From Phycisphaerales bacterium (GTDB lineage: Bacteria > Planctomycetota > Phycisphaerae > Phycisphaerales > UBA1924): DNA of 64,000 nucleotides. The notes under the pieces are model-generated. The model was given only the letters and a program-made list of their open reading frames with translations, did no database searches and had not been told where the DNA came from. Each line of letters begins with the position of its first letter. Position 1 is the stretch's first letter. Position numbers and translations under genes: made by a program. Positions 1 through 64,000 of the stretch are shown piece after piece. The DNA is taken from contig JAGQOH010000005.1 of NCBI GenBank assembly GCA_020427635.1, positions 1 to 64,000 on the forward strand, read 5' to 3'.

Positions 1-197
1 ATATTCGAATCTCCCATCTTGGCGACCCCAGTCCCGCCCTCCCAGGCGACCCGCCACGGTTCTTGGTGGGCAAGTCCGCCCCCGGATTCCGTCGACCCGC
101 CCCAAGCACATCCTATGCCTCGGGCAGGTTGGGGTCGGCATGGGCGTCGCCCAAGGCATCTGCGGCGTATCTTTGAGCAGCGGCCTCGAGCCGCGAC

Positions 198-279
198 GCG
201 GGCGTGGCGAAACTGGCAGACGCGCGGGATTTAGGTTCCCGTCTCTTCGGAGGTGCAGGTTCAAGTCCTGTCGCCCGCA
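198..279 (+). tRNA. tRNA-Leu, anticodon UAG
   Basis: A complete class II (long variable arm) tRNA can be folded by eye. The acceptor strands GCGGGCG (198-204) and CGCCCGC (272-278) pair over seven bases, the anticodon stem CGGGA/TCCCG encloses the loop TTTAGGT with anticodon TAG, a long variable arm follows, and the T-loop is TTCAAGT. Long variable arms are expected of tRNA-Leu, and UAG reads CUA-type leucine codons. The 3' CCA is not encoded: the discriminator A at 279 is followed by C-T-G, so CCA must be added enzymatically. It stands alone, not in a tRNA cluster. Confidence 0.95.
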
Positions 280-280
280 C

Positions 281-765
281 TGGACCGAGCAAGGCACGAT
301 CCGTTGTGCGCCTTGTCTTTGCGCACCGGGTGCGCTTTCTGACGGCACGTCCGTGATAATCATGCGTCCTCGCGCATTTATCGCGCCCCTTTTCCAAAGC
401 CTTGGGCTAGGCTGGGGTCGTGCGGCTCGTTCCAGTCACATCTCATGCCACGCTTGCCAGCGCCGATATCGCACCGCGCGATGTGCATGCGCCCGCAAGT
501 CTTGCGCAAATCGCACCTGCGGACGAGGTCAAGGCTCACGCGCAAGACACGACAATGCGCGCTGTGCGCCTGTCACGCCTCATTGGCGCACGCGTGTCGG
601 GTGGCATTGACTTCTCAGGCCTCGCACCGACGCCGCGTGGGCCCGCGATTCCGTTGTACCACCACCCCGCCGACACGAACGCTGTCGCGACGCGCCTTGC
701 CACGCCAGGCATGCTTGACCTGCAGGCCTGACCTGGCTGCTTCGCTGCTCGAGTACAATCGCGTT
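281..765. other. Intergenic stretch, no gene seen
   Basis: About 485 bases between the tRNA and the class V aminotransferase. Open frames run through it because of high GC, but none has a credible start with a ribosome binding site or a recognisable product. The aminotransferase homology begins only after the ATG at 766. No strong hairpin or promoter was found by eye. Confidence 0.5.
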
Positions 766-2013
766 ATGGGCGCTGCGCAAGATGCTGTGTCACAGTTCTC
801 GCCGGCGCTGTCGTCGCAGGCGAGGTCATTCTCGCGCCTCACGCGCGACCTTGACTACCTCAACCACGGCTCCTTTGGCGCGTGTCCGGATGCGGTCCTC
901 GACCACCAGGGGATGCTTCGCGATCGCATGGAGCGCGAGGCGGTCAAGTTCTTTGTGTATGACCTGGAGCCGCTGCTCGACGAGGCCATGAGCGCCTTGG
1001 GGGGCATGCTGGATGCCGACCCGCAGGATCTGGCGCCGGTCACCAACGCAACGGTGGGCGTGAACAGCGTGCTGCGCTCGCTTGAGTTCGCGCCGGGTGA
1101 TGAACTGCTGACGACCAATCACGAGTACAACGCGTGCTGCAACGTGTTGCAGTTCGTGGCCAAACGAGGCGGTGCGCGAGTCGTTGTTGCCGACGTGCCC
1201 TTCCCTGTGCGCGATGAAGCGCAGGTCGTCGATGCAATCCTGGCACGGGTCACCAAGCGCACGCGCCTCGCGATGATCAGCCACATCACGAGCCCGACTG
1301 CCATTGTCTTTCCAATCAAGCGCATCGTGCATGCGCTCGCGGCCCGGGGCATTGACACACTCGTCGATGCTGCCCACGCGCCGGGCATGGTTGATGTTTC
1401 CATTCGGGACATCAATCCTGCGTACTACACAGGCAATTGCCACAAGTGGCTTTGTGCGCCAAAGGGCGCGGGCTTCCTGTATGTCCGACGCGACCTGCAG
1501 AAGCAGATTCGTCCCGCCGTGATCTCGCACGGGGCAAACTCCAAGCGCACTGATCGCTCGCGCTATCGCATCGAGTTCTTCTGGACTGGTACAAGCGATC
1601 CCACGCCCGTGCTTTGTGTGCCCAAGGCGATCGAGACCATGGCGGGATTGTTGCCTGGCGGGTGGGCCGCGCTGCGTGACGCCAATCGTGCGTTGGCACG
1701 TTCCGGGCGCGATTGCCTGTGCGCGGCCTTGGGGGTCACGCCCCCCGTGCCGGATGCAATGCTCGGCTCGATGGCATCGATTCCGCTGCCTGCAGCGCCG
1801 CCCGGGGCTCCGCCGCCCACGTCATCGCTCTACGCGGACCCGTTGCAGAATCGCCTGATCGATCGCCATCGCGTGCAGGTGCCAATTGTGCCCTGGCCCC
1901 AGCCGCCTGAACGCCTTGTGAGAATCTCCGCCCAGGTCTACAACTCGCCGCCCCAGTACGATCGTTTGTCCCAGACGCTCATTCGGGCGCTGGCGGATGA
2001 AGCGAGGCCCTGA
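766..2013 (+). CDS. Class V aminotransferase family PLP enzyme (isopenicillin-N-epimerase-like)
   Basis: 415-residue fold-type I PLP enzyme of the class V aminotransferase/epimerase group. YLNHGSFGACP (about 31-41) is the typical N-terminal substrate-loop motif of the CefD-like subgroup. DAAHAPG (about 201-207) supplies the Asp/His that contact the cofactor, and GNCHKW (about 223-228) carries the Schiff-base lysine, Lys227. The frame is open well upstream, but homology starts at about residue 20 after the ATG at 766, and upstream codons give only Arg/Cys/His-rich translation, so that ATG is chosen. The substrate is unknown; family members include epimerases, desulfurases and ergothioneine-type lyases. 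It is followed 12 bases later by the holB-like gene, so the two may be co-transcribed. Confidence 0.85.
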   Translation: MGAAQDAVSQFSPALSSQARSFSRLTRDLDYLNHGSFGACPDAVLDHQGMLRDRMEREAVKFFVYDLEPLLDEAMSALGGMLDADPQDLAPVTNATVGVNSVLRSLEFAPGDELLTTNHEYNACCNVLQFVAKRGGARVVVADVPFPVRDEAQVVDAILARVTKRTRLAMISHITSPTAIVFPIKRIVHALAARGIDTLVDAAHAPGMVDVSIRDINPAYYTGNCHKWLCAPKGAGFLYVRRDLQKQIRPAVISHGANSKRTDRSRYRIEFFWTGTSDPTPVLCVPKAIETMAGLLPGGWAALRDANRALARSGRDCLCAALGVTPPVPDAMLGSMASIPLPAAPPGAPPPTSSLYADPLQNRLIDRHRVQVPIVPWPQPPERLVRISAQVYNSPPQYDRLSQTLIRALADEARP

Positions 2014-2025
2014 AGCTCTGAAGCG

Positions 2026-3225
2026 ATGGCGAAGAAGAAGAAAACGACAACGCGCAAGAAATCAAGGCCTGTGCCCGACGTCGAGGGGCCGCCGGTTGAC
2101 GCGATCGACCCGGCGATAGTCGACTTCGATCAGATCATTGGCCAGGACCAAGCGATTGATGTGTTGCGGGCTTCGGTTGCCTCGGGGCGCGTGCATCACG
2201 CATGGGTTTTTGTTGGACCGCCTGGCGTGGGCAAGCGCACGACGGCCGAGGCATTTGCCGCGTTGTTGCTCGACCCGACGGCCTCGCCTGGATTGGATGG
2301 CGTATGGCGTGCGGCGCCAGAAAGCCCAACGCAAGGCATGGTCGCCCGCCGAACGCACCCCGACCTGCACATCATCACGAAGGAACTGGCGTCATACTCG
2401 GATGACCCGGCCGTGCGTGCGCGCAAGCAGTTGACGATTCCGAAGGAGGTGCTGCGCGATCACCTGCTCGAACCGATTGCTCGTGCCGCGACCATTCGGA
2501 CGGAAGCACGTGCGCAGAAGGTCTTCATCATTGATGAAGCAGAGCGCATGGATCGCTCCATCTCCAATGCGCCGACGCAGAACAGCTTGCTCAAGACATT
2601 GGAGGAGCCACCTGACGGATCGGTGATCATTCTGATTGCGAATCGTGAACAGGCTCTGTTGCCCACGATTCGAAGTCGATGCCAGCGCGTGACCTTTCGC
2701 CGACTCATGCCCAAGGAAATGTCGACGTGGTTTGTGCGCGCAGATTTGGAGGTCTCGGCGAAGGAGCGGGCCTGGATCGAGCAGTACGCGTCGGGGAGCC
2801 CGGGGCTTGCGCAGCTTGCTGCGCGCACAGGGCTGGCATCTTGGGCCGATCGCCTTGAACCACTGATTGATCGGGCGTTGCTTGGTGGGCGCAGCGGCGC
2901 GTACCAGCCGGACCTTGGCCCTGCGATGGCGGAGCTTGTCAATGACTGGGCCGACGCACAGGTCAAGGCCAATGCCCGTGCCAGCAAGGAAGCGCTCACG
3001 CAAGCCGGAGTGGGCCTACTTGTCGAGGTCATTGGTGAGCACCTGCGGTCCGGGGTGCGCGCGCAGGCTGAGTGTGGTCAGGTGGCAGAGCCCTTGCTCA
3101 TTGCGATCGACCATCTTGCGCAGGCTGAGCGATACGTCGCAGCCAATGTCGGGCTGCCAATGGTTGCAGAGTTGATGGCGGGCGATTTGGCGGCTGTCGG
3201 GGCCGGGCGTTCAAGCGGAGAGTGA
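2026..3225 (+). CDS. holB: DNA polymerase III delta-prime-like clamp-loader subunit
   Basis: 399-residue AAA+ clamp-loader ATPase. After a Lys/Arg-rich N-terminus, FDQIIGQDQAIDVLRASV opens the AAA+ domain. GPPGVGKRT (about 64-72) is an intact P-loop, IIDEAERMD the Walker B region, TLEEPP the sensor region, and IRSRCQ the SRC motif typical of DnaX/HolB. It is most like HolB (delta-prime), which sits in the clamp loader that places the beta clamp on DNA. Two points are odd. The four cysteines of the zinc module normally found between P-loop and Walker B are absent, and the P-loop is complete although delta-prime P-loops are often degraded. A short DnaX paralogue is the main alternative. The 3' end overlaps the convergent fliS by 15 bases. 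Confidence 0.8.
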   Translation: MAKKKKTTTRKKSRPVPDVEGPPVDAIDPAIVDFDQIIGQDQAIDVLRASVASGRVHHAWVFVGPPGVGKRTTAEAFAALLLDPTASPGLDGVWRAAPESPTQGMVARRTHPDLHIITKELASYSDDPAVRARKQLTIPKEVLRDHLLEPIARAATIRTEARAQKVFIIDEAERMDRSISNAPTQNSLLKTLEEPPDGSVIILIANREQALLPTIRSRCQRVTFRRLMPKEMSTWFVRADLEVSAKERAWIEQYASGSPGLAQLAARTGLASWADRLEPLIDRALLGGRSGAYQPDLGPAMAELVNDWADAQVKANARASKEALTQAGVGLLVEVIGEHLRSGVRAQAECGQVAEPLLIAIDHLAQAERYVAANVGLPMVAELMAGDLAAVGAGRSSGE

Positions 3226-3687
3226 CAGCGGCTTGGCCGGTGCGACTTCGCGCGATATTCCGTTGTGATCGGCCATGGCCTGGGTCACATGCGGATTGGC
3301 GCCGCGCTCTTGCGCGACGCGGTCGATGAGCAGCCGCCAGGTCTCACACTCATAGTCCATGATCTTGATGCACTGATCCACCTTGCCCAGGTCCTTTTCG
3401 AAGCTCGCCTGGGTCAGGTGGTTGTAGACGAAGGTCAAGATCGAACGCACCTTTGCGCAGACTTCCGGTGCGACCTCGGGCTTCATCGTGTTGATCAGTT
3501 CGAGGATGATGTCCTTTGACGATGTGAAGTTGGCATAGACGCCCTCCCAGTTCTTCTGCCCCATGGACTCGCGTCCTTGGCGCATGAACCGCACGCACCC
3601 CTCAAGCAACAGCAGCCGCAGCTTCTCTGGCGAAGCGGTCAGCACCTGCTGGCGGAAGTACGGGTTGTTGGGGTCAAATGCAGCCAT
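3211..3687 (-). CDS. fliS: Flagellar export chaperone FliS
   Basis: 158-residue all-helical protein matching FliS, the cytoplasmic chaperone that binds the C-terminus of flagellin and prevents early polymerisation. The family-typical start NPYFRQQVLTASPEKLRLLL is near the N-terminus, followed by EGCVRFMRQG and a helical core (NFTSSKDIILELINTM, VYNHLTQASFEKD). The frame is open for 21 codons upstream, but that part is not FliS-like, so the ATG of MAAFDPNNPY (CAT at 3685-3687) is preferred. It lies 99 bases downstream of fliD on the same strand, the usual fliD-fliS order. No flagellin gene is in the window. Confidence 0.9.
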   Translation of the reverse strand: MAAFDPNNPYFRQQVLTASPEKLRLLLLEGCVRFMRQGRESMGQKNWEGVYANFTSSKDIILELINTMKPEVAPEVCAKVRSILTFVYNHLTQASFEKDLGKVDQCIKIMDYECETWRLLIDRVAQERGANPHVTQAMADHNGISREVAPAKPLSLSA

Positions 3688-3786
3688 CGTGTTTGCGTTA
3701 TCGGTTGGTCGACCGGCATGGTTGAGCGCATAACCGAACCGGACTGCCAAGTCCTCCGGGCGATCCCATCGAGACGGAGCCCGCCC

Positions 3787-6729
3787 TTACCCGGCCAGCG
3801 ACAGCGAGGACAGGCTGCCGATCGCAGACTGCTGCTGCGTAAGCAGCGCCAGCGTCTGCTCCATGGCCGCGAACTGCGCCTCGTAGCGAGCTTGTTTGCG
3901 GGCGAGCTGGGCATCGATGCTCTCGATGCGCGAATTCTGCAGGTCGATTTGGTCCTGCAACGCGCGATCCTTGCGCGTGATCAGGCCATCGATCGAATTT
4001 GTCAACTGGTCGACCAGGTTCTTGAACTGCTCGCCGACGCCCAGGGTGACATAGGTGTCCTCCGTGGGCTGAATGGTCACGCCTGGTGCAAGCTCGATCG
4101 GCTCGCGCGGCGCCAGCTCAAAGGCGCCCAGCAGGTCGGCAACATTGTCGAAGTTGTTTTCCATGGCGGCACGGAAGTCATCGCGATTGAACTCCAGCTG
4201 CGCATCGCTACCAATGCGGATGCCTACTTGGAACAAGTACTGATAGGGACCATCGACGTTCTGCGCCCGTCCTTGCACCAGACGGAACATCGAGCGTTCG
4301 ATGTTGCTGACCGTGACATCACCAAGCAGCGTGCCTCGCTTCTCGGTATCCGCGTTGTAGTTGTCGTAGTCATTGATCTTCGTAGTCACTGTGTTGAAGG
4401 CGTCAACGAACGCCTGCACCGCAGTTTCAATCGCATCGGTGTCCCGTTGCACAGAAACCTCGATGGGCTCTGCGCTGGTGCCTTTCAGATCGATCGTGAC
4501 GCCGGAGATCACGTTGTCAAGTGTGTTGGAAGCACTGGTCATGAGCACCGCTGACGCCGGGTCTGATGAGCCGAAAAACACAACGGCGTCCTCGCCTGCA
4601 TCGAGTGTGCTGAGGCCTAAGTCGAAACCCTGTGTATCAATGATGAAACGCCCACTCCGTCCGGTGTGCCCACTGGAGAAGCTCAGTCGATACGGACTGT
4701 TCGAACTACCGTCGTTGATCACGCTCGCGGTGATCCCCAGTCCCTCAAGATTGATCTTCCGTGCGACATCATCGAGTGTGTCCGTGGTGTCAAAGGTGAC
4801 GATGTGCTCGTTGGAGCCGAGCGCAACGCTGCGCCCCGTCGTGCCATCGACTTCATAGTCGCCTTCCCAATTGAGGCTGGCAGCGACGGAGCCTTCCGTG
4901 TCGGTGATTGTGAACGTGCCGGTACCGGTGGAGATATCTTCGACCGAGATGCCATCGCCTTGCTCATTGATGGAGAAGACGAGATTGCCGCTTACCTCAG
5001 GGCGCGAGTTCAGGTAGTTCAAGAACTCGTGAACGTTGGTATATGCGCCGGCAATGTTCAGCACGACCGAGGCGCCAGAGCGCATCGTGAAGCGTACTTC
5101 CCCATCGGATACGCCGCGTCCACCATCGAGTGCATCAATGCTCGTCGATCGACTCAGCCATTTGTGCTGAATGTTCACACCATTCACTGCACTCGACGCC
5201 ACGTCGGCATCAATCCCGAGTTCCTCCGCAAGCGTGCCCGTGATCGTCAGGTTGCTACCGCCCACGGTGGAATCGGTTACGGACAGTCCGTTGCCCGCTC
5301 GATTCAAGCCGACAGTCACATTGGCGCCCGCCAGTTGTGTATTGATTGCTTCAAGAACCTCGCTCAAGGATACGCTTTGCAAGTCGAGCGCACTGATGTC
5401 CACCGCGGTTGTGTTTCCATCACGCGTGGTCACGGACAAGTTCGCATCCGTGAGGCCGGCGCCGCCATTGAGATTGCGCACAAGGACCGAGTTGATTTCT
5501 GAAACCAGGCGATCGCCGGTCAACGTGGCGCCAGCGAATCCCGTAGTCGCGATGCCAAGGGCCTCGGCGGTGTTGGCGTTGGTGCCCACACTCGCAATGA
5601 CAAGATTGCCGCCGCTACCCGTGTTGTCGGTGATAACCAGTCGATTGTTCGTGGCATCAATCGAGGCGACCACGTCCGCGCCAGCATCGACCGCGGCTCG
5701 ATTGATCCGATCGATGATGTGTCCGAGCGTGGTGGCGCGGGTTTCCACGACCTGGAACTCAGTGTCCGGTCGCGCCTCGCCCGTTGGGAAGTTCGGGATC
5801 GTGCTGACTTCGGTGCCGGCGGTGTAGTCGATGCTGTCGATCGTCTCGTCGTTTGACAGCACTTCGACCTTCTCTTCTCCAAAGCTGACATTGATCGCCG
5901 TGCCATTGCGCGCTGTGATCAGAATGTTCGTGGCGCCATCCTGCACGAGGACGCCCAGGCCATCATTCAGTGTCTTGAGCGCGGTGTTCTCCGAGATTGA
6001 GCGTACTTGCGTGCCCACGATGGCCCCTGCGCTCGAGCCGGCGATCCCGAGATCAGTGGCGGTTTGATAGCCCAGCGCGTTGGCGATCACGAGATTGCCG
6101 CCGCCGCCCGACGTGTCGGTGATCGTCAGGCCATCGCCAGTGATGCTGGCCGTCACAGAGACATTTGAGGCGCTATTGATCGCGTCCAGCACATCATCAA
6201 CCGTGATGGAACGGGACAGATCAACGGTCGTGGATGCACCAGATCCATCGGTGATCTTGATCTTGCCGCGACGGACACCCGCGGCGCCATTCAGCTCAGC
6301 GAGCGTTGTCTCTTTGGTCACGCCGCCGCCGCCGCGCTCGAACGTGAATGTCGTGGCGCCAACGCCGGACGTATCCCGGTCGGTGAAGCCTCTGCTCAAG
6401 GCGCGTTGCGATGTCACCAAACGATCGACAATGAAGTCGTATGTGCCGGGCGTGGCGCTGGTCGATGCGGTCGCGGCCAGAGCGCTCTCGTTGGAGCTCA
6501 GGGCACTGGTCGACTTGAAGATCTTGCTTGTATTGAACGCCCCGCCCGCGCTCTTCAGGGCGAGCAACGACGAGTTGATGTCAATGTATGCCGCTTGCTG
6601 CTGTTGCAGTTGAGCAATGCGCCGCTGGGCGAGCACCTTTGGACGGGCATCGATCTGAAGCAATTGTTGAATGAGCGAGCCGGAGTCGATGCCGGAGATC
6701 AGGCCAATGCTTGAAGTAATCCCACCCAT
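3787..6729 (-). CDS. fliD: Flagellar hook-associated protein 2 / filament cap FliD, expanded
   Basis: 980-residue FliD, the cap that folds flagellin at the filament tip. The N-terminus (MGGITSSIGLISGIDSGSLI, then QQLLQIDARP) and the C-terminal coiled coil (about 900-980, with IDGLITRKDRALQDQIDLQ) are the conserved D0/D1 parts. The middle is enlarged by four successive flagellin-IN-like modules at about 143-230, 251-393, 416-508 and 530-622. Each has an N(D/G)G.G-type opening, a strand pair, a D.L.AIN helix and an LxITDxxxGGxNL segment. Many FliD proteins are about 450-700 residues, so this is long. The expanded part would form the variable solvent-exposed face. It is probably transcribed with fliS. 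Confidence 0.93.
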   Translation of the reverse strand: MGGITSSIGLISGIDSGSLIQQLLQIDARPKVLAQRRIAQLQQQQAAYIDINSSLLALKSAGGAFNTSKIFKSTSALSSNESALAATASTSATPGTYDFIVDRLVTSQRALSRGFTDRDTSGVGATTFTFERGGGGVTKETTLAELNGAAGVRRGKIKITDGSGASTTVDLSRSITVDDVLDAINSASNVSVTASITGDGLTITDTSGGGGNLVIANALGYQTATDLGIAGSSAGAIVGTQVRSISENTALKTLNDGLGVLVQDGATNILITARNGTAINVSFGEEKVEVLSNDETIDSIDYTAGTEVSTIPNFPTGEARPDTEFQVVETRATTLGHIIDRINRAAVDAGADVVASIDATNNRLVITDNTGSGGNLVIASVGTNANTAEALGIATTGFAGATLTGDRLVSEINSVLVRNLNGGAGLTDANLSVTTRDGNTTAVDISALDLQSVSLSEVLEAINTQLAGANVTVGLNRAGNGLSVTDSTVGGSNLTITGTLAEELGIDADVASSAVNGVNIQHKWLSRSTSIDALDGGRGVSDGEVRFTMRSGASVVLNIAGAYTNVHEFLNYLNSRPEVSGNLVFSINEQGDGISVEDISTGTGTFTITDTEGSVAASLNWEGDYEVDGTTGRSVALGSNEHIVTFDTTDTLDDVARKINLEGLGITASVINDGSSNSPYRLSFSSGHTGRSGRFIIDTQGFDLGLSTLDAGEDAVVFFGSSDPASAVLMTSASNTLDNVISGVTIDLKGTSAEPIEVSVQRDTDAIETAVQAFVDAFNTVTTKINDYDNYNADTEKRGTLLGDVTVSNIERSMFRLVQGRAQNVDGPYQYLFQVGIRIGSDAQLEFNRDDFRAAMENNFDNVADLLGAFELAPREPIELAPGVTIQPTEDTYVTLGVGEQFKNLVDQLTNSIDGLITRKDRALQDQIDLQNSRIESIDAQLARKQARYEAQFAAMEQTLALLTQQQSAIGSLSSLSLAG

Positions 6730-6786
6730 CTGTGCATCCCCCTACGTGCCGCGTGCGCGCAAACCGGGCTCTCAAGCCCGACCCGC

Positions 6787-7053
6787 TCACGCAGCCTGTC
6801 GCACGTCGCGTGCCACCTTCGGGTGTGGCGGCGCCGCCGGTCCGGCCAACAACGCCAGCTCCGGGCATGCGCGCGGGCGATCCAGCCCCCTGGCCTGCAA
6901 TCGCAACACGTCCATGGCCCATGCCTGCAGCGTGCGACCAAACATTCGACGTGCCGCGGCCACCACCGCCTCACCAGAAACCCGCCCCTCCGGAGCGTCG
7001 TAGATGGAATCGGCGGTGTGCGATGGGTTCGTGCAGGGGGGTGTGAAATGCAT
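6787..7053 (-). CDS. Possible small protein upstream of fliD (88 aa)
   Basis: An 88-residue frame on the same strand as fliD, ending 57 bases before it. Translation starts MHFTPPCTNPSHTADSIYDA and continues with a helical, Ala/Arg-rich middle (EAVVAAARRMFGRTLQAWAM). I recognise no family. In favour are the mostly G/C third codon positions, the location and the strand. Against it are the absence of a clear ribosome binding site and the overall high GC, which creates chance frames. It could be a minor flagellar regulator or noise. Confidence 0.4.
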   Translation of the reverse strand: MHFTPPCTNPSHTADSIYDAPEGRVSGEAVVAAARRMFGRTLQAWAMDVLRLQARGLDRPRACPELALLAGPAAPPHPKVARDVRQAA

Positions 7054-7181
7054 GCCCAGGGAGTCGGGTGGTTTGGGAGGGCCCTGAAGTCTGATCGGGC
7101 TGCGCGGGCGAGGATCAGGCGATCGTCGGCTCGAGCGGCGCACTTGTTGCGCCAGTCCGATAACGGAGGGGCGTGCCCTAC

Positions 7182-7217
7182 AAAAAAGAACAAACCGCCG
7201 GGACCGCCCGACGGCTT
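7182..7217 (-). terminator. Rho-independent terminator of the H1-like gene
   Basis: Read on the minus strand, an 11-pair stem (7207-7217 with 7192-7202, two G-U pairs) closed by a four-base loop is followed by GTTCTTTTTT. It lies about 30 bases past the stop codon of the H1-like gene. Confidence 0.85.
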
Positions 7218-7247
7218 GCCTGGTTCGACCTTCGTCTTCGCGCTGAC

Positions 7248-8087
7248 CTAGGCGGCGCGACGACGCGCGGCGCCCACGCGACGAGCCGAGCTCGTGCGAC
7301 GCGCCTTCGAGAAGCTGTACGAACCCGAGCGCTTGGCGCCAGAGCGCTTCGGAGCGCTGCGCTTGGCGGCAGTCTTACGTGCCACGGGCTTGTTCGCATA
7401 CTTCTTGGTGTAGCTCTTCCGAGCGGTCGACTTGCGGGCCACGCGACGAGCCGTCGAGCGCTTGGCGCCGGCGTTCTTCTTCACCGTGCTCTTCTTCGCG
7501 TAGCTCTTGCGCGCCACGGGCTTCCGAGCGGCAGTCTTGCGAGCGGTGGTCTTGCGTGCCGTAGTCTTGCGAGCAACGCGACGGGCGGTCGAGCGCTTCA
7601 CACCGCTGCTCTTCTTCGCGTAGCTCTTGCGTGCGACCGGCTTGCGTGCGTTCGTCTTCCGAGCAACGGGCTTCCGCGCGGTGGTCTTGCGTGCCGTCGT
7701 TGTGCGGCGACGAGCGGGCTTCCGGGCCGTGGTGCGCTTGGCGCCGGTGCTCTTCTTTGCATAGCTCTTCCGAGCGACGGGCTTGCGAGCAGCGCTCTTG
7801 CGTGCCGTGGTCTTCCGGGCAGCCGTCTTGCGTGTGACCGGCTTCTTGGCGGTGCTCTTCTTCGCAGAGGTCTTGCGAGCCGCGGTCTTCCGAGCGGTCG
7901 TCTTGCGTGCCGTGGTCTTCCGTGCGGTGCTCTTCCGAGCGGTGGTCTTCTTGGGGCTGTTCGACTTCCGAGCAGTCGACTTCTTGGCCGTCGTCTTGCG
8001 ATGAGCCTTGCGCGACGTGGTGCGGCGCGAGGCGGGCTTGCTCGAGCGTTTGGTGGTGCTCGTGCGTCGGGTACGTGTGGCAGGCAT
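7248..8087 (-). CDS. Histone H1-like Lys/Ala/Arg repeat DNA-binding protein
   Basis: 279-residue, extremely basic, low-complexity protein starting MPATRTRRTSTTKRSSK. Nearly the whole length is a degenerate five-residue repeat of the type TARK(T/S), interspersed with a longer unit containing ARKSYAKKS that recurs about five times. Acidic residues are almost absent. Such composition resembles the C-terminal tail of eukaryotic H1 and bacterial H1-like proteins (Hc1/Hc2, BpH1, AlgP), which compact DNA. The frame continues upstream to 8282, but that part is not repeat-like, so the ATG at 8087 is used. The long antisense and +1 frames over this gene are artefacts of the repeat. A strong terminator follows at 7182-7217. 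Confidence 0.88.
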   Translation of the reverse strand: MPATRTRRTSTTKRSSKPASRRTTSRKAHRKTTAKKSTARKSNSPKKTTARKSTARKTTARKTTARKTAARKTSAKKSTAKKPVTRKTAARKTTARKSAARKPVARKSYAKKSTGAKRTTARKPARRRTTTARKTTARKPVARKTNARKPVARKSYAKKSSGVKRSTARRVARKTTARKTTARKTAARKPVARKSYAKKSTVKKNAGAKRSTARRVARKSTARKSYTKKYANKPVARKTAAKRSAPKRSGAKRSGSYSFSKARRTSSARRVGAARRRAA

Positions 8088-8434
8088 GTCCTGGCTCCGT
8101 GTTGAGCGGCCGCCCCCGCAGGGTCCCGGCCGTCTGAGTTCCCTGTCCTGGCGAAGCACGGCCAAATCCGTGATCGCCCGAGACGCGCCTCCTTGCGTGC
8201 AACACAACGGAGCGCAACATCTCCCTTTTCCGGGATTGCCTATCGTCCCCGCTGTGTTAGAACGTGAACAAATGTGCGCCAATCCGTGATTATCGGCGCG
8301 ACGGTCTCAACTTGGTGCGACTTGCGTTGGCGCTTCGCCCAACCGATGGCAGAGTGTCAGCAGCGAGAGCATGCCGCCCACAGGTATCGCGCTGCAGTAC
8401 GATGTCTTGTGTTTTCCGCGTTTGGAGGCCACCA
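8088..8434. other. Divergent intergenic region between the H1-like gene and DAHP synthase
   Basis: About 350 bases that must hold promoters for both divergent genes. The ten-base word AATCCGTGAT occurs twice (near 8164 and 8281), but I cannot assign a factor to it. No strong hairpin, small ORF or clear -35/-10 pair was found. Confidence 0.4.
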
Positions 8435-9832
8435 GTGGGTGATTTGCACGGTTCGTCATCGCGTTCAGCGCCCGCCGGCGTGACGCCCGCGCGCTGGACG
8501 CCCGAGTCCTGGCAAGCTCGCGTTGCGGCCCAGATGATCGACTATCCGGACCGCCAGGCGCTCGATCGCGCGGTGACCAAACTCAGCGCGTTGCCGCCCT
8601 TGGTTACCTCCGGTGAGGTCGAGCGCCTCACGGAATTGCTCGCGCAGGCCCAAGAAGGTCGCCGATTCCTGCTTCAGGGTGGCGATTGCGCCGAGACGCT
8701 GGTCGACTGCCGACCCGACAAGGTCACCGCGCAACTCAAGATTCTGCTGCAGATGAGTTTGGTGCTCGTTCACGGCATGAAGAAACCGGTCATTCGGGTT
8801 GGGCGCTTCGCGGGCCAGTATGCAAAGCCGAGAACCAGCGCCACGGAGACGCGTGACGGCCAAACCTTGCCAAGCTACTTTGGCGACTTGGTCAATGGCG
8901 CTGGGTTCGACCTTGCCTCGCGGACCCCCGATCCGGATCGTCTGCTGGCGGCCTACCAGCACGCCGCTGTCACGCTCAACTTCATCCGTGCGCTCATTGA
9001 CTCGGGCTTTGCCGACCTGCACCACCCGGAGAACTGGGACTTGCGGTTCATGGAGCACGCCGGGCTGCGCCCGAGCCTTCGGGCCGAGTACCACCGCATG
9101 ACCCAGCAGCTCGCCGAAGCCCTGCGGTTCATGGAGGCCTTGGGCGATGGCTCAGTCGACGAGCTCTCCCGCGTGGAGTTCTTCACCTCCCACGAAGGGC
9201 TCAACCTTTTTTATGAGTCCGCCCAGACCCGCGAGGTGCCTCGCAAGAGCGGCTGGTGGAACCTGACCACGCACCTGCCGTGGATCGGCGAGCGCACGCG
9301 CAATGTTGATGGCGCCCATGTCGAGTACTTCCGCGGTATTCGCAATCCAGTCGCCATCAAGCTCGGGCCCGACGCCGACCCCGCCGACGTGGTGCGCCTG
9401 ATCAATGTGCTCAACCCGGACAATGAACCTGGGCGGACGGTACTGGTCACGCGCATGGGTGCGACGAAAGCGGAGAAGGCTTTGCCGTCCCTCTTGGCCC
9501 ATGTGGCCGACTCGCGCCGACGCGTGCTCTGGGTGTGCGACCCAATGCACGGCAACACCCGCGCCACCGATGGCGAGATCAAGACACGCCACTTCGACGA
9601 CATTCTGCAAGAGCTCGAGATGACGATCGACGCCCACACGCGCATCGGCACCAATCTGGGTGGTGTGCATTTCGAACTCACGGGCGAGGATGTCACTGAG
9701 TGCGTGGGCGGCTCGGGGGGCGTCACCGAGGCGGACCTGACATCCAACTATGAGTCGCTCTGCGACCCGCGCCTGAACTATCAGCAAGCCCTCGAAATGG
9801 CCTTCCTGCTCGCGCGACGTCTGGCGAAGTAA
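8435..9832 (+). CDS. aroG: 3-deoxy-7-phosphoheptulonate (DAHP) synthase, class II
   Basis: 465-residue class II (plant/mycobacterial type) DAHP synthase, which condenses phosphoenolpyruvate and erythrose-4-phosphate in the first step of the shikimate pathway. Diagnostic segments are LLQGGDCAETL (about 79-89, metal-binding Cys), GRFAGQYAKPRTSATE (about 123-138, phosphate-binding KPR), SHEGLNLFYE, and HFELTGEDVTECVGG near the C-terminus. The start is a GTG at 8435, preceded by GGAGG six bases upstream (8424-8428). This gives the usual class II length, whereas the ATG at 8402 has no such site. No other aro genes are adjacent. Confidence 0.93.
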   Translation: MGDLHGSSSRSAPAGVTPARWTPESWQARVAAQMIDYPDRQALDRAVTKLSALPPLVTSGEVERLTELLAQAQEGRRFLLQGGDCAETLVDCRPDKVTAQLKILLQMSLVLVHGMKKPVIRVGRFAGQYAKPRTSATETRDGQTLPSYFGDLVNGAGFDLASRTPDPDRLLAAYQHAAVTLNFIRALIDSGFADLHHPENWDLRFMEHAGLRPSLRAEYHRMTQQLAEALRFMEALGDGSVDELSRVEFFTSHEGLNLFYESAQTREVPRKSGWWNLTTHLPWIGERTRNVDGAHVEYFRGIRNPVAIKLGPDADPADVVRLINVLNPDNEPGRTVLVTRMGATKAEKALPSLLAHVADSRRRVLWVCDPMHGNTRATDGEIKTRHFDDILQELEMTIDAHTRIGTNLGGVHFELTGEDVTECVGGSGGVTEADLTSNYESLCDPRLNYQQALEMAFLLARRLAK

Positions 9833-9869
9833 CGCCGGCGCGCCGATCCAGCCGACCTAGGGTTGACCG

Positions 9870-10475
9870 ATGCTGCCCATCATCATCTTCAACGTGGCCT
9901 ACATGCTCGCGGCTGTCGCCACCGCCATCGCCAAAGGTAACAAGGAATTCATCTTCTACATCGGCGTCATGGTTGTCCTCATGGTCTCGGTGCTCTTCAC
10001 ACACCAGCGCGTGAAGTTCTCGAAGACCGTGCTCTGGGGCCTGAGCATCTGGGGCTTGCTGCACATGGCGGGCGGCTTGGTTCCCGTGCCTGACACCTGG
10101 CCCATCAATGGCGACAAGCGGGTCCTCTACAGCCTCTGGTTCATTCCGGGGTATCTGAAGTACGACAACATCGTACATGCCTATGGCTTCGGCGTAACGA
10201 CGCTCTTGTGCTGGGAAGCCCTGCGCATCGCCATCATGGGTCGCATGGGTACGTGCGACCGGGCCGCGGTCAAGCCAACCTGGGGCTTGGTCGTGCTCGC
10301 GGCGACGTCATCTATGGGGTTTGGCGCACTCAACGAAGTTGTCGAATTCGCCGCGACCCGACTCATGGACACAAACGTGGGTGGCTACGTCAATACCGGC
10401 TGGGATCTCGTATCGAATGCGGTCGGAGCGACGGCGGTGGCGTTGGCGATTCGATGTTGGCCTCGCCCTAGCTGA
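9870..10475 (+). CDS. DUF2238/YjdF-like inner-membrane protein
   Basis: 201-residue multi-pass membrane protein with about six hydrophobic segments. The segments YDNIVHAYGFGVTTLL, FGALNEVVEFAA and TGWDLVSNAVGA, with charged Asp/His/Glu residues inside the membrane region, match the DUF2238 (YjdF) family of unknown function. It follows DAHP synthase by 37 bases, and its last 8 bases overlap the convergent HIT gene. Confidence 0.7.
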   Translation: MLPIIIFNVAYMLAAVATAIAKGNKEFIFYIGVMVVLMVSVLFTHQRVKFSKTVLWGLSIWGLLHMAGGLVPVPDTWPINGDKRVLYSLWFIPGYLKYDNIVHAYGFGVTTLLCWEALRIAIMGRMGTCDRAAVKPTWGLVVLAATSSMGFGALNEVVEFAATRLMDTNVGGYVNTGWDLVSNAVGATAVALAIRCWPRPS

Positions 10476-11070
10476 CGTTCGCTTCTTTGCGCACTTCGTC
10501 CCATATCGCGCGATAGCGCTCCGCCATCTTGTCCAATGCGCCGGGAATGATTCGCACCTGCCCCACCGTGGTGATGAAATTCGTATCGCCATGCCAGCGC
10601 GGCACGACGTGCGCATGCAAGTGTTCCGGCACGCCCGCGCCCGCCGCCATGCCCTGATTGATGCCGACATTTACACCCTGGCATTGCAGTGTGCGTTCGC
10701 ACAAGTCCACGGCGAGATCGACCAGCGACCAGAACTCCGCGCGCTGCGCAGCGTCATACTCCAGCAAGCGTCCGCGTCCCGCGCCCAGCGCCACGAGCAA
10801 ATGCCCATTCGCATAGGGATAGGCGTTGAGCATGATCATGCCGCCCGTCGGTTGCCCCGGGAGCCCAGTGCGCACAATCACATGGTTGGCGACGTCATCG
10901 TTGGGCGACAACCAGTATTGCTGGAGAAAACACGACGTACTCTTTGGCTTGGGCGCAACCTGCTTGGCCGGATCGCTCGGGCGTTGTGTGCTCAGCATCT
11001 GCATATAGCTGTCGCGCCATGGCGCGTGCAGTTGTCGCACCCCGATCTCAGGCTCTCGCTGCGTACTCAT
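10468..11070 (-). CDS. HIT family nucleotide hydrolase/phosphorylase
   Basis: 200-residue HIT-superfamily protein. HLHAHVVPRW (about 150-159) is the histidine triad, whose central His is the nucleophile, and NAYPYANGHLLVAL is the conserved N-terminal strand segment. The group acts on nucleotide-phosphate bonds such as Ap4A or adenylylated substrates; which one is unknown. The frame is open upstream, but the ATG at 11070 has GGAGG seven bases before it, giving MSTQREPEIGVRQL. It diverges from the aminopeptidase gene by about 135 bases. Confidence 0.85.
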   Translation of the reverse strand: MSTQREPEIGVRQLHAPWRDSYMQMLSTQRPSDPAKQVAPKPKSTSCFLQQYWLSPNDDVANHVIVRTGLPGQPTGGMIMLNAYPYANGHLLVALGAGRGRLLEYDAAQRAEFWSLVDLAVDLCERTLQCQGVNVGINQGMAAGAGVPEHLHAHVVPRWHGDTNFITTVGQVRIIPGALDKMAERYRAIWDEVRKEANVS

Positions 11071-11205
11071 GCACGATCCTCCGCGTGCTTTGTACCGTCC
11101 GAGCGCGGGCGAATCCACCGGTCGCCGAGGCGGTACACTCTTGCCCCGCGCGGGGTCGGTGCGTGCGGGCAAGCTGGGCTGGTGGGCCCGGGCAGGAGCA
11201 ATGCG

Positions 11206-12696
11206 ATGTTCAAGTCGGTGAAAGTCGGTGGCCGCGGGTCGGCCAGTGTGCGTCTCTTTGGCGTCTTCAAGGGCGCGCAGCTCGACGCGAACTCCAAGAA
11301 GCGCGAGGGGGGCGACCTTGCCGCCGAGATCACGAAGCGCCCCGAGGTGACTGGCGCCCTGGGTCAAGTTGCTGAAGCCTTCGGGCCAGCCAAGGGCAAG
11401 TCGGGCCTGCAGCGCGTGCTGCTCGTTGGGTTGGGCGACAAGGCTTCATTCGATGTCGGCAAGCTGCGCAACGTTGCGGCCTCAATCGGGCGGCGCCTTG
11501 CGTCCATCGGGAGCACGACCCTGAGTGTGGAACTCGATGCCGCGCTTTCTGGCGCGAAGTCCGATCTCACGCTTGCTGGGCGCTGCTTTGGCGAAGGTTT
11601 GGGCTTGCTCTCCTATGACAACGACATTCTGCGCGGCAAAGCCACCGACGTTCCAACCCGCCATGCGCTGATTCTGCAAAGTGCGAGCAAGGCCTTTGCC
11701 AGTGGCATGCAGCTAGGTCTTGACCTTGCTGAGTGCACGAACTACGCGCGCACGCTAAGCCAACTACCCCCCAATCGCTGCACGCCTGAGTTTCTTGCCG
11801 GCGAAGCGCGCAAGCTCGCACGCCAGACTGGGATGAAGTGCACAGTCGTGTCCGGTGCACAGCTTCTCAAGGAAGGCTGCGTTGGCATTCACAACGTAGG
11901 CAAGGCCTCCGACCACAAGCCATGCCTGATTCGCCTGGAGTATTCACCCACTGGAGCGCGCCGCGCCAAGCCTGCAGTACTCGTGGGCAAAACAATGACG
12001 TATGACTCGGGTGGCCTTTCCATCAAAGTGGGGGGCGGCATGAGGGGCATGAAGCGCGACATGGATGGCGGCGCCGCTGTCTTTGGAGCAATGAAGGCCA
12101 TCGCCACGGTGCTCAAGCCCCGCCGGCGCGTCGTGGCCTTGCTCTGCAGTGCGGAAAACGCGATTTCTGATGAAGCCTATCGCCCGGACGATGTGCTTGA
12201 TTTCGCCAACGGCGTCACCGTCGAAGTTACCAACACCGATGCTGAAGGGCGTCTCGTCCTCGCCGACGGGCTCATCTGGGCGTGTCAGCGCGAAGACCCC
12301 GAGTTCATTGTCGACATCGCCACGCTCACTGGCGGCGTCGTCATCGCCCTGGGCAGTGTCTACGCTGGCATGTGGTGCGATGACGACAAACTTCGTGCGA
12401 AGATCGAAGCTGCGAGCAACGTGACGGGCGAACGTCTGTGGCGCCTTCCGCACCACGATGAATACCGCGACATGATGCGCTCACCTTGCGCTGACATTGT
12501 GAACAGCGCACCTGTGCGCGAAGCGCATCCGATCCAGGGCGCTGCATTCCTCAGCTACTTCGTCGAACAAGGCATCCCGTGGTGTCATCTCGATATCGCC
12601 GGCGTGCACGCCTGCGAGAAAGATGATGGTCCATATGTGAAGGGCACCGCCACCGGCTTCGGCACGCGCCTCATGGCGGAACTCGTCGATCGCTAG
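11206..12696 (+). CDS. pepA: M17 leucyl aminopeptidase
   Basis: 496-residue cytosolic aminopeptidase of family M17. The N-terminal macro-like domain is followed by the catalytic domain, with VGKTMTYDSGGLSIK (Lys and Asp ligands), KRDMDGGAAV (Asp ligand) and the signature NTDAEGRLVLADGL (Asp/Glu ligands of the two-metal site plus the catalytic Arg). It releases N-terminal residues from peptides as a hexamer. The ATG at 11206 follows AGGAG by about seven bases; the long open frame upstream is antisense to the HIT gene. The stop codon overlaps the convergent small-protein gene by 4 bases. Confidence 0.93.
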   Translation: MFKSVKVGGRGSASVRLFGVFKGAQLDANSKKREGGDLAAEITKRPEVTGALGQVAEAFGPAKGKSGLQRVLLVGLGDKASFDVGKLRNVAASIGRRLASIGSTTLSVELDAALSGAKSDLTLAGRCFGEGLGLLSYDNDILRGKATDVPTRHALILQSASKAFASGMQLGLDLAECTNYARTLSQLPPNRCTPEFLAGEARKLARQTGMKCTVVSGAQLLKEGCVGIHNVGKASDHKPCLIRLEYSPTGARRAKPAVLVGKTMTYDSGGLSIKVGGGMRGMKRDMDGGAAVFGAMKAIATVLKPRRRVVALLCSAENAISDEAYRPDDVLDFANGVTVEVTNTDAEGRLVLADGLIWACQREDPEFIVDIATLTGGVVIALGSVYAGMWCDDDKLRAKIEAASNVTGERLWRLPHHDEYRDMMRSPCADIVNSAPVREAHPIQGAAFLSYFVEQGIPWCHLDIAGVHACEKDDGPYVKGTATGFGTRLMAELVDR

Positions 12697-12905
12697 AACA
12701 CACTCAACAGCGCGGCCAAGAAGATGATCAGCAGCACTAGGGCAATTGCTGCGATGCGCGGCTTGGTCCAGTGCAATGAGGTCGCAGTCGATGGCGCCGC
12801 GCGCTCATCGGGAAACAAGCCATCGTCGAAATCATGGTCGTTGTTGCGCATCAGGCGATCGATGTCTTCAGGGCTTGGCCCCTCGTCGAACTCGCGCGCT
12901 GTCAT
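12693..12905 (-). CDS. Small C-terminally anchored membrane protein (70 aa)
   Basis: 70-residue protein with an acidic cytosolic part (MTAREFDEGPSPEDIDRLMR, then Asp-rich) and one C-terminal hydrophobic helix (IAAIALVLLIIFLAALL). No known family is recognised. Its start codon overlaps the stop of the DciA-like gene (ATGA), so it is translationally coupled in the sulfotransferase - DciA-like - small protein cluster. The conservation-like composition and coupling make it likely real. Confidence 0.65.
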   Translation of the reverse strand: MTAREFDEGPSPEDIDRLMRNNDHDFDDGLFPDERAAPSTATSLHWTKPRIAAIALVLLIIFLAALLSVF

Positions 12906-13285
12906 GATGTTGGCTCGCTGTGCGAGAATGGTCTTGCATCGAGCGTAAGGCGCACGCGTTGGATAGGTGCTGCGCTTTGTCGCGCCAGAGCCGCTTCGCC
13001 ACCCGATCGCATGCATCGATCCAGTTCATACATCGTAGCGCTGTCGGCAACTGCAATGCGCAGTTCGCCCCTGCTCAGCCCGATGATGGCCGTCCGATCA
13101 AGCAGGTGAGGCGGACAGGTTGTGTTCCAAGCCTCGTCGGCGCCCGCAAGGCGTCGCGCATCGCGCTTCACTTTGCGCTGCAGCGCTGCCATCGCCCCAC
13201 CAAGCGCACGTCCGGTGTGGTCACGCGCTTGCGCCTGCTCGCGCAGCTTGGCCAGTTGATGCTCGATTGGCGAGGCATAGTCCAT
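12902..13285 (-). CDS. DciA/DUF721-like protein
   Basis: 127-residue protein resembling the DUF721/DciA group. A helical N-terminus (IEHQLAKLREQAQ) is followed by a small alpha/beta module containing PPHLLDRTAIIGLSRGELRIAVADSA, laid out as the KH-like domain of DciA that helps load the replicative helicase DnaB. The match is by pattern only. The ATG at 13285 is used; a TTG at 13309 would overlap the upstream sulfotransferase gene. The stop overlaps the next gene (ATGA). Confidence 0.6.
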   Translation of the reverse strand: MDYASPIEHQLAKLREQAQARDHTGRALGGAMAALQRKVKRDARRLAGADEAWNTTCPPHLLDRTAIIGLSRGELRIAVADSATMYELDRCMRSGGEAALARQSAAPIQRVRLTLDARPFSHSEPTS

Positions 13286-13295
13286 GGCGGAATGC

Positions 13296-15041
13296 TCAAT
13301 CGTACCCAAGCGCTTTGACGAACGGGGCCAAGGTGTCGAGCGATGGGCCCATCTGCCGCTCGTAATTCCGCCAGCGTCCGATCGCGCCGGGATGCAGCTT
13401 CCGCGTCACCTGCTCATAGCTTGGCGATCGAATAGCCCGCTGCTGCGCCAACTCGCGGAACTGCATCACCTCGTCTGTCCATTGCTCTCCCAGGAACGAC
13501 AGCACACGCCGAACCTCACGCTCGGTGTCCGCGATCACGTCTTCATACTTCGTCTCCGTGTAGCGCAGTCCGAGTGCTTCGCGGAAGTGCAGCCACAAGT
13601 CCAGGATCATCGCATAAAGATTCGTCGTGCTCTCAAACGATCGGAAGTGTTGTGCCGCCATGGGCGAACGCGTGAGGTTCGTCATGCAACTCACGCACAC
13701 ATCGCGCGGGTCACGCAGGGACATGAGCACAGGTGCATCCGGGAACAGCCGACGCACAATCGCCAGATTGGCCGTATTGAGGGGATGCTTATCAACGATC
13801 CGCACACCGGGCTTTGGCGGCCCAAACAGCTCATCAATGTCATCCCAATACACCTTGCGCAACCGGCGAATCTGATCGTCATCCAAGCGTCCGAGGGATT
13901 CCGGCACTGTGGGCGCCTCGAGCGCCACGCGAATGTGCGCGCGCACCTTCGAGAGCGCCATGCGCTCGTCCGTCGTCACGAACCGCGGATGAGCTGCGAG
14001 CATTTGCTCGAGCAATGTTGTGCCTGAGCGCGGGAACCCAACAAAGAACACGGGCGATTCCCGATCGTCGGGCGGCGCCGGACGCCACCCTTCAACCAGT
14101 TCTTTCGTAATCACACGCCGATTGGCCTGAATGTACTCCTCATATGCATCGCCCTGCGCCCGCAGTGACGCAGGCACGGCTTCCAGCGGCTTCTTGCTCT
14201 CAAGAATTCGCTTGTACGCCTCGTCATAGTCGCCTAGCTCGTCGAGAATCTGCGCGAGTGTCAAACAGATCTGTCGGCGAGCCTCGTCTGTCGGGGCGCT
14301 GGCAATCGCTCGTTCCAGATCACGCCGGGCGCCTTCGCGATCGCCCTCGCGTCGAATCAGTCGAGCGCGTGCGGCGAGCGCCTGCGAATACTCCGGGTCA
14401 ATGCGCAGCGCCGCCTCGACCGCCTGGTGCGCATCCGCAAGACGATTCGATCGCTCGTACATGAGCGCCAATTCCGCAGGCCCCAGCGCACTGGACGGGT
14501 CACAGGCGATCGCCTTTTGCAAGGACGCCTCGGCCCCATCGAGGTCGTGCAAATGCCGCTGAATGCCCGCAAGGGCAAGCCACAGCGACGCGTCGTCGGG
14601 TGCGATGGCACAGGCGCGCCGATACGCCTCGACCGACTCTTCGAACCGGCGCGCCATCCCCAAAGCCTTGGCGTAGCTCGCTTCCAGTTCAACGGATGCT
14701 TTTTCGACTTCCGCGAGCGACTTCTCAAGCCAATGAATCGCTGCCGCATCGTCGTTTCGCATCAGCGCTAGTTGACCCAGGCGCAGGGTGTACTCCGGAT
14801 GCCCTGGATCAAGCGCCTCCGCCCGCTCCAGGTGCCCGATTGCCTCGGGCATGCGCCCTTGGGCCATGCACACTCGCCCCAGCATGTAATGCGCCTCGTG
14901 ACACTTGGGGTAGTCGCCCACGATTTGTGCAAATGCGTTGTGCCCGCCCGCCAGGTCGCCCCGCTGCACCAGGTTCGACGCCATTGCGAACCGCGTGGGC
15001 AGGTCGTCCAAGTCGTGTCGAATCGCGCCGGGGTCACTCAT
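13296..15041 (-). CDS. TPR-sulfotransferase fusion protein
   Basis: 581-residue protein. The first ~280 residues are about seven tetratricopeptide repeats (for example YMLGRVCMAQGRMPEAIGHL). The C-terminal half is a PAPS-dependent sulfotransferase with the 5'-phosphosulfate loop FFVGFPRSGTTLLEQML (about 335-351) and the 3'-phosphate motif LRDPRDVCVS. TPR-sulfotransferases are common in planctomycetes and proteobacteria; the acceptor (protein tyrosine, polysaccharide or lipid) cannot be read from the sequence. It leads a cluster with the DciA-like and small membrane genes. Confidence 0.9.
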   Translation of the reverse strand: MSDPGAIRHDLDDLPTRFAMASNLVQRGDLAGGHNAFAQIVGDYPKCHEAHYMLGRVCMAQGRMPEAIGHLERAEALDPGHPEYTLRLGQLALMRNDDAAAIHWLEKSLAEVEKASVELEASYAKALGMARRFEESVEAYRRACAIAPDDASLWLALAGIQRHLHDLDGAEASLQKAIACDPSSALGPAELALMYERSNRLADAHQAVEAALRIDPEYSQALAARARLIRREGDREGARRDLERAIASAPTDEARRQICLTLAQILDELGDYDEAYKRILESKKPLEAVPASLRAQGDAYEEYIQANRRVITKELVEGWRPAPPDDRESPVFFVGFPRSGTTLLEQMLAAHPRFVTTDERMALSKVRAHIRVALEAPTVPESLGRLDDDQIRRLRKVYWDDIDELFGPPKPGVRIVDKHPLNTANLAIVRRLFPDAPVLMSLRDPRDVCVSCMTNLTRSPMAAQHFRSFESTTNLYAMILDLWLHFREALGLRYTETKYEDVIADTEREVRRVLSFLGEQWTDEVMQFRELAQQRAIRSPSYEQVTRKLHPGAIGRWRNYERQMGPSLDTLAPFVKALGYD

Positions 15042-15090
15042 CGTTCATCACTGTATCCGCCATTGGTCGATGGCCCGGCGTGTGCTCGGC

Positions 15091-15130
15091 GCAAAAACGA
15101 ACCTCGGCTCCACCGTGGAGCCGAGGCTTT
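15091..15130 (-). terminator. Terminator of the first PEP-CTERM gene
   Basis: A perfect 11-pair inverted repeat (15102-15112 with 15116-15126, three-base loop) is followed on the minus strand by TTCGTTTTTG. It lies about 95 bases past the stop of the PEP-CTERM gene at 15220. Confidence 0.85.
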
Positions 15131-15183
15131 GGAAACTGCTCAGACACTGTCTATTTCGTGCATTGCTTCGCGTGGGTCACGAA
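15131..15183. repeat. Duplicated 3' block, copy 1
   Basis: GGAAACTGCTCAGACACTG (15131-15149) and GCTTCGCGTGGGTCACGAA (15165-15183) both recur, in the same order and orientation, downstream of the second PEP-CTERM paralogue (16325-16343 and 16356-16374). The spacers differ. This shows that the gene duplication included the downstream flank. Confidence 0.9.
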
Positions 15184-15219
15184 ACAATGATTTCCAGTCT
15201 CTTTCCGAGCGACTCGGAA

Positions 15220-15873
15220 TTAGCGGCGCTTGCGGCCCAGAGCGGCCACACCAGCGAGACCCAGAAGGCCCATCGCGCTCGGCGCCGGGATCGGGGCGAT
15301 CGCGATATCGAGCGTGCCGGAGTCCCAATGCCCGTCGATGCCACCGGGATAATCGTCATACGAATCGAAGAACTCGAGACGCAGGACGCCGTCCGGGAGG
15401 ACCAGGTTCGGGATGCTGTTGTCGGTCAGGTCAAGGATGCCGCCCGACGAGCTGTTCACGCTGCCGGCCAGCGGAGCGCCGGTGCCATTCGGGGTCAGGT
15501 ACACGCCAACGTTGGCGGCGCTGTCCGCGAACGAGACAACCATTTCAGAACCCCAGCTGGGGCCGACGGTGCTCTGGAACACGTCCCAGCCGAGGCCGAC
15601 CATGGTGATCGACGTGCCGGAGGGCTGGCCAGCAGCAGCGGCGAGGTCGAACAGGTACACCTCGTTGTTCGCCGATCCTTCGGGGTCCCAGCTGTTGATG
15701 CCGGTGACGTCGAAGGAGTGGACCGAACCGGTCGTGCCGCGGCTCATCGCCGTCACGTTGTCCGTCGGGGCGATCTTGGCACCCGTCGACGTGTGCGTCG
15801 GGGCCAGGAACTGCGCGGAAGCCGAACCGGCAATCGCCATCACGGCCGCAGCGCTCAGTGTCTTTGCAATCAT
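15220..15873 (-). CDS. PEP-CTERM sorting-domain protein, paralogue A
   Basis: 217-residue exported protein. The signal peptide is MIAKTLSAAAVMAIAGSASA, cleaved before Gln-Phe. A beta-rich domain without a recognised enzyme motif follows. The C-terminus has PAPSAMGLLGLAGVAALG then RKRR: a Pro-containing sorting motif, membrane helix and Arg cluster, as in PEP-CTERM anchors processed by exosortases. The ATG at 15873 follows GAGGAG; upstream codons in the open frame are not signal-peptide-like. It is about 200 residues collinear with the protein at 16405 (shared GWDV..TVG.SW.SEM and LDLTDNSIPN/LSDNSIAN). The exosortase at 49112 is the likely processing enzyme. Function unknown. Confidence 0.88.
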   Translation of the reverse strand: MIAKTLSAAAVMAIAGSASAQFLAPTHTSTGAKIAPTDNVTAMSRGTTGSVHSFDVTGINSWDPEGSANNEVYLFDLAAAAGQPSGTSITMVGLGWDVFQSTVGPSWGSEMVVSFADSAANVGVYLTPNGTGAPLAGSVNSSSGGILDLTDNSIPNLVLPDGVLRLEFFDSYDDYPGGIDGHWDSGTLDIAIAPIPAPSAMGLLGLAGVAALGRKRR

Positions 15874-15904
15874 CTTTCGTCTCTCCTCAAACACATATCC
15901 GAGG

Positions 15905-15929
15905 CGCGACATGCACCCTGCATGTCGCG
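15905..15929 (-). promoter_or_regulatory. Leader hairpin 1 upstream of PEP-CTERM paralogue A
   Basis: A perfect 11-pair inverted repeat with a three-base loop (15905-15915 with 15919-15929), ending about 20 bases before the GAGGAG ribosome binding site. No T-run follows, so it is probably not a terminator. It could be an RNA stability or protein-binding element, or an operator. Confidence 0.5.
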
Positions 15930-15945
15930 TTGTCTCGCCCTCTCC

Positions 15946-15970
15946 TTGGCTGGACGCGCGCGCCAGCCAA
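15946..15970 (-). promoter_or_regulatory. Leader hairpin 2 upstream of PEP-CTERM paralogue A
   Basis: A perfect 8-pair inverted repeat, TTGGCTGG and CCAGCCAA, enclosing nine bases of alternating C/G. It sits next to leader hairpin 1 and is absent upstream of paralogue B. Confidence 0.4.
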
Positions 15971-16324
15971 ACAAACGCGCGAAACACACATCACCTGCAT
16001 CAACGCAACGCAGGCGATGGCAGCGAATTGACACTGAGGTGCCCTATCAGGGCGTTCCGCGGCACTGATGCGCCACTTCTCTCTCTTCCTCAGGCCTCTT
16101 CCTGCAAGACAGGCCTGGGCGAACCCAGACCAATCCACCAGACCGCATGGTCCTGCAAGGAGGCCACAAAGTCAACGACAAACACCTGAATGCCATGAAA
16201 TTGGAGGTCGTCGACCAAAATGATGTCCGTCCGCTGCACCCGATCTGGTAATCCAGGCAAACCAGATCGAGCCGGCGAACCACTCGTGGAACCGTTCTCC
16301 CCCCTTTATCAGGGAAGAGGGCGG

Positions 16325-16374
16325 GGAAACTGCTCAGACACTGAATCGCCAGGCCGCTTCGCGTGGGTCACGAA
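16325..16374. repeat. Duplicated 3' block, copy 2
   Basis: Second copy of the two 19-base words described at 15131-15183, here about 30-80 bases past the stop of paralogue B. Confidence 0.9.
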
Positions 16375-16404
16375 GTCAGCCTATTTCAATCATAAGTAGC
16401 TGTT

Positions 16405-17070
16405 TCAGCGACGCTTACGGCTCAGGGCCGCCATGCCAGCAACTCCCAGAAGACCCATCGCGCCAGGCGTGGGCACCTCCGCGATCGCCACCGTGATGAT
16501 GCTCGGATCGAGCCACAGCCCGTCGACGCCGTCTTCAACGTCCTCATAGCTTTCGAAGAGCTCGAGGCGCAGGATGCCGTTCGGCAATGCAATGTTTGCG
16601 ATCGAGTTGTCGCTTAGGTCAATGATGCCGGCGGACGCGTTGTGCTCGGGCAGATTGCCGCCCGTGCCGCTCGTTGCCGAGGGGCGCAGGAACAGGCCCA
16701 GCGCATCTGGCGCCACGGCGTCGTCAAAGTAAAGCCGCATCTCCGACAGCCAGCTCGCGCCGACTGTCTGCTGGTTCACGTCCCAGCCCACGCCGGTCAT
16801 CGTGACGGGGGTGCCCGGCGCGAATCCCGCCAGTGACGCGATGTCAATCAGCAGTACGACGTTGCTTGAGTCGCCCTGCGGGCCGTCCATTGAGTTGTTG
16901 GGCCCAATGTTGAACGACACCAACGTGCCTGTGGCGCCCCGCGACGCATAGGTCGTGTTGGGCTCAGTTACCTTGGAGCCATTGGAAAGGTAGGTCTGCG
17001 ACATGCTTTGGGCATGCGCAGCGCCGGCGACCGCCAACAGCGTTGCGGCGCACAGTGTCTTTGCAATCAT
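16405..17070 (-). CDS. PEP-CTERM sorting-domain protein, paralogue B
   Basis: 221-residue exported protein and tandem paralogue of the protein at 15220. Signal peptide MIAKTLCAATLLAVAGAAHA, a beta-rich body, and C-terminal PTPGAMGLLGVAGMAALS followed by RKRR. The ATG at 17070 has the same upstream context (TCTCTCCTC on the plus strand) as paralogue A, which supports the start. The body shares PNGILRLELFESYED and LSDNSIANIAL with A at equivalent positions. Probably attached to or released at the envelope after exosortase processing; biochemical role unknown. Confidence 0.88.
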   Translation of the reverse strand: MIAKTLCAATLLAVAGAAHAQSMSQTYLSNGSKVTEPNTTYASRGATGTLVSFNIGPNNSMDGPQGDSSNVVLLIDIASLAGFAPGTPVTMTGVGWDVNQQTVGASWLSEMRLYFDDAVAPDALGLFLRPSATSGTGGNLPEHNASAGIIDLSDNSIANIALPNGILRLELFESYEDVEDGVDGLWLDPSIITVAIAEVPTPGAMGLLGVAGMAALSRKRR

Positions 17071-17638
17071 CTCTCGTCTCTCCTCAAACTGGGCGCGCAA
17101 CAACCGCGCCCCGCCTGTACCGATGGCCCACGCGCGCCCGGGCCGTACCGGCAACACACACACGCACAAAACTCGACATCCACGAGAGGCCGAGTCGGGC
17201 AGTTGGGATTCGACGCAGAGGCTTTTTTCCGAACGAACGAGCCGCCACAATTGTGCCGGCGTTTCGGTCGACGCTCTTCCTCAGGAGGTCTCTCTTGCCT
17301 GCGGCAACGATTCCGGACGCGCCGAAATCGTCACCATGCACAAGTGTCTCAGAGACAAAGTTACCTGTCAACAAAAATCTACTTTAGCCATGTACTTGCA
17401 AATGTATCCTAACGTTCGTCAGGGTGAGATAACCCGGAGGCCCTTCGCCGGGCAGTCCCCGTGAGACTCGTATGGGACTCGTTCGCGCCCCGCCAGCCTG
17501 ATGCGGGGGGTGGATTTTCCGTCCCCAAGGCCCCAATCGCTTTGCTTGCATCGCTGGTTGCTCTAGGCTGGGGGAGTGGAAGGCGGGGTGTCCGCCGCTC
17601 GCCCGACATAGGCCTTCCTGCCCAAGGGTGGATCAGCA
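17071..17638. other. Long intergenic region before the halogenase-like gene
   Basis: About 570 bases between divergent genes. The part at 17350-17420 is noticeably AT-richer (for example around TGTACTTGCAAATGTATCC) and is the best place for promoters. I see no repeat, hairpin with a T-run, or supported ORF. Confidence 0.4.
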
Positions 17639-19408
17639 ATGCAGAACGGCTCCAACGGCGCCAAGACCATCGAGACCGACGTCGCAATCCTGGGTGGCGG
17701 ACCCACAGGGTCCACATGTGCCACCTTCCTCCGAAAGTACAACCCCGACCTTCGCGTCACGATCGTGGAGAAAGAGGTCTTCCCGCGTGAGCACGTCGGG
17801 GAGAGCCAGTTGCCCTCCATTGGCCCGATCCTCGATGAGATGGGGGTCTGGGACAAGGTCGAAGCCGAGGGGTTTCCGATCAAGATCGGCGCCTCATACA
17901 CATGGGGCGCCAAGCTTGATCGCTGGGACTTCGACTTCTATCCCGTGGAGTTGTGGAAGGACGAGCCGCGCCCCGCGAAGTTCGAGGGCCAGCGCCGCCA
18001 CACCGCATTCCAAGTTGACCGCGATCGGTATGACGAGATCCTTCTGCACCACGCCCGGGACATGGGGGCCGACCTGTTGCAGCCCGTTCGCGTGATCGAC
18101 ATCCCCGTGGTTGACGATCATGTGCAGGGGTTCGTGCTCGATGACGGGCGCACGCTCAAGGCAAAGCACTACGTCGATGGTTCAGGCACCGTGGGCCTGG
18201 TCCGCCGCGCGCTTGGCGTCGAGGTTGATGCCCCCGAGCAGCTGCGCAACATTGCCGTATGGGATTACTGGGAAAACGCCGAGTGGGCGGTTGAAATTGG
18301 CGTGGGCGGCACGCGCGTGCAAGTGCGCTCGCTGCCCTATGGCTGGATGTGGTTCATTCCTTTGGGCCCAACGCGCACGAGCATTGGGCTGATTTGCCCC
18401 GCGTCGAAGTACAAGGAAATGGGACTCAGCGTTGACGAGTTGTATCTCAAGGCGATTGCCGATCAACCGGAGATCACGGCACTCACAAAGAACGGCACGC
18501 GCACAATGGAAACGCGCTCGTGCAAGGATTGGTCACAGCTTGCTGATCGTCTTGTGGGCCCGAACTGGTTCATTTGTGGCGAGGCTGCTGGGTTCGCCGA
18601 TCCGATCCTGGCTGCAGGCATGAGCCTGGCGCACTCATCCGGGCGTGAGGCGGCGTACTCGATTCTGGAGCTTGAGCGAGGCGAACTCGATGCTGCTTGG
18701 ATCCGCGATCGTTTCAACACACGGAATCGCACGAACATTCGCCAGCACATTCAGTTCGCACAGTACTGGTACGCCGCCAATACCTGCTTCACCGACTTGA
18801 AAGACCACTGCACGGCAATCGCAAAGCAGGCGGGTCTGCGTCTGTCGCCTGATCAGGCCTGGCGGTGGCTGAGTCAAGGCGGCTTTACGACCGAGTCTGT
18901 CGGGATTCCGACCTTCGGGTCGTTCGACGTCGCATGCACCAAGCAGATCTTGGAGCGCTTCGACGCAAAGGATCGCAAGACGCCCTATCTCGCGGACGGC
19001 TACAACGTCTTCGAGCTCAACCTGCACAACGCGAAGGATTCAACCATTGGCGTGCTCGGCCAAGGACGCATCAACATGGTGCCTTGCTATGAGCGCGGCA
19101 ACGCCAGGCTGCCGCTTGTCGGCTATTACAAAGTCGTCGTCGATACGCTCAAGCTCACCTCCGACGCCAGGGAAATGACCGAGATCTTCCAGCGCACTGT
19201 GGGCTCGAGCAGCATGACAGCGCTCACCCTGTGCATGCAGGCGCTCGATACGATGATCCAGGAGTCATGGGTGCTGCGCAAGAAGGACTCCAAACGTCCG
19301 GTCATGCATGTTGGGAACGAAGGCAATCGCTTTGTGCGCTCGAGTGAAGACACCGCCGAGGCACTGGCCAAGTCAAAAACCAAGCCGACCTATAAGTCAA
19401 ACCTCTGA
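17639..19408 (+). CDS. Flavin-dependent halogenase-like monooxygenase
   Basis: 589-residue FAD enzyme. VAILGGGPTGSTCA (about 15-28) is the Rossmann dinucleotide motif, FPREHVGESQLPSI (about 49-62) the FAD contact segment common to FADH2-dependent halogenases, and GWMWFIPLG (about 235-243) carries the W.W.IP motif used to tell halogenases from monooxygenases. CGEAAGFADPILAAGMSLA is the second FAD-binding segment. The C-terminal ~200 residues form an extra domain. Known relatives halogenate pyrrole, phenolic or acyl substrates, but geranylgeranyl-reductase-like enzymes share the fold. No carrier protein, flavin reductase or biosynthetic genes are nearby, so the substrate is unknown. It converges on the next gene with 26 bases between stops. 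Confidence 0.8.
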   Translation: MQNGSNGAKTIETDVAILGGGPTGSTCATFLRKYNPDLRVTIVEKEVFPREHVGESQLPSIGPILDEMGVWDKVEAEGFPIKIGASYTWGAKLDRWDFDFYPVELWKDEPRPAKFEGQRRHTAFQVDRDRYDEILLHHARDMGADLLQPVRVIDIPVVDDHVQGFVLDDGRTLKAKHYVDGSGTVGLVRRALGVEVDAPEQLRNIAVWDYWENAEWAVEIGVGGTRVQVRSLPYGWMWFIPLGPTRTSIGLICPASKYKEMGLSVDELYLKAIADQPEITALTKNGTRTMETRSCKDWSQLADRLVGPNWFICGEAAGFADPILAAGMSLAHSSGREAAYSILELERGELDAAWIRDRFNTRNRTNIRQHIQFAQYWYAANTCFTDLKDHCTAIAKQAGLRLSPDQAWRWLSQGGFTTESVGIPTFGSFDVACTKQILERFDAKDRKTPYLADGYNVFELNLHNAKDSTIGVLGQGRINMVPCYERGNARLPLVGYYKVVVDTLKLTSDAREMTEIFQRTVGSSSMTALTLCMQALDTMIQESWVLRKKDSKRPVMHVGNEGNRFVRSSEDTAEALAKSKTKPTYKSNL

Positions 19409-19434
19409 ATCGCCCAGTGCCCGGCGCCTTTCCA

Positions 19435-21369
19435 TCACGGTCCGCAGGGCACGACGGCGCCAAAGTCAAATAGCACGTTGTTCAGATCAGCGAGATCGGT
19501 GTCGCCATCGCAATCGGTGTCTCCGTTGGTGCCGATCGGATTGCCCGAAGATCCAAAGCTGAAGAGGACGATGTTGAGGTCTTCGAGCCCCACAGTGCCT
19601 GCAGGCCCTCCGGCTGCAACGTTTGAGCAGACCCCGCAGGTGATGCACAGCGTGGCAGGGGGTGTTGGCGCTACGCCGCCGCCGGACCAGAGCGCGAGCA
19701 GCGCATTGGCATCGTCGCAGTCGATCACCGCGTTGCCATCGAAGTCCATCATCTCGCAGCCCGGCGTGACGCCCGTGGCGGTGTCAGCGTCAAGACACCC
19801 CAAGAATGCATTCCAGTCCTGCGTGTCCCACTGCGCATCCCCATCGACATCGCCCCGGCGCTCAGGCGGATATAGCGTCCACTGCGTATTGGCGCTGTAG
19901 TTTGTCAATGTGCGCGTCGCGCCGCCGGGCCACGCCACGATCACTTCGTCCAGCGTGGTCGCGCTATCCACGCCAAAGTGCAGCACAAACTCATTCTGCG
20001 ACTTGTAGTTGGCGCCATTGTGGACCTCGCGCATTTGCCACGTCGTGCCCGTGCGCACATCGACCTGCGCCCCAACGCCAAAGCGGTTGTGACCCTGGCC
20101 AACGACACGGAACCTCGCATAATTGCGCAGCTCGCCTTCGTGATTGATGAACAGCTGGAGGTTGGCGGTTGGCGTCGACACCGCGAGATCCAAATCACCG
20201 TCGCCATCCACGTCGGCGTAGGCGGCGCAGAACGACGTGCGCGCTTCCGCCACGCCGAGCGCGGGTGCAATGTCGGTAGCGGGGAATGCGCCATCAGCTT
20301 CATACAAGCGGTTGGCCGCCATCATGTTGCACACGTACAACTCGTCCCATCCATCGTTGTCATAATCGAGGAACATAGTGGCCCAACCAATGACATAGGA
20401 GCCGACGTTTGCCGCGAGTGTTGCATCGCTGAATGTACCGTCACCGTTAGACATCAACAGCACATTGCCGGGCGGCGTGTTCGTGACATAGAGGTCTGGC
20501 CAGCGATTGTGGTCCCAATCGCCAAAGGCAATGCCCATGCAGTCCACGTCCGCCGCAGTGCCGGTCGCCGCTGTGACGTCGGTAAAGACACCGCCATTGT
20601 TCTGGAACATGTGGTTCCACAGCAGGGGCCCTGTGCCCTTGTCATTGCCGGCATAAATGTCCGCATCGCCATCGCGGTCGTAGTCCAGGCACGCGACAAG
20701 CAGCGTCGGATCCGTGCCCATATCCAGGCCCATGGCGGCGGCGCTCGAAGCAAATGTGCCATCGCCATTGTTCATGAACACACAGTTCGGGGCTGTGTTG
20801 CCATCCGTGCCCGTGCGGTTGGGCAGATAGAGATCGAGCCACGTGTCGTTGTTCAAATCGCCCCAAGCGCAGCCCATCGCGGCACCCCCATCGGCAACAC
20901 CTGCTGCGATCGATACGTCCATGAAGCTGAAGGCGCCGTCGTTGCGCAGCATCACATTGGGCTCGAGGTAACACCCCAGGTACACATCGAGGTCACCATC
21001 ATCGTCATAGTCGGCAGCCGTGACCGACGACGGGAAGGTCAACGCAGGTGGATTCACCGTGCTCGTGCGATCCGTAAAGTGGCCCGTGCCGTCGTTCTCA
21101 AAGAACCCGACCACGCCATCGATCCGCCCGAGCACGATGAGGTCCTCATCTCCATCGCCATCAAGGTCTGCGAATGCGACGCCCGTGCCATAGAGAAACG
21201 TGCTAGCGAAGGGCCCAAAGTCATGCACGAGATAGGTCACGCCGCGCGCCACGGCTTCTTCAGTGAATGCTGCGGGCCGACCGCTCGCCGGCGTGGTCGT
21301 CAGCAGGGCCATCGCGACACAAACACAGCCGCCCATCGCGGGCGTCGGCCTGGAAAAACAGCTCGTCAT
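19435..21369 (-). CDS. Secreted FG-GAP/VCBS repeat protein with UnbV and dockerin-like C-terminus
   Basis: 644-residue exported protein with an N-terminal signal-like hydrophobic stretch. Seven calcium-loop repeats follow, including DLDGDGDEDLIV, DYDDDGDLDVYLG, DYDRDGDADIYAGN and DVDGDGDLDLAVS, typical of FG-GAP/VCBS beta-propellers. An ASPIC/UnbV-like segment comes next (GVGAQVDVRTG ... VAWPGGATRTLTNY). Last is a dockerin-like part with GDVDGDAQWDTQDWNAFLG, MDFDGNAVIDCDDANALL and DTDCDGDTDLADLNNVLFDF. It has no PEP-CTERM anchor. Likely a calcium-binding extracellular or cell-surface protein; its partner is unknown. Confidence 0.87.
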   Translation of the reverse strand: MTSCFSRPTPAMGGCVCVAMALLTTTPASGRPAAFTEEAVARGVTYLVHDFGPFASTFLYGTGVAFADLDGDGDEDLIVLGRIDGVVGFFENDGTGHFTDRTSTVNPPALTFPSSVTAADYDDDGDLDVYLGCYLEPNVMLRNDGAFSFMDVSIAAGVADGGAAMGCAWGDLNNDTWLDLYLPNRTGTDGNTAPNCVFMNNGDGTFASSAAAMGLDMGTDPTLLVACLDYDRDGDADIYAGNDKGTGPLLWNHMFQNNGGVFTDVTAATGTAADVDCMGIAFGDWDHNRWPDLYVTNTPPGNVLLMSNGDGTFSDATLAANVGSYVIGWATMFLDYDNDGWDELYVCNMMAANRLYEADGAFPATDIAPALGVAEARTSFCAAYADVDGDGDLDLAVSTPTANLQLFINHEGELRNYARFRVVGQGHNRFGVGAQVDVRTGTTWQMREVHNGANYKSQNEFVLHFGVDSATTLDEVIVAWPGGATRTLTNYSANTQWTLYPPERRGDVDGDAQWDTQDWNAFLGCLDADTATGVTPGCEMMDFDGNAVIDCDDANALLALWSGGGVAPTPPATLCITCGVCSNVAAGGPAGTVGLEDLNIVLFSFGSSGNPIGTNGDTDCDGDTDLADLNNVLFDFGAVVPCGP

Positions 21370-21592
21370 CGCTCTCCTCCGTCAGGCGGCCCGTCGGCCG
21401 CGGCTCAGGGGCCACCACCTGGGGTCCAGCGGCCCAGTCAGCGCGTGCCAAAGGGCCTGGGCCACCAGCCTACTGCCCGAGCAGGACATCGGGAAGCAAA
21501 AACACAAATCCAGGGAAAGATTTCGTCTAATAGCGCGTTTCCATGGTCACAGGCGCCCGGGCCGCCCTCAGCCGGTGGCGAGGGCCCTCGCC

Positions 21593-22990
21593 TCAGCCGC
21601 GGACGATTCGTCCTTGGCGCTTAAGCTGTCGCTGGCGACGCATGAGGCCGAGCATCGCTAAGCCGCCGATGACCCCGAAGCCCGCCATGATGACATACCA
21701 GTAGAGCCAGCCATGTTGTTCCTCGGTCGCGTCGAGCACACGCCCCGTAATAGCAAGGGAAATCGCAGCGCCGTAGTACTGGAACGAGTCGATCACACCC
21801 GCTGCGAAACCTGCCATCTTCTTGCCACCGATGTCCATCGGCGCAGCTGCTCCCACGATCGAGTGCGTGGAATTCACTGTAAGCGAAATCAATACGAGAA
21901 TAGTGCAGCCCACGAACACGCCACCTGGGGTGGCATTGACCATGCCACGGAGCAGAATAAACGCTGCACACATAATCACTAATGCTTCGAAGAAGTAAAG
22001 CGCAGCCGCGACAGGAGCTCGTCGCCCCTTAAAAAGCTTGTCCGAAATGATCCCGCTGGATAGCGACCCCAAGAATGCGACCAGTGGCATAAGGCCAAGC
22101 GTGATGGCGATGGACTTGGTCGGATGCTCCATGTCCAACTTGAGTTGATCTACGAAATACAGAATCTTCAGATTCTCTGTGCTGTGTCGCACCGCCCCGG
22201 TGCATGCATAGGCGACCGCATAGAACCACACCAAGGGATGAGTCACGATCGTCTTCAATGATCGAAGCAGCGGTACCGTCACGCCAGCAGAGTCGTCGAT
22301 CTCATCGACCACGACATCGTCTGGATAGCCAGCTGCTTCAGGTGATTCCTTGGCAGTAAAGAACATCAGAAGAGCGGCTGCTGCAGTGAATAGAGGCGGT
22401 ATGCGGAAGAGCCAGCGCCATTCAGCATTTGATCCGCCGACCGTGTACCCGAGGACGACAAACCCAGCGAGGATGACAGGCCCGAGCTGATTGATTGCTA
22501 TCAGGCCAAGTTGAATCATCCCGCCGAAAATCCCGGCAAACGTGCCTCGCTCGGTGCGATGGAACCACGCCGCGTTGATTTTGACCATTCCCGGTGCGCC
22601 GAAAGACTGCAGGTAGCCGTTCATCAACGCGATAAGCGAGAAAGTGGCAAATGAGCTTACAAAGGAGGAGAACCCGAAGATGAAATTGATTGCGATCGTG
22701 CCGATGGCACCAATCAGCATGGACCGCTTCCCACCGATGCGATCCGAGAGCAAGCCGTTGACAAGCTGGCCCGTGCCATATGCAAGGGACCAGATCGCGA
22801 ACATGTCCGAGATCTGAGTCTTGTCGAATCCAAACTCGTCAACAAGACCAGGAGTTGCGAACGGGAAATTGTAGCGGCACATGTAGTACGAGGCGTACAG
22901 AAGTCCCAGTGCAATCCAATTGAGCCCGCGGCGCGGACGAAATCCGCGCGGATAGTGGATCATGAACTCATGCTTCTTGGAGTCGCTCAT
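21593..22990 (-). CDS. MFS organophosphate:phosphate antiporter (GlpT/UhpT-like)
   Basis: 465-residue transporter with about twelve membrane helices. LLYASYYMCRYNFPFATPGL (helix 1, with the RYN arginine), SDRIGGKR (the loop 2-3 MFS motif), NAAWFHRTERGTFAG and GFAAGVIDSFQYYGAAI place it in the OPA family, which exchanges sugar phosphates or glycerol-3-phosphate for phosphate. The exact substrate is not readable. Parts of this gene are AT-richer than the neighbours (about half G+C near 21960-22020 by eye), which may mean later acquisition. A 16-base palindrome sits right after the stop. Confidence 0.88.
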   Translation of the reverse strand: MSDSKKHEFMIHYPRGFRPRRGLNWIALGLLYASYYMCRYNFPFATPGLVDEFGFDKTQISDMFAIWSLAYGTGQLVNGLLSDRIGGKRSMLIGAIGTIAINFIFGFSSFVSSFATFSLIALMNGYLQSFGAPGMVKINAAWFHRTERGTFAGIFGGMIQLGLIAINQLGPVILAGFVVLGYTVGGSNAEWRWLFRIPPLFTAAAALLMFFTAKESPEAAGYPDDVVVDEIDDSAGVTVPLLRSLKTIVTHPLVWFYAVAYACTGAVRHSTENLKILYFVDQLKLDMEHPTKSIAITLGLMPLVAFLGSLSSGIISDKLFKGRRAPVAAALYFFEALVIMCAAFILLRGMVNATPGGVFVGCTILVLISLTVNSTHSIVGAAAPMDIGGKKMAGFAAGVIDSFQYYGAAISLAITGRVLDATEEQHGWLYWYVIMAGFGVIGGLAMLGLMRRQRQLKRQGRIVRG

Positions 22991-23107
22991 GGCCGCCGCG
23001 CCGCCCTCGCCCGTGCGTCTGGCTCGCCCAAGATCCGTGGCGACGCACCGAGTCGGCGCAGCCTACCCGATGGCGCCCGGCTGCGCCGTGGCCATGTCAA
23101 GCTCTCG

Positions 23108-26100
23108 TTACGGGGTCGGCACAGGCTTCGGTTCGTCGACCGCTTCTGTCAGGGGCGCCTCGACCAGCACGCTGTTGAACGAGCCCGACACAATGATCAG
23201 CCCATCCACAAGTCCCACACGCGTTGGCTCGGTCCACATTGACAGGTCCGCCTGTGCCACGGCCCGACCATCCGGCAGCGCGTACACCGTCAACTGCGAC
23301 ACCAGGTGCTCACTGTCGGCGGCAAGGGAACCCATCGTTGCATCAACAAAGCGGTCATGACCGAACGCTGCGGGCGCCATGCGATCCACCGCGGCATCAA
23401 GCCCGACGACCGTGCCATCTGGGTCGAAGATGCCCACGCCGTGCGCCGTCGCGATGCCGATGCGCTGACCCAGAGCCGCGACTTCGATGAAGTCAAACCC
23501 TTGCCCCACGCGATCGCCAAGCGCAAGCCGCCCGGCGCTGAGCGAGCCAAGGCTTGAGTCCACTTGCCACACTTCATTATTGAGCGAGCGCACGATCACG
23601 CGACCGGGCGTTGCCACCGCAGAGCGCGACTCAACAAGCTCCTCGGCGACCGCCGCCCAGCGGGGGACTCCGCGGTACGGATCGAACGACATCAACTGGT
23701 CAGACAGCCCGAGGATCATGTCCTGCTCAGGCGTTGCAACGACCCAGCGTACAGCGCTCGGAGCATCGAGCGTCGACAACACCTCGCCCGTGCGACAATC
23801 AAGCGCTACGATGCGCGGCAAACGATCGATTGCGAGGTGCTCACTATCCAAACGCTGGCCCGGGCGCAGCATGCCGCCACCCACGAGCAGCACGTCGGCA
23901 CTCAGCGCCGCATCATGCACCACGTCGACAAGATGGTCCTGCTTCCAGCGCAATGTTCCAGTGGCGGCGTCGAGCGCCACCGCACGCCCTGCCCGATCAA
24001 CGCTGACCACCACATCTTCGTTGATGTAGTGTGTCAGTTCGCCCAGGTCGACGCGCATCAGCCGAGGTGTCTGCACGCGCTGCCCGGCGCGGGCGTCATT
24101 CGCAGCATCATCCTCAAAGAACGTCTCAAAGCCGTCGGTTTCCCAAACGACATCGCCCGTCTCGGCGTCGCGGCACACAACCGCTTGGTCAAGCCCGGGC
24201 GGCGCATCCAAGCGGCGTGCGAAGTACACGCGATCGCTCGTCTCCCGAAGTGGCTCTTCTTGGCGCGGCGACACCCATTCGGGACGCAATACACCATCGC
24301 TTGCATCAATAGCGAGCATGCCGGGCGAGCCGTTGGCTTGTCGCATGAGCACGCGATTGGTCGACACGTGCTCGGCGCGTGGGAATGGCTCATCAAACAG
24401 CGTCCATCCGCTGAGTGTCCGCGTCGCCCCGAGTGCAGGTCCGAGGCGCGCTCGCTGCGGCCGCTGATCCACGATCGATGCCACGGCATCGACGGCATCC
24501 TCGATCGGCATGTCAACGCCGTCGATTGCGACGGCGGCGCCGGGCGCGCGCTCCTGTAGGTCGCGCAGTCGGCGCAACGTCAGCGCGGGTCGATTGGCAT
24601 GCATCAGCGCCGTCAATGCCTCGCCCTCGAGCGCCAAGCGAGGCGATGCGTCGATCGGTTCCAGTGATGCAGAGGCGAGAATCGCCTCGTCCAGCGCGTG
24701 CAATGCGCGCCCAATGCTGTTGTGCTCGCGCCAGCTTGCTGATGCCTGTGCCCAAAGTGTCACGGTGTCATGGGCCGCGGGATACCGCTGGGCCAATGCC
24801 TCGAGCTCTGGCGCTGGCGCAGCGCCGGCAAGTGCTGCGTGTTGCGCCGAAGCTTCAGCATCAAAGGTGGCATAGACCGCCTGCCCCTCGCGCCGCACCA
24901 GTTCACGAATGCGCGAAGTCGCCTGCGCCAGTCTGCCGCGATTCGCGCCACCCGGGTCTTCCGTCAACGCCAATCCAAGCACGTGCTGGTATTGCGCAAT
25001 CGCTTCGCGTGCATCACCACTCGCCTGGTGGAATGCTCCTTTGGCCATCAGGTGTTCGATCCGCTCATCGGGGGTGGCGGCACAGCGCTCCAGCCTGCGC
25101 AATAACTCCGCACGGCGCTCGACATCCAGGTGCATCATCGTGTTCGCTTCGTTGGCGCTCACCATGCCAAGCACCGCCTGGAACAGTTTGCGGCGAGCCG
25201 CATCGCTTGCCGGCTCCAAAACCGCCGAATCAATCGCGGTGAGCGCATGATCCACGGCAGGCAAGATGCTCTCAGGGTGATTCGCCTGATAGGACAATTG
25301 TGCGAGTGTGATCGATGGCTCGGGATCGAGCGGATCGTCATCCATCCGCTGGCGCAAGTGTCGCTCTGCAACTTCCCAGCGCGCGTAGGTATGCACTTTG
25401 TCGTCGTCCGCGACAACCACCTGCCCATCGACAACAGCCGTTTGTCCCGTCTCATTCAGGCGCACATCGCGCATCACGCCGTCTGGCACAGTCACGGTTG
25501 AGAGCCCCGTAAACGTCGGCACAACGAGCACATCGCCCGAAATGCTGACGCGCCCAAGCGCTTGCACCGGCGCCAACTCGGACAGTTCCGCGTCGGTTCC
25601 AAATCGGGCCAGGGGCTGGGCCATCAAGCGCCCCTCCGACACCCCGATCAGCGTGTCATTGAGCACAAGCAAGTAGTCGGGTTCGTCGAACCAACTGGCG
25701 AGACCTCGCTGCTCAACGCGCCCTGTTGCACGATCGATGCACAACACGGTGTCCCGCGCGGGCGAAAGCGTGTACAAGCGATTGCCCACGACTTGCGGCT
25801 TGTTGTTGAGCCACGCGACCAGCATCGTGCTCCGCATGTTTCGTGCGGGTGGCGCATCCATCTTGCGAATCCATTGCACGCGCCCCGTGGCCGATTCGAT
25901 CGCGGAGATCACGCCAACCTGCTCGCATCGATAGGTCACGCCGTCCGCGTGCGCCGACGCATCCATCGAACCAACGTTCCATCCAAATGGCAGTGCGCCA
26001 ATGCTGCCCATGGGCGTCACCCAGCGCAGTGCGCCCGTGCGCAGATCAAGCCCAAACGAATACGCCCCGATGAGCCGCTGCTGCGGTAAGTGCTTGATCG

Positions 26101-27334
26101 CGGTCAAGACGACCACGCCCTCATCGATCACAGGCTGCCCGCGAATAGTCGACCCGACCAGCTCGGGCACGTTGAGTTGCGGAATCGATGTGCTCCAAAG
26201 CACGTCGCCCTGGTGTACATCGATTGCCAGGATCGCTCGCTCTGTTGCGGCGCGTGAGCGGATCGAAAGCCCGGTGACCGCGATGGCGACATCACCTTCG
26301 ACTTGCACTGTGTTCAGATCATCCAGCCCTGCACCGGTCGAGATCGCCTGCTCGACCATCGGCGCATGCACTTCAACTTGCCACGCGCGCTTGAGCGTGA
26401 AACGGTTCCACGCCGTCACCAGTTGACTGTCATTGACGATCGCAAGGTCGCCCGCGATGCACGGCGCCGCATTGAGGACTTTCTCACGCCCGGAGGAAGG
26501 CGGGGGCATCACGTCTTCGCCCTCGTGTGCGCCAGGCCCCAATGTTGCCGACGCCAGCGGGCGCGGCAAGATCCCGTCCAGGTTCGCCCCGGGCGCGGGA
26601 TCAAAAACGGACACGCCTTGTGCGACCACCGGGCGACGCTCAAGCGCACGAGCGCCCACAATGTCCAACCCCGCATCGCGCTGCCAGCTGCGCAGTGTTG
26701 TGTCCACCGCGTCGCGGATGGGCGTGTCATTGGTGATGTACGCGCTGATGAGTTCAAGCAACCGGGCCGCCTGGCGCGCTCGCGCGCCCTTCCGATCGGG
26801 ATGGCGATCCAGCTGCCGGATCATGTGCCACGCGGCTGCAAAGCGCGCGTCTTCCAACAGACCCTGTGCCAGTTGCAGCGCCGCATCAAACCCCGACTCA
26901 GTGAGCAGGCGTGTGCGCTCCGCTTCGTCCGCAGCGCCGCCTGCAAGCGCGGCCTGCGCGGTCGGCCCTTCGATGGCCCGATACTCCTTGAGCAGCTCAG
27001 GCCGCGCCAGTAACTCGTCCTGCACGACCTGACGAAGTGGGACGTAGAGGTCCGGGTCCGCCTTCGAGGCCGTCACCGCCTGGCCATGCTCGTCAAGCAC
27101 GCGTTGCAGGACACGCACCGCCTCGGCGTGCCCGCCAGCGTTGCTCAACTCGATCGCCCGCCGAAGCCCCTCCTGGCCGGTGGGAGAGTCCGGGACATAC
27201 ACAGGAAACGACGAGGGTCCCTGGGCCAACGCGATCGGCGACCCGATCAACAGGCCCGCAATCACCGCCGCCGGCCACCAAAGCCCCAGCTGTGCCCGAG
27301 AACGCCACCCGCGTTGTTCATGTGCGCCGATCAT
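23108..27334 (-). CDS. Large exported PQQ/BamB-like beta-propeller protein with helical repeat region
   Basis: 1408-residue exported protein. MIGAHEQRGWRSRAQLGLWW leads into a signal peptide ending IALAQ. After an N-terminal helical part, two blocks of PQQ-like propeller strands appear: about 250-560 (ATGRVQWIRKMDAP, GDVLWSTSIPQL) and about 1000-1350 (AETGDVVWETDGFE, DAATGTLRWKQDHL, DCRTGEVLSTLDAP). A TPR-like region separates them. Such propellers serve as protein-interaction scaffolds (BamB) or quinoprotein dehydrogenases; no PQQ enzyme active-site motif is evident. The frame is open a further 250 codons upstream, but that part is antisense to the next genes; the ATG at 27334 has a GGTGA-type site. 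Confidence 0.8.
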   Translation of the reverse strand: MIGAHEQRGWRSRAQLGLWWPAAVIAGLLIGSPIALAQGPSSFPVYVPDSPTGQEGLRRAIELSNAGGHAEAVRVLQRVLDEHGQAVTASKADPDLYVPLRQVVQDELLARPELLKEYRAIEGPTAQAALAGGAADEAERTRLLTESGFDAALQLAQGLLEDARFAAAWHMIRQLDRHPDRKGARARQAARLLELISAYITNDTPIRDAVDTTLRSWQRDAGLDIVGARALERRPVVAQGVSVFDPAPGANLDGILPRPLASATLGPGAHEGEDVMPPPSSGREKVLNAAPCIAGDLAIVNDSQLVTAWNRFTLKRAWQVEVHAPMVEQAISTGAGLDDLNTVQVEGDVAIAVTGLSIRSRAATERAILAIDVHQGDVLWSTSIPQLNVPELVGSTIRGQPVIDEGVVVLTAIKHLPQQRLIGAYSFGLDLRTGALRWVTPMGSIGALPFGWNVGSMDASAHADGVTYRCEQVGVISAIESATGRVQWIRKMDAPPARNMRSTMLVAWLNNKPQVVGNRLYTLSPARDTVLCIDRATGRVEQRGLASWFDEPDYLLVLNDTLIGVSEGRLMAQPLARFGTDAELSELAPVQALGRVSISGDVLVVPTFTGLSTVTVPDGVMRDVRLNETGQTAVVDGQVVVADDDKVHTYARWEVAERHLRQRMDDDPLDPEPSITLAQLSYQANHPESILPAVDHALTAIDSAVLEPASDAARRKLFQAVLGMVSANEANTMMHLDVERRAELLRRLERCAATPDERIEHLMAKGAFHQASGDAREAIAQYQHVLGLALTEDPGGANRGRLAQATSRIRELVRREGQAVYATFDAEASAQHAALAGAAPAPELEALAQRYPAAHDTVTLWAQASASWREHNSIGRALHALDEAILASASLEPIDASPRLALEGEALTALMHANRPALTLRRLRDLQERAPGAAVAIDGVDMPIEDAVDAVASIVDQRPQRARLGPALGATRTLSGWTLFDEPFPRAEHVSTNRVLMRQANGSPGMLAIDASDGVLRPEWVSPRQEEPLRETSDRVYFARRLDAPPGLDQAVVCRDAETGDVVWETDGFETFFEDDAANDARAGQRVQTPRLMRVDLGELTHYINEDVVVSVDRAGRAVALDAATGTLRWKQDHLVDVVHDAALSADVLLVGGGMLRPGQRLDSEHLAIDRLPRIVALDCRTGEVLSTLDAPSAVRWVVATPEQDMILGLSDQLMSFDPYRGVPRWAAVAEELVESRSAVATPGRVIVRSLNNEVWQVDSSLGSLSAGRLALGDRVGQGFDFIEVAALGQRIGIATAHGVGIFDPDGTVVGLDAAVDRMAPAAFGHDRFVDATMGSLAADSEHLVSQLTVYALPDGRAVAQADLSMWTEPTRVGLVDGLIIVSGSFNSVLVEAPLTEAVDEPKPVPTP

Positions 27335-27478
27335 GTCCTGGTTCACCTTCCAGTTATACGCGTTGGCCCGGTCGACGGGTGAAGGGTGATTGCACATCCC
27401 CCGATCTACGCCTATCGACCGTTGAGGGCAGCGCCTCCCTGTGGAGTTGCCTCTCTCGGTCGTGGGGAGGAACGCTCC

Positions 27479-27943
27479 ATGGGCCTTTGCCGTCTGTCGA
27501 GTGCCGCGACCGTGCCAATGACCGCGCCCGCGGGGTCGCTGTGGGCGGCGTCCACGCCCGAATCGCGGCGCGTCCGACGGATGCTGCTGCTCTTCGTCGC
27601 CATCGGACTCATGAGCGCGACAGATCTTGCCCTGACCGTGATCTACATGCAGGGTCCGGGCATGCTCGAGGTCAACCCGATTGCGCGCCCCTTCGTCGAA
27701 GCTGGCTCTGCAAGCTCCCTTGCAATGTTCAAGATCTTCACGGTTGGTGTCGCTTGTATCTCGATGTTTGCGGTGCGCCGTCATCGCCGCGCCGAAGTCT
27801 GCGCCTGGGCATGCACCGCGGTGCTCGTCGGACTGACGGCCCACTGGGTCCGCTACAACTCGTTCTTCGGTGCGATCAGTTCGGACCTGACGGCTGTCAC
27901 TTGCCAGGCCGATCCGCCGACGTGGTTGCACGTGGACAACTAA
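27479..27943 (+). CDS. DUF5658-like membrane protein
   Basis: 154-residue protein with three hydrophobic helices. SATDLALTVIYMQGPGMLEVNPIARPFV and LAMFKIFTVGVACISMF resemble the DUF5658 pattern (D.xxT, N.xA/R.., FK). The ATG at 27479 is eight bases after GGGGAGG, which decides the start over upstream codons. Divergent from the propeller gene. Its last 47 bases overlap the convergent pdxA 3' end. Function unknown. Confidence 0.7.
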   Translation: MGLCRLSSAATVPMTAPAGSLWAASTPESRRVRRMLLLFVAIGLMSATDLALTVIYMQGPGMLEVNPIARPFVEAGSASSLAMFKIFTVGVACISMFAVRRHRRAEVCAWACTAVLVGLTAHWVRYNSFFGAISSDLTAVTCQADPPTWLHVDN

Positions 27944-28991
27944 CCCCTTCGTCGGCTCGCGCTGACGCCAGTCGTATCGCAAGCTCAATCGCAGCGAGCA
28001 TGGATCCTGCATTGGCCACGCCGCGGCCCGCGAGGTCGAACGCAGTGCCGTGGTCGGGGCTCGTGCGAATCGCACCAAGGCCAACAGTCACGTTGACCGC
28101 CGAGTCAAACGCGAGGAGCTTCACCGGAATGAGCCCCTGGTCGTGGTACATCGCGATCACAAGGTCAAACTGCGGCGCTGGGCGGCCCGGTGCTTCAAGC
28201 GCCGCATTGAACACAGTGTCCGCTGGGAACGGCCCTTTTGCATCGACCCCTTGCTCTTGCGCCAGGCGAATGGCGGGCTGAATCACACGTCCGTCTTCCT
28301 CACCCAGCATGCCCCCCTCGCCCGCGTGCGGGTTCAAGCCGCACACGGCGATCCGCGGGGAAGCAATGCCTAACTGTGCGCACAACTCGGCGCCAAGTTC
28401 AATTGTTTCGAATACGCGTCCGATTGTGAGCGATTCACTCACGTGCATTAGTGGCACATGCGCCGTCGCGAGCATCACACGCAACTGCGGCGCGACAAAC
28501 GCCATCCGCGTGCGCTTCGATCGAAAGCGACTGGCGAGCAGCTCCGTGTGCCCCGCGTAGCGCCCATGTCCTGCGAGCGCCCACGCCGCCTTGTTGATTG
28601 GCGCAGTCACGAGCGCATTGGCCTTGCCCGTGCGCACATGTTCGATCGCCCGCTCGACGTACTGGAAGCTTGCCGACCCCGCCGCTTTCGTCGCCTCTCG
28701 CGCGCTGCCCGGGCCCGGCGCATCCGGTGCGACATCGACGACCACCACGTCTTGCACATGGGCGGCTTCGACCAACGCTTCCTGGTCCGCGCATTGCCAC
28801 CAGTACGGCTCGATCCCACAGGCCTCCGCCGCCGCCTGCCAGGGCTTGATCGACCCAAACACAACACATCGCGCTCGCGATCGCAGGGCCCGATCCGCCA
28901 GAGCTCGGACCGTGACCTCGGGGCCGATCCCGCTCGGATCGCCCATGGAGATGGCCAGGACTGGCCGCTGGTTGGCTCTGTCTACGCCCAT
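27897..28991 (-). CDS. pdxA: 4-hydroxythreonine-4-phosphate dehydrogenase
   Basis: 364-residue PdxA, which oxidises and decarboxylates 4-phosphooxy-threonine in the DXP-dependent route to pyridoxal 5'-phosphate. It opens with LAISMGDPSGIGPEVTVRAL. The metal-binding histidines lie in YAGHTELLA, MYHDQGLIPVK and SPDHGTAFDLAG, and VTAPINKAAW is the conserved substrate segment. The length is normal apart from a short C-terminal tail, which overlaps the convergent DUF5658-like gene by 47 bases. Confidence 0.95.
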   Translation of the reverse strand: MGVDRANQRPVLAISMGDPSGIGPEVTVRALADRALRSRARCVVFGSIKPWQAAAEACGIEPYWWQCADQEALVEAAHVQDVVVVDVAPDAPGPGSAREATKAAGSASFQYVERAIEHVRTGKANALVTAPINKAAWALAGHGRYAGHTELLASRFRSKRTRMAFVAPQLRVMLATAHVPLMHVSESLTIGRVFETIELGAELCAQLGIASPRIAVCGLNPHAGEGGMLGEEDGRVIQPAIRLAQEQGVDAKGPFPADTVFNAALEAPGRPAPQFDLVIAMYHDQGLIPVKLLAFDSAVNVTVGLGAIRTSPDHGTAFDLAGRGVANAGSMLAAIELAIRLASARADEGVSCPRATTSADRPGK

Positions 28992-29103
28992 GCGACCCCA
29001 ATCCTAGCCCCCGCCGAGCCAAGATCGCGTCCGAAAGTCGGCTCGTGCGAATCCCAACAAAAGGGGCCGGGTTCGCCCGGCGGGACTCCGGGAGGTCGAC
29101 ACG

Positions 29104-29577
29104 ATGCATGCTGCTGCGACATACTCAAGACCAATGCCAGGTCGCGATGCAGACCACCACCCGCCCTACGTTGATCCGCACGCCAAAGAAGATGAGCGGA
29201 CCTACGCCCTGTTCACGCATTTGGTGGGGCTGCTCAGCCTCGCGGACATGACCCTCCTAGGGCTCATCGGCACCATCATCATGTGGCGCATCAAGGCCAA
29301 GCAGTCGCCATTCCTCGATGACCACGGACGCGAGGCCGTGAACTTTCAGCTGTCTCTCCTGATCTACACCATCGGCGGCGCGATCGTGCTCGGCGCATTC
29401 ACGCTTCTGACGTTCTTCGTGGGCTCGATCATCACGATCCCCGCGGCGGTCATCGGCGCAATCTTTGTCGTCGTGCTTCGCCTAGTCGGAGGCATTCGTG
29501 GCGCCATCTTTGCCGCGCGTGGCCAGTACTACCGCTATCCGATGACGCTCCGGCTCATCCCAGAGCCCGTCGAATAG
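29104..29577 (+). CDS. DUF4870 family membrane protein
   Basis: 157-residue protein with an acidic N-terminus and three to four hydrophobic helices. FTHLVGLLSLADMTLLGLIG, then IMWRIKAKQSPFLDDHGREA and VNFQLSLLIY follow the DUF4870 (Tic20-like) layout. GGGAGG lies eight bases before the ATG at 29104; an internal ATG at 29134 is a weaker alternative. It precedes lptB by 31 bases, but a functional link is not established. Confidence 0.85.
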   Translation: MHAAATYSRPMPGRDADHHPPYVDPHAKEDERTYALFTHLVGLLSLADMTLLGLIGTIIMWRIKAKQSPFLDDHGREAVNFQLSLLIYTIGGAIVLGAFTLLTFFVGSIITIPAAVIGAIFVVVLRLVGGIRGAIFAARGQYYRYPMTLRLIPEPVE

Positions 29578-29608
29578 CCGACCCAGCCCACCCGCGTACA
29601 CTGGTGCC

Positions 29609-30442
29609 ATGCCGCTCCTCGAAGCCATGGGCCTGCGCAAGACCTTTGGCGACCGCACGGTCGTCCAGGGCGTCTCCCTCGCCATTGAGCCTGCGGAGAT
29701 CGTCGGGCTGCTCGGGCGCAATGGCGCCGGCAAGACCACCACCTTCCGCATGATCATGGGCATGATCGATGTCGACGCCGGGCAGGTCGCCCTGGTCTCG
29801 GGCGGTCGCAAACGCGACATCTCCAAGCTCCCCATGTATCAGCGCGCACGTCTGGGCATGGGCTATCTGTCCCAGGAGCCTTCGGTCTTCGGGCGGCTGA
29901 CGTGTGAGCAGAATCTCATGGCCATCCTGGAAACTCAGCCGCTTGCCCGGAAGGCGCGCAAGGACCGCTGTGATGAGTTGCTCGCGCAGTTCGAACTGAT
30001 CCACAAACGCAACGAGCCGGCGCGCACCTGCTCAGGTGGTGAACGGCGCAAGCTCGAGATCGCACGCGCGCTCGTCACCAATCCCGCGATCATCCTGCTC
30101 GACGAACCATTCTCCGGTGTCGATCCATTGGCCGTCGAAGACCTGCAGCAGGAAATCAGACGGTTGACCAGCATGAACATCGCCATCCTCATCACCGATC
30201 ACAACGTGCAGCAGACACTCGCGGTGTGCGATCGTGCATACATCATCGACGAGGGCAAGGTGCTGCGCGAGGGGACGCCGCGTGACCTCATCAATGACGA
30301 CCTGGTCAAGCGAGCGTACTTGGGCTCAATGTTCCGTGGTGATGAGTTTGATCGCCCCGCCGCAAAAGCGCCCAAGGCGCGTACGCGCAAGGCCTCTGCG
30401 CAACCCGCGTCGGAGCGCACGCCCGAGGAGGCCAAACCGTGA
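29609..30442 (+). CDS. lptB: Lipopolysaccharide export ABC ATPase LptB
   Basis: 277-residue ABC ATPase. GRNGAGKTT (Walker A, about 39-47), CSGGERRKLEIARAL (ABC signature, about 140-154), IILLDEPFSGVDP (Walker B) and TDHNV (switch His) are intact, and the D-loop and Q-loop context match LptB. It powers extraction of lipopolysaccharide or a similar lipid from the inner membrane with LptFG. An extra ~35-residue basic Ala/Lys-rich tail follows the core. It overlaps the next gene by 4 bases (GTGA). No lptFG is in the window. Confidence 0.92.
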   Translation: MPLLEAMGLRKTFGDRTVVQGVSLAIEPAEIVGLLGRNGAGKTTTFRMIMGMIDVDAGQVALVSGGRKRDISKLPMYQRARLGMGYLSQEPSVFGRLTCEQNLMAILETQPLARKARKDRCDELLAQFELIHKRNEPARTCSGGERRKLEIARALVTNPAIILLDEPFSGVDPLAVEDLQQEIRRLTSMNIAILITDHNVQQTLAVCDRAYIIDEGKVLREGTPRDLINDDLVKRAYLGSMFRGDEFDRPAAKAPKARTRKASAQPASERTPEEAKP

Positions 30443-30855
30443 CACGCCGACCCGCGATAGCAATCGCCTTCGTGTGCATGACCTGTGCTCTGCCCGGTTG
30501 TGTCGAGCGGCGGATCGTGATCACCTCTGAGCCGACCGGCGCGACGGTCTTTCTGAATGACACCGAAGTCGGTCGCACGCCCGTCGAGGTCGATTTCACC
30601 TACTTCGGCGTCTATGACGTGCGTGTGCGCAAGGATGGCTTTGAGCCCTTGGCCACGACCGCCGAGGCAAAGGCGCCCTTCTACGAATGGCCTGGCGTCG
30701 ACCTGGTTGCGATGCTCGTGCCCGTCACAAAGAAGACGCGCATCGATTGGCATTTTGATCTGCAGCCCGCCAACGCCGATGAATCTTCGTTGCTCGAACG
30801 CGCAAGCGCCGCCCGCGCTTCCTTCACCGCAGAGCAATCGAGCAGTGGGCAATAG
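30439..30855 (+). CDS. PEGA-domain lipoprotein
   Basis: 138-residue lipoprotein with a signal peptide ending ALPGC (lipobox, acylated Cys about 21). ITSEPTGATVFLNDTEVGRT, then PVEVDFTYFGVYDV is a PEGA domain, a small beta fold found on cell-surface proteins of several phyla. The GTG start overlaps the lptB stop, so it is translationally coupled and may serve the same envelope process, an inference from position only. Confidence 0.85.
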   Translation: MTRRPAIAIAFVCMTCALPGCVERRIVITSEPTGATVFLNDTEVGRTPVEVDFTYFGVYDVRVRKDGFEPLATTAEAKAPFYEWPGVDLVAMLVPVTKKTRIDWHFDLQPANADESSLLERASAARASFTAEQSSSGQ

Positions 30856-30867
30856 CACTGGGGCTCG

Positions 30868-31515
30868 CTAGCCCCGAGCGCAAGCGACGGGGTTGTTGGC
30901 CCGCCCCGGTACGCCAACCACCGTTGCGCCATCAGGCACGTCCTCGCGGACCACCGCACCAGCGCCGATCACGCACCTGGTTCCGACCTTGACGTTCGGC
31001 AGCACGACTGCGCCCGCGCCAATGAGCGTGTCCATGCCGACTTCGACGCGTCCACACAGCACGGCGCGCGGCCCGACATGCACGTTCTCGCCCAGTGAGC
31101 ATTCGTGTTCGACAATACATCCAGTGTTCAAAATGCAATGAACATCGAGATGCACCAAAGTTTGCACCACTGCCCCAGCGCTGACGAACACGCCCGGGCG
31201 AATGGTCGCGCTGGGCAGCACAATTGCACTCGGGTGCACGACAATCGCCCATGTGGTGTCAACCCGCGCATCAATACCGATACGCCGAGACGCCAGATCG
31301 CCGAGTGCGAGGATCGCGCTTCCCTCGCGCGGCAGGGCAGCGCCGAGATCGCCCAAGCGCACGCCAACGTGTCGAAGCCGTGCAAGCGCGGGCGCCACCG
31401 CGTCGTCCAGATATCCAGAAATTGTCCAGCCGCTCGCCGTCGCCGCTTCCGCCACGACCAGCGCGTGTCCGCCACCACCAATCAACGCGAGCTTTTCTGA
31501 TCCGGCAGCCGTCAC
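30868..31515 (-). CDS. NeuD/PglD-like sugar O- or N-acetyltransferase
   Basis: 215-residue protein with an N-terminal Rossmann-like part (KLALIGGGGHALVVAEAA, about 8-25) and a left-handed beta-helix of hexapeptide repeats (IGAGAVVLPNVKVGTRCVIG). Its His residue at VEHEC and the domain order match the NeuD/PglD family, which acetylates sialic acids or UDP-amino-sugars for surface glycans. The start is GTG at 31515, only 27 bases from the divergent mqnA start. No neighbouring nucleotide-sugar genes, so the substrate is unknown. Confidence 0.88.
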   Translation of the reverse strand: MTAAGSEKLALIGGGGHALVVAEAATASGWTISGYLDDAVAPALARLRHVGVRLGDLGAALPREGSAILALGDLASRRIGIDARVDTTWAIVVHPSAIVLPSATIRPGVFVSAGAVVQTLVHLDVHCILNTGCIVEHECSLGENVHVGPRAVLCGRVEVGMDTLIGAGAVVLPNVKVGTRCVIGAGAVVREDVPDGATVVGVPGRANNPVACARG

Positions 31516-31542
31516 TTGGTTGCTCCCCTACACTTTCAGGTC

Positions 31543-32448
31543 ATGTCGCCAGCCACAACCCCTATCGACCCAACGCTCGGGCCACCTGCATCCGTTCGCA
31601 CCGTTCGCCTCGGCGCGGTGCGCTATCTGAACACGGTGCCCCTCATTGCGGGGCTCGAAAAGGCCATTGGTCTTGAGATTCGTTTGGAGGCCCCCGCCCG
31701 CCTCATCGAACTGCTCGCCCCGATCCAGCCGGGCCAAGCCCCGCAAGTAGACCTCGCCCTCTGCTCGATCATCGACTATCAGCGCTCGGCTGTCCCGCTC
31801 GAGATCGCGCCCGTGGGCGTGATCGCCTGCGATGGCCCGACGCGCACCGTGCGCGTCTTCTCCCGCGTTCCGTTGGAGCAGGTCACGGTGTTGCACGCCG
31901 ACGTCGAATCACACACGTCAGTCGCGCTCGCGTCCGTTGTCTTCGCCGAGCAGTTCGGCAGGCGGCTTGCCATCAAACCCTTCGCTCATGTTGATCGTCC
32001 GCACGATGCCTGGCCAGACGCTGTGCTGCTCATTGGCGACAAGACGATCACACATGCGCCACCCAAGTCTTCGCATCCGTATACGCTTGACCTGTCAACC
32101 GCCTGGCGCGCGATCACTGGTCTGCCATTCGTCTATGCCGCATGGATGTGTCGCGCAGGCGAGTTCGACGCGCGCCCCGAACTGCGCACCATGGCCAGTT
32201 TGCTCGATCGCCAGCGTCGGCGCAATTGCGTGCGCGTCGGTTGGAGCGCCGCTCAAAGTGCCGCGACCCACGGTTGGACACCCGATGCCGCCCAGGACTA
32301 TGTCGCCAATGAGTTGCGCTACAACATGGACGGCGAGGCGCGGCAAGCAGTCGGGCGGTTCTTCGAGTGCGCCGCCAACGCTGGCGCTATCGCGCAAGTC
32401 AAGCCCATCCACTGGGCTGGCGAAGCAGAGCTTGGCAACGCCACGTAG
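31543..32448 (+). CDS. mqnA: Chorismate dehydratase (futalosine pathway)
   Basis: 301-residue MqnA, which dehydrates chorismate to 3-enolpyruvyl-benzoate in the futalosine route to menaquinone. The core starts VRLGAVRYLNTVPLIAGLE and continues with VDLALCSIIDYQRS, LLIGDKTITH and LPFVYAAWMCR, all family-typical. The ATG at 31543 has a weak AGG site; a TTG at 31516 is possible. The next gene starts 9 bases after the stop. The polyprenyl synthase at 60235 could supply the side chain. Confidence 0.88.
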   Translation: MSPATTPIDPTLGPPASVRTVRLGAVRYLNTVPLIAGLEKAIGLEIRLEAPARLIELLAPIQPGQAPQVDLALCSIIDYQRSAVPLEIAPVGVIACDGPTRTVRVFSRVPLEQVTVLHADVESHTSVALASVVFAEQFGRRLAIKPFAHVDRPHDAWPDAVLLIGDKTITHAPPKSSHPYTLDLSTAWRAITGLPFVYAAWMCRAGEFDARPELRTMASLLDRQRRRNCVRVGWSAAQSAATHGWTPDAAQDYVANELRYNMDGEARQAVGRFFECAANAGAIAQVKPIHWAGEAELGNAT

Positions 32449-32457
32449 TTCGCCATC

Positions 32458-34107
32458 ATGCCGCGTCTGTCCGCCATCCACTGCGAACCTCTGCAAGCGC
32501 TGCTTGATCAGCAGCGCTTCACGCCACGTGACACACTCTTGCGCGACATTGCCCGTGCTGAGCAACTCGCTTCGGAGATCCGGCCCGAAGTCGAATACCC
32601 GGAAGATTGGATCGCCTATCGGATCACGGCCTATCGCCCAGATCTCGATGCGCCGGCGCTGGTGCCCGGGCGGGCACTGCTGAGCGACCTGAGTGCGCTC
32701 GTTGAGCACCTGTGCGAGGCGGCACAATTGTGCGCGGACGACTTGCCCGTTGATGCCTTCTCCATCGAGTCGCTCGCATCCCGTTGGCGTGTCGCGCGCA
32801 AAACAATCGAGCGCTACCGCAGACGCGGGCTGGTGGCTCGCCGCTGGCGAGATCCCGCGGGGCTGGCGCGTCTCGCCTTTGCACCGAACGTTGTTGCCGC
32901 CTTTGAGCGCACCCATCAGTCACTCCTGCAGCGAGCCGGTGCGTTTTCGCGCATTGATGACCAAGAGGCGGACGCACTTGCGCAATCGGCTGCTCGCGCA
33001 CTGGCGGCCGCCCCGAATGCCACAATGACCGGGCTCGTCGACACCCTTGCACAACAGTCAGGACGATCAGCACCCGCAGTGCGCCGTGTGCTGGATGAGA
33101 CGGGGCCATCGATTCCAGGCGTCACGGCACCGAAGCGCGGCGCTCCGCATCTCTCGCGCGGCATCGAACGGAGGATCGCCCGCGCCGTCGCTTTCGGGAT
33201 TCGTCCGGGCCTCATTGCAGAGCGCTATGGCTGCACACGCCTGACCGTGCATCGAGTTGCAGTGCGCGAGCAGGCGCGCCAGCTCAAACGCCTTTGCGCA
33301 ACATTGCCCTCAGGTGACGATGGGCTCGACGTCGACGTGCTGGACCACCCGATAGTCGCCCATGCCCCGCCCATTTCACCCATCCTTGATCCCAGACAGC
33401 TTGCAGACGCGGTCGCGACCGATCCACCTGCCGATGCACCGGAAGAGCGAGCACTCATGACGGGGCATCGGGCATTGCTCGAGCGGGCGGCAGCCGTGGG
33501 GCATGGGATCGATCCGGCGCGGCCAAACCAGCGCTTGTGTGATCGTGCCCTTACAGACCTTCGCTGGGCGCTGCGACTCCGGGCCCGCGCGATTGAGATG
33601 CAGCGCAGTCTGATTCTGCGCACCATCGAATCGCGCACCGGGCTATCCTGGCATCACCTCGCCTCTGCCGCAGCAGTGCAGTTGCACCTTGTTGCCACGC
33701 GGGCCGCCACCGACGCCATCGCTCGATTCGATCCGCGCCGCGGCGGGCGCTTGGCAGCCCCGGTGTCCATCGCCGCGAACCGCGCCCTGGCCGGCATCGT
33801 CCAAGAGTTGACACTCGCACGTCCGCTCCGCTCGGCTCAACAGCGGTTTGTGCTGGCCAGCCCGCTTGACCACCTCGCGTCATGGCAATCGTCCGTCGAG
33901 CCGCACCGCCACCTGCCGGACATCATCGGATGCCTGCAGGACACTGATGCCGCGCTGCTGGCGATGCGCTACGCCCTCCCCCCCGCGGCCGCGCCAATCC
34001 ATCCGAGGACCATCACCGAGGTTGCACAGACCTTTGGCGTGACACCGGCGCGCATCATTGGGGCCGAGCGCCGTGCGCGTCGGGCCATTCGCACCCGTCT
34101 CGCGTGA
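32458..34107 (+). CDS. Divergent sigma-70-like protein with extra helix-turn-helix segments
   Basis: 549-residue protein without a clear named family. Residues 101-130 (FSIESLASRWRVARKTIERY and onward) form a helix-turn-helix; 187-213 and 240-275 (GIRPGLIAERYGCTRLTVHR) look like two more. Residues 410-450 contain AIARFDPRRGGRLAAPVSIA and NRALAGIVQE, the layout of sigma region 2 (RFDP.RG..F...). Residues 498-549 (ALLAMRYAL ... ITEVAQTFGVTPARIIGAE) match region 4.2. I infer a transcription factor related to sigma-70 proteins. It lacks the usual region 2.4 Tyr/Trp pattern, so promoter melting is doubtful. It sits between mqnA (9 bases upstream) and trkH. Confidence 0.6.
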   Translation: MPRLSAIHCEPLQALLDQQRFTPRDTLLRDIARAEQLASEIRPEVEYPEDWIAYRITAYRPDLDAPALVPGRALLSDLSALVEHLCEAAQLCADDLPVDAFSIESLASRWRVARKTIERYRRRGLVARRWRDPAGLARLAFAPNVVAAFERTHQSLLQRAGAFSRIDDQEADALAQSAARALAAAPNATMTGLVDTLAQQSGRSAPAVRRVLDETGPSIPGVTAPKRGAPHLSRGIERRIARAVAFGIRPGLIAERYGCTRLTVHRVAVREQARQLKRLCATLPSGDDGLDVDVLDHPIVAHAPPISPILDPRQLADAVATDPPADAPEERALMTGHRALLERAAAVGHGIDPARPNQRLCDRALTDLRWALRLRARAIEMQRSLILRTIESRTGLSWHHLASAAAVQLHLVATRAATDAIARFDPRRGGRLAAPVSIAANRALAGIVQELTLARPLRSAQQRFVLASPLDHLASWQSSVEPHRHLPDIIGCLQDTDAALLAMRYALPPAAAPIHPRTITEVAQTFGVTPARIIGAERRARRAIRTRLA

Positions 34108-34135
34108 ACTGCGCCGGGGCGGTACGCTCGCACGC

Positions 34136-35932
34136 GTGGTAGACGCCAGTGTCCGCTTCCGATCGGTGCGCACGCCGCTCCGCTTCCAGCACATCCGCGG
34201 CCTGCTTGCGCTCCTGATGCTCGCCCCGACGCTGTTGCACATTGGCTGGCACGAACCGATCTTGCCACCGACCGTGCTCTGGGCGATCCAGCTTGGGATG
34301 CTTGGCGCCTATACCGTGCTGTTCGCGTTGGACGTCCACCGCGTGCGAGCCATGCCCGCGACCCATCGGACAGACTTGGTCAGCATCTTGCGCCCGGAGT
34401 TCATCGCGATTGCACTCTCGTTGCTGTTTTGCTGGTCTTGGATCGGACTGGCGATCATGTCGGCGCCGCTCGCCCTGATCTTTGCCGTGCGATCGTTCCT
34501 GCGCCTTGCGCAGTCGCGGATTCCCTCAGGCCTGATCTTCGTTGGGTCATTTGTCGTACTCACGATTGCGGGCACCGCTTTGCTCATGCTGCCCGCCGCC
34601 GCACCCAAAGGCGCTCCGATAGGTGTGCTCGACGCCGCCTTCACAATCACCAGCGCGGTAAGCCAAACCGGGCTGGTCGTGCGCCCGACAGGTGTCGTCG
34701 TCGATACCGCAGGCGCACCGATCGCGGGGTTTACGCGATTGGGGCAGATCATCATCTTGGTGTGGATCCAAGTTGGCGCGCTGGGCGTGCTCGTGTTCGG
34801 CGCCCTCGTGGCCAGCCTTGTTGGCAGCGGCTTTGGTCTTCGTGCCACGCAAACACTCGCAGAAGGCACCGAGCAAGGCTGGGAAGGTCAGCTCTCCGCA
34901 CAGCGCCTCGTCACCTTCGTCATCCTTGCGACCCACATCATCGAACTCATCGGCGCCGTATTCATCTACTTCACATGGCCCAAGGAGTGGGCCGGCATGC
35001 CGCACGACTTCGCCAGCGTGGGTGATCGGGCGTACCACGCGGTTTTCATGTCCGTAAGCGCGTTCTGCAACGCGGGATTCTCCACCACGACCGACAGCAT
35101 GGCGTCGCTGCGCACCCATGTCATGCCGCACGCCATCATCTTCCCGCTCATCATCTTTGGTTCGATTGGCTATGCCGTCCTGGAAAACGTGTGGCGCGTG
35201 CTCGTCGCAAAGGCTAGGCGTCGGCGTACTGAGGGCGGCGTGCTCGTGCGCCTTTCATTGCACTCGAAGCTCGTCATGACCTCCGCCCTGATCGTGTATC
35301 TCCTGGGCGTTGTCATCATCATGATTGGTGAAGCGGTGCAGACGGACGAGCCTTGGCGGCTCATCGTGCTCGACGCCCACTTCATGTCCATCAATCGCAC
35401 AACCGGGTTCAACACGATCGACGTGAACGCAATGGGGGGCCTGTCGCGCCTGGCTCTGATCTTCCTGATGTTCGTCGGTGCGGCGCCGGGTTCGGTTGCA
35501 TCGGGTGTCAAACTGATCGTTGTTAGTGTCCTCGCGCTGACCGTCTGGGGCACCATCCGAGGCCGTGAACAGACCACCGCCTTTGGGCGCACGATTCCAG
35601 AAGACATCGTGCGCAAATGCGCTGCGCTCGCGATCGCCTGCCTGCTCGTCGTGCTGGGTTCGACTGCCGGGCTCGTGCTCACGGAAGAGAACAACACGGC
35701 GCTCTCACCTTCGCTCGAGGTGTTGCTCTTTGAATCAACCAGCGCCTTTGGCAACACCGGGCTATCCATGGGCATCACCGACAAGCTCACGGTCGCAGGC
35801 AAGATCAACATCATCATCACCATGTTCGTGGGGCGCGTGGGTGTTTTTGCCACGCTGGCGGCATTGGCCTCGGTTGGTGCTCGCCGACGTCCCCGCATCG
35901 AATACCCAGGCGAACGTGTCTCGATTTACTAG
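34136..35932 (+). CDS. trkH: Potassium uptake channel subunit TrkH/KtrB
   Basis: 598-residue membrane protein with about ten or more helices. Four selectivity-filter loops are visible: SAVSQTGLVV, SAFCNAGFSTT, INRTTGFNTID and SAFGNTGLSMG, the four-fold pseudo-symmetric K+ filter of the SKT superfamily. It forms the translocating pore gated by TrkA. The frame opens at a TTG (34058) overlapping the sigma-like gene; the GTG at 34136 gives a non-overlapping start but has only a poor ribosome site, so the start is uncertain. trkA follows 59 bases later. Confidence 0.92.
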   Translation: MVDASVRFRSVRTPLRFQHIRGLLALLMLAPTLLHIGWHEPILPPTVLWAIQLGMLGAYTVLFALDVHRVRAMPATHRTDLVSILRPEFIAIALSLLFCWSWIGLAIMSAPLALIFAVRSFLRLAQSRIPSGLIFVGSFVVLTIAGTALLMLPAAAPKGAPIGVLDAAFTITSAVSQTGLVVRPTGVVVDTAGAPIAGFTRLGQIIILVWIQVGALGVLVFGALVASLVGSGFGLRATQTLAEGTEQGWEGQLSAQRLVTFVILATHIIELIGAVFIYFTWPKEWAGMPHDFASVGDRAYHAVFMSVSAFCNAGFSTTTDSMASLRTHVMPHAIIFPLIIFGSIGYAVLENVWRVLVAKARRRRTEGGVLVRLSLHSKLVMTSALIVYLLGVVIIMIGEAVQTDEPWRLIVLDAHFMSINRTTGFNTIDVNAMGGLSRLALIFLMFVGAAPGSVASGVKLIVVSVLALTVWGTIRGREQTTAFGRTIPEDIVRKCAALAIACLLVVLGSTAGLVLTEENNTALSPSLEVLLFESTSAFGNTGLSMGITDKLTVAGKINIIITMFVGRVGVFATLAALASVGARRRPRIEYPGERVSIY

Positions 35933-35991
35933 GCCAGGCGTCGCCCCCGCCGCGCGGAAACCCCGGCCCGCAGGTAAGGTGTTGCTCAGCA

Positions 35992-36675
35992 ATGGATCGA
36001 TTCGCGGTTATCGGGCTTGGTCGGTTTGGGGCGCGCTTGGCGCGGAATCTTGCGTCTGCTGGCGCGGAGGTCATTGCCGTCGACAGAGACCGCACCGTGG
36101 TCGAAGAATTGCGCGACCAGGTCACCCTCGCCGTCGCGCTCGACGCCACCGACGAACAAGCACTGCGGCTTCAGGGCGTCGACCAAGTCGACTGTGCCGT
36201 GGTCGGCATTGGGACCAATTTCGAGGCCAACGCCCTGGCAACCGTGGTCTTAAAAAGCCTGCGGGTCGAGCGGGTCATTTCCCGGGCAGGCAACGCAATG
36301 CAGGCCAAAATCCTCTCCCGCATCGGCGCCGATTCGGTGGTGAGCCCGGAAGACGAGTCCGCCGACCGGTGGAGCCACCGCCTGCTTTCGCCCTTCATGA
36401 TCGACCATGTGGAGTTGGGCGAGGGCTACGCCCTGGTGCAAATGGCCACACCCGCAGAGTGGCGCCAGAAGACCCTCGCCGAGCTCGACCTCCGTCGGCG
36501 TTTCAATGTCACGGTCGTCGCGATCAAGCGGCCCATCGAGTCGTCGGCGCCCTCCGGAGTCGACACCCTAGGAAGCCGTGTGGTCGACCTGCCCATGCCC
36601 GCATCGCGCCTGAGTGAAGGCGACACCTTGATCCTGGCGGGCTTCGATCGGGACCTTGAGCGCCTGCCCACCTGA
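35992..36675 (+). CDS. trkA: Potassium uptake regulatory subunit TrkA/KtrA
   Basis: 227-residue cytosolic RCK protein. FAVIGLGRFGARLARNL (about 4-20) is the NAD-binding Rossmann motif and VIAVDRD the acidic strand end. The C-terminal ~75 residues form a TrkA-C (RCK-C) domain (ELDLRRRFNVTVVAIKR ... GDTLILAG). It forms the gating ring of TrkH and senses nucleotides. Single-RCK length matches KtrA rather than the double-length E. coli TrkA. Confidence 0.92.
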   Translation: MDRFAVIGLGRFGARLARNLASAGAEVIAVDRDRTVVEELRDQVTLAVALDATDEQALRLQGVDQVDCAVVGIGTNFEANALATVVLKSLRVERVISRAGNAMQAKILSRIGADSVVSPEDESADRWSHRLLSPFMIDHVELGEGYALVQMATPAEWRQKTLAELDLRRRFNVTVVAIKRPIESSAPSGVDTLGSRVVDLPMPASRLSEGDTLILAGFDRDLERLPT

Positions 36676-36889
36676 CAAATCGCGTGGGACCCACCGTCCG
36701 GTATCTGCGCCCCTGACGCGCGGTCGCGGTCGCGGTATCATCGCCGTTCTGCGCCGGGGTTCGCTCATCTGGCGCAAGAAAACGCGGCACGCACGATGAC
36801 GCCGCGACGGGAACACGCACCTTTCACGAGCACGCAACGGATTCGGCGTCTCGCTGACTCCGGGCTTTTACGCCCACAAGCACGGCACC

Positions 36890-38242
36890 ATGATGAGCAC
36901 ATCAACTGACAAGGCGTCGATTGTCGCACCCACACGCGAACTGATGGCCAGCACCGTCTTTGACGAATTGGGGATGGAGCGCGACAGCGACAATCTCTAT
37001 CTCCAAATCATCGACTCGATGTTGCACGCCGCTGAGATTCTCGAAGTGCCGCGCCACATTCAGCTCATTCTCGCGCAGCCGAAGAATGAGATCATGGTGC
37101 ACTTCCCAGTGCTCATGGACAACGGGCACTACGCCTTGTTCAAGGGCTATCGCGTTCAGCACAACAACGCGCTCGGCCCCTACAAGGGCGGCCTGCGATT
37201 CCACCCGCATGTCGGCCTCGACGATGTCAAGGCATTGTCCGCGCTCATGACCATGAAGTGCTCGCTCGTCCGCATTCCCATGGGTGGCGGCAAGGGCGGC
37301 ATCAAGTGTGATCCGCGCGCCATGTCGCAGAACGAACTCATGCGCGTCACGCGCCGCTTTGTCTCTGCAATCGCAGCACAAATCGGACCCGATCGCGACA
37401 TCCCCGCGCCCGACGTCGGCACGAACGCACAGGTCATGGCCTGGTTCGCCGACACCTACATGCAGATCTCCGATAAGCAGAACAAGATGGCCGTCGTCAC
37501 GGGCAAGCCCGTTGAGTTTGGCGGCTCCTTGGGTCGCGAAAAAGCAACGGGCCAAGGCGTGATCGACGTGCTCGCGGAAATCCTGCCTGACATTGGGCTC
37601 GCATTCAAGGACGCCACCTGCTCAGTGCTGGGCTTTGGCAACGTCGGCTCTTGGGCCGCCAAGCTCTTTGCAGAACGCGGCGGCAAGGTGCGCGCCGCCA
37701 TGGACCACACGGGAGGCGTCTACAACCCCGATGGGCTCGATGTCCTTGCCCTTGATGAGTATGTGCGCGAGCATCGCGGCATCGCGGGCTTCGAAAAGAC
37801 ACGCCACGGCGCCGAGGCCATCTCCGAAGAGGATTTCTATCGCGTGCCTGTCGATGTCTTCATTCCCGCGGCACTCGAGCAAATGATCACCGAGGAGAAG
37901 GCGTCTTGGCTTGACTGCAAGCTCATTGCTGAGGCCGCAAACGCCCCGATGACCCCTCCCGGCGAACGCGCCCTGATGGCTCGCGGCGTCGAGATCCTGC
38001 CGGCGATTCTGTGCTCGGCGGGCGGCGTCACCGTGTCCTACTTCGAGTGGGTGCAAAACCGCACCAACCAGTCGTGGGACCTCGAGAAGGTCGACGACGA
38101 GCTCAATCGGCACATGGTGCTGGCCGCCAGACGCACGCAGTTGGCCCGCCACCGCTTCGGCGTCGACATGCGGACGGCGGCCTACATCGCCGCGCTCGAG
38201 CAAATCGCTCAGGTCTACCAGCTCCGAGGCATCTTCCCGTAA
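36890..38242 (+). CDS. gdhA: Glutamate dehydrogenase (Glu/Leu/Phe/Val family)
   Basis: 450-residue hexameric-type amino-acid dehydrogenase. ALGPYKGGLRFHPHVG, MGGGKGGIKCDPR (catalytic/substrate Lys) and PAPDVGTNAQVMAW are the substrate domain motifs; VLGFGNVGSWAAKLF is the NAD(P)-binding motif. It interconverts 2-oxoglutarate plus ammonia and glutamate. Cofactor preference is not readable. A second ATG directly follows the first (36893). A terminator starts at the stop codon. Confidence 0.92.
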   Translation: MMSTSTDKASIVAPTRELMASTVFDELGMERDSDNLYLQIIDSMLHAAEILEVPRHIQLILAQPKNEIMVHFPVLMDNGHYALFKGYRVQHNNALGPYKGGLRFHPHVGLDDVKALSALMTMKCSLVRIPMGGGKGGIKCDPRAMSQNELMRVTRRFVSAIAAQIGPDRDIPAPDVGTNAQVMAWFADTYMQISDKQNKMAVVTGKPVEFGGSLGREKATGQGVIDVLAEILPDIGLAFKDATCSVLGFGNVGSWAAKLFAERGGKVRAAMDHTGGVYNPDGLDVLALDEYVREHRGIAGFEKTRHGAEAISEEDFYRVPVDVFIPAALEQMITEEKASWLDCKLIAEAANAPMTPPGERALMARGVEILPAILCSAGGVTVSYFEWVQNRTNQSWDLEKVDDELNRHMVLAARRTQLARHRFGVDMRTAAYIAALEQIAQVYQLRGIFP

Positions 38243-38266
38243 ATCCCCGTACTGAAGGGGGTTTTT
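38241..38266 (+). terminator. Terminator of glutamate dehydrogenase gene
   Basis: AAATCCCC (38241-38248) pairs with the G-run and T-run at 38257-38264 across an eight-base loop, followed by further Ts. It begins within the TAA stop codon. Confidence 0.75.
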
Positions 38267-38383
38267 CGCCTTTCTGGCCGCCCCTGGGCCAAGGCTCTGT
38301 CCCTGCCTCAATCCGAGGCTATGCTAGTGCTTGATACTGATGCGGTCCGCCTGATGGGATCGCCTGCGGCCTTGGACGATCGT

Positions 38384-38422
38384 GCTCGAGAAGATCGCCG
38401 GACCGAGTTGAACTTCTCGAGC
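38384..38422 (+). promoter_or_regulatory. Leader inverted repeat upstream of the RRM gene
   Basis: GCTCGAGAAG (38384-38393) and CTTCTCGAGC (38413-38422) are a perfect ten-base inverted repeat with a 19-base loop. It ends 16 bases before the ATG of the RNA-binding protein, which lacks a clear Shine-Dalgarno. Either an RNA stem-loop controlling translation or an operator. Confidence 0.5.
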
Positions 38423-38438
38423 GTGAGATCGTGTAGCG

Positions 38439-38858
38439 ATGAAGAAGATTTATGTCGGGAACTTGCCGTTCTCTATGAACGACGGCGAGCTCCGGGACCT
38501 GTTTGCGGCCCATGGCAACGTCATGTCCGCGTCTGTGGTGATGGATCGTGAAACCGGGCGTTCACGCGGCTTCGGTTTTGTGGAAATGGATGACGCTGAA
38601 GCGGACAACGCTATCAATGCGTTGAACGGCTCCGTGTTCAGTGGTCGTGACCTCCGTGTCAACGAAGCGCGCCCGCGCGAGGATCGTCCGCGTGGCGGCG
38701 GTGGCTATGGCGGCGGCGGTCGCGGTGGGTACGGCGGCGGCGGCGGTGGTGGCTATGGTGGCGGCGGCGGGGGGCGCGGCGGCTACGCCGGCTCGCGCGG
38801 CGGCGACCGTGGCGGCCGCGGTGGCGACCGTGGTGGTCGGCGCGACGACGCCTGGTAA
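38439..38858 (+). CDS. Glycine-rich RRM RNA-binding protein
   Basis: 139-residue protein: one RNA-recognition motif with RNP2 IYVGNLPF (about 4-11) and RNP1 RGFGFVEM (about 43-50), then a Gly/Arg/Tyr-rich tail (about 84-139) made of GGYGGGG and RGG units. Cyanobacterial and planctomycete relatives are cold-inducible RNA chaperones. The RGG-rich tail may promote RNA binding or condensate formation, an inference. The tail DNA is a low-complexity GGC/GGT repeat. Confidence 0.92.
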   Translation: MKKIYVGNLPFSMNDGELRDLFAAHGNVMSASVVMDRETGRSRGFGFVEMDDAEADNAINALNGSVFSGRDLRVNEARPREDRPRGGGGYGGGGRGGYGGGGGGGYGGGGGGRGGYAGSRGGDRGGRGGDRGGRRDDAW

Positions 38859-38874
38859 TCCAACCGCATCACTC

Positions 38875-38905
38875 CGCCTGATCATGCAGTGTGCAGCATC
38901 AGGCG
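38875..38905. terminator. Possible bidirectional hairpin between convergent genes
   Basis: CGCCTGAT (38875-38882) pairs perfectly with ATCAGGCG (38898-38905), and inside it TGCA pairs with TGCA around GTG. No T-run follows on either strand, so termination is uncertain. It overlaps the stop codon of the small minus-strand ORF. Confidence 0.4.
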
Positions 38906-39090
38906 TAGACATCCACGTGTGATTGAGATTCTCGCCGCGGTTCGGTGGCTTCAACGCTGCTGACCGCGGCGTTTGTCTGCGCGCCCTGCGCCTCCGGCGC
39001 ATCCGGCGGCTCCAGCCCATCAGAGTGCGGCTTCACGCCGCCCGTCACATACATCCCGGCGCTCCCCGCGCCGATGCCTTGCACATTCAT
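38899..39090 (-). CDS. Possible small protein (63 aa)
   Basis: A 63-residue frame, MNVQGIGAGSAGMYVTGGVK at the start and HVDVYA at the end, with a Pro/Glu/Ala-rich middle. An AGGTG site precedes the ATG at 39090 by four bases. No family recognised. It would end inside the hairpin shared with the convergent RRM gene. Plausible but unproven. Confidence 0.4.
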   Translation of the reverse strand: MNVQGIGAGSAGMYVTGGVKPHSDGLEPPDAPEAQGAQTNAAVSSVEATEPRRESQSHVDVYA

Positions 39091-39200
39091 CGCGCACCTC
39101 GCTATCCCCTCCAATGGGGAGTCTGCGATGTGCCCTGCGCGAAGGCAGGCAATCCCCTGGGAAACCGCGGAAAAGCTTGCCGGTTGTGCGGATTCGCTTA

Positions 39201-39590
39201 TCAGCCCTGCTTCTCGGACGAACCGCCCTCGGCTGCAAATTGGTCAAGCATCAGCAGCGCACGACGCATGTGCGGAATGACGATCGAGCCGCCAACGATC
39301 AGCGCGATGTTCATCGCATCAGTGATCTGCGCAACGGTGTAGCCCGCTCTCACACATTGCTCCGTGTGATAGTTGATGCAGTCGTCGCAGCGCAACACCA
39401 TTGACGCCACAAGTCCAAGCAGTTCCTTGGTCCCGCCGTCCAGCCCGCCATCGCTCGTGCGATCGCGGTACGCCCCTGTGTCAAGCGTCAGAAACCGATC
39501 GATCCCCAGATGCCCAGTTGAGCGCAAGCGAGCTTGGGCTGCTTCTCGTTGGGCGCGAAAGGAATCGGGCGTCGGTGCGGTGCTGCTCAT
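39201..39590 (-). CDS. Carboxymuconolactone decarboxylase / AhpD-like protein
   Basis: 129-residue all-helical protein. VLRCDDCINYHTEQCVRAGY contains the CxxC-x3-H pattern of AhpD-like CMD-family thiol peroxidase partners, and ITDAMNIALIVGGSIVI is the second family helix. It probably acts as a small redox enzyme in the cytosol. The ATG at 39590 is preferred over further upstream codons, which are Arg-rich and antisense-like. It lies 34 bases downstream of the WecA-like gene. Confidence 0.87.
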   Translation of the reverse strand: MSSTAPTPDSFRAQREAAQARLRSTGHLGIDRFLTLDTGAYRDRTSDGGLDGGTKELLGLVASMVLRCDDCINYHTEQCVRAGYTVAQITDAMNIALIVGGSIVIPHMRRALLMLDQFAAEGGSSEKQG

Positions 39591-39624
39591 GGCACGCAGC
39601 CTACCGCGCACCAGTGACAGACCG

Positions 39625-41001
39625 TCATGAGGTCGGCGCTGGTCGCGGCGGGGCGCCCGCGTGGGCTGCTTCCGCCCCGGGCACGGTTGGCTCCTCAACA
39701 GCCGGCGTGGGCTTGGTGTCGAACAACTGCGCCGCCGATTCGATCGCCTGGCGTCGCGCCACCTTCACCGCAGTCACGGTGATGAATGCACCAAACACGA
39801 GCGCCACCGTCAAGACGACACGCACGCGCCCTTCCGTGAGCCACAGCCCGAGCCCGGCAAACACCGCCCCAATGCCATACAGCGCAAACACAGCACCCTT
39901 GACCCCAAGCGCACGCTTGAGCATGTGATGCAGGTGCTGATCGTCCGCCGCCGAGAGTGGCTTGCCCGCCAGCTTCCGACGCACGATCGCCAGGAACGTG
40001 TCGATGATCGGGATCGCATAGATGATCAGCCCCGCGATCACCAGATGCGTCTTGCCCGTATCGCCAAGTGACAAGATCAACACGATCGATAGATAGCCAA
40101 GTAACAACGACCCGCAGTCGCCCAGGAAGATCGTCGCGGGATTGAAGTTGTGCGGCAGGAAGCCAAGACACGCGCCAAGCAAGGCGAGCGCGAGAATCAC
40201 ACGAGCTGAATCCAATGGACCATCATCCGCCACCGCCAGGTGAAGGGCAACGATCAGCAAACCCGCCGCCGCCACCGCCGTCACGCCGGACAACAGCCCA
40301 TCCAGCCCATCGATTAGGTTTGAGGCGTTGCACCCGCCCAGTACGAACACCGCGATGATGATCGTGCCCGTCCAATAGATCGCGTCGAATTGCACCTCCG
40401 GGCCCAAGAGCGGCGTGAGCGCCGCAGGCACCGTGATGTGCCAGACCATCTCCGCATTGTCGAACAGCCAACTGCCGATCGGCTGCATGAAGCCCGCGGC
40501 CACCTTGACGCCAATGTCGTTCATCGCCAGCGCCGCCGCCGCCAGCAGCTGCCCAACGATCTTCAGGCGTGGAAAAAGCCCGGCAGCGTCATCGAGCAGC
40601 CCGGTGATCGTAATCGCCACCATGCCGACGACGATCGACAGCGGAAAGGCCCGTTGCTCGAACCGCGATTCGTGTGTCTCGAAGAAGGCGGTGGGCAAGC
40701 CCTCGCCGATGTACGAGAAGGCAATGCCCCCCAGCACGCCAACAAACACCGCAAGCCCGCCCAGATAGGCCACAGGAATGCGATGGGCCTTGCGCGGGTC
40801 GGTCGGACGATCAACGATGCCCTGACTGATCGCCAGCTTGCGCATCAGCGGCGTTAGGCACACCGTGAGCAGGAAGGCCACAATGAACACGCCGATGTAC
40901 GCGTGAAACATGTCCAGCGCGCCCACCGCACCTTGCGCTGAGTCCACCAGTGTCGAGGGCGATTGCCCCGGCGCCAGGTTGGTTGGGTCGACCTGCTGCA
41001 T
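39625..41001 (-). CDS. WecA/TagO-type polyprenyl-phosphate sugar-phosphotransferase
   Basis: 458-residue enzyme with about eleven membrane helices that starts glycan assembly by transferring a sugar-1-phosphate from a UDP-sugar to a polyprenyl phosphate. Active-site signatures are ITGLLDDAAGLF, CNASNLIDGLDGL, NPATIFLGDCGSLLLG and DDQHLHHMLKR. It is WecA/TagO-like rather than MraY. A Pro/Ala-rich tail follows the core. The start is ATG 41001; a GTG at 41013 is possible. It is the downstream gene of the exopolysaccharide locus and the only glycan transferase in it. Confidence 0.9.
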   Translation of the reverse strand: MQQVDPTNLAPGQSPSTLVDSAQGAVGALDMFHAYIGVFIVAFLLTVCLTPLMRKLAISQGIVDRPTDPRKAHRIPVAYLGGLAVFVGVLGGIAFSYIGEGLPTAFFETHESRFEQRAFPLSIVVGMVAITITGLLDDAAGLFPRLKIVGQLLAAAALAMNDIGVKVAAGFMQPIGSWLFDNAEMVWHITVPAALTPLLGPEVQFDAIYWTGTIIIAVFVLGGCNASNLIDGLDGLLSGVTAVAAAGLLIVALHLAVADDGPLDSARVILALALLGACLGFLPHNFNPATIFLGDCGSLLLGYLSIVLILSLGDTGKTHLVIAGLIIYAIPIIDTFLAIVRRKLAGKPLSAADDQHLHHMLKRALGVKGAVFALYGIGAVFAGLGLWLTEGRVRVVLTVALVFGAFITVTAVKVARRQAIESAAQLFDTKPTPAVEEPTVPGAEAAHAGAPPRPAPTS

Positions 41002-41094
41002 TGCTCCACCCACTCAAGGCCGTCCCCATTGGCCCAGCGCGGCATGGTACGCCCAACGGTTCTGCTCTGCCCCAAAGGAGCGTTGCCGCGACGA

Positions 41095-43329
41095 TCACGC
41101 CGCGTCCGCCGGCTCCTTCTCCTGCTCGCCCGGGGGGGCATATTCCTGATAGTCCATCGTCGTCTTGTAATTCGACTTGAGATAGCCGCCCGCCGAGGCG
41201 CGCACGCCATTGACGATCACGCCCAGGAAGTCGGCTCGCGCATCACCCAATTGCGTGCGCAAGCGAGCCAGCAGGCCCCGCTTCTCGCTGTACGTCCGGC
41301 ATACCAGGACCGACGCGTCGCAACGGCCAGCCAATGCGAAGGCGTCACCCGCCACAACTGCTGGGGCCACATCAAGGAAGATGAGGTCATAGTGCGACTT
41401 CGCCTTGGTCAGCAGGTCACCCATGACGGCCGTGTTCAGACGCTCATACTGATGCCCGCGATCCGTGCCCGCAGAGAGCAATGACACACCGTTCGAGACC
41501 TCCTGCACGCAGCCATCCAGCGTGCCGTCGCCGCGCAGAAGATCCGCGAGTCCTGGACCTTCCTTCACGCCCAGCATGGTGTGCAACGAAGGCCTGCGCA
41601 GGTTCGCATCGATGATCAGCACCCGCTTGTCGATCAGCGCCGCCGAGTGCGCCAGGTTGGCGACAATCGAAGAGTTCCCGGATCCGGGCATGCCCGGACA
41701 AAAGACGACTGTTTGGTGACCGCGCGCATCGCAGGCCTTTAGGATCGCTGTGCGAATCTGGCGCGCACTCTCCGCCACTGCGCCAAGCGGACGATCCTTG
41801 ACCGCAAGCTCGATGCGTTCGGGCTTGGCGGGGTCGATCGCCAAGTCGGGCACGATCCCCAACACCCGCGTGCGAGGAATGAGTGAAATATCGCGCGGTG
41901 AACGCACGCGTTGCTCCCGCAATTCGCGCAGCACGATGAAGCCCGCCGTCGAACCGACGATCAGCAAGACCGACAGTGACAGCACCGGGATCGGCTTGGG
42001 AAAGCTGCGGAAGTCGGGCTTCTTGGCTTGCTCGATGATGCGCACCTGCGTGCCAACCTGCTCGACAATGGACAGATTGCGCCGGCCTTCCGTAACGCGT
42101 TCCATCTCTTGCCGCTTGGCCTCAGACTCCGTCTCCATCTCCTCATACTGCTTCAGCAGGCCCTGCACCTCAGTGAGCTTGAGGCGCGCATCTTCGAGGT
42201 CAGTTGTGAGCTGATCCTCGGCACGCTCATATGACGAGATCGTCGACCGGTAGTTCTCGAGCGCCGTGGCGAATGCCTCGGCCATCTCGTTCTCCACGAC
42301 CTTCTTGTACTGATTGTGCAAGGACGCGATCGACGCTTCCATCGCCTTCACGTCGCGGTGGTTTGGGCCGAACTGCGCGCGCGTTGACGCCAGCGTCGCC
42401 TCGCGAAGCTCGATCTCGCTTTCAAGTGACTGCGCCACCCGAGCTTCCTCCGCCTGCGCCCGAATCATTTCCGGATACACGGGCGGGCCATCTTGCTTCG
42501 TCAACTCCAGATACTGGTTGTACAGCTGCTGCAACCGAGCCTTGTCTTCGCGCAATGCAACAATGCGCGGCAGCAACTCCTGCACCTCCTGGTAATAGCT
42601 CGATTCGGTCTGACGCACGCTCTCCAGCCCGCGGTCCGCAATCAGACGCTCCTTGTTGTTCTCGATCGCGTCAATGTCCGCCTTGATTGAACGGAGGTTG
42701 CGGTCAAACTGCTCGATCTTCTGACGAGCGTCGGCGCCACGCGTCTTGCGGTGATCGTCCATGTAGACGTCAGAGATAGCATTCGCAATCGTCGGTGCAT
42801 CGGCAGACGATGGCGTCCGCACCGACAATTCGAACAGTGCCGTTCCACCCAGCATGCGCGCATTCACGATCTTCTTCAGGTCATACAACGCCTCGGCCTG
42901 GTCAAGGCCGTCGCGACCCATGTACTTCTTGATCCACTTCGTGTTGCGCACCGTTGGTTCATTCAGCGCCGCAACCAAAATCTGGTCCGCCTGAATCAGC
43001 TTGACCTGCGTCTGCAGGAACACCTCGTTCTCTTCGCCTGAACCCGTCTGGCCGATCGTCTCGTCCATGCGTCCCGCCGACATGGGCGGCATCGACTGGA
43101 ACAGCACCTTGCCGTCATAGCGAGGCACGAACAACGCAAAGACCAAGTACAGCACCACACCAAGCACCGCGCCCGCGAGCGCAGACCCCAAGAGCCAGGG
43201 GTAGTAGCTGCGCAGCAGACGAATGGGATCAAGCGCCGCTGCGGCGCCCGCCGGCGCCGCCGCTGCCGCAACCGCCACTGGCCTGGGCGCGCCCGCCGTT
43301 GGTGGCGCTGGAATTGTGCTCGTCGTCAT
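41095..43329 (-). CDS. Wzc-like polysaccharide co-polymerase with degenerate BY-kinase domain
   Basis: 744-residue protein. Residues 44-70 are membrane helix 1, followed by a Wzz-type periplasmic domain with long coiled coils (about 200-430), helix 2 (about 449-467), and a cytosolic BY-kinase-like domain. The Walker A region is GMPGSGNSS (546-554), with Asn552 where the catalytic Lys belongs. The Walker A' region LIIDANLRRP has Asn576 instead of the second Asp. Walker B is LIFLDVAP. The C-terminal tail has Tyr716, 721, 727 and 730, resembling the tyrosine cluster of active kinases. It controls export or chain length with the Wza-like protein; kinase activity is doubtful. Confidence 0.9.
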   Translation of the reverse strand: MTTSTIPAPPTAGAPRPVAVAAAAAPAGAAAALDPIRLLRSYYPWLLGSALAGAVLGVVLYLVFALFVPRYDGKVLFQSMPPMSAGRMDETIGQTGSGEENEVFLQTQVKLIQADQILVAALNEPTVRNTKWIKKYMGRDGLDQAEALYDLKKIVNARMLGGTALFELSVRTPSSADAPTIANAISDVYMDDHRKTRGADARQKIEQFDRNLRSIKADIDAIENNKERLIADRGLESVRQTESSYYQEVQELLPRIVALREDKARLQQLYNQYLELTKQDGPPVYPEMIRAQAEEARVAQSLESEIELREATLASTRAQFGPNHRDVKAMEASIASLHNQYKKVVENEMAEAFATALENYRSTISSYERAEDQLTTDLEDARLKLTEVQGLLKQYEEMETESEAKRQEMERVTEGRRNLSIVEQVGTQVRIIEQAKKPDFRSFPKPIPVLSLSVLLIVGSTAGFIVLRELREQRVRSPRDISLIPRTRVLGIVPDLAIDPAKPERIELAVKDRPLGAVAESARQIRTAILKACDARGHQTVVFCPGMPGSGNSSIVANLAHSAALIDKRVLIIDANLRRPSLHTMLGVKEGPGLADLLRGDGTLDGCVQEVSNGVSLLSAGTDRGHQYERLNTAVMGDLLTKAKSHYDLIFLDVAPAVVAGDAFALAGRCDASVLVCRTYSEKRGLLARLRTQLGDARADFLGVIVNGVRASAGGYLKSNYKTTMDYQEYAPPGEQEKEPADAA

Positions 43330-43486
43330 GGCGATTCGTCCTCTTCTCTGCGCAGCCTCGGGCGCACCGTCCCCGGGCCCCGTTCCAAAAATTCACTCCG
43401 GATCCATCCGTGTACATCGGCCTCTGCGCGGGCGAGCCTTTGCCCGCCTCGCGCGATCCTGGCCTCCTCCAGCGCACCGATAACGC

Positions 43487-46400
43487 TCAGGGAATGGTGC
43501 TCCGCACCGCATCGATCTCCGCTTGGTACTGATCCCGGTTGCTCCCGGTTCGGACATCCTCCAGGGCCTTCTGAGCATCCGCCAACGCCTGGCGGGCACC
43601 GCGGTTGTCCTCCAGGGCGACATATACCTGGGCCAGGTGGATGTTCGACAGCACCCGGTGGTCCGGCACCAATGCCGTCCGAATCGCGTTCTGCAGGTGT
43701 CCCGCCGCGTCGTTCAAGCGACCGGCCTCGAAAAACACCACGCCAACCGTATCCAACACCGCCGAGTTATCGGGTGCGATCTGCTGAGCTTGCTCGGCAT
43801 AGGGAATCGCTTCCTCACCCCGATCCAGATGCTTCGCGAGGATGTACCCCACGTTGTTGTTGAGCTCCAGATCAAGGTTGTAGAGCGCCAGTCCCTTCCT
43901 GCCCGAGTCGAGCGCTTGCTCAAAGAGCTTACGCGCCGCGGCTGGGTCGCTCGTCTCCTTCGACACGCCCAGGTCATACTGCAGGTTCGAAAGCAGCTTG
44001 TATGCCTCAAGCTGCGCTGCAGCATCGCCCTCGGATCCCGCGACCATGGCTTCCGCTCTCGGAATGTCCTCTGCCTTCACGCCCGCGACAAGCCGCTTGT
44101 ATCCCAGGCGGCGCACCTCCAAAGACACGGGCAACTCCCCGCGTGACGCCGCCAGCTTGTCCAGCCACTGCTGCGCCTCGCCCTCGGCGCCGAGCGCCTG
44201 GCGCACCTGGGTGTACCAGTAGCCAAGCATGTTGGAATCGCCCAACTCGACCGCCATGTCATAGCCCTTGTCGATCAGCGCTTCCATCTCGTCGAGGTTG
44301 TCCAAGAAGGCCTGCGTCCGCGCTTGCAACATGATCGTCGGCACCGTCTCTTCCATCGACTTCACGACATCAAGCAAACGCAGTGCCTGCCCGCGCGTCG
44401 GCGGTGCGTCACGCTGCAACAAACAGTCCAGCAAGCTCGCTGAGACCACCTTGCTGCGCTCCTCATCCGCCTTCGTGCTGTCCAGATCGAGCAAGCGCTG
44501 GAAGCAGCGCGATGCTTCGCTATACCGACCCAAGCGCCGACACAGGTCACCAGTTGAGCCCTGCCAGAAAGACGAGTCCGGATAGCGATCCGCCGCCTCG
44601 ATGGCTGCATTGAGCGCTTCGTTTTCGCGACGCACGTTGAGCAACTGTTGCACAAGCACGCGCCGAAGCGTGTCTGCGTTCGAGCCCGATGCGTTCTCAA
44701 GGCCCTTGCGGAGTTCGACCAGCGCCTCTTCCAGGCGCCCGCGGCTCTTGTACAGCTCGAACTTCAAGCCCCAGGCGTCCATCATGTCCGGGCGCAATCG
44801 CAACACCTGATCCAGATCCTGGATCACATCCGGGAACATCGCCGGGTCATCTCGGTTCAGCACGGCGCGCCGGTAGTACGGCAAGTGCGACGAAGGATGC
44901 TTCTCAACCGCCGAAGCGAGAATGCGCTGTGCTTCGCGCGTGTCACCCGTGCGCTCCGCAATCGCCGCCGAGAGAATCAGCACCTCCAAATCGTTCGGAT
45001 ACTGCTTCGCCGCCTTCTGCAAGACCGTCCTCGCTTCGGACATGTTCTCCATGCGGATCAGTGTTTCGACCAGCCGCTTGCTCACGCCGAACGCGTCCTC
45101 GACGTTCTCGCCGCCCTCTGCAATGATCGAGCGGTACGCTTCCGCCGCGCGCCGATTGGCTTCATCCGCTTCAGCAGTCGCCTTCGCCGCCGCTTCGGGT
45201 TGTTCGTTTGCTTCAAACTGAGCCGCCTCTGTGGACTTGGTGCTGCCCAAATTGAAGAAGTAGTTGCCCAACTGGCGATCAATGTCGCGCGTTGGACCCT
45301 GCTTTGAACGCACAGCCTCGAGCACTTCAACCGCTTGGGCGTCCTCGCCGCACTCCAACAAGAATCCGGCCTGCGCCATGCGTGCCGCCACAAGCGGCTC
45401 ATCTTCGGTCAAGGTCTTGGCGTAGTCGTCAAAGACCGCCACACCCTCATCGACCGAACCGTGATCGCCACGCGCGACCAGCGCTCGCAATCGGGTCATG
45501 ATGAGTGGTGCGACTTCCTTGCCCTCAAGCTGATCCAACACGTCGCGCGCCTCGCTCCATTGCTCATCCGCGATCAGCAGGTTCGCCAGCGCCAAGGCAT
45601 TCGTCGTGTCATCGGGCAGCGCCTTGAACACCTCTCGACGCACCCGAACAGCCTCTTCGCGATCGCCGGCCTTCGCCTCCAAGTCGAGCCAGATCGCCCG
45701 CAACTCTTCGTCGTTTGGCATGAAACGAAACACTTGAGACTCGCGCCCAACCGCCGCCAATGCCTCGTCGTTTCGTCCGAGCTTCGCGAGGGCGCGGGCA
45801 TAGAGCTTCGCCGACGCCACATCGTCGGGCTTGCTCTGCAGCGCTCGCTCCAGCGCATCAATCGCTTGCGGCACCAAGCCCGCCTCAAGTCGAGACTGTC
45901 CTAACAGTCGCCAGAGCGCCGCGTTGTATGGCAGACGCTTCGTTGCCGATTCAAAAGTGCGCACAGCATCCGTGGGCTTGCCTTCCGCAAGCTGCAGGCG
46001 GCCTTCAAACGTTGCACCCTCCGCTCGATCAGAGTTAAGTTGCCCCGCTTTCTGTGCCGCAACACGCGCCGTCGCCAGGTCGCCCTGACGAAGCGACCAC
46101 ACGAAGCGCGCTTCAATCACACTCGGATGATTGGGGTCCGCCTTTTCCGCTGCGGCCAGCCACTCATTCACGCGATCGGGCATGTTCTGCGTGATGTACA
46201 GCGCTACTCGCTGCAGCGCCTTCTCAACATCGGGCAGCGGCGAAGCCTCGATCACCGCATCCTGGGCCTTGACCGGGTCCTCATACTGCAGCGCAATCAC
46301 GATGTTCTTGAAGTTCTGATTGTTCGGGAAGCGCTCCTGTGCCGACTTGGCGATGGCAATGGCGCCTGGACGGTCCTCGTCCATCATGTGCTGCTGCAAC

Positions 46401-48244
46401 GCCCGCATGATCACGCGCGAATCGTCCGGATACGTCGTGTACGCTTGCTCGACCAATTGCCGCGTGCGGTCAGCATCCTGATCGAGTTCCGATTGCCGAA
46501 TGTCCATGAGGGCCTTCACGATCGGATCCACCTCACCCGTCATCGCCTCGGCACCCTCCGGGTTGGCAATCATGAACGTCTGCACCTCGCGCAGCTTCTT
46601 CGCGAGTGCCTGGTTCTCGGGCGCGATCTTCGTAGCGCGTTCGAGCAATGTGGCCGCCTGCTCAACGTCACCCATCTTCAGGTACACATCTGCAAGCTGC
46701 ATGAGCGTGGAGTTCAGGCGATACCCCGCCCCAACCAATGTCTCGAACTTCTGGCGCGCATCACCAAGCACGCCCTCCGCCGCCAGGCTTGTTGCCAGCA
46801 GATAGTCAATTTCCTGGTCCTCGCCCACCTCTCGGCTAAGTTCGCTCAACAATGCCGTGGCATCCGAATACCGCGATTCCACAAGCGCAATCCGCGCATC
46901 GATGAGTTTCAACTGCGACTGCCCGCGCACACCGATCCGATTCTGCAGGGCATCACGCGACGTCTTGGCTTGAGCCAGGGCCTCATCGCGAGCTTCATCC
47001 GTTGTCGCGCGAGCGTATTCACCGAGCCACGTCGACACCTGGTCCGCCGCCGCTTGCCGGCGATACTGCGGCAGCAACAAGCCTTCCAAACTCAGCGTGG
47101 GCGTGGGCAGATCCATCACCTTCTGGAACGTCGCCAGCGCCTTGTCGCGCTCGCCGGCTCGCTGATATGCCTGCCCCAAGACCATGAGCCACTCGGGGTC
47201 CGTCGGGTGCAATGCTGCTTCGCGCTCAACGAACGCAAGCTGATCAGCCCGACTGATCGCTTCGCCTGCCCGTCCGATCAACTGCTGGATCCCGTTTGGA
47301 TCCATGCTGCCAGGAGGCAGATCCTTCATCTGTGCGAAGATTGCCGCGGCGCCCTTCTCGTGGGCCGCCTGCAGTGCCTGACGCACATCCGGACGTGCCG
47401 ATACGCCCACCTCAACGATCGGCATGTCCAGCTTCATGAGCAGCGCCATCACGTGATTCGGATGCGCCGCAATGAATTCGTCCACCGCCTTGCCCGCTTC
47501 TGTGAACTCGCGATCAGCAAGATCCGTGCGCCCATTGGCATGCTGGATTTCGCGCTCAGCAAGGTGCCAACGTGCGGCGGCGAAGCCCGCGTCCAGGAAG
47601 TCCGGGTTCGCCGCATACGCGGTCTGCAAGTCCTCCAGCGCCAACTCACGTGCTTCGTCGGGCACCGCCGTCAGGCTCATGCGCCCAACCTGCGCCAGCC
47701 CGCGGTACCCGCGAATCTTGGCGACGATCGGATCCTCCTCATCGCGCAGCGACTTCAGCTTCTCGGTGCAGGTCGAGACGATGAACTCGAGCATCTCGGC
47801 GCCGCCCCCTTGTTGCGTCACCCAGTCGAACCGAGCTTCGATGAGGCGCAGCTGCAACTCCGCATTCGCAGGGTCCAAGCTCGCCAGTCGCTCCAGGGCG
47901 CCGAAATAGTCGCCATTGAAGCGATCGCTATAGGTCACTTCCTCCTTGGGCGTGGTGCGCAGCATCGCGTCGATGTATTGCTCGATGTAGTCACGGCGTG
48001 CGCCTTCCTTGTCCACGGCGCGTCCAAAGCGAATGCGGGCCTCCTCAAGGAGCTCTTCCTCCGCTTCTGCATCACCTGCCGCCCGCGCCGCCTCGGCACG
48101 CGCGGCGTAGTCCTGACCTTGCGTGACGTTGCGCTCGGCAGATTTCAGCGAGTGATACGTCGCCAGCGCGACGATGCCCATCACCAGCACGAGCACCACG
48201 CTAATCGTGATGAACAGAAACTTCTTGTTGACTTTCGTTGCCAT
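43487..48244 (-). CDS. Giant TPR protein of the exosortase locus
   Basis: 1585-residue protein with an N-terminal membrane anchor (FLFITISVVLVLVMGIVALA, about 9-28) and then continuous tetratricopeptide-like helical repeats to the end (for example WLMVLGQAYQRAGERDKALA). Large TPR proteins accompany exosortases in PEP-CTERM/EPS loci (PrsT-like), where they are thought to scaffold glycan or protein export on the periplasmic side; that role is inferred from context. It lies 34 bases downstream of the EpsI gene. A 768-codon antisense frame over it is a shadow. Confidence 0.87.
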   Translation of the reverse strand: MATKVNKKFLFITISVVLVLVMGIVALATYHSLKSAERNVTQGQDYAARAEAARAAGDAEAEEELLEEARIRFGRAVDKEGARRDYIEQYIDAMLRTTPKEEVTYSDRFNGDYFGALERLASLDPANAELQLRLIEARFDWVTQQGGGAEMLEFIVSTCTEKLKSLRDEEDPIVAKIRGYRGLAQVGRMSLTAVPDEARELALEDLQTAYAANPDFLDAGFAAARWHLAEREIQHANGRTDLADREFTEAGKAVDEFIAAHPNHVMALLMKLDMPIVEVGVSARPDVRQALQAAHEKGAAAIFAQMKDLPPGSMDPNGIQQLIGRAGEAISRADQLAFVEREAALHPTDPEWLMVLGQAYQRAGERDKALATFQKVMDLPTPTLSLEGLLLPQYRRQAAADQVSTWLGEYARATTDEARDEALAQAKTSRDALQNRIGVRGQSQLKLIDARIALVESRYSDATALLSELSREVGEDQEIDYLLATSLAAEGVLGDARQKFETLVGAGYRLNSTLMQLADVYLKMGDVEQAATLLERATKIAPENQALAKKLREVQTFMIANPEGAEAMTGEVDPIVKALMDIRQSELDQDADRTRQLVEQAYTTYPDDSRVIMRALQQHMMDEDRPGAIAIAKSAQERFPNNQNFKNIVIALQYEDPVKAQDAVIEASPLPDVEKALQRVALYITQNMPDRVNEWLAAAEKADPNHPSVIEARFVWSLRQGDLATARVAAQKAGQLNSDRAEGATFEGRLQLAEGKPTDAVRTFESATKRLPYNAALWRLLGQSRLEAGLVPQAIDALERALQSKPDDVASAKLYARALAKLGRNDEALAAVGRESQVFRFMPNDEELRAIWLDLEAKAGDREEAVRVRREVFKALPDDTTNALALANLLIADEQWSEARDVLDQLEGKEVAPLIMTRLRALVARGDHGSVDEGVAVFDDYAKTLTEDEPLVAARMAQAGFLLECGEDAQAVEVLEAVRSKQGPTRDIDRQLGNYFFNLGSTKSTEAAQFEANEQPEAAAKATAEADEANRRAAEAYRSIIAEGGENVEDAFGVSKRLVETLIRMENMSEARTVLQKAAKQYPNDLEVLILSAAIAERTGDTREAQRILASAVEKHPSSHLPYYRRAVLNRDDPAMFPDVIQDLDQVLRLRPDMMDAWGLKFELYKSRGRLEEALVELRKGLENASGSNADTLRRVLVQQLLNVRRENEALNAAIEAADRYPDSSFWQGSTGDLCRRLGRYSEASRCFQRLLDLDSTKADEERSKVVSASLLDCLLQRDAPPTRGQALRLLDVVKSMEETVPTIMLQARTQAFLDNLDEMEALIDKGYDMAVELGDSNMLGYWYTQVRQALGAEGEAQQWLDKLAASRGELPVSLEVRRLGYKRLVAGVKAEDIPRAEAMVAGSEGDAAAQLEAYKLLSNLQYDLGVSKETSDPAAARKLFEQALDSGRKGLALYNLDLELNNNVGYILAKHLDRGEEAIPYAEQAQQIAPDNSAVLDTVGVVFFEAGRLNDAAGHLQNAIRTALVPDHRVLSNIHLAQVYVALEDNRGARQALADAQKALEDVRTGSNRDQYQAEIDAVRSTIP

Positions 48245-48278
48245 GACCTATCAATCCCATCGCCCGCTTGCGGGCTTG

Positions 48279-49112
48279 CTAAGAACCTTCGTGCTCAGAA
48301 ACATTGCCTCGTTCGACTTCGATCCAATCCGGCATCCGCCGCATGACTTCGGGAAGCAGCTCATCGAGCAGCCCGCCGACCAGCACCGCCAATTCCTCTG
48401 GCGTGTCCACAGACGCCGACATAAACTGCATCTTTGCGTAGTACGCATAGTCCGCCTGCAAACGAAACGCCTGCAAACGCACCTCATCCGCTGACGACAC
48501 CACCGTGCCGTTTGCGATGAAGAAATACCCCGCCAGCACGCGCCCGCCCGACGGATCCTCATACTGCGAGACGCGCAGCGCCAGATCCTCCACGCGATAG
48601 GGCAGGCGGAATCGATTCTGCACTTCACTGCCCCGACCCAGCAGGATCGGTGGATCCTTGTCCGAATCCGGATCCACAATCAGGCGCGACAGATCAAGCG
48701 GCACCTTCACAGTTTGGCTCGCGCCAACCAGATTTACGCCCGCCGCCACAAAACAGCGCTCTGGCACGTGCGGCACGGTGTCGATCATGCCCGTGTAGTA
48801 CGCCATATGCACGTCGAGTCGCGCCGGTTCATCCGGCGGCTCGATCCCCGTCTGCACATACGTCCGCGTCAGGTAGTTGAAGGTGCCAAGCTCTTCCGCG
48901 GCTTCCTTGGAGAGCACCTCATCCTCGCCCCGCTGCGCCCAACCCGGAACGGCGCGCGGCAGCGTGCGCAACTGCAAATTGTTTGGTGGATAGATCGGGC
49001 GCTTTTGCAACCGAATCTTGGCGTATGACAAATATGCCGGCAGCGCGACCGATGCGCCGAGCAACAGCGCGACCGCCGCAACAAACGCCATGTCGATGCG
49101 CGGGCGGGCCAT
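48279..49112 (-). CDS. EpsI family exosortase-associated protein
   Basis: 277-residue protein with an N-terminal membrane helix (MAFVAAVALLLGASVALPAY) and a periplasmic DUF3485/EpsI domain. The motif HVPERCFVAAGVNLVG corresponds to the conserved His..Cys segment of the family. EpsI sits next to exosortases in most PEP-CTERM systems; its biochemical role is not settled. The ATG at 49112 overlaps the exosortase stop by one base, so translation is coupled. Confidence 0.88.
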   Translation of the reverse strand: MARPRIDMAFVAAVALLLGASVALPAYLSYAKIRLQKRPIYPPNNLQLRTLPRAVPGWAQRGEDEVLSKEAAEELGTFNYLTRTYVQTGIEPPDEPARLDVHMAYYTGMIDTVPHVPERCFVAAGVNLVGASQTVKVPLDLSRLIVDPDSDKDPPILLGRGSEVQNRFRLPYRVEDLALRVSQYEDPSGGRVLAGYFFIANGTVVSSADEVRLQAFRLQADYAYYAKMQFMSASVDTPEELAVLVGGLLDELLPEVMRRMPDWIEVERGNVSEHEGS

Positions 49113-50047
49113 CAGACAGACTCCTCTGGCTCGATCTTGCGCAGGATCCACGCGCCGCCCATGAACAGCCCAAGGGCCGGCACGAGCAGGATGGTGCCAA
49201 TCACCATGTGCGCATCACCTGCCGCCAGCCCAGGCTTGAACAGGGTCAGGCCGCCCAGCACTGCCACGCGCACGATATTCATGAAGAGTGCGACGGGCGT
49301 CGCCATTAGCACGATCGCACACCGCTGCCACCACGTCCGACCCGCAAAGAACGCAACCACCACGCTCAGCGCCGCGAAGGCCACGACCATGCGCATCCCG
49401 CTGCACGCTTCTGCGACATCGAGCGGGATGACCTTGCCACCATGAAAGATCTCCAGCTTGTTGCCGTAGCGCGTCACGTCCAGACCGAACACCGTCAGCA
49501 TCAGTTCCGCGCCGCGCGACGCCAACAACTTCAAGGGCCATGTCAGCTTCGTCATCACCTGCTCGGAGATCGTGATCCCAAACCCAAGGAATCCAATCGG
49601 AAACGAGAGCACTCGCAGCATGTGCGGCCCAGCAAGCAGCAGCACCACCCCCGCCAGGGCGAGGATCATCGAAAGGCCCTGGAACATGTGGTTTGGGAAG
49701 CCCGAGATGAAGTACACATAGCTCATCATCCCCAGCACGAGCACCGCAAGCCCAGGCCAATAAATGCACGCCGGCGTTGCGGCAACCCGTGCCCTGTGCT
49801 TCCAAATGTAGAACGCACTGATCAAGGGCACGACAAAGGCATGCCCCCAATCCTCGAACGCGCCGCGGCTGTATTGCTGTTGCTTGTCAAACCACCGGTA
49901 GAACAGCGCGATGAAAGACACGCTCACCAGCCCGAGCATCACATAGCCCATCGCATCGTGCGCACGCAGACGTGTCACCAGGCGCGAAATCGGCGGCGCC
50001 GCGCCTGTGCTGAGCCCCACCCCAGGTTCTCGTGAAAGTGTTGACAT
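49112..50047 (-). CDS. Exosortase (PEP-CTERM processing transpeptidase)
   Basis: 311-residue membrane protein with about eight helices. The catalytic triad is visible: Cys215 in VAEACSGMRM, Arg260 in NIVRVAVLG and His280 in GDAHMVIGT. It is expected to cleave PEP-CTERM proteins and transfer them to an unknown acceptor at the envelope. The ATG at 50047 is chosen; 25 extra upstream codons in the frame look non-coding. Subtype (XrtA, XrtU or other) cannot be decided by eye. It is followed directly by EpsI. Confidence 0.92.
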   Translation of the reverse strand: MSTLSREPGVGLSTGAAPPISRLVTRLRAHDAMGYVMLGLVSVSFIALFYRWFDKQQQYSRGAFEDWGHAFVVPLISAFYIWKHRARVAATPACIYWPGLAVLVLGMMSYVYFISGFPNHMFQGLSMILALAGVVLLLAGPHMLRVLSFPIGFLGFGITISEQVMTKLTWPLKLLASRGAELMLTVFGLDVTRYGNKLEIFHGGKVIPLDVAEACSGMRMVVAFAALSVVVAFFAGRTWWQRCAIVLMATPVALFMNIVRVAVLGGLTLFKPGLAAGDAHMVIGTILLVPALGLFMGGAWILRKIEPEESV

Positions 50048-50280
50048 CGAGGTCCCCTGGACCCTCCATCGACCGAGCGAGCGCACGTCCCAACCGCTCG
50101 CGGGTAAACCCACCGCAATCAATCGTCCGCGGGGCGCACCGTCACCACCTTGGCGGTCCCTCCCCGCTTACGAATCAGGGGCTTCACAGTTCGGCGTCCC
50201 GTGCCAGGCGCAAGATACCAGCACCACCTCAGCCTCGCTCAGGCGGCGCCACCCCTCCATCCGACTCGTTTTGCCTGGGC

Positions 50281-51840
50281 CTAGAAGCCCTGGCGATTCG
50301 TCGGCGGTGCCCCGAACACGTCGTTGCCGAAGTTCCGGTCCAACAGGAACCCGAACCCGTAGGACGTTCGGAACCCGCCGCGCAACACCGCCAAGGGCGT
50401 TGCCCAGAAATTGGTGCCGAAGTTCAGCATGTCGTCGGGCTTCAGAATGATGTCCGGGGCTGTGCCCTCGAAAATCGCCCGCACATCGAGCCGCAACGTC
50501 GCCTGGCGATTAGCCCCGATCATCCGCGTCAGATCCACCCGCTCCGGGATGCCGATCGCGGACATGCCGCCCGCCGCGACCACCGCGCGCTGCACCGTCA
50601 GCTTGGTGTTCCCGCTCAGGTTGTAGGTCCCGGGGCGCGCGATGCCCGCGCCACCTACATACACCACGCCAAAGTCAGGCGATGGCACATTGATCACGTC
50701 GCCCGGCCGCACGATGATGTTCACGTCCGCGTCGCCGCGCAGCAACTCGCGCACCGGCACTTCGATCACGCGCTGCGTCATCAAGGGCGTCGTGCCGCCG
50801 GCGCTCGCCAAAGGATCAGCCCCTTCACCAAGTCCGCCCGTCGGCGCCGAGGTCACGCGCTGCCAGCGCCCGTCCAGAAACACCCAGCGCCCCGGACTGT
50901 TCCCCGTCGGCGCAATCGCCTCGTCCGTCGCGGGCGTGAAGTCTGAGTCCAAATCGATCAGTGGCTCGTCGCCATCCTGCAGATTCGCCATCGCAGACGG
51001 ACTGATCGCACTTGGCGTGACAGAGCGCACAGCTCGTTGCGGCGCAGACCGCAATGCGCCACCGCTTGGTTCTTCATCGAGCAAGTTGTCGATCAAATTG
51101 CGCAGCTCATCACCTGTCGGTGCGGGCTCATCGGGCGGTGGCTGGTCAGGCAACGCATTTTGCGGCGGCAGCGGCGCACCGGTGCCCGTCTCAGAGAGCG
51201 ACACCTGGCGAATCACATACACCTTCGGAATCGTGGGCTGCACGCCACCTGCAGTGATCAGCGCATCAAGCAAACGGAACTCGGGATACGGAATGCTGAA
51301 ACGCCCGACATTCGGCACCAACCCCAGCACGCCGTAGGTCGACTGGCCCTGGCGCGGCACGCGCACAATGAGCGCCGGGTTGTCCAGGATGCCCTTCTCC
51401 TTGATCACATCCGCGATTGCTGTCTGCGCCTGGCCCGCCGTCAACCCCGCGATGAACACCGGGTCGATCAGGGGCAGCGCGACAAAGCCGCGCTGATCAA
51501 TCATCGCCTGATTGAGCGATGGACGCCCACGCTCAATGAAGTCTAGAATCTCGATCTCAACGACATCGCCCGGTGCCAATCGATACTCGACCGGTTCCGG
51601 CACCAGATCCTCGGGACGCACCTGCGTCACGTTGAAGAACTCGCCTTGGTCGCTCTCGATGATGTCGATGCGCTCAAGCACCGGCACGATCGTCGGCGTG
51701 TGCTCCCAGCGCCCGACTACGCTCGGGTCCAGCATCCACGAGTCGACCCCGCAGCCCGCGCTGATCGCCACCAGTGCTCCCGCGCACAACCGCCCGGTCC
51801 GGGCCCCGCGCCGTCTCACCGTTGTTGCCGCTCCCCCCAC
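50281..51840 (-). CDS. Wza-like outer-membrane polysaccharide export lipoprotein with inserted linker
   Basis: 519-residue protein with a lipobox-like ISAGC (Cys about 30). YRLAPGDVVEIEILDFIERG opens the poly-export domain, and two SLBB-like segments follow. The first is interrupted: VYVIRQVSL (about 206-214) and VIEVPVRELLRGDADVNIIV (about 360-380) are normally consecutive but are split by roughly 145 residues rich in Pro, Asp and Ser. The C-terminus carries a second SLBB-like part. It forms the outer-membrane exit for exopolysaccharide, paired with the Wzc-like protein. The start is GTG 51840 with AGGAG eight bases upstream. Confidence 0.87.
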   Translation of the reverse strand: MGGAATTVRRRGARTGRLCAGALVAISAGCGVDSWMLDPSVVGRWEHTPTIVPVLERIDIIESDQGEFFNVTQVRPEDLVPEPVEYRLAPGDVVEIEILDFIERGRPSLNQAMIDQRGFVALPLIDPVFIAGLTAGQAQTAIADVIKEKGILDNPALIVRVPRQGQSTYGVLGLVPNVGRFSIPYPEFRLLDALITAGGVQPTIPKVYVIRQVSLSETGTGAPLPPQNALPDQPPPDEPAPTGDELRNLIDNLLDEEPSGGALRSAPQRAVRSVTPSAISPSAMANLQDGDEPLIDLDSDFTPATDEAIAPTGNSPGRWVFLDGRWQRVTSAPTGGLGEGADPLASAGGTTPLMTQRVIEVPVRELLRGDADVNIIVRPGDVINVPSPDFGVVYVGGAGIARPGTYNLSGNTKLTVQRAVVAAGGMSAIGIPERVDLTRMIGANRQATLRLDVRAIFEGTAPDIILKPDDMLNFGTNFWATPLAVLRGGFRTSYGFGFLLDRNFGNDVFGAPPTNRQGF

Positions 51841-52074
51841 GGGCGTTGCTCCTCACCGGCCCCCGCGGGGGCCATCCTGCTCTTGGCCGTCACCTGTGCG
51901 CCGCCCGAACCATGCAACACGGCGAAGTGGGATTATCGACCGCCTTGCCCTTCCCTGTTTACCAACGCCCAGGGAGTCGATGATGGTTCTGGACCATGGA
52001 CATGGTATGGGACCCTACGCTCCACCGCCCCAGGCGTTCGATTGCCACCCTGGACCACCTATAGTTGCTGACGC

Positions 52075-53166
52075 GTGACCACAATCGACCCCACCAATGC
52101 GCCCGCCGATGCCGCCCTCGCGAGGACCCTCGCCCGTCATCCCCGTCCCCTGGGTGGGGATCCTATGCGCTCAGGCGGCAAGCCCCTGATCTCGCTGTCC
52201 GACCAGATCCTCAATAATCGTGACCAGACCGGCGATGACGCCCGACACACGCTCTCGCTCAAACGCAAACCTGCATGGCTTCGTGCCAAAGTCCCAGGTG
52301 GCCCCGGCTACACCGAGCTCCGAAACAACCTCCAGACCCATGGTCTGCACACCGTTTGCGAAGAAGCATCCTGCCCCAACATGGGCGAATGCTGGGCCCG
52401 CGGCGTCGCCACCATCATGATCCTGGGTGACACCTGCACCCGCGCCTGCGGCTTCTGCAACATCAAAACTGGCAAGCCCAATCCCGTCGACAACGATGAG
52501 CCCCGACGCGTCGCCGAGTCCCTCAAGCTCATGGGCCTCCGCCACGTCGTCATCACGTCGGTTGATCGCGACGATCAGCCCGATGGCGGCGCCCGCATCT
52601 GGGCCGAGACCATCATGCGCACGCATGACGCCTGCCCCGACATGTCCGTCGAGGTCCTGATCCCCGATTTCAAGGGCGATTGGCGGGCCCTTCAGCTCGT
52701 CATCGATGCCAGGCCCGAAATCCTGAACCACAACCTCGAAACCGTCCGCCGCATGTACCCCGCGGTGCGGCCGCAGGCGAAGTTCAACCAGTCCGTCGAG
52801 CTGCTCCGCCGGTGCAAGGATGCGGGCCTGGTCACCAAGACCGGCATCATGGTCGGCATTGGCGAAAAGGACGACGAGGTCGACGCCCTTATGGCGGATG
52901 TCTACGCCCGGGCCGAGACCGACATCCTCACGATTGGGCAATACCTCCAGCCCACGCGCAACCACCTGCCGATCGACCGCTGGGTCCACCCCGACCGGTT
53001 CGACGCCTACCGCTCGACCGGCCTTTCGATGGGCTGGAAGGTCGTCGAATCTGGCCCGATGGTCCGCTCGAGCTACCACGCCGACATGCAGGTCGATGCC
53101 CTGGTGGGCGAGCAGGCAGAGAGCGCCAAGCGGTTCAGGGAACTGCTCGAAGGCCGTACCCCCTAA
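52075..53166 (+). CDS. lipA: Lipoyl synthase
   Basis: 363-residue radical-SAM enzyme that inserts two sulfurs into octanoyl chains to make lipoate. The auxiliary cluster cysteines are in [12 protein letters not shown] (Cys95, 100, 106), the radical-SAM cluster in CTRACGFC (121, 125, 128), and the conserved RSSY is in MVRSSYHAD. Start uncertain: GTG 52075 gives a coding-like 30-residue extension, while ATG 52165 has GGGTGGGGA five bases upstream and gives the usual ~333 residues. A TATAGT at 52061-52066 could be a -10 box, placing the transcript start about at the GTG; that would favour the inner ATG or leaderless translation. Confidence 0.93.
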
Positions 53167-53284
53167 ACAGGGCATTCCAGCTTTCGGGGCGTGGCGATGC
53201 CTTGGCTTGCAGGGCATTGGTGGCATGCTGGAGACCGCGGGGCGAAGGCTCCGTCGAGTCACAAGTCAGCACAGGGAGAAAAAC

Positions 53285-53953
53285 ATGTCACGTTTCATCG
53301 GCGCGATCGCGCTCAGTGTGCTCGCTGGCGCAGCAACCGCCAACGCAGCACTCATCGACCTCATGCCGGGTGGCGCCACGGGGCTCGTCGGCACCACCTC
53401 CGCCGTCGACACCGAACTCGCCGGCTCAACCAGTTCAATGGTCGACGTCGAGATCCCCTTCCAGATCTTCGGCAACGGCGGCGCAAACGACGGCCCGCCG
53501 CCCCTGCTCTACGAGGGCATCTTGCAAAACCGAATCGTCACCTCGGACGACACCGGCGAATTCCACTTCTACTACCGCATCCGCGACACCAATGGAAGCC
53601 TGAACGGCATCCTCGGCTCGGTCGAGACGTTTGGTTTCGCTGATTGGACTACGCGCGTTGAGTATCGCACCGACAGCCTGGGCGACGTGGGCCCAAGCCG
53701 CGCCGAGCGCTCCGCCGGAACAGGCGACGCTCTGCACTACCTCTTTGGCAACCCGTTCTTCGCGCCCGAAGAGTCATTGTTCTTCTTCGCCGCCACCGAA
53801 GCGATGAACTACACCATGGCCAAGACCACGATCTACCTCACCACAGGCGAAAGCGTCACCCTCGACACCTTTGCCCCGGCGATCCCCTCGCCCGGATCCT
53901 GGGCGATCTTCGGCGTGGGTGGACTGGCGGTCGTGCGTCGACGTCGCCGCTGA
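53285..53953 (+). CDS. PEP-CTERM sorting-domain protein C
   Basis: 222-residue exported protein. Signal peptide MSRFIGAIALSVLAGAATANA, then a beta-rich domain (FHFYYRIRDTNGSLNGILGS) of unknown function, and C-terminal IPSPGSWAIFGVGGLAVV followed by RRRRR, a PEP-CTERM anchor. GGGAG precedes the ATG by about eight bases. It is unrelated in its body to paralogues A and B. It sits 3-4 kb from the exosortase on the opposite strand. A strong terminator follows. Confidence 0.88.
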   Translation: MSRFIGAIALSVLAGAATANAALIDLMPGGATGLVGTTSAVDTELAGSTSSMVDVEIPFQIFGNGGANDGPPPLLYEGILQNRIVTSDDTGEFHFYYRIRDTNGSLNGILGSVETFGFADWTTRVEYRTDSLGDVGPSRAERSAGTGDALHYLFGNPFFAPEESLFFFAATEAMNYTMAKTTIYLTTGESVTLDTFAPAIPSPGSWAIFGVGGLAVVRRRRR

Positions 53954-53973
53954 TCAGTGAACTTGCTCATTCC

Positions 53974-54005
53974 AAGGGCCCGTCCATTGCGGCGGGCCCT
54001 TTTTC
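53974..54005 (+). terminator. Terminator of PEP-CTERM gene C
   Basis: AAGGGCCCG (53974-53982) pairs with CGGGCCCTT (53993-54001) across a ten-base loop, followed by a T-run to 54004. Confidence 0.85.
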
Positions 54006-54155
54006 ATGCGCCCGCCCCTGCCACTCTGACACCTCACACGCCCCCACCGGCCAATCCGGACAGCCCGACAGGTCGTCGTGTTGCCATAACTGCTTTCTCA
54101 ATCGCTGGTTACGCCGTGTGCCCGCTGGCCCGCCCTTTGCCACATATCCGCCGAC

Positions 54156-54731
54156 ATGGTCATGCTGCGCCATCCAGGTCGGCCCTTCGGTGACCCCGCA
54201 CACAGCGGCGGTGGAGGCTACGTCCCCGCGCCGAGCGAGCAGGGCATTCCGGGCCAGACCCCCGGCGGCCGCCTGAACCTCCTGCTGTCCTCCACCGATT
54301 GGCGCGAAGAGACCTGGGCCGACCATCTGCCCCGCCTGCTCTCGCCCATGGGGGTACACGCGGTGCGCGTCCGGTCGGGGCGCGAGGCGGGCGAGGTGCT
54401 CAAGACCACCCGCATCGATATCGCGGTCGTCGACCTGAGCCTGCCGCTCGATCACACCGCCCACATCGACGAAACAACCGCGCGCCTCGAAGGCGGCATG
54501 CGTCTGCTCGAACTGCTCTTCCGCTCCGTTGCGCCGCCACCGACGCTCGTCGTCAAGCGCCGGCGCACCACACGCGAAGAAGCGCGCGAGATCGCCCATG
54601 CCCTGCGCGCAGGCGCATTCGCGGTCATCGACCGCCCGGTGCGCATGGAACTGGTGCTGCAAACCATGCAGCGTGTGCTCAAGAAGTATTACCGCGACCA
54701 ATGGCCCGACTGCTGCAAAGGCGAGGGCTAA
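54156..54731 (+). CDS. Degenerate response-regulator receiver protein
   Basis: 191-residue protein: a ~38-residue Gly/Pro-rich start and then one CheY-like receiver domain. The likely phospho-acceptor is Asp93 in IDIAVVDLSLPL. The usual acidic pair near the first strand is reduced (LLLSSTDWRE, only Asp48), and the conserved Lys after the last strand is Arg160 (FAVIDRPVRM). A ~15-residue insert follows Asp93. There is no output domain. It may be an atypical or phosphorylation-independent receiver. It lies 90 bases before groS on the same strand; relation to heat-shock control is unknown. Confidence 0.65.
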   Translation: MVMLRHPGRPFGDPAHSGGGGYVPAPSEQGIPGQTPGGRLNLLLSSTDWREETWADHLPRLLSPMGVHAVRVRSGREAGEVLKTTRIDIAVVDLSLPLDHTAHIDETTARLEGGMRLLELLFRSVAPPPTLVVKRRRTTREEAREIAHALRAGAFAVIDRPVRMELVLQTMQRVLKKYYRDQWPDCCKGEG

Positions 54732-54748
54732 CGCATCGCAACATCGTT

Positions 54749-54788
54749 CACGTTTGTTTTTTGAATCACAGTTTCTGAATCACGTTTG
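54749..54788 (+). promoter_or_regulatory. Direct repeats in the groE leader
   Basis: CACGTTTG occurs at 54749-54756 and 54781-54788, and TGAATCAC at 54762-54769 and 54776-54783, in an AT-rich patch just before groS. No CIRCE element (TTAGCACTC-N9-GAGTGCTAA) is present. A regulatory role is a guess. Confidence 0.35.
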
Positions 54789-54821
54789 GAAAGTTTGAAG
54801 GACTCGAAAGGGAAAGAAACC

Positions 54822-55181
54822 ATGGCAACCGCAACGGCGCCGCGCAAGAAGACGACGACCAGCTCATCATCATCCAAGGGCAAACTCGCCTCGAAGATTC
54901 GCCCCCTGCATGACAAAGTCATCGTGCAGCGCGATGAGGCCGCGACCATCACCGATGCAGGCATCTATCTGCCCGAATCCGCGAAGGACACGCCCAAGAG
55001 CGGCACCATCCTGTCCGTGGGCGATGGCGCAATCAATCACGACACGGGTGATCGCATTCCGCTGACCGTCAAGAAGGGCGATCGCGTGATCTTCTCGAGC
55101 TACGCCGGCACCGAAGTCAAACTCGACGGCGAAGAGCTGCTCATCATGTCCGAGAGCGACATCCTCGCGGTTGTTGAGTGA
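54822..55181 (+). CDS. groS: Co-chaperonin GroES
   Basis: 119-residue GroES. KIRPLHDKVIVQRDEAATIT is the first strand and the mobile loop region follows (AGIYLPESAKDTPKSGTILS); VKKGDRVIFSSYAGTEVKLD and the C-terminal ILAVVE are typical. It caps the GroEL cage. An additional ~22-residue N-terminal extension (ATAPRKKTTTSSSSSKGK) precedes the core. The ATG at 54822 is preceded by AAGGGAAAG. Confidence 0.95.
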   Translation: MATATAPRKKTTTSSSSSKGKLASKIRPLHDKVIVQRDEAATITDAGIYLPESAKDTPKSGTILSVGDGAINHDTGDRIPLTVKKGDRVIFSSYAGTEVKLDGEELLIMSESDILAVVE

Positions 55182-55192
55182 TTGGCTGATCA

Positions 55193-55399
55193 ATGACCAC
55201 CGACCAACTCCGCCAGGCGCTCAAGGAACTCGATGGCAAACGCGACGCCGCGTTCTCCTTTGGCGGCGCGGCAAACGCCTGCACCGTCACCAACGCGATG
55301 CTCGTGCCCGACGAAGCGGATCACCTGATCAAGCTCACCGACGGCAAGCATGTCTTCATCATCGACGCCGAGCGCGTTGATTGGGTCCGCATCGGCTGA
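55193..55399 (+). CDS. Small protein encoded between groS and groL (68 aa)
   Basis: 68-residue protein starting MTTDQLRQALKELDGKRDAA and ending in two probable beta strands (HVFIIDAERVDWVRIG). It begins 11 bases after the groS stop and ends about 54 bases before the groL ATG, on the same strand. No family recognised. The compact alpha-beta pattern and mixed-composition sequence look like a real small domain. A chaperonin-related function is only suggested by position. Confidence 0.7.
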   Translation: MTTDQLRQALKELDGKRDAAFSFGGAANACTVTNAMLVPDEADHLIKLTDGKHVFIIDAERVDWVRIG

Positions 55400-55426
55400 A
55401 ATCACAAACACACTCAGAAACACTGA

Positions 55427-57088
<1,662 letters not shown>

Positions 57089-57108
57089 GCTAGCACCGGC
57101 ACATCAGC

Positions 57109-57143
57109 GCTGTCAGGCGGGAAGCTGCCCGACAGTGCTTTTC
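57109..57143 (+). terminator. Probable terminator of the groE operon
   Basis: GCTGTC (57109-57114) pairs with GACAGT (57131-57136); inside it GGC pairs with GCC next to a single mismatch, and GCTTTTC follows. Imperfect, with a short T-run. Confidence 0.5.
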
Positions 57144-57165
57144 ACCAAGTAGAATAGGGCCCTGG

Positions 57166-58539
57166 ATGGCCGAATCAGCCCAATACTTCAAATTCGTAGT
57201 CAACAGTCTACGGACCAAGGACCAATGGGTATCACGGACTGGCGGACTAGTAATAGCATTGTCATCTGGACTCGCAGCGGCTTACGTGGCTTGGTTGATT
57301 CTGGAGCCGACCAGTGGTTCGGATGCAAGCGAACGCGCCTCATACCTCATTGCAGTTGCACTGGTTTTCGTAGGGGCTTTTGGAACGGGACTTGGCCTGT
57401 GGTGGGCAGGAAGAGAATTTTACTACCGAAGCGGCGCAGGGCGCCGAGTCGCGGTGTCTTTCTCGCATCACAGGCTCGACCCTCTTGACTTCGCCTATGC
57501 TCGACGCGCCTTGGAGCGCGAGATCGAAGACTCGCGACGCCCGAGGATTTCGGTGCGCCGCCTTCCGCCCGAGTTGGTGGATAAGGATTCCAAGCGAGAA
57601 AGGTTTCTGAAACGGTACAAGATTGACCATGAGCTGCGCGTGCTTGTGTCCCCCGTAGGCAAGAGTGGCGCGCGCTATCGCCTCGATTGGGAATCCGGAA
57701 ATATGCAAGCCGTTGATGTGCGGCTAAAGGACGCCATTGGCCAGCTAATGGACATGCTTGGTGCGCAAAGCGTTAAGGCCAGGAGTATCACTGAGCTTCT
57801 GGAGCAGCAGTCGCGCATTGTCTACGAGATCCTGTTGGTTGGCCTTGGTATGACGGCATTCGTAAAAGGGAATTTTGAGGAGGCATCCAGTTTCCTCTCG
57901 TCACTGGATGACTGCCTCGGCGAAAAGTGGAATGAGACACATCACATCAGGTTTGACGTCAGATGGACAGACCATCTATGTCGGACCTCCCTTGCGGCAT
58001 TTCCTGGCAATGATCCACCCGGACCGGAGAGGTTGGAACAGCTTCGGGCGATTACACAAAGCACAGTTGATCGATACGGTCGCCAGTTTCCCATTTGCCT
58101 GGCGGCCCACTCGAGAATCCTCTTTTATCTTGGTGATTTGGATGGCGCACTCGCCGCAACCGAGGCGGGCCTGAGTCGGATTGAGCGAGGGCGGCCCTTG
58201 TTGCTGCTGAACAGAGCAGTTCTGCACCTGTTTCTGTCAAACTGGAAGAAATCAGCGACAGCATTTGAAGAATTCTTTGCAACGAAGGAAATCAACAGGT
58301 TCAACTGGGATGATCTTGTTGGGTTTGCAGAGTGTGCGCGCGACCACAAATACGATGCGGCGGTCTACTTGCTCGCGCTCTATTGGAGAATCAAGAATCG
58401 GGAAGGCATGCCCATCGGTCTCTATGAAGACGCGGACAAGTGGGTTCAGACGGACAAGTCAAAGGGGCATCTGCGGAGCATTCTGCACAAGGCACCTCGC
58501 CTAGCGCCGAAACCAGACGATAAACGTGGGGCCAAGTGA
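57166..58539 (+). CDS. Unknown two-helix membrane protein with TPR-like C-terminus, low-GC accessory gene
   Basis: 457-residue protein without a recognised family. Two hydrophobic helices (about 27-46, GGLVIALSSGLAAAYVAWLI, and 60-80, YLIAVALVFVGAFGTGLGLW) are followed by a basic mixed alpha/beta region (about 90-190, with RRVAVSFSHHRLDPLDF and HELRVLVSPVGKSGARYRLD). A helical, TPR-like tail runs from about 205 to 430 (GDLDGALAATEAGLSRIERG). Codon use and base composition (roughly half G+C in its first 300 bases by eye) differ sharply from the neighbours. Together with the GNAT remnant right after its stop, this points to acquisition by transfer. A TAGAAT at 57150-57155 could be a -10 box, leaving almost no leader. 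A defence or signalling role is conceivable but not shown. Confidence 0.75.
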   Translation: MAESAQYFKFVVNSLRTKDQWVSRTGGLVIALSSGLAAAYVAWLILEPTSGSDASERASYLIAVALVFVGAFGTGLGLWWAGREFYYRSGAGRRVAVSFSHHRLDPLDFAYARRALEREIEDSRRPRISVRRLPPELVDKDSKRERFLKRYKIDHELRVLVSPVGKSGARYRLDWESGNMQAVDVRLKDAIGQLMDMLGAQSVKARSITELLEQQSRIVYEILLVGLGMTAFVKGNFEEASSFLSSLDDCLGEKWNETHHIRFDVRWTDHLCRTSLAAFPGNDPPGPERLEQLRAITQSTVDRYGRQFPICLAAHSRILFYLGDLDGALAATEAGLSRIERGRPLLLLNRAVLHLFLSNWKKSATAFEEFFATKEINRFNWDDLVGFAECARDHKYDAAVYLLALYWRIKNREGMPIGLYEDADKWVQTDKSKGHLRSILHKAPRLAPKPDDKRGAK

Positions 58540-58621
58540 CCGCCCCCTCACCCCCGACGACGCGCCCCGCGAGGTCGCACTGCGGCAGCGGATGCCCATC
58601 AGCGCCACGCCCTTCGCCTGA
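58540..58621 (+). pseudogene. Remnant of a GNAT gene 5' end
   Basis: Bases 58540-58594 match 59319-59373, the 5' part of the intact GNAT gene, at 50 of 55 positions. In the corresponding frame it reads RPLTPDDAPREVALRQRM against RPLTPDDAPRYVALRLRM, then diverges and stops at 58619-58621. It has no start codon of its own and lies immediately after the stop of the accessory gene. Best explained as a decayed or truncated duplicate. Confidence 0.85.
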
Positions 58622-58648
58622 CTGATTGACATTCCGAGAAGAGGGGGT

Positions 58649-58668
58649 GCGGGGGAGCCCTCCCCCGC
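58649..58668. other. Perfect GC hairpin
   Basis: A nine-pair inverted repeat (58649-58657 with 58660-58668) between the GNAT remnant and the convergent membrane-protein gene. No T-run on either side, so termination is unproven. Confidence 0.45.
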
Positions 58669-58710
58669 GCAGCGCCATCATCATCGTCAACACCACGACG
58701 TTGACCCCGC

Positions 58711-59238
58711 TCAGCCCGCCGCGCCGCCGCCAAGCGTCATCGCCGCCGCAACCTGCGCCGCGAACATGCCAAGCCCAAGCAACAGGGGCCGCACCGCCTT
58801 GCGCCACTGGCGCCGCTCATCGATCCCAAGCCACGCGAGCGCGCGCGGCGACAACGCCAGATAGATGATGATCACGCTGCCCCAAGCGATGCGCGTGCCG
58901 TGGCGAATGTAGACCAGCGTTTCATCTGCGGGCATGCCGCGTGCCGCGAGCATCTCGACGCCGTGCTCAACATCGAGAATCTTCGACGCGTTGAAGAAGA
59001 TGCTCCACGTGTAATACGTGATCGCGCACTCCCAGCCAATCGCTTTGCCGCGCCAAAGCCCAATGCACGCGAAGATGGCGCACAACTCCGCGATCGCAAA
59101 GACGATCAAGATCAATGCCGCGGTCACCGGCCGGCTGCCAAGCATGGCAACCATCGCGAGGATGACCAGCGGCAGGAACACCGCGGAGAAGCCGAACAGA
59201 ATCGACAAGATCGTGACGAAGACAGGTCGTTTGGGCAT
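58711..59238 (-). CDS. Four-helix membrane protein, unknown
   Basis: 175-residue protein starting MPKRPVFVTILSILFGFSAV with about four membrane helices (including LILIVFAIAELCAIFACIGL and IAWGSVIIIYLALSP). No family recognised with confidence; it resembles small uncharacterised inner-membrane proteins. Divergent from the GNAT gene by 69 bases. Confidence 0.75.
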   Translation of the reverse strand: MPKRPVFVTILSILFGFSAVFLPLVILAMVAMLGSRPVTAALILIVFAIAELCAIFACIGLWRGKAIGWECAITYYTWSIFFNASKILDVEHGVEMLAARGMPADETLVYIRHGTRIAWGSVIIIYLALSPRALAWLGIDERRQWRKAVRPLLLGLGMFAAQVAAAMTLGGGAAG

Positions 59239-59307
59239 CGTCGGCCTCCGGAGACTGCCTATACCACGCCGCAGCGCACGCGCAAAGCTTCTTCATAAGA
59301 TTCCGCC

Positions 59308-59811
59308 ATGACGCAGCCCCGCCCCCTCACCCCCGACGACGCACCCCGCTATGTCGCACTGCGGCTGCGCATGGTCACCGAATCGCCATGGTCATTCCTC
59401 GGCACGCCGGGCGATGACGCCGGGCTCGATGAGGCCATCATGGCGCAGCGCCTCGCCGAGCCGGAGAACAAGATCTTCGCAGTCGAGGGGGACGCGGGAG
59501 AGCTCATCGCCGCTGCCGGCATCTATCGCTCGCCGCGCATCAAGACGCAGCACAAGGCGAACATCTGGGGCGTGTATGTCGCGCCCGAGGCGCGTGGCAG
59601 GGGGCTCGGGCGCGCCGTGATGCAAAGCGCCATCGACGCCGCCCGCACGTGGCCCGGCGTGTGCGTGATCAGCCTGTCAGTCACGGAACGCGCCCCGGCC
59701 GCCAAGGCGCTCTACGAATCGCTCGGCTTCAAGACGTGGGGCGTCGAACCCAACGCCACCGGCCTCGATGGCCAATACATCGATGAGATCTGGATGCAGC
59801 TGGTGCTGTGA
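59308..59811 (+). CDS. GNAT family N-acetyltransferase
   Basis: 167-residue GNAT enzyme. IWGVYVAPEARGRGLGRAVM (about 89-108) is motif A with the acetyl-CoA pyrophosphate-binding R-G-x-G-L-G, and AKALYESLGFKTWG is motif B. The substrate is unknown; RimI-like and small-molecule acetyltransferases share the fold. A partial duplicate of its 5' end lies at 58540. Confidence 0.9.
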   Translation: MTQPRPLTPDDAPRYVALRLRMVTESPWSFLGTPGDDAGLDEAIMAQRLAEPENKIFAVEGDAGELIAAAGIYRSPRIKTQHKANIWGVYVAPEARGRGLGRAVMQSAIDAARTWPGVCVISLSVTERAPAAKALYESLGFKTWGVEPNATGLDGQYIDEIWMQLVL

Positions 59812-59814
59812 TTC

Positions 59815-59851
59815 CCAAAAACTACAAAGCCTCGCGATTCACTCGCGAGGC
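59815..59851 (-). terminator. Terminator of rpsR
   Basis: GCCTCGCGA (59829-59837) and TCGCGAGGC (59843-59851) form a perfect nine-pair stem with a five-base loop. On the minus strand it is followed by TTTGTAGTTTTT. It may also stop the convergent GNAT transcript. Confidence 0.82.
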
Positions 59852-59890
59852 GCTCTTAGTCAACTCAGATCGCGGCGTCGCCGCGAAGTC

Positions 59891-60130
59891 TTAGAGCGTC
59901 GCGTTCGTATACGGCAGCAAACCCATGAAGCGCGCACGCTTGATCGCCTGCGTGACCATGCGCTGCTCGCGGGCCGACGTGCTGAGGCGCTTGCGGCCGT
60001 AGATCTTGCCGTTGGGGCTCAACATGCGCCGCAGGGTTTCGTGGTCCTTGTAGTCGACGAAGGGGGTGCCGTTCTTCGAGGTCTGCACGAACCGGGGCTT
60101 CTGCCCGCCGAAGGGAGAAAACTGACTCAT
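59891..60130 (-). CDS. rpsR: Ribosomal protein bS18
   Basis: 79-residue bS18 of the small ribosomal subunit platform. DYKDHETLRRMLSPNGKIYG, then RKRLSTSAREQRMVTQAIKR and ARFMGLLPYT are the conserved core. The ATG at 60130 gives the short family-like N-terminus MSQFSPFGG. It stands alone with its own terminator rather than in the common rpsF-ssb-rpsR-rplI operon. Confidence 0.95.
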   Translation of the reverse strand: MSQFSPFGGQKPRFVQTSKNGTPFVDYKDHETLRRMLSPNGKIYGRKRLSTSAREQRMVTQAIKRARFMGLLPYTNATL

Positions 60131-60234
60131 CAGGATCAAACTCCGCCTTGGATGTGAAGCTCAGCGAATCGGGCCCTGCCCACCAGCAGCCCCGCCGAGC
60201 GACGGATGAAATTGCGAGCCGGAGAGTATAGCGA

Positions 60235-61284
60235 CTACGCCTGCCGGTTCAGCGCCCCCTCCGCCAGGGCCGCCAGATGGGCCCGCGCGGGGGTTTCGGG
60301 CAGGGCACCCAGCGATTCGATCGCCTGAGCGATCCGCGACATAGCCTCATCCCGGGCCCCAGCGAGTGAGCCGGTCGAATCGAGGGCGTCGATCAGATCG
60401 TCATGGGCGTCCTCGTCACCCTCCGCGACCCGGGCGAGCAGGGCATGGAAGGGGCGGGCACAGGTTCGGCACGCCGCGGTGTCGAGGTGCAGGATGATCG
60501 GGAGGGTCGGCTTACCCATCGCGATGTCGCGGCCGGCGGGTTTGCCCAGCGCCTTGGGGTCGCCCGCGAGATCGAGCAGGTCGTCCTGAATCTGGAATGC
60601 ACTCCCGACAAGCAAGCCATAGCGCAACAGCGCCTGTTCGTGCGCACGATTGGGTGATGTCGCGCCGTGGCGCGAACCGAGTTCGCACGCGGCTCCGATG
60701 AGCAATGCTGTCTTCCGTTCAATGATGCGGAAGTAATCATCCTTGGTCATCGCCCAGTCATCGCGCCCCCCCATCTGTTCCATCTCACCTGCGCACACCA
60801 GGGCCGTGATCTCGCCCACGCGCAGCGCCGTCGCTTGCGTGTCGAGCGTCGAGCAGAGATGAAACGATCGCGCAAAGAGGTAGTCACCCAGGATGATTGC
60901 CGCGTGTTGTCCATGCGCAGCATGCACAGACGGCTTGCCGCGCCGTTCATCAGATTCATCCAGCACATCGTCATGCACGAGCGTGGCAAGGTGGATGAGC
61001 TCGATCACCGCGCCGACGGTCACGACATCATCGAGCAGCTTGTCGTCCTCAGGCAGTTTCGGATTCACCGCCAGGCCGCTGACGAACGCAAGCGTCGGCC
61101 GCAGCATCTTGCCCCGCAGGTGCTCGACGTGCTGCACAAACTTCGCGACCGCCGGCTCGGGTGTGTCAATGTGCTCTTCGAGCCGATGGGCAACGCGGTC
61201 GAGCGCGGGTCGGAGCGTGCGCACAACATCACCGTTGGCCTGCGTGTTCTGCGCATTGGCGTCAATCGCGCTCATGCATTCCAT
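60235..61284 (-). CDS. Polyprenyl diphosphate synthase (trans type)
   Basis: 349-residue all-helical isoprenyl synthase. VHDDVLDESDERRG is the first Asp-rich motif and FQIQDDLLDLAGD the second; GKMLRPTLAF and KPSVHAAHGQHAAIILGDYL are conserved. It condenses isopentenyl diphosphate into a long chain, probably the menaquinone tail, which fits with mqnA in this window. Chain length is not readable. ATGs at 61284 and 61275 are both possible starts. Confidence 0.92.
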   Translation of the reverse strand: MECMSAIDANAQNTQANGDVVRTLRPALDRVAHRLEEHIDTPEPAVAKFVQHVEHLRGKMLRPTLAFVSGLAVNPKLPEDDKLLDDVVTVGAVIELIHLATLVHDDVLDESDERRGKPSVHAAHGQHAAIILGDYLFARSFHLCSTLDTQATALRVGEITALVCAGEMEQMGGRDDWAMTKDDYFRIIERKTALLIGAACELGSRHGATSPNRAHEQALLRYGLLVGSAFQIQDDLLDLAGDPKALGKPAGRDIAMGKPTLPIILHLDTAACRTCARPFHALLARVAEGDEDAHDDLIDALDSTGSLAGARDEAMSRIAQAIESLGALPETPARAHLAALAEGALNRQA

Positions 61285-61311
61285 CGTAGGGCATCCGCCG
61301 AGACAGGCGCT

Positions 61312-62238
61312 TCACCGTTCCGCCACGATGTAGCACACCCACGCGGGGTCCGCCTCACCTTCCATCGTGGGCGTGAACTCACCATTGCCCTCTTCAGGGT
61401 CGTCCTCGTCGGTGCCTTCCCAATACACGGTCGCCTTGCTGAAGCCCGCCTCCAGCATGACTTCCCGCAACTCAGGCAGGCTCCACATGCGCCACTCATA
61501 GACAAACGCATCGCGCATCTTTGACTTGTCTTTGAACTTGAAATGAATCTTGCAGCGCATCTCGCCCGTGATCGGGTTGAAGTGCTCCTGCTCCCAGATG
61601 TAGTCGAAGTTGGGCGTTACGCCATCTTCCGGCTCAACTTCCTTCACATCCGTCACTTCCTGGTACGACTCCGACCCGCCGTAGCAGTCACAGATGAACA
61701 TGCCGTCGTCTTTCAGTCCCGCACGAACGCGCTTGAAATAGTTCCGCAGATCATCGCGCGTCTTCCACAGGAAATAGCTGAAGTTCATCGCCATGATCAC
61801 GTCAGCCGGTTCGGTTTGCACCGTCATCACATCATGCTGCAGCAGCTGCACACGATCGGCGCCATCGCCCTTCAATGTGTTGACGTTGTGCTCACGGCCC
61901 CACTCGAGGGTCGGGCCATCAATGTCCACGCCAATCGCGCGATTCTCCGGATGCCGCTTCACAAACTCGCAGGATGTGTGTGCCGTGCCGCAGAAGTCCT
62001 CGCGCAACACCTTGGGCAAGCGCCCGCCGCGCAGGGCCTTGTACGTTTCTTCAACGAAGTCGATCTCCGCTTCGACGCCTTGCACCGAGTGCTGATACAG
62101 CACGTGACGATCGAGCGTGTCAGCCAAGCGAGGACCCTTTTGCTTCTTCTTTGACTTCACTTCTTGTGCGCGCGTACCGCGATCGCTCGTGCGCTTCTTG
62201 CCGCCCTGCCGACGCTTCGTGCTGCTACGACGTCCCAT
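61312..62238 (-). CDS. Class I SAM-dependent methyltransferase
   Basis: 308-residue protein. A ~40-residue Lys/Arg-rich N-terminus (MGRRSSTKRRQGGKKRTSDR) precedes a Rossmann methyltransferase: LREDFCGTAHTSCEFVKRHP (motif I region), AIGVDIDGPTLEWG (motif II) and ADVIMAMNFSYFLWKTRDDL (motif IV). The substrate is unknown. The basic start suggests nucleic-acid or ribosome contact, an inference. It lies 27 bases upstream of the polyprenyl synthase on the same strand, so a quinone-related role is also possible. Confidence 0.85.
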   Translation of the reverse strand: MGRRSSTKRRQGGKKRTSDRGTRAQEVKSKKKQKGPRLADTLDRHVLYQHSVQGVEAEIDFVEETYKALRGGRLPKVLREDFCGTAHTSCEFVKRHPENRAIGVDIDGPTLEWGREHNVNTLKGDGADRVQLLQHDVMTVQTEPADVIMAMNFSYFLWKTRDDLRNYFKRVRAGLKDDGMFICDCYGGSESYQEVTDVKEVEPEDGVTPNFDYIWEQEHFNPITGEMRCKIHFKFKDKSKMRDAFVYEWRMWSLPELREVMLEAGFSKATVYWEGTDEDDPEEGNGEFTPTMEGEADPAWVCYIVAER

Positions 62239-62330
62239 GTGTGATGCACTCCCTCGCAAACCGTTTCACTGCGCCTCGGCCCGCGCGCGGCGCGCTGCAA
62301 GTGTAGCGGCATCACCGCCGCCCCGCCTTG

Positions 62331-62364
62331 CAAAAACAACAGCGCCCGGGTGCTCCCCGGGCGC
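62331..62364 (-). terminator. Terminator of the DUF1579 gene
   Basis: GCGCCCGGG (62342-62350) pairs with CCCGGGCGC (62356-62364) across a five-base loop. On the minus strand TGTTGTTTTTG follows. Confidence 0.8.
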
Positions 62365-62390
62365 CGCGTCGTTCCACAGAGGCCCGCCAA

Positions 62391-63020
62391 TCAGCCGGCG
62401 CGGTTGTAGATGATTTCCATCATCTTGTCCCAACCGCCGTCAGGTGTCTTCGTGAACATCTCGAAGTTCACCGTGTTCTTGTCATGCTGGCTGGTGACGC
62501 CCTTCATGTGCATGACGCCACCCATCGGGTCATTCATCTTGCCATACATGGTCAATCCGCCCATGTCGTTGGCGTCGCCTTCCATCATCATGATGCCGGT
62601 GCCGAAGTTGTCGACCCACACCGACTTGTACTTCTTGTCGATGTTGTCATAGCCGGTGAGGCCCATGCCCTGGAAGGGCATGCCCATGCTGGTCCCCTCG
62701 AAGTTCTCGACGAGGTAACGACCGCCCATGATCATCTTCATGTTCGTCGAACCCTCCGACACCTCGGGTGGCGCCGATGGATCCATCCAGTGCTTCATCG
62801 TGACGTTCCACTTGCCAACACCCTCAGCAAGCTTCGCATGCTCAGCGCCGGGCTCGATGGTCTTCATCCACGCATCCATCATCGCCTGCGGGTCGACCTG
62901 CTCTTGCACCTGATTGGCGTCGTGCTTCTGCGCCACTGCGGTCGTCACCATCGAACCGCCCACAAAACCCGCGGCAACCAACGCCGCGCCTGCAATCACG
63001 CTCATGCCTCTACATGACAT
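62391..63020 (-). CDS. DUF1579 family exported protein
   Basis: 209-residue protein with a signal peptide-like N-terminus (MSCRGMSVIAGAALVAAGFV, ending TTAVAQ) and a DUF1579 domain. The domain has KLAEGVGKWNVTMKHWMDP, GGRYLVENFEGTSMGMPFQG, LTGYDNIDKKYKSVWVDNFG and GIMMMEGDAN. Methionine-rich. The family is widespread in planctomycetes and lacks a known function. The ATG at 63020 follows AAAGGAAAG; the frame upstream is not signal-like. Confidence 0.85.
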   Translation of the reverse strand: MSCRGMSVIAGAALVAAGFVGGSMVTTAVAQKHDANQVQEQVDPQAMMDAWMKTIEPGAEHAKLAEGVGKWNVTMKHWMDPSAPPEVSEGSTNMKMIMGGRYLVENFEGTSMGMPFQGMGLTGYDNIDKKYKSVWVDNFGTGIMMMEGDANDMGGLTMYGKMNDPMGGVMHMKGVTSQHDKNTVNFEMFTKTPDGGWDKMMEIIYNRAG

Positions 63021-63281
63021 CGTGTTCTTTCCTTTCTTTGACTGTTCGAGCGAGACCGGCTTCTCACCCATCTCAGCGAGCATGCTTTGCCCGCCGCCCT
63101 CCGTCTCACTCAACATCCACCTTTGCTCGGGGCATCCCTGCAACCATTCTAGCCCAGGTGGCCCCTGGGTTCATCGTTCTTTCGTCCATACGCAGGGGAC
63201 ACCCGGGAGGTGCAACACGACCGCTTTCAGGGCGAAAACGCCATGCCAGATTCCCTAGTGCCCCGCACCGAGTATCACCGC

Positions 63282-64000
63282 CTAGTGACCACCTTGGCGC
63301 ATCGTGTCGAAGCTCTGCGGGAAGGGATAGGTCGCAAACACACCCACGTTCCCCATCGACCACATTTGCGGCGCCGGGTACACATCACCCCGATACCCCG
63401 CATCGAACATCGTGCGCAGCGTCGACTCAAAGCTCGGCTCGTGCCCATCAGCGCCGACCAGTCGATTCGATCGCGCGCCAAGGAAGCTCACGGTTGCCAC
63501 CGGAATACGCTCGCGCCGACCCTGAATCATCTTGCACGCCGTCGAGAACCCGCGCGACAAGTCCTTCAGCGTGAAGTGATCGCGTCCCTTGGGCCGCAGC
63601 AGCGCCAGAATCAACACGCTGTCGAGGTCATACTTCAAGATGTACGGCTCGTGATCCTCCGCCGCGTGCACCGACACCGACTCCTGAAACATCCGCGCAT
63701 ATGACGTCACGGACTCTTCGCGCCACTGGCTCGTCGGCACAAGCCCGACCAGCTGCGCGATGATGCCATGCACATTGTCCTTGTCATTCACGCCGCAAAT
63801 GACCGCCCGGTAGCGCCCGTCCAGCACATCCCGCAGCATGTCCTGGCCCCAGAGAATCCGAAGGCGCTGCCTCGGCTCGAGCGGCGCCGAAGCGCCGGGC
63901 AACAGCGTCACCTTGTCGGGAAAAGACGACGAAGGCAGCAAATCGCCCCCCCCTGCGTCATAGAGATGGACTTCGGAAGAACTGGCTTGGGCCGAGGTCA
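63282..64000 (-). CDS. Unknown protein, 5' end cut by window edge
   Basis: The frame is open from the stop at 63282 to the right edge, so at least 238 residues are visible and the start lies outside. The visible N-terminal side reads SSSEVHLYDAGGGDLLPSSS; an internal TTG at 63941 is unlikely to be the start because coding continues upstream. Later parts (YRAVICGVNDKDNVHGIIAQ and KYDLDSVLILALLRPKGRDH) look like a globular alpha/beta protein. No family recognised. Confidence 0.75.
   Translation of the reverse strand, partial: TSAQASSSEVHLYDAGGGDLLPSSSFPDKVTLLPGASAPLEPRQRLRILWGQDMLRDVLDGRYRAVICGVNDKDNVHGIIAQLVGLVPTSQWREESVTSYARMFQESVSVHAAEDHEPYILKYDLDSVLILALLRPKGRDHFTLKDLSRGFSTACKMIQGRRERIPVATVSFLGARSNRLVGADGHEPSFESTLRTMFDAGYRGDVYPAPQMWSMGNVGVFATYPFPQSFDTMRQGGH

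Follow-up and report, generated by a model that had tools for sequence, protein, structure and literature searches.

On one strand, the window (the whole 64,000-nucleotide stretch of the Phycisphaerales bacterium contig JAGQOH010000005.1 that was analysed) carries mqnA, an open reading frame for a sigma-like protein, trkH and trkA, in that order (Table 1). The earlier note had placed the sigma-like gene between mqnA and K+ uptake genes, and Pfam assignments confirmed mqnA upstream and trkH and trkA downstream. K+ uptake genes adjoin the ortholog in 10 loci, and because they are common to only part of the window's family they say little about function. Elsewhere in the window, a tRNA-Leu at 198-280 (+) was the sole RNA gene found. 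An ORF of 344 aa at 7248-8282 (-) has many ARKTTARKPVARK-type repeats, visible as tandem repeats at 7431-7953, and a histone H1-like basic tail, and 38439-38858 (+) encodes an RNA-recognition-motif protein with a glycine-rich repeat tail.

Table 1. Genes and protein segments at the locus, in window coordinates.
Feature	Description	Residues	Position	Strand
mqnA	VitK2_biosynth by Pfam; ends 9 bp upstream of the sigma-like gene		31516..32448	+
Sigma-like gene	Complete ORF (549 aa) for an eroded protein of sigma-70 type with an N-terminal array of HTH units		32458..34107	+
N-terminal domain	No Pfam family; conserved in all orthologs	1-96	32458..32745	+
HTH1	MerR/HTH_17-like winged HTH	101-152	32758..32913	+
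HTH2	Three-helix unit	168-215	32959..33102	+
HTH3	Three-helix unit, resolvase/HTH_23-like	234-280	33157..33297	+
Region 1.2	Counterpart of sigma 1.2 and of the helices preceding region 2	327-381	33436..33600	+
Region 2	Eroded sigma region 2	383-447	33604..33798	+
RFDPRRGG	Motif	423-430	33724-33747	+
Linker segment	Counterpart of the DWTRRVxPWQxxLEP motif	466-482	33853..33903	+
Region 4	Partly eroded sigma region 4; 4.2 HTH at about 518-545	485-546	33910..34095	+
trkH	By Pfam; start uncertain; longest ORF reaches back into the end of the sigma-like gene		34142..35932	+
trkA	By Pfam		35992..36675	+

Three HTH-like segments had been proposed for the N-terminal half from its sequence, and the predicted structure places all three in the first 280 residues. 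The AlphaFold2 model built with 49 orthologs (pLDDT 92.5) has three HTH units in residues 101-280, followed by an all-helical C-terminal half. HTH1 is modelled as helices at 103-110 and 114-121 with a beta wing at 128-141, and its R119, R121, G124 and L125 are invariant across the 49 orthologs. It is basic and has the highest conservation within the window's family (mean pairwise identity 0.54); HTH2 of the window protein, with a net charge of -2, is not basic. HTH1 shares its wing and a K-T-I-x-R-Y-R-R-x-G-L type motif with MerR/HTH_17 regulators. It differs from them in being fused to a sigma-derived half, in having no effector-binding domain that we could see, and in scoring under the Pfam cut-offs in the window protein, where the matches to MerR (14.5 bits against a cut-off of 21.6) and to resolvase HTH are weak. 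Relatives gave weak-to-moderate Pfam matches to MerR, HTH_17 and HTH_23, HTH_17 exceeding its cut-off in orthologs L038 and L046. The preceding N-terminal domain contains a consensus ITGYRP motif, which reads ITAYRP in the window protein.

The sigma character of the C-terminal half is less easily recognized. The RFDPRRGG motif was found where it had been reported, as was a region 4.2-like HTH, covered by a Pfam Sigma70_r4 match at residues 490-545 (E 2.9e-5) whose 23.9 bits fall marginally under the cut-off of 24.1; a genus sister passes it. Comparison of the eroded relatives with own-genome RpoD by hhalign also recovered region 4 (E 2.5e-5). Region 2 was undetectable in the single sequence of the window protein, and on the ECF model TIGR02937 this protein scored 14.8 bits against a cut-off of 42.9. 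A profile of the window protein with 43 eroded relatives nevertheless aligned to the canonical family across regions 1.2, 2 and 4 with an E-value of 8e-23.

A Foldseek search with the full-length model gave weak matches (best E 3e-3). We therefore folded the C-terminal half again from eroded sequences alone, using residues 301-549 and 43 other eroded sequences and excluding canonical members of the order (family f5), family f6 and all members outside the order. The resulting AlphaFold2 model was confident (pLDDT 92, pTM 0.89) and had 43 matches in the PDB at E <= 0.001, the best 50 listed all being sigma factors. TM-scores were low, 0.30-0.44 by query, because domain placement differs. According to these models the sigma fold is retained and the signature residues are not. 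Structure prediction and profile comparison, both proposed in the earlier note, thus found similarity to sigma regions 2 and 4, and neither a fold lacking that similarity nor a whole-length match to an unrelated family turned up when looked for. Both this predicted fold and the presence of canonical regions 2 and 4 in orthologs that occupy the same mqnA-linked position support the sigma-derived origin suggested there.

A profile search across planctomycetes, likewise proposed earlier, found relatives throughout the class and full-length ones in Planctomycetaceae. Profile matches occurred in 150/150 sampled genomes of the window's class, nearly all of them full length, and 60 of 61 relatives had one full-length match per genome. 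Beyond the class, full-length matches were found in group f48 and a few further groups. When named genomes were scanned with the N-terminal half, the best 80 of 381 relatives were Planctomycetota by title, apart from one labelled just "bacterium"; they included many Planctomycetaceae, such as Thalassoglobus neptunius, and one locus that matched the f48 query L085 at 100% identity. A chance resemblance is ruled out by the profile comparison and by conservation across the class. As for a phage origin, viral contigs contained no relatives by the search patterns used. Judged by sequence, this is a phylum-level planctomycete family, and the majority of its members are still canonical sigma factors. 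In this respect the earlier note needs correction, since the window protein is not a one-off. We found no paper describing the family or its erosion in the literature covered, which included few subscription journals.

The window protein has the family architecture of N-terminal domain, three HTH units and sigma half, in single copy. In the canonical state, seen outside the order and in f5 inside it, the sigma half has regions 1.2, 2.1-2.3 and 4 and no region 3, region 2 being joined to region 4 in the alignment by no more than a short linker. A profile of canonical members retrieved RpoD, SigA and RpoS structures from the PDB with E-values down to 1e-53, and canonical members L083 and L085 pass the Pfam cut-offs for Sigma70_r2 and r4 by a wide margin. 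A variant of 380 aa occurs in other planctomycetes (G318:C154:24626-25663 and G253:C93:33318-34376). It matches the N-terminal domain (6-96) and then the sigma part (~319-538) with no match separating the two, as though it lacked the three HTH units.

In the window's family (f1, 36 members examined) the loss of sigma features is, as far as region scores and signature residues tell, concentrated in region 2, and in f6 it extends to region 4. Region models were trained solely on the 34 members outside the order, so that outside scores carry a training bias that the others, including those of the five held-out f5 members, do not. Region 2 scored 118 bits outside, 83 in f5, 5 in f1, 12 in f4, 14 in f6 and -1 in f2; for region 4 the values were 93, 61, 23 (mean), 20, -1 and 13 in the same order. 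The drop was far smaller for the N-terminal domain (117, 88, 65, 86, 75 and 44 bits) and for HTH1 (91, 60, 44, 42, 38 and 37 bits), as it was for HTH2; HTH3 also drifts, with 29 bits in f1 against 66 in f5. Mean identity of region 2 fell from 0.63 outside to 0.34 in f1, and its signature is lost in f1 as well as in three neighbouring families. The f6 orthologs L041, L045, L047, L048 and L049 have 484-503 aa and end before region 4, the f6 protein being shorter by about 50-60 aa.

At the level of single residues (window numbering), region 2.3 F432 is present in 34/34 members outside the order, 5/5 of f5 and 1/36 of f1, Y435 in 33/34, 5/5 and 0/36, and W438 in 26/34, 5/5 and 0/36. Two of the 36 f1 members keep the G of region 2.2 and none the N. 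In region 4.2, Q535 is found in 33/34 outside members, 4/5 of f5 and 0/36 of f1, and R534 in 2/36 of f1; the window protein has I and G at the R and Q positions. Its melting segment reads RLAAPVSIAANRA, against KFSTYATWWIRQA in RpoD of the same genome. The suggestion that this protein perhaps no longer melts promoters gains support from the loss of the 2.3/2.2 signature in 36/36 f1 members, scattered single residues aside.

Two other sigma factors of the genome are not affected in this way. Besides RpoD (605 aa), Sigma70_r2 being found at 22 loci, it encodes a short canonical paralog of the same sigma subfamily (391 aa; L194:1274-2449, G000 C72) that has no N-terminal half. Because RpoD and this paralog stay canonical in the same genome, base composition is not the cause of the erosion, and GC-driven drift was ruled out. 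Similar short forms of about 350-450 aa were found across the order. These may provide the sigma function, but both the short paralog and the long canonical form are present in f5 genomes.

In 41 of 50 loci of the order, including 5/5 canonical f5 loci, mqnA is the immediate upstream neighbour on the same strand. This locus, common to f5 and the eroded families, supports orthology. Together with a tree of the N-terminal half, it also makes it unlikely that eroded and canonical forms are paralogs. In that tree, computed from 285 N-terminal columns with the sigma part left out, the order is grouped at 98/99 and f6 branches first, followed by canonical f5 and then by f4, f3, f2 and f1. Such branching needs two changes. 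However, a single loss was not rejected (AU test p 0.207), and we do not firmly claim two independent losses, even though the tree prefers f6 apart from f1-f4.

Purifying selection continues on the eroded protein. Pairwise NG86 estimates of dN/dS, which at the high synonymous divergence here indicate constraint and not its exact strength, were 0.14-0.43 across both halves. Among close relatives with an eroded region 2, the range was 0.14-0.37 for the whole protein and 0.14-0.27 for its C-terminal part. These values and the intact reading frames rule out a pseudogene. Besides losing residues, f1 has acquired, in the stretch separating region 2 from region 4, a DWTRRVxPWQxxLEP motif that canonical members do not have. 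Its W at window residue 476 is present in 34/36 f1 members, and the window protein retains the central WQ and the EP, not DWTRR.

Compared with known systems, the family has regions 1.2, 2 and 4 in the same order as sigma-70 group 1/2 factors (RpoD, RpoS, SigA, SigB), and canonical members match the NCBIfam RpoD, RpoS and SigB models, below their cut-offs. It differs from group 1/2 in having no region 3 between regions 2 and 4 and an N-terminal extension of about 300 residues that contains the three HTH units, and in the window's lineage also in lacking the melting and recognition residues. The former groups ECF87-ECF89, as described in PMC8103513, are the nearest published case that we found, similar planctomycete factors with sigma 2 and sigma 4, no sigma 3 and an N-terminal extension; they are characterized there as experimentally unstudied and their extensions as uncharacterised. 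Region 2 of our family resembles RpoD/RpoS and not the ECF models. In line with this distinction, canonical members score higher on RpoD/RpoS/SigB-type models than on TIGR02937, with f5 L042 about equal on both. MzaA, the sigma-type protein of the MZA anti-phage system, is the top NCBIfam match of canonical L083, L085 and L060 over regions 2 and 4, with 165-174 bits in L085 and L060, far below the cut-off of 800. The window protein had no MzaA match, and a defence system was discarded as a candidate, PADLOC matches on this protein being trivial. In alphaproteobacteria, PhyR acts as a sigma mimic on NepR (PMC4598750), and it would resemble our protein in having a sigma-like domain that is not used for promoter recognition. 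The window protein differs in belonging to another phylum and in having three HTH units in place of a receiver domain, for which no Pfam match was obtained.

The family membership, orthology, selective erosion and purifying selection established here, with the predicted fold, are in our opinion best explained by conversion of a sigma factor into a regulator that binds DNA and has given up promoter melting, a reading to which we give a probability of roughly 60%. The ancestor would have been a planctomycete sigma-70-type factor with an N-terminal domain and three HTH units before regions 1.2, 2 and 4. In the lineage of the window protein, the residues for -10 opening (region 2.3), the region 2.2 core-binding signature and most region 4.2 residues for -35 recognition are gone, whereas the predicted fold is kept. 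DNA would then be recognized by the MerR-like winged HTH together with HTH2 and HTH3, and the sigma-derived half, including the newly conserved Trp-rich linker, may serve as a structural or protein-interaction module. Most likely, then, the protein is unable to melt promoters, binds DNA through its HTH array and has a regulatory role. Some contact with RNA polymerase is possible, given the retained fold and the residual region 4 score of f1. The drift of HTH3 and the non-basic HTH2 of the window protein also weigh against this reading.

It could be argued that the protein is still a working sigma factor, whose diverged region 2 opens unusual promoters and whose HTH units are a built-in upstream activator. 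The fold predicted from eroded sequences alone, the persistence of the FDPxRGG segment and a partial region 4, and the identical architecture of canonical orthologs would all suit such a factor. We regard it as unlikely, since practically none of the 36 f1 members retains the melting residues F/T/Y/W or the 2.2 signature, f6 has lost region 4 too, and the locus has no Sigma70_r2 match in a genome where 22 other loci do. To a similar degree we doubt that the sigma-derived half, much as PhyR does with NepR, binds an anti-sigma factor or RNA polymerase and so frees, or competes with, an active sigma factor, perhaps the short paralog. A kept fold stripped of function residues, the new conserved linker motif and the detection of a canonical short paralog of the same subfamily across the order are consistent with this role. 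It would leave the HTH array unexplained, however, and no receiver domain (Pfam) and no anti-sigma gene among the annotated neighbours were seen; f6, moreover, has kept the N-terminal half without region 4.

Somewhat less probable again is that function lies in the N-terminal HTH half alone, with the C-terminal half in slow decay. The absence of region 4 from f6 and the low scores of region 2 point in that direction, as does HTH1 being the most conserved part of f1, but slow decay is at odds with the low C-terminal dN/dS, the confident fold and the conservation of the new Trp motif. Conversion into a DNA-binding regulator is thus the reading we retain. That it happened order-wide at a fixed locus, possibly twice, leaving a sigma fold without sigma activity, with canonical f5 still extant beside the end states, one with an eroded region 2 and the other, f6, without region 4, we consider an even bet.

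Few bacterial proteins are as strongly constrained as sigma factors, and to our knowledge sigma factors kept after losing sigma activity are rare, PhyR being the standard example. Here, a protein that is probably of this kind has been retained, one copy per genome, throughout an order, and canonical orthologs persist at the same locus in a sister family, making the order of losses and the gained function testable. The analysis also brings to light a phylum-level sigma subfamily with built-in DNA-binding domains, of which general family models say only "sigma-70". If our reading is true, the family would make it possible to read how a polymerase subunit became a transcription factor.

Follow-up and report, generated by a model that had tools for sequence, protein, structure and literature searches.

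Genes and features behind groEL in the window

The window, the whole 64,000-nucleotide stretch of a Phycisphaerales bacterium contig that was analyzed, carries a groES-linked groEL gene at positions 55454 to 57088 (plus strand). It is preceded in the same direction by an ORF (54786 to 55181, plus strand) which, from its sequence, we take to be groES. The named relatives of the groEL belong to Phycisphaerales and Phycisphaeraceae genomes derived from metagenomes, which makes the host a planctomycete of this order. Behind groEL and in the same sense lies gene X (57166 to 58539, plus strand), a frame of 457 codons with an ATG start codon 77 bp past the groEL stop. According to a simple stop-codon model, the chance expectation for a frame of this length is 3e-7. 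The GC content (0.547) and GC3 (0.592) of X are the lowest among the called genes of the window, the means of the 48 other genes being 0.627 and 0.768. X is a real ORF, and this per-gene check bore out the first-pass annotation, in which the composition of X departs from that of its flanks.

Between groEL and X, a stem-loop followed by TTTC was detected (57106 to 57139, plus strand; folding energy, −24.6 kcal/mol), which was missed by stricter terminator scans and is possibly a weak terminator or attenuator. With this stem-loop and its short T-run in between, read-through from groEL would be partial. A scan with the heat shock CIRCE motif revealed no element within 3 mismatches, and no sigma-70-like promoter was found in 54600 to 59400.

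The window was compared with G001, a genome of the same genus. Their alignment (82%) runs as far as position 57089, the first base beyond the groEL stop, and resumes at position 59890 (rpsR); the stretch in between is a variable slot that is not alignable (57089 to 59889). In the slot of G001, an IS200-like transposase gene takes the place of X, and X was found nowhere in that genome. The earlier view of X as a transferred accessory gene is thus supported, if exchange is taken to be covered by transfer: the GC-poorest gene of the window is missing from a congener whose flanks align.

Immediately behind the X stop codon begins a decayed GNAT remnant (58540 to 58621, plus strand) that had also been pointed out before and that corresponds to the 5′ part of such a gene. 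The remnant reads DRPLTPDDAPREVALRQRMPISATPFA-stop, and its positions 58540 to 58594 are 91% identical to positions 59319 to 59373, the 5′-terminal part of an intact GNAT acetyltransferase gene (59308 to 59811, plus strand; Acetyltransf_1, E=1.3e-18), which is the last gene of the slot. The resulting 55-bp direct repeat encloses a called ORF on the other strand (58711 to 59238, minus strand) for a 175-aa membrane protein with no family over the cut-off in profile searches. Such a repeat may stem from a duplication of the GNAT unit or indicate a junction left by recombination.

Two further ORFs have counterparts in the loci L011, L012, and L013. One of them, a small ORF (68 aa, 55193 to 55399), lies between groES and groEL, matches no family over the cut-off, and corresponds to ORFs of 67 to 77 aa at the same place. 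The other (191 aa, 54156 to 54731) is located upstream of groES, as are its counterparts, looks by eye like a response-regulator receiver, and may regulate the groESL operon.

Relatives of X and predicted structure of the protein

In agreement with the first-pass annotation, X could be assigned to no Pfam, NCBIfam, or PADLOC family. In PADLOC-DB 2.0.0, no family was matched with an E value of 1 or less, and PycTM (PF18967) was absent from the profile matches at E up to 1. The designation "orphan" had to be given up, because X has seven relatives, most of them at the same position. Among 397 genomes of the class, six genuine relatives were found (E 3e-52 to 7e-18), and a seventh, in G466, came to light when the 163 genomes of the family were searched with a profile. 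The seven proteins are 18 to 29% identical to X and have length and layout in common with it; the tree of the eight proteins is mostly unresolved.

Five of the eight X members follow a groES-linked groEL, either immediately or with one gene in between. In G302, G254, and G311, the X member is the next gene after groEL, in the same sense and at a distance of 47 to 83 bp, and in G213, which belongs to another family, one gene stands between groEL and the X member. Beside the X members of G466, G260, and G133, groEL was not found, and no known defense neighbor was recognized near them. Within the family, X is sporadic (5/163 genomes; 4/163 at groEL). Its position is therefore not kept in most relatives, as would be expected of a core gene of the groESL operon, and the copies at this position are GC-poor too instead of matching their surroundings.

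The intervening gene of G213 is a trypsin-like protease ORF (L010:10740-11564; motif recognized by eye, no Pfam match). In G432 (L163), where X is missing, the slot contains a relative of this ORF (28%, E 1e-6). Trypsin-like protease/nuclease pairs are the subject of PMC12799240, as far as the excerpted text of that paper goes.

No relatives of X were found in plasmids, phages, or viral contigs, and none when genome contigs were searched with the single X protein. A sample of 343 genomes from across the phylum yielded no copy besides that of the window, and 60 near relatives of the window genome yielded only two matches, both due to chance. L002 and L003 were dropped as X relatives, since by sequence the matches lie inside RmuC-like (L002) and MurG-like (L003) ORFs. 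Seven weak matches (E 4.8e-5 to 8.2e-4) comprised the TPR part only and were not counted.

AlphaFold2 modeling on the eight X members (mean pLDDT, 84; pTM, 0.76) predicts a transmembrane (TM) hairpin, an alpha/beta domain, and a TPR tail. The predicted hairpin (residues 24 to 45 and 54 to 88; codons at 57235 to 57429, plus strand) agrees with hydrophobic segments at residues 28 to 46 and 61 to 79 and thus with the two membrane helices described in the first-pass annotation; simple hydropathy analysis gave two N-terminal hydrophobic peaks in 7/8 members. Since the stretch after the hairpin is basic, the rest of X is placed in the cytoplasm by the positive-inside rule. The predicted middle domain (residues 93 to 199; codons at 57442 to 57762, plus strand) has the order b-a-b-a-b-b-a, and residues 90 to 190 are net basic, as had been read from the sequence. 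Modeled alone, this domain is of low confidence (pLDDT, 68), and fold searches with it gave nothing significant (Foldseek E 0.18 or worse; VIA Z of at most 3.7, with other folds on top). PelC, TolB, FlgT, and anticodon-binding domains head or recur in its Foldseek list, all of them insignificant, and offer a lead at most.

The tail (residues 208 to 442; codons at 57787 to 58491, plus strand) is modeled as the helix-turn-helix superhelix characteristic of TPRs, mostly with a pLDDT over 85, which fits the helical repeat tail proposed earlier. TPR_2 (PF07719) matched it at E=3.6e-4 with 20.9 bits, not reaching the curated cut-off of 27, and among the fold matches to TPR domains the highest VIA Z was 11.0 (105 residues; rmsd, 2.3). 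Fold searches with the whole model also led to TPR proteins (best Foldseek E 1.7e-3).

Invariant among the X members are M1, W79, Y86, G90, G92, P134, Y151, L224, R266, L290, R317, F320, L353, F387, L405, Y406, and W426. No acidic residue, histidine, cysteine, or serine is among them as a catalytic candidate, and therefore a role of X as a sensor or pore is more likely than that of an enzyme.

Content and turnover of the slot behind groEL

Since the X members have this place in common and yet are rare, the other content of the place behind groEL was surveyed. A groES-linked groEL was located in 121 of the 163 family genomes; 120 groEL regions were fetched, including eight from other families of the order. 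Six of 122 family groEL places, at which groEL ends at or near a contig edge, were left out, and the counts exclude loci with less than 1.0 to 1.3 kb downstream of groEL. In 113 loci, none of them chosen for X, GC content was compared with the background upstream of groEL. The final 500 bp of groEL deviated from it by +0.005, and the 500 bp adjoining the stop on the downstream side deviated by −0.079; the following bins showed offsets of −0.066, −0.044, and −0.023, and the difference was about zero by 3 kb. The background slice is ill-defined when groEL is at a contig start (e.g., L010 and L115), and the comparative counts use groEL's own GC content.

We defined a low-GC slot as one in which bases 100 to 1000 past the stop are at least 0.07 below the GC content of the anchor gene. 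Such slots were found behind the groES-linked groEL (groEL1) in 44/113 loci, but behind groEL2/3 of relatives in 1/20, behind groEL of other phyla in 7/58, and behind the control gene lipA in 3/70 (p=2.7e-8 versus groEL1). By genus, 29/67 genera have at least one low-GC slot, the mean per-genus fraction being 0.37; genera without one include g3 (0/6) and g15 (0/3). In a first small panel (groEL1, 4/27; lipA, 1/29), the excess was not significant (p=0.19). A set of 20 genomes was picked mostly for an occupied slot, so that its groEL1 count (18/20) reflects selection and only the lipA count (1/20) is informative.

The first gene caller, trained on the codon usage of each locus, missed low-GC genes, and an open-frame significance test was used instead. 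A significant low-GC ORF was present in 57/112 loci that were not fetched for X and had at least 1.3 kb downstream, and in 49 of these 57 the first significant ORF was in the groEL sense. With the five X loci included, 62/117 loci were occupied, 54/62 in the groEL sense (p=1.7e-9 for sense). A terminator-like hairpin was detected in 31/62 occupied versus 45/56 unoccupied loci (p=0.001), a scan that GC differences may affect. The sense bias and the fewer terminator-like hairpins in occupied loci suggest groESL read-through into the slot.

Turnover is high among close relatives. In genus g24, each of the seven genomes (7/7) has a different insert, with no mutual similarity in an all-against-all comparison, although their groEL genes are 88 to 96% identical in DNA. 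In each pair reported, the alignment between g24 genomes breaks off −4 to +7 bases from the groEL stop. Four of these genomes share a right flank, in which homology is back after approximately 1.15 to 1.6 kb, with 87 to 90% identity. Conserved flanks with variable content were thus found among close relatives both in g24 and between the window genome and G001.

Of 80 reference ORFs from the slot, 70 were searched with Pfam and 74 with PADLOC; of the ten ORFs outside the Pfam set, four were X members and the other six were secondary, ran antisense, or overlapped. Over the Pfam cut-off were, among others, TIR_2 (L071 and L082), CAP12/Pycsar TIR (L127, L136, L138, and L155), NACHT (L128), the AbiJ N-terminal domain (L139), PIN-like (L082 and L122), Hypoth_Ymh (L087), protein kinase (L109), DUF3644 (L118), HD (L141), helicase (L143), Peptidase_M78 (L142), DUF4365 (L167), and an IS200-like transposase (L061). 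L151 was assigned to CAP12/Pycsar TIR by homology and by a genome-wide search with PF10137. Under the cut-off were SIR2_2 (L120, L133, and L179), DUF4062 (L131), and DUF3800 (L114); DUF4062 is treated as a TIR-like NADase in the excerpted text of PMC13174449. Many slot ORFs matched no Pfam family.

Immune-type Pfam domains over the cut-off are present in 9/57 occupied loci without X (seven TIR, including L151; one NACHT; one AbiJ), and in 15/57 if sub-threshold SIR2-like and homologous TIR-like loci are added. With PADLOC, 114 families were matched by the 74 slot ORFs, compared to 30 by 79 control ORFs located at least 2.3 kb downstream in the same loci. PDC-S35 and TIR effectors have five members each in the slot, whereas the control families listed have one member each. 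Without any selection for GC, 5 of the 18 PF10137 domains in the 163 genomes sit 489 to 985 bp behind groEL, where 0.01 is expected; of the X copies in the same genomes, 4/5 are located at groEL. The PF10137 and PADLOC counts thus reveal enrichment of defense genes, while SIR2_2, likewise an immune family, runs counter to it (0/20 domains in the slot in 75 sampled genomes). In summary, the family has a slot behind groEL with GC-poor, mostly groEL-sense, and immune-enriched content that turns over within genera, and we regard this place as a hotspot with good confidence.

In L138 and L151, the CAP12/Pycsar-type TIR gene is preceded by a gene for approximately 150 aa, and the two possibly form a two-gene unit; L134 has only a short N-terminal stretch in common with the 150-aa gene. 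IS200/REP-type transposase-like genes were seen in or near the slot in L061:4230-4748, L160, L124, and L010:6550-7068 (by Pfam for L061 only, the rest by eye).

Possible role of gene X

Defense-gene hotspots beside core genes are already known, among them the core defense hotspots of Pseudomonas aeruginosa (Johnson et al. 2023, NAR, as cited in the excerpted text of PMC12926258). The groEL slot resembles core-gene-anchored hotspots in its fixed conserved flanks and in defense-type content that varies between close relatives. It differs in its anchor, the 3′ end of the groESL operon, in cassettes mostly of one or two genes, in content mostly in the sense of the anchor, and in that no integrase was recognized among the slot ORFs inspected. 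The open-access literature searched yielded no report of a defense hotspot at the groEL 3′ end; in the excerpted text of PMC10270631, groEL is a blot control, and in that of PMC12926258 the matches to groL are to an author name.

X has no described family member in the libraries searched. From the company it keeps in the slot, we infer with moderate confidence that X is a defense gene. Of the suggestion that it may belong to a defense or stress system, the possible defense role is favored by context, an exchange hotspot rich in immune-type genes. We lean toward the view that X occupies an exchangeable defense slot starting at the groEL stop and acts as a single-gene, membrane-anchored antiphage sensor or effector that uses the groESL transcript. 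Recombination between the conserved flanks (groEL at one end, and at the other rpsR or a different housekeeping gene) would exchange the cassettes, and slot genes would be expressed at least in part by read-through from the groESL promoter. The N-terminal hairpin would anchor X in the inner membrane, with the remainder in the cytoplasm; detection of a phage product or of a perturbation of the cell could fall to the small alpha/beta domain together with the TPR tail, and upon activation the hairpins might assemble and damage the membrane (abortive infection).

Two kinds of known effector invite comparison. Short or single-gene TIR or CAP12/Pycsar effectors (PF10137) occupy the same slot in relatives, but profile searches revealed neither a TIR, SIR2, or NACHT domain nor a nuclease domain in X. 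PycTM is a membrane-hairpin effector of CBASS and Pycsar systems, and X similarly has two N-terminal TM helices followed by a predicted cytoplasmic part. What sets X apart are its alpha/beta domain and long TPR tail, the lack of a PycTM match, and the fact that no cyclase neighbor was recognized.

The most serious rival, which we nevertheless consider unlikely, is that the slot is a neutral landing site where AT-rich cargo of every kind (defense genes, IS elements, toxins, or junk) is tolerated because the terminator insulates it, X having no particular immune role and being, e.g., a stress or envelope protein. The transposase of G001, transposase-like first genes in G463 and G003 (by eye), the many slot ORFs without a family, the terminator-like hairpins kept in half of the occupied loci, and the lack of SIR2_2 enrichment would all suit such a site. 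The strong groEL-sense bias (54/62) and the bias to immune-type genes do not, and such inserts are missing downstream of lipA and groEL2/3.

We regard as improbable that X is a dedicated chaperonin partner, i.e., a membrane-tethered TPR co-chaperone or client adaptor of the groESL operon that was lost in most lineages. It would explain that members are linked to groEL in each of two families (f1 and f11), the same sense of all five linked members, and the spacing of 47 to 83 bp in four of them; TPR domains of Hsp70/Hsp90 co-chaperones are also among the fold matches, though any TPR would match these. However, X is present in only 5/163 family genomes, with unrelated genes at the same place in congeners, its GC content is low, 3/8 members are away from groEL, and the X copies are 18 to 29% identical, compared to approximately 80% for groEL. 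Very improbable is a stress-regulated membrane protein of host physiology (a TM, TolB-like, and TPR signal transducer kept in few lineages): the domain order is like that of TM-TolB/CadC-like-TPR signal proteins, and there are weak structural hints (the CadC periplasmic domain at Foldseek rank 38 for the whole model, and the insignificant PelC, TolB, and FlgT hits of the middle domain), but no match is significant, X is sporadic, fast evolving, and in an exchange slot, and by charge distribution its middle domain is predicted to be cytoplasmic, whereas TolB/CadC-like domains of known signal proteins are extracytoplasmic.

A wider proposal is conceivable, which we put forward more tentatively: the groESL 3′ end could be a plug-in site for innate immunity in Phycisphaerales, where cassettes of one or two genes are swapped exactly behind the groEL stop and use the chaperonin transcript, so that defense would be constitutive and raised under stress or infection. 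X would then found a new antiphage family combining membrane hairpin, alpha/beta domain, and TPR tail. The groEL stop codon would mark a ready source of short defense systems in a phylum with little-studied phage biology, and with half of the sampled loci occupied, many by genes without a family, each occupant is a cheap, testable candidate. The chaperonin is needed by many phages, and the question arises whether bacteria couple immune genes to its operon so as to have them expressed or their products folded. In loci of other phyla (L191 to L260; 7/58), the GC content also dips behind the groEL stop, though less strongly, and similar slots may exist there as well.
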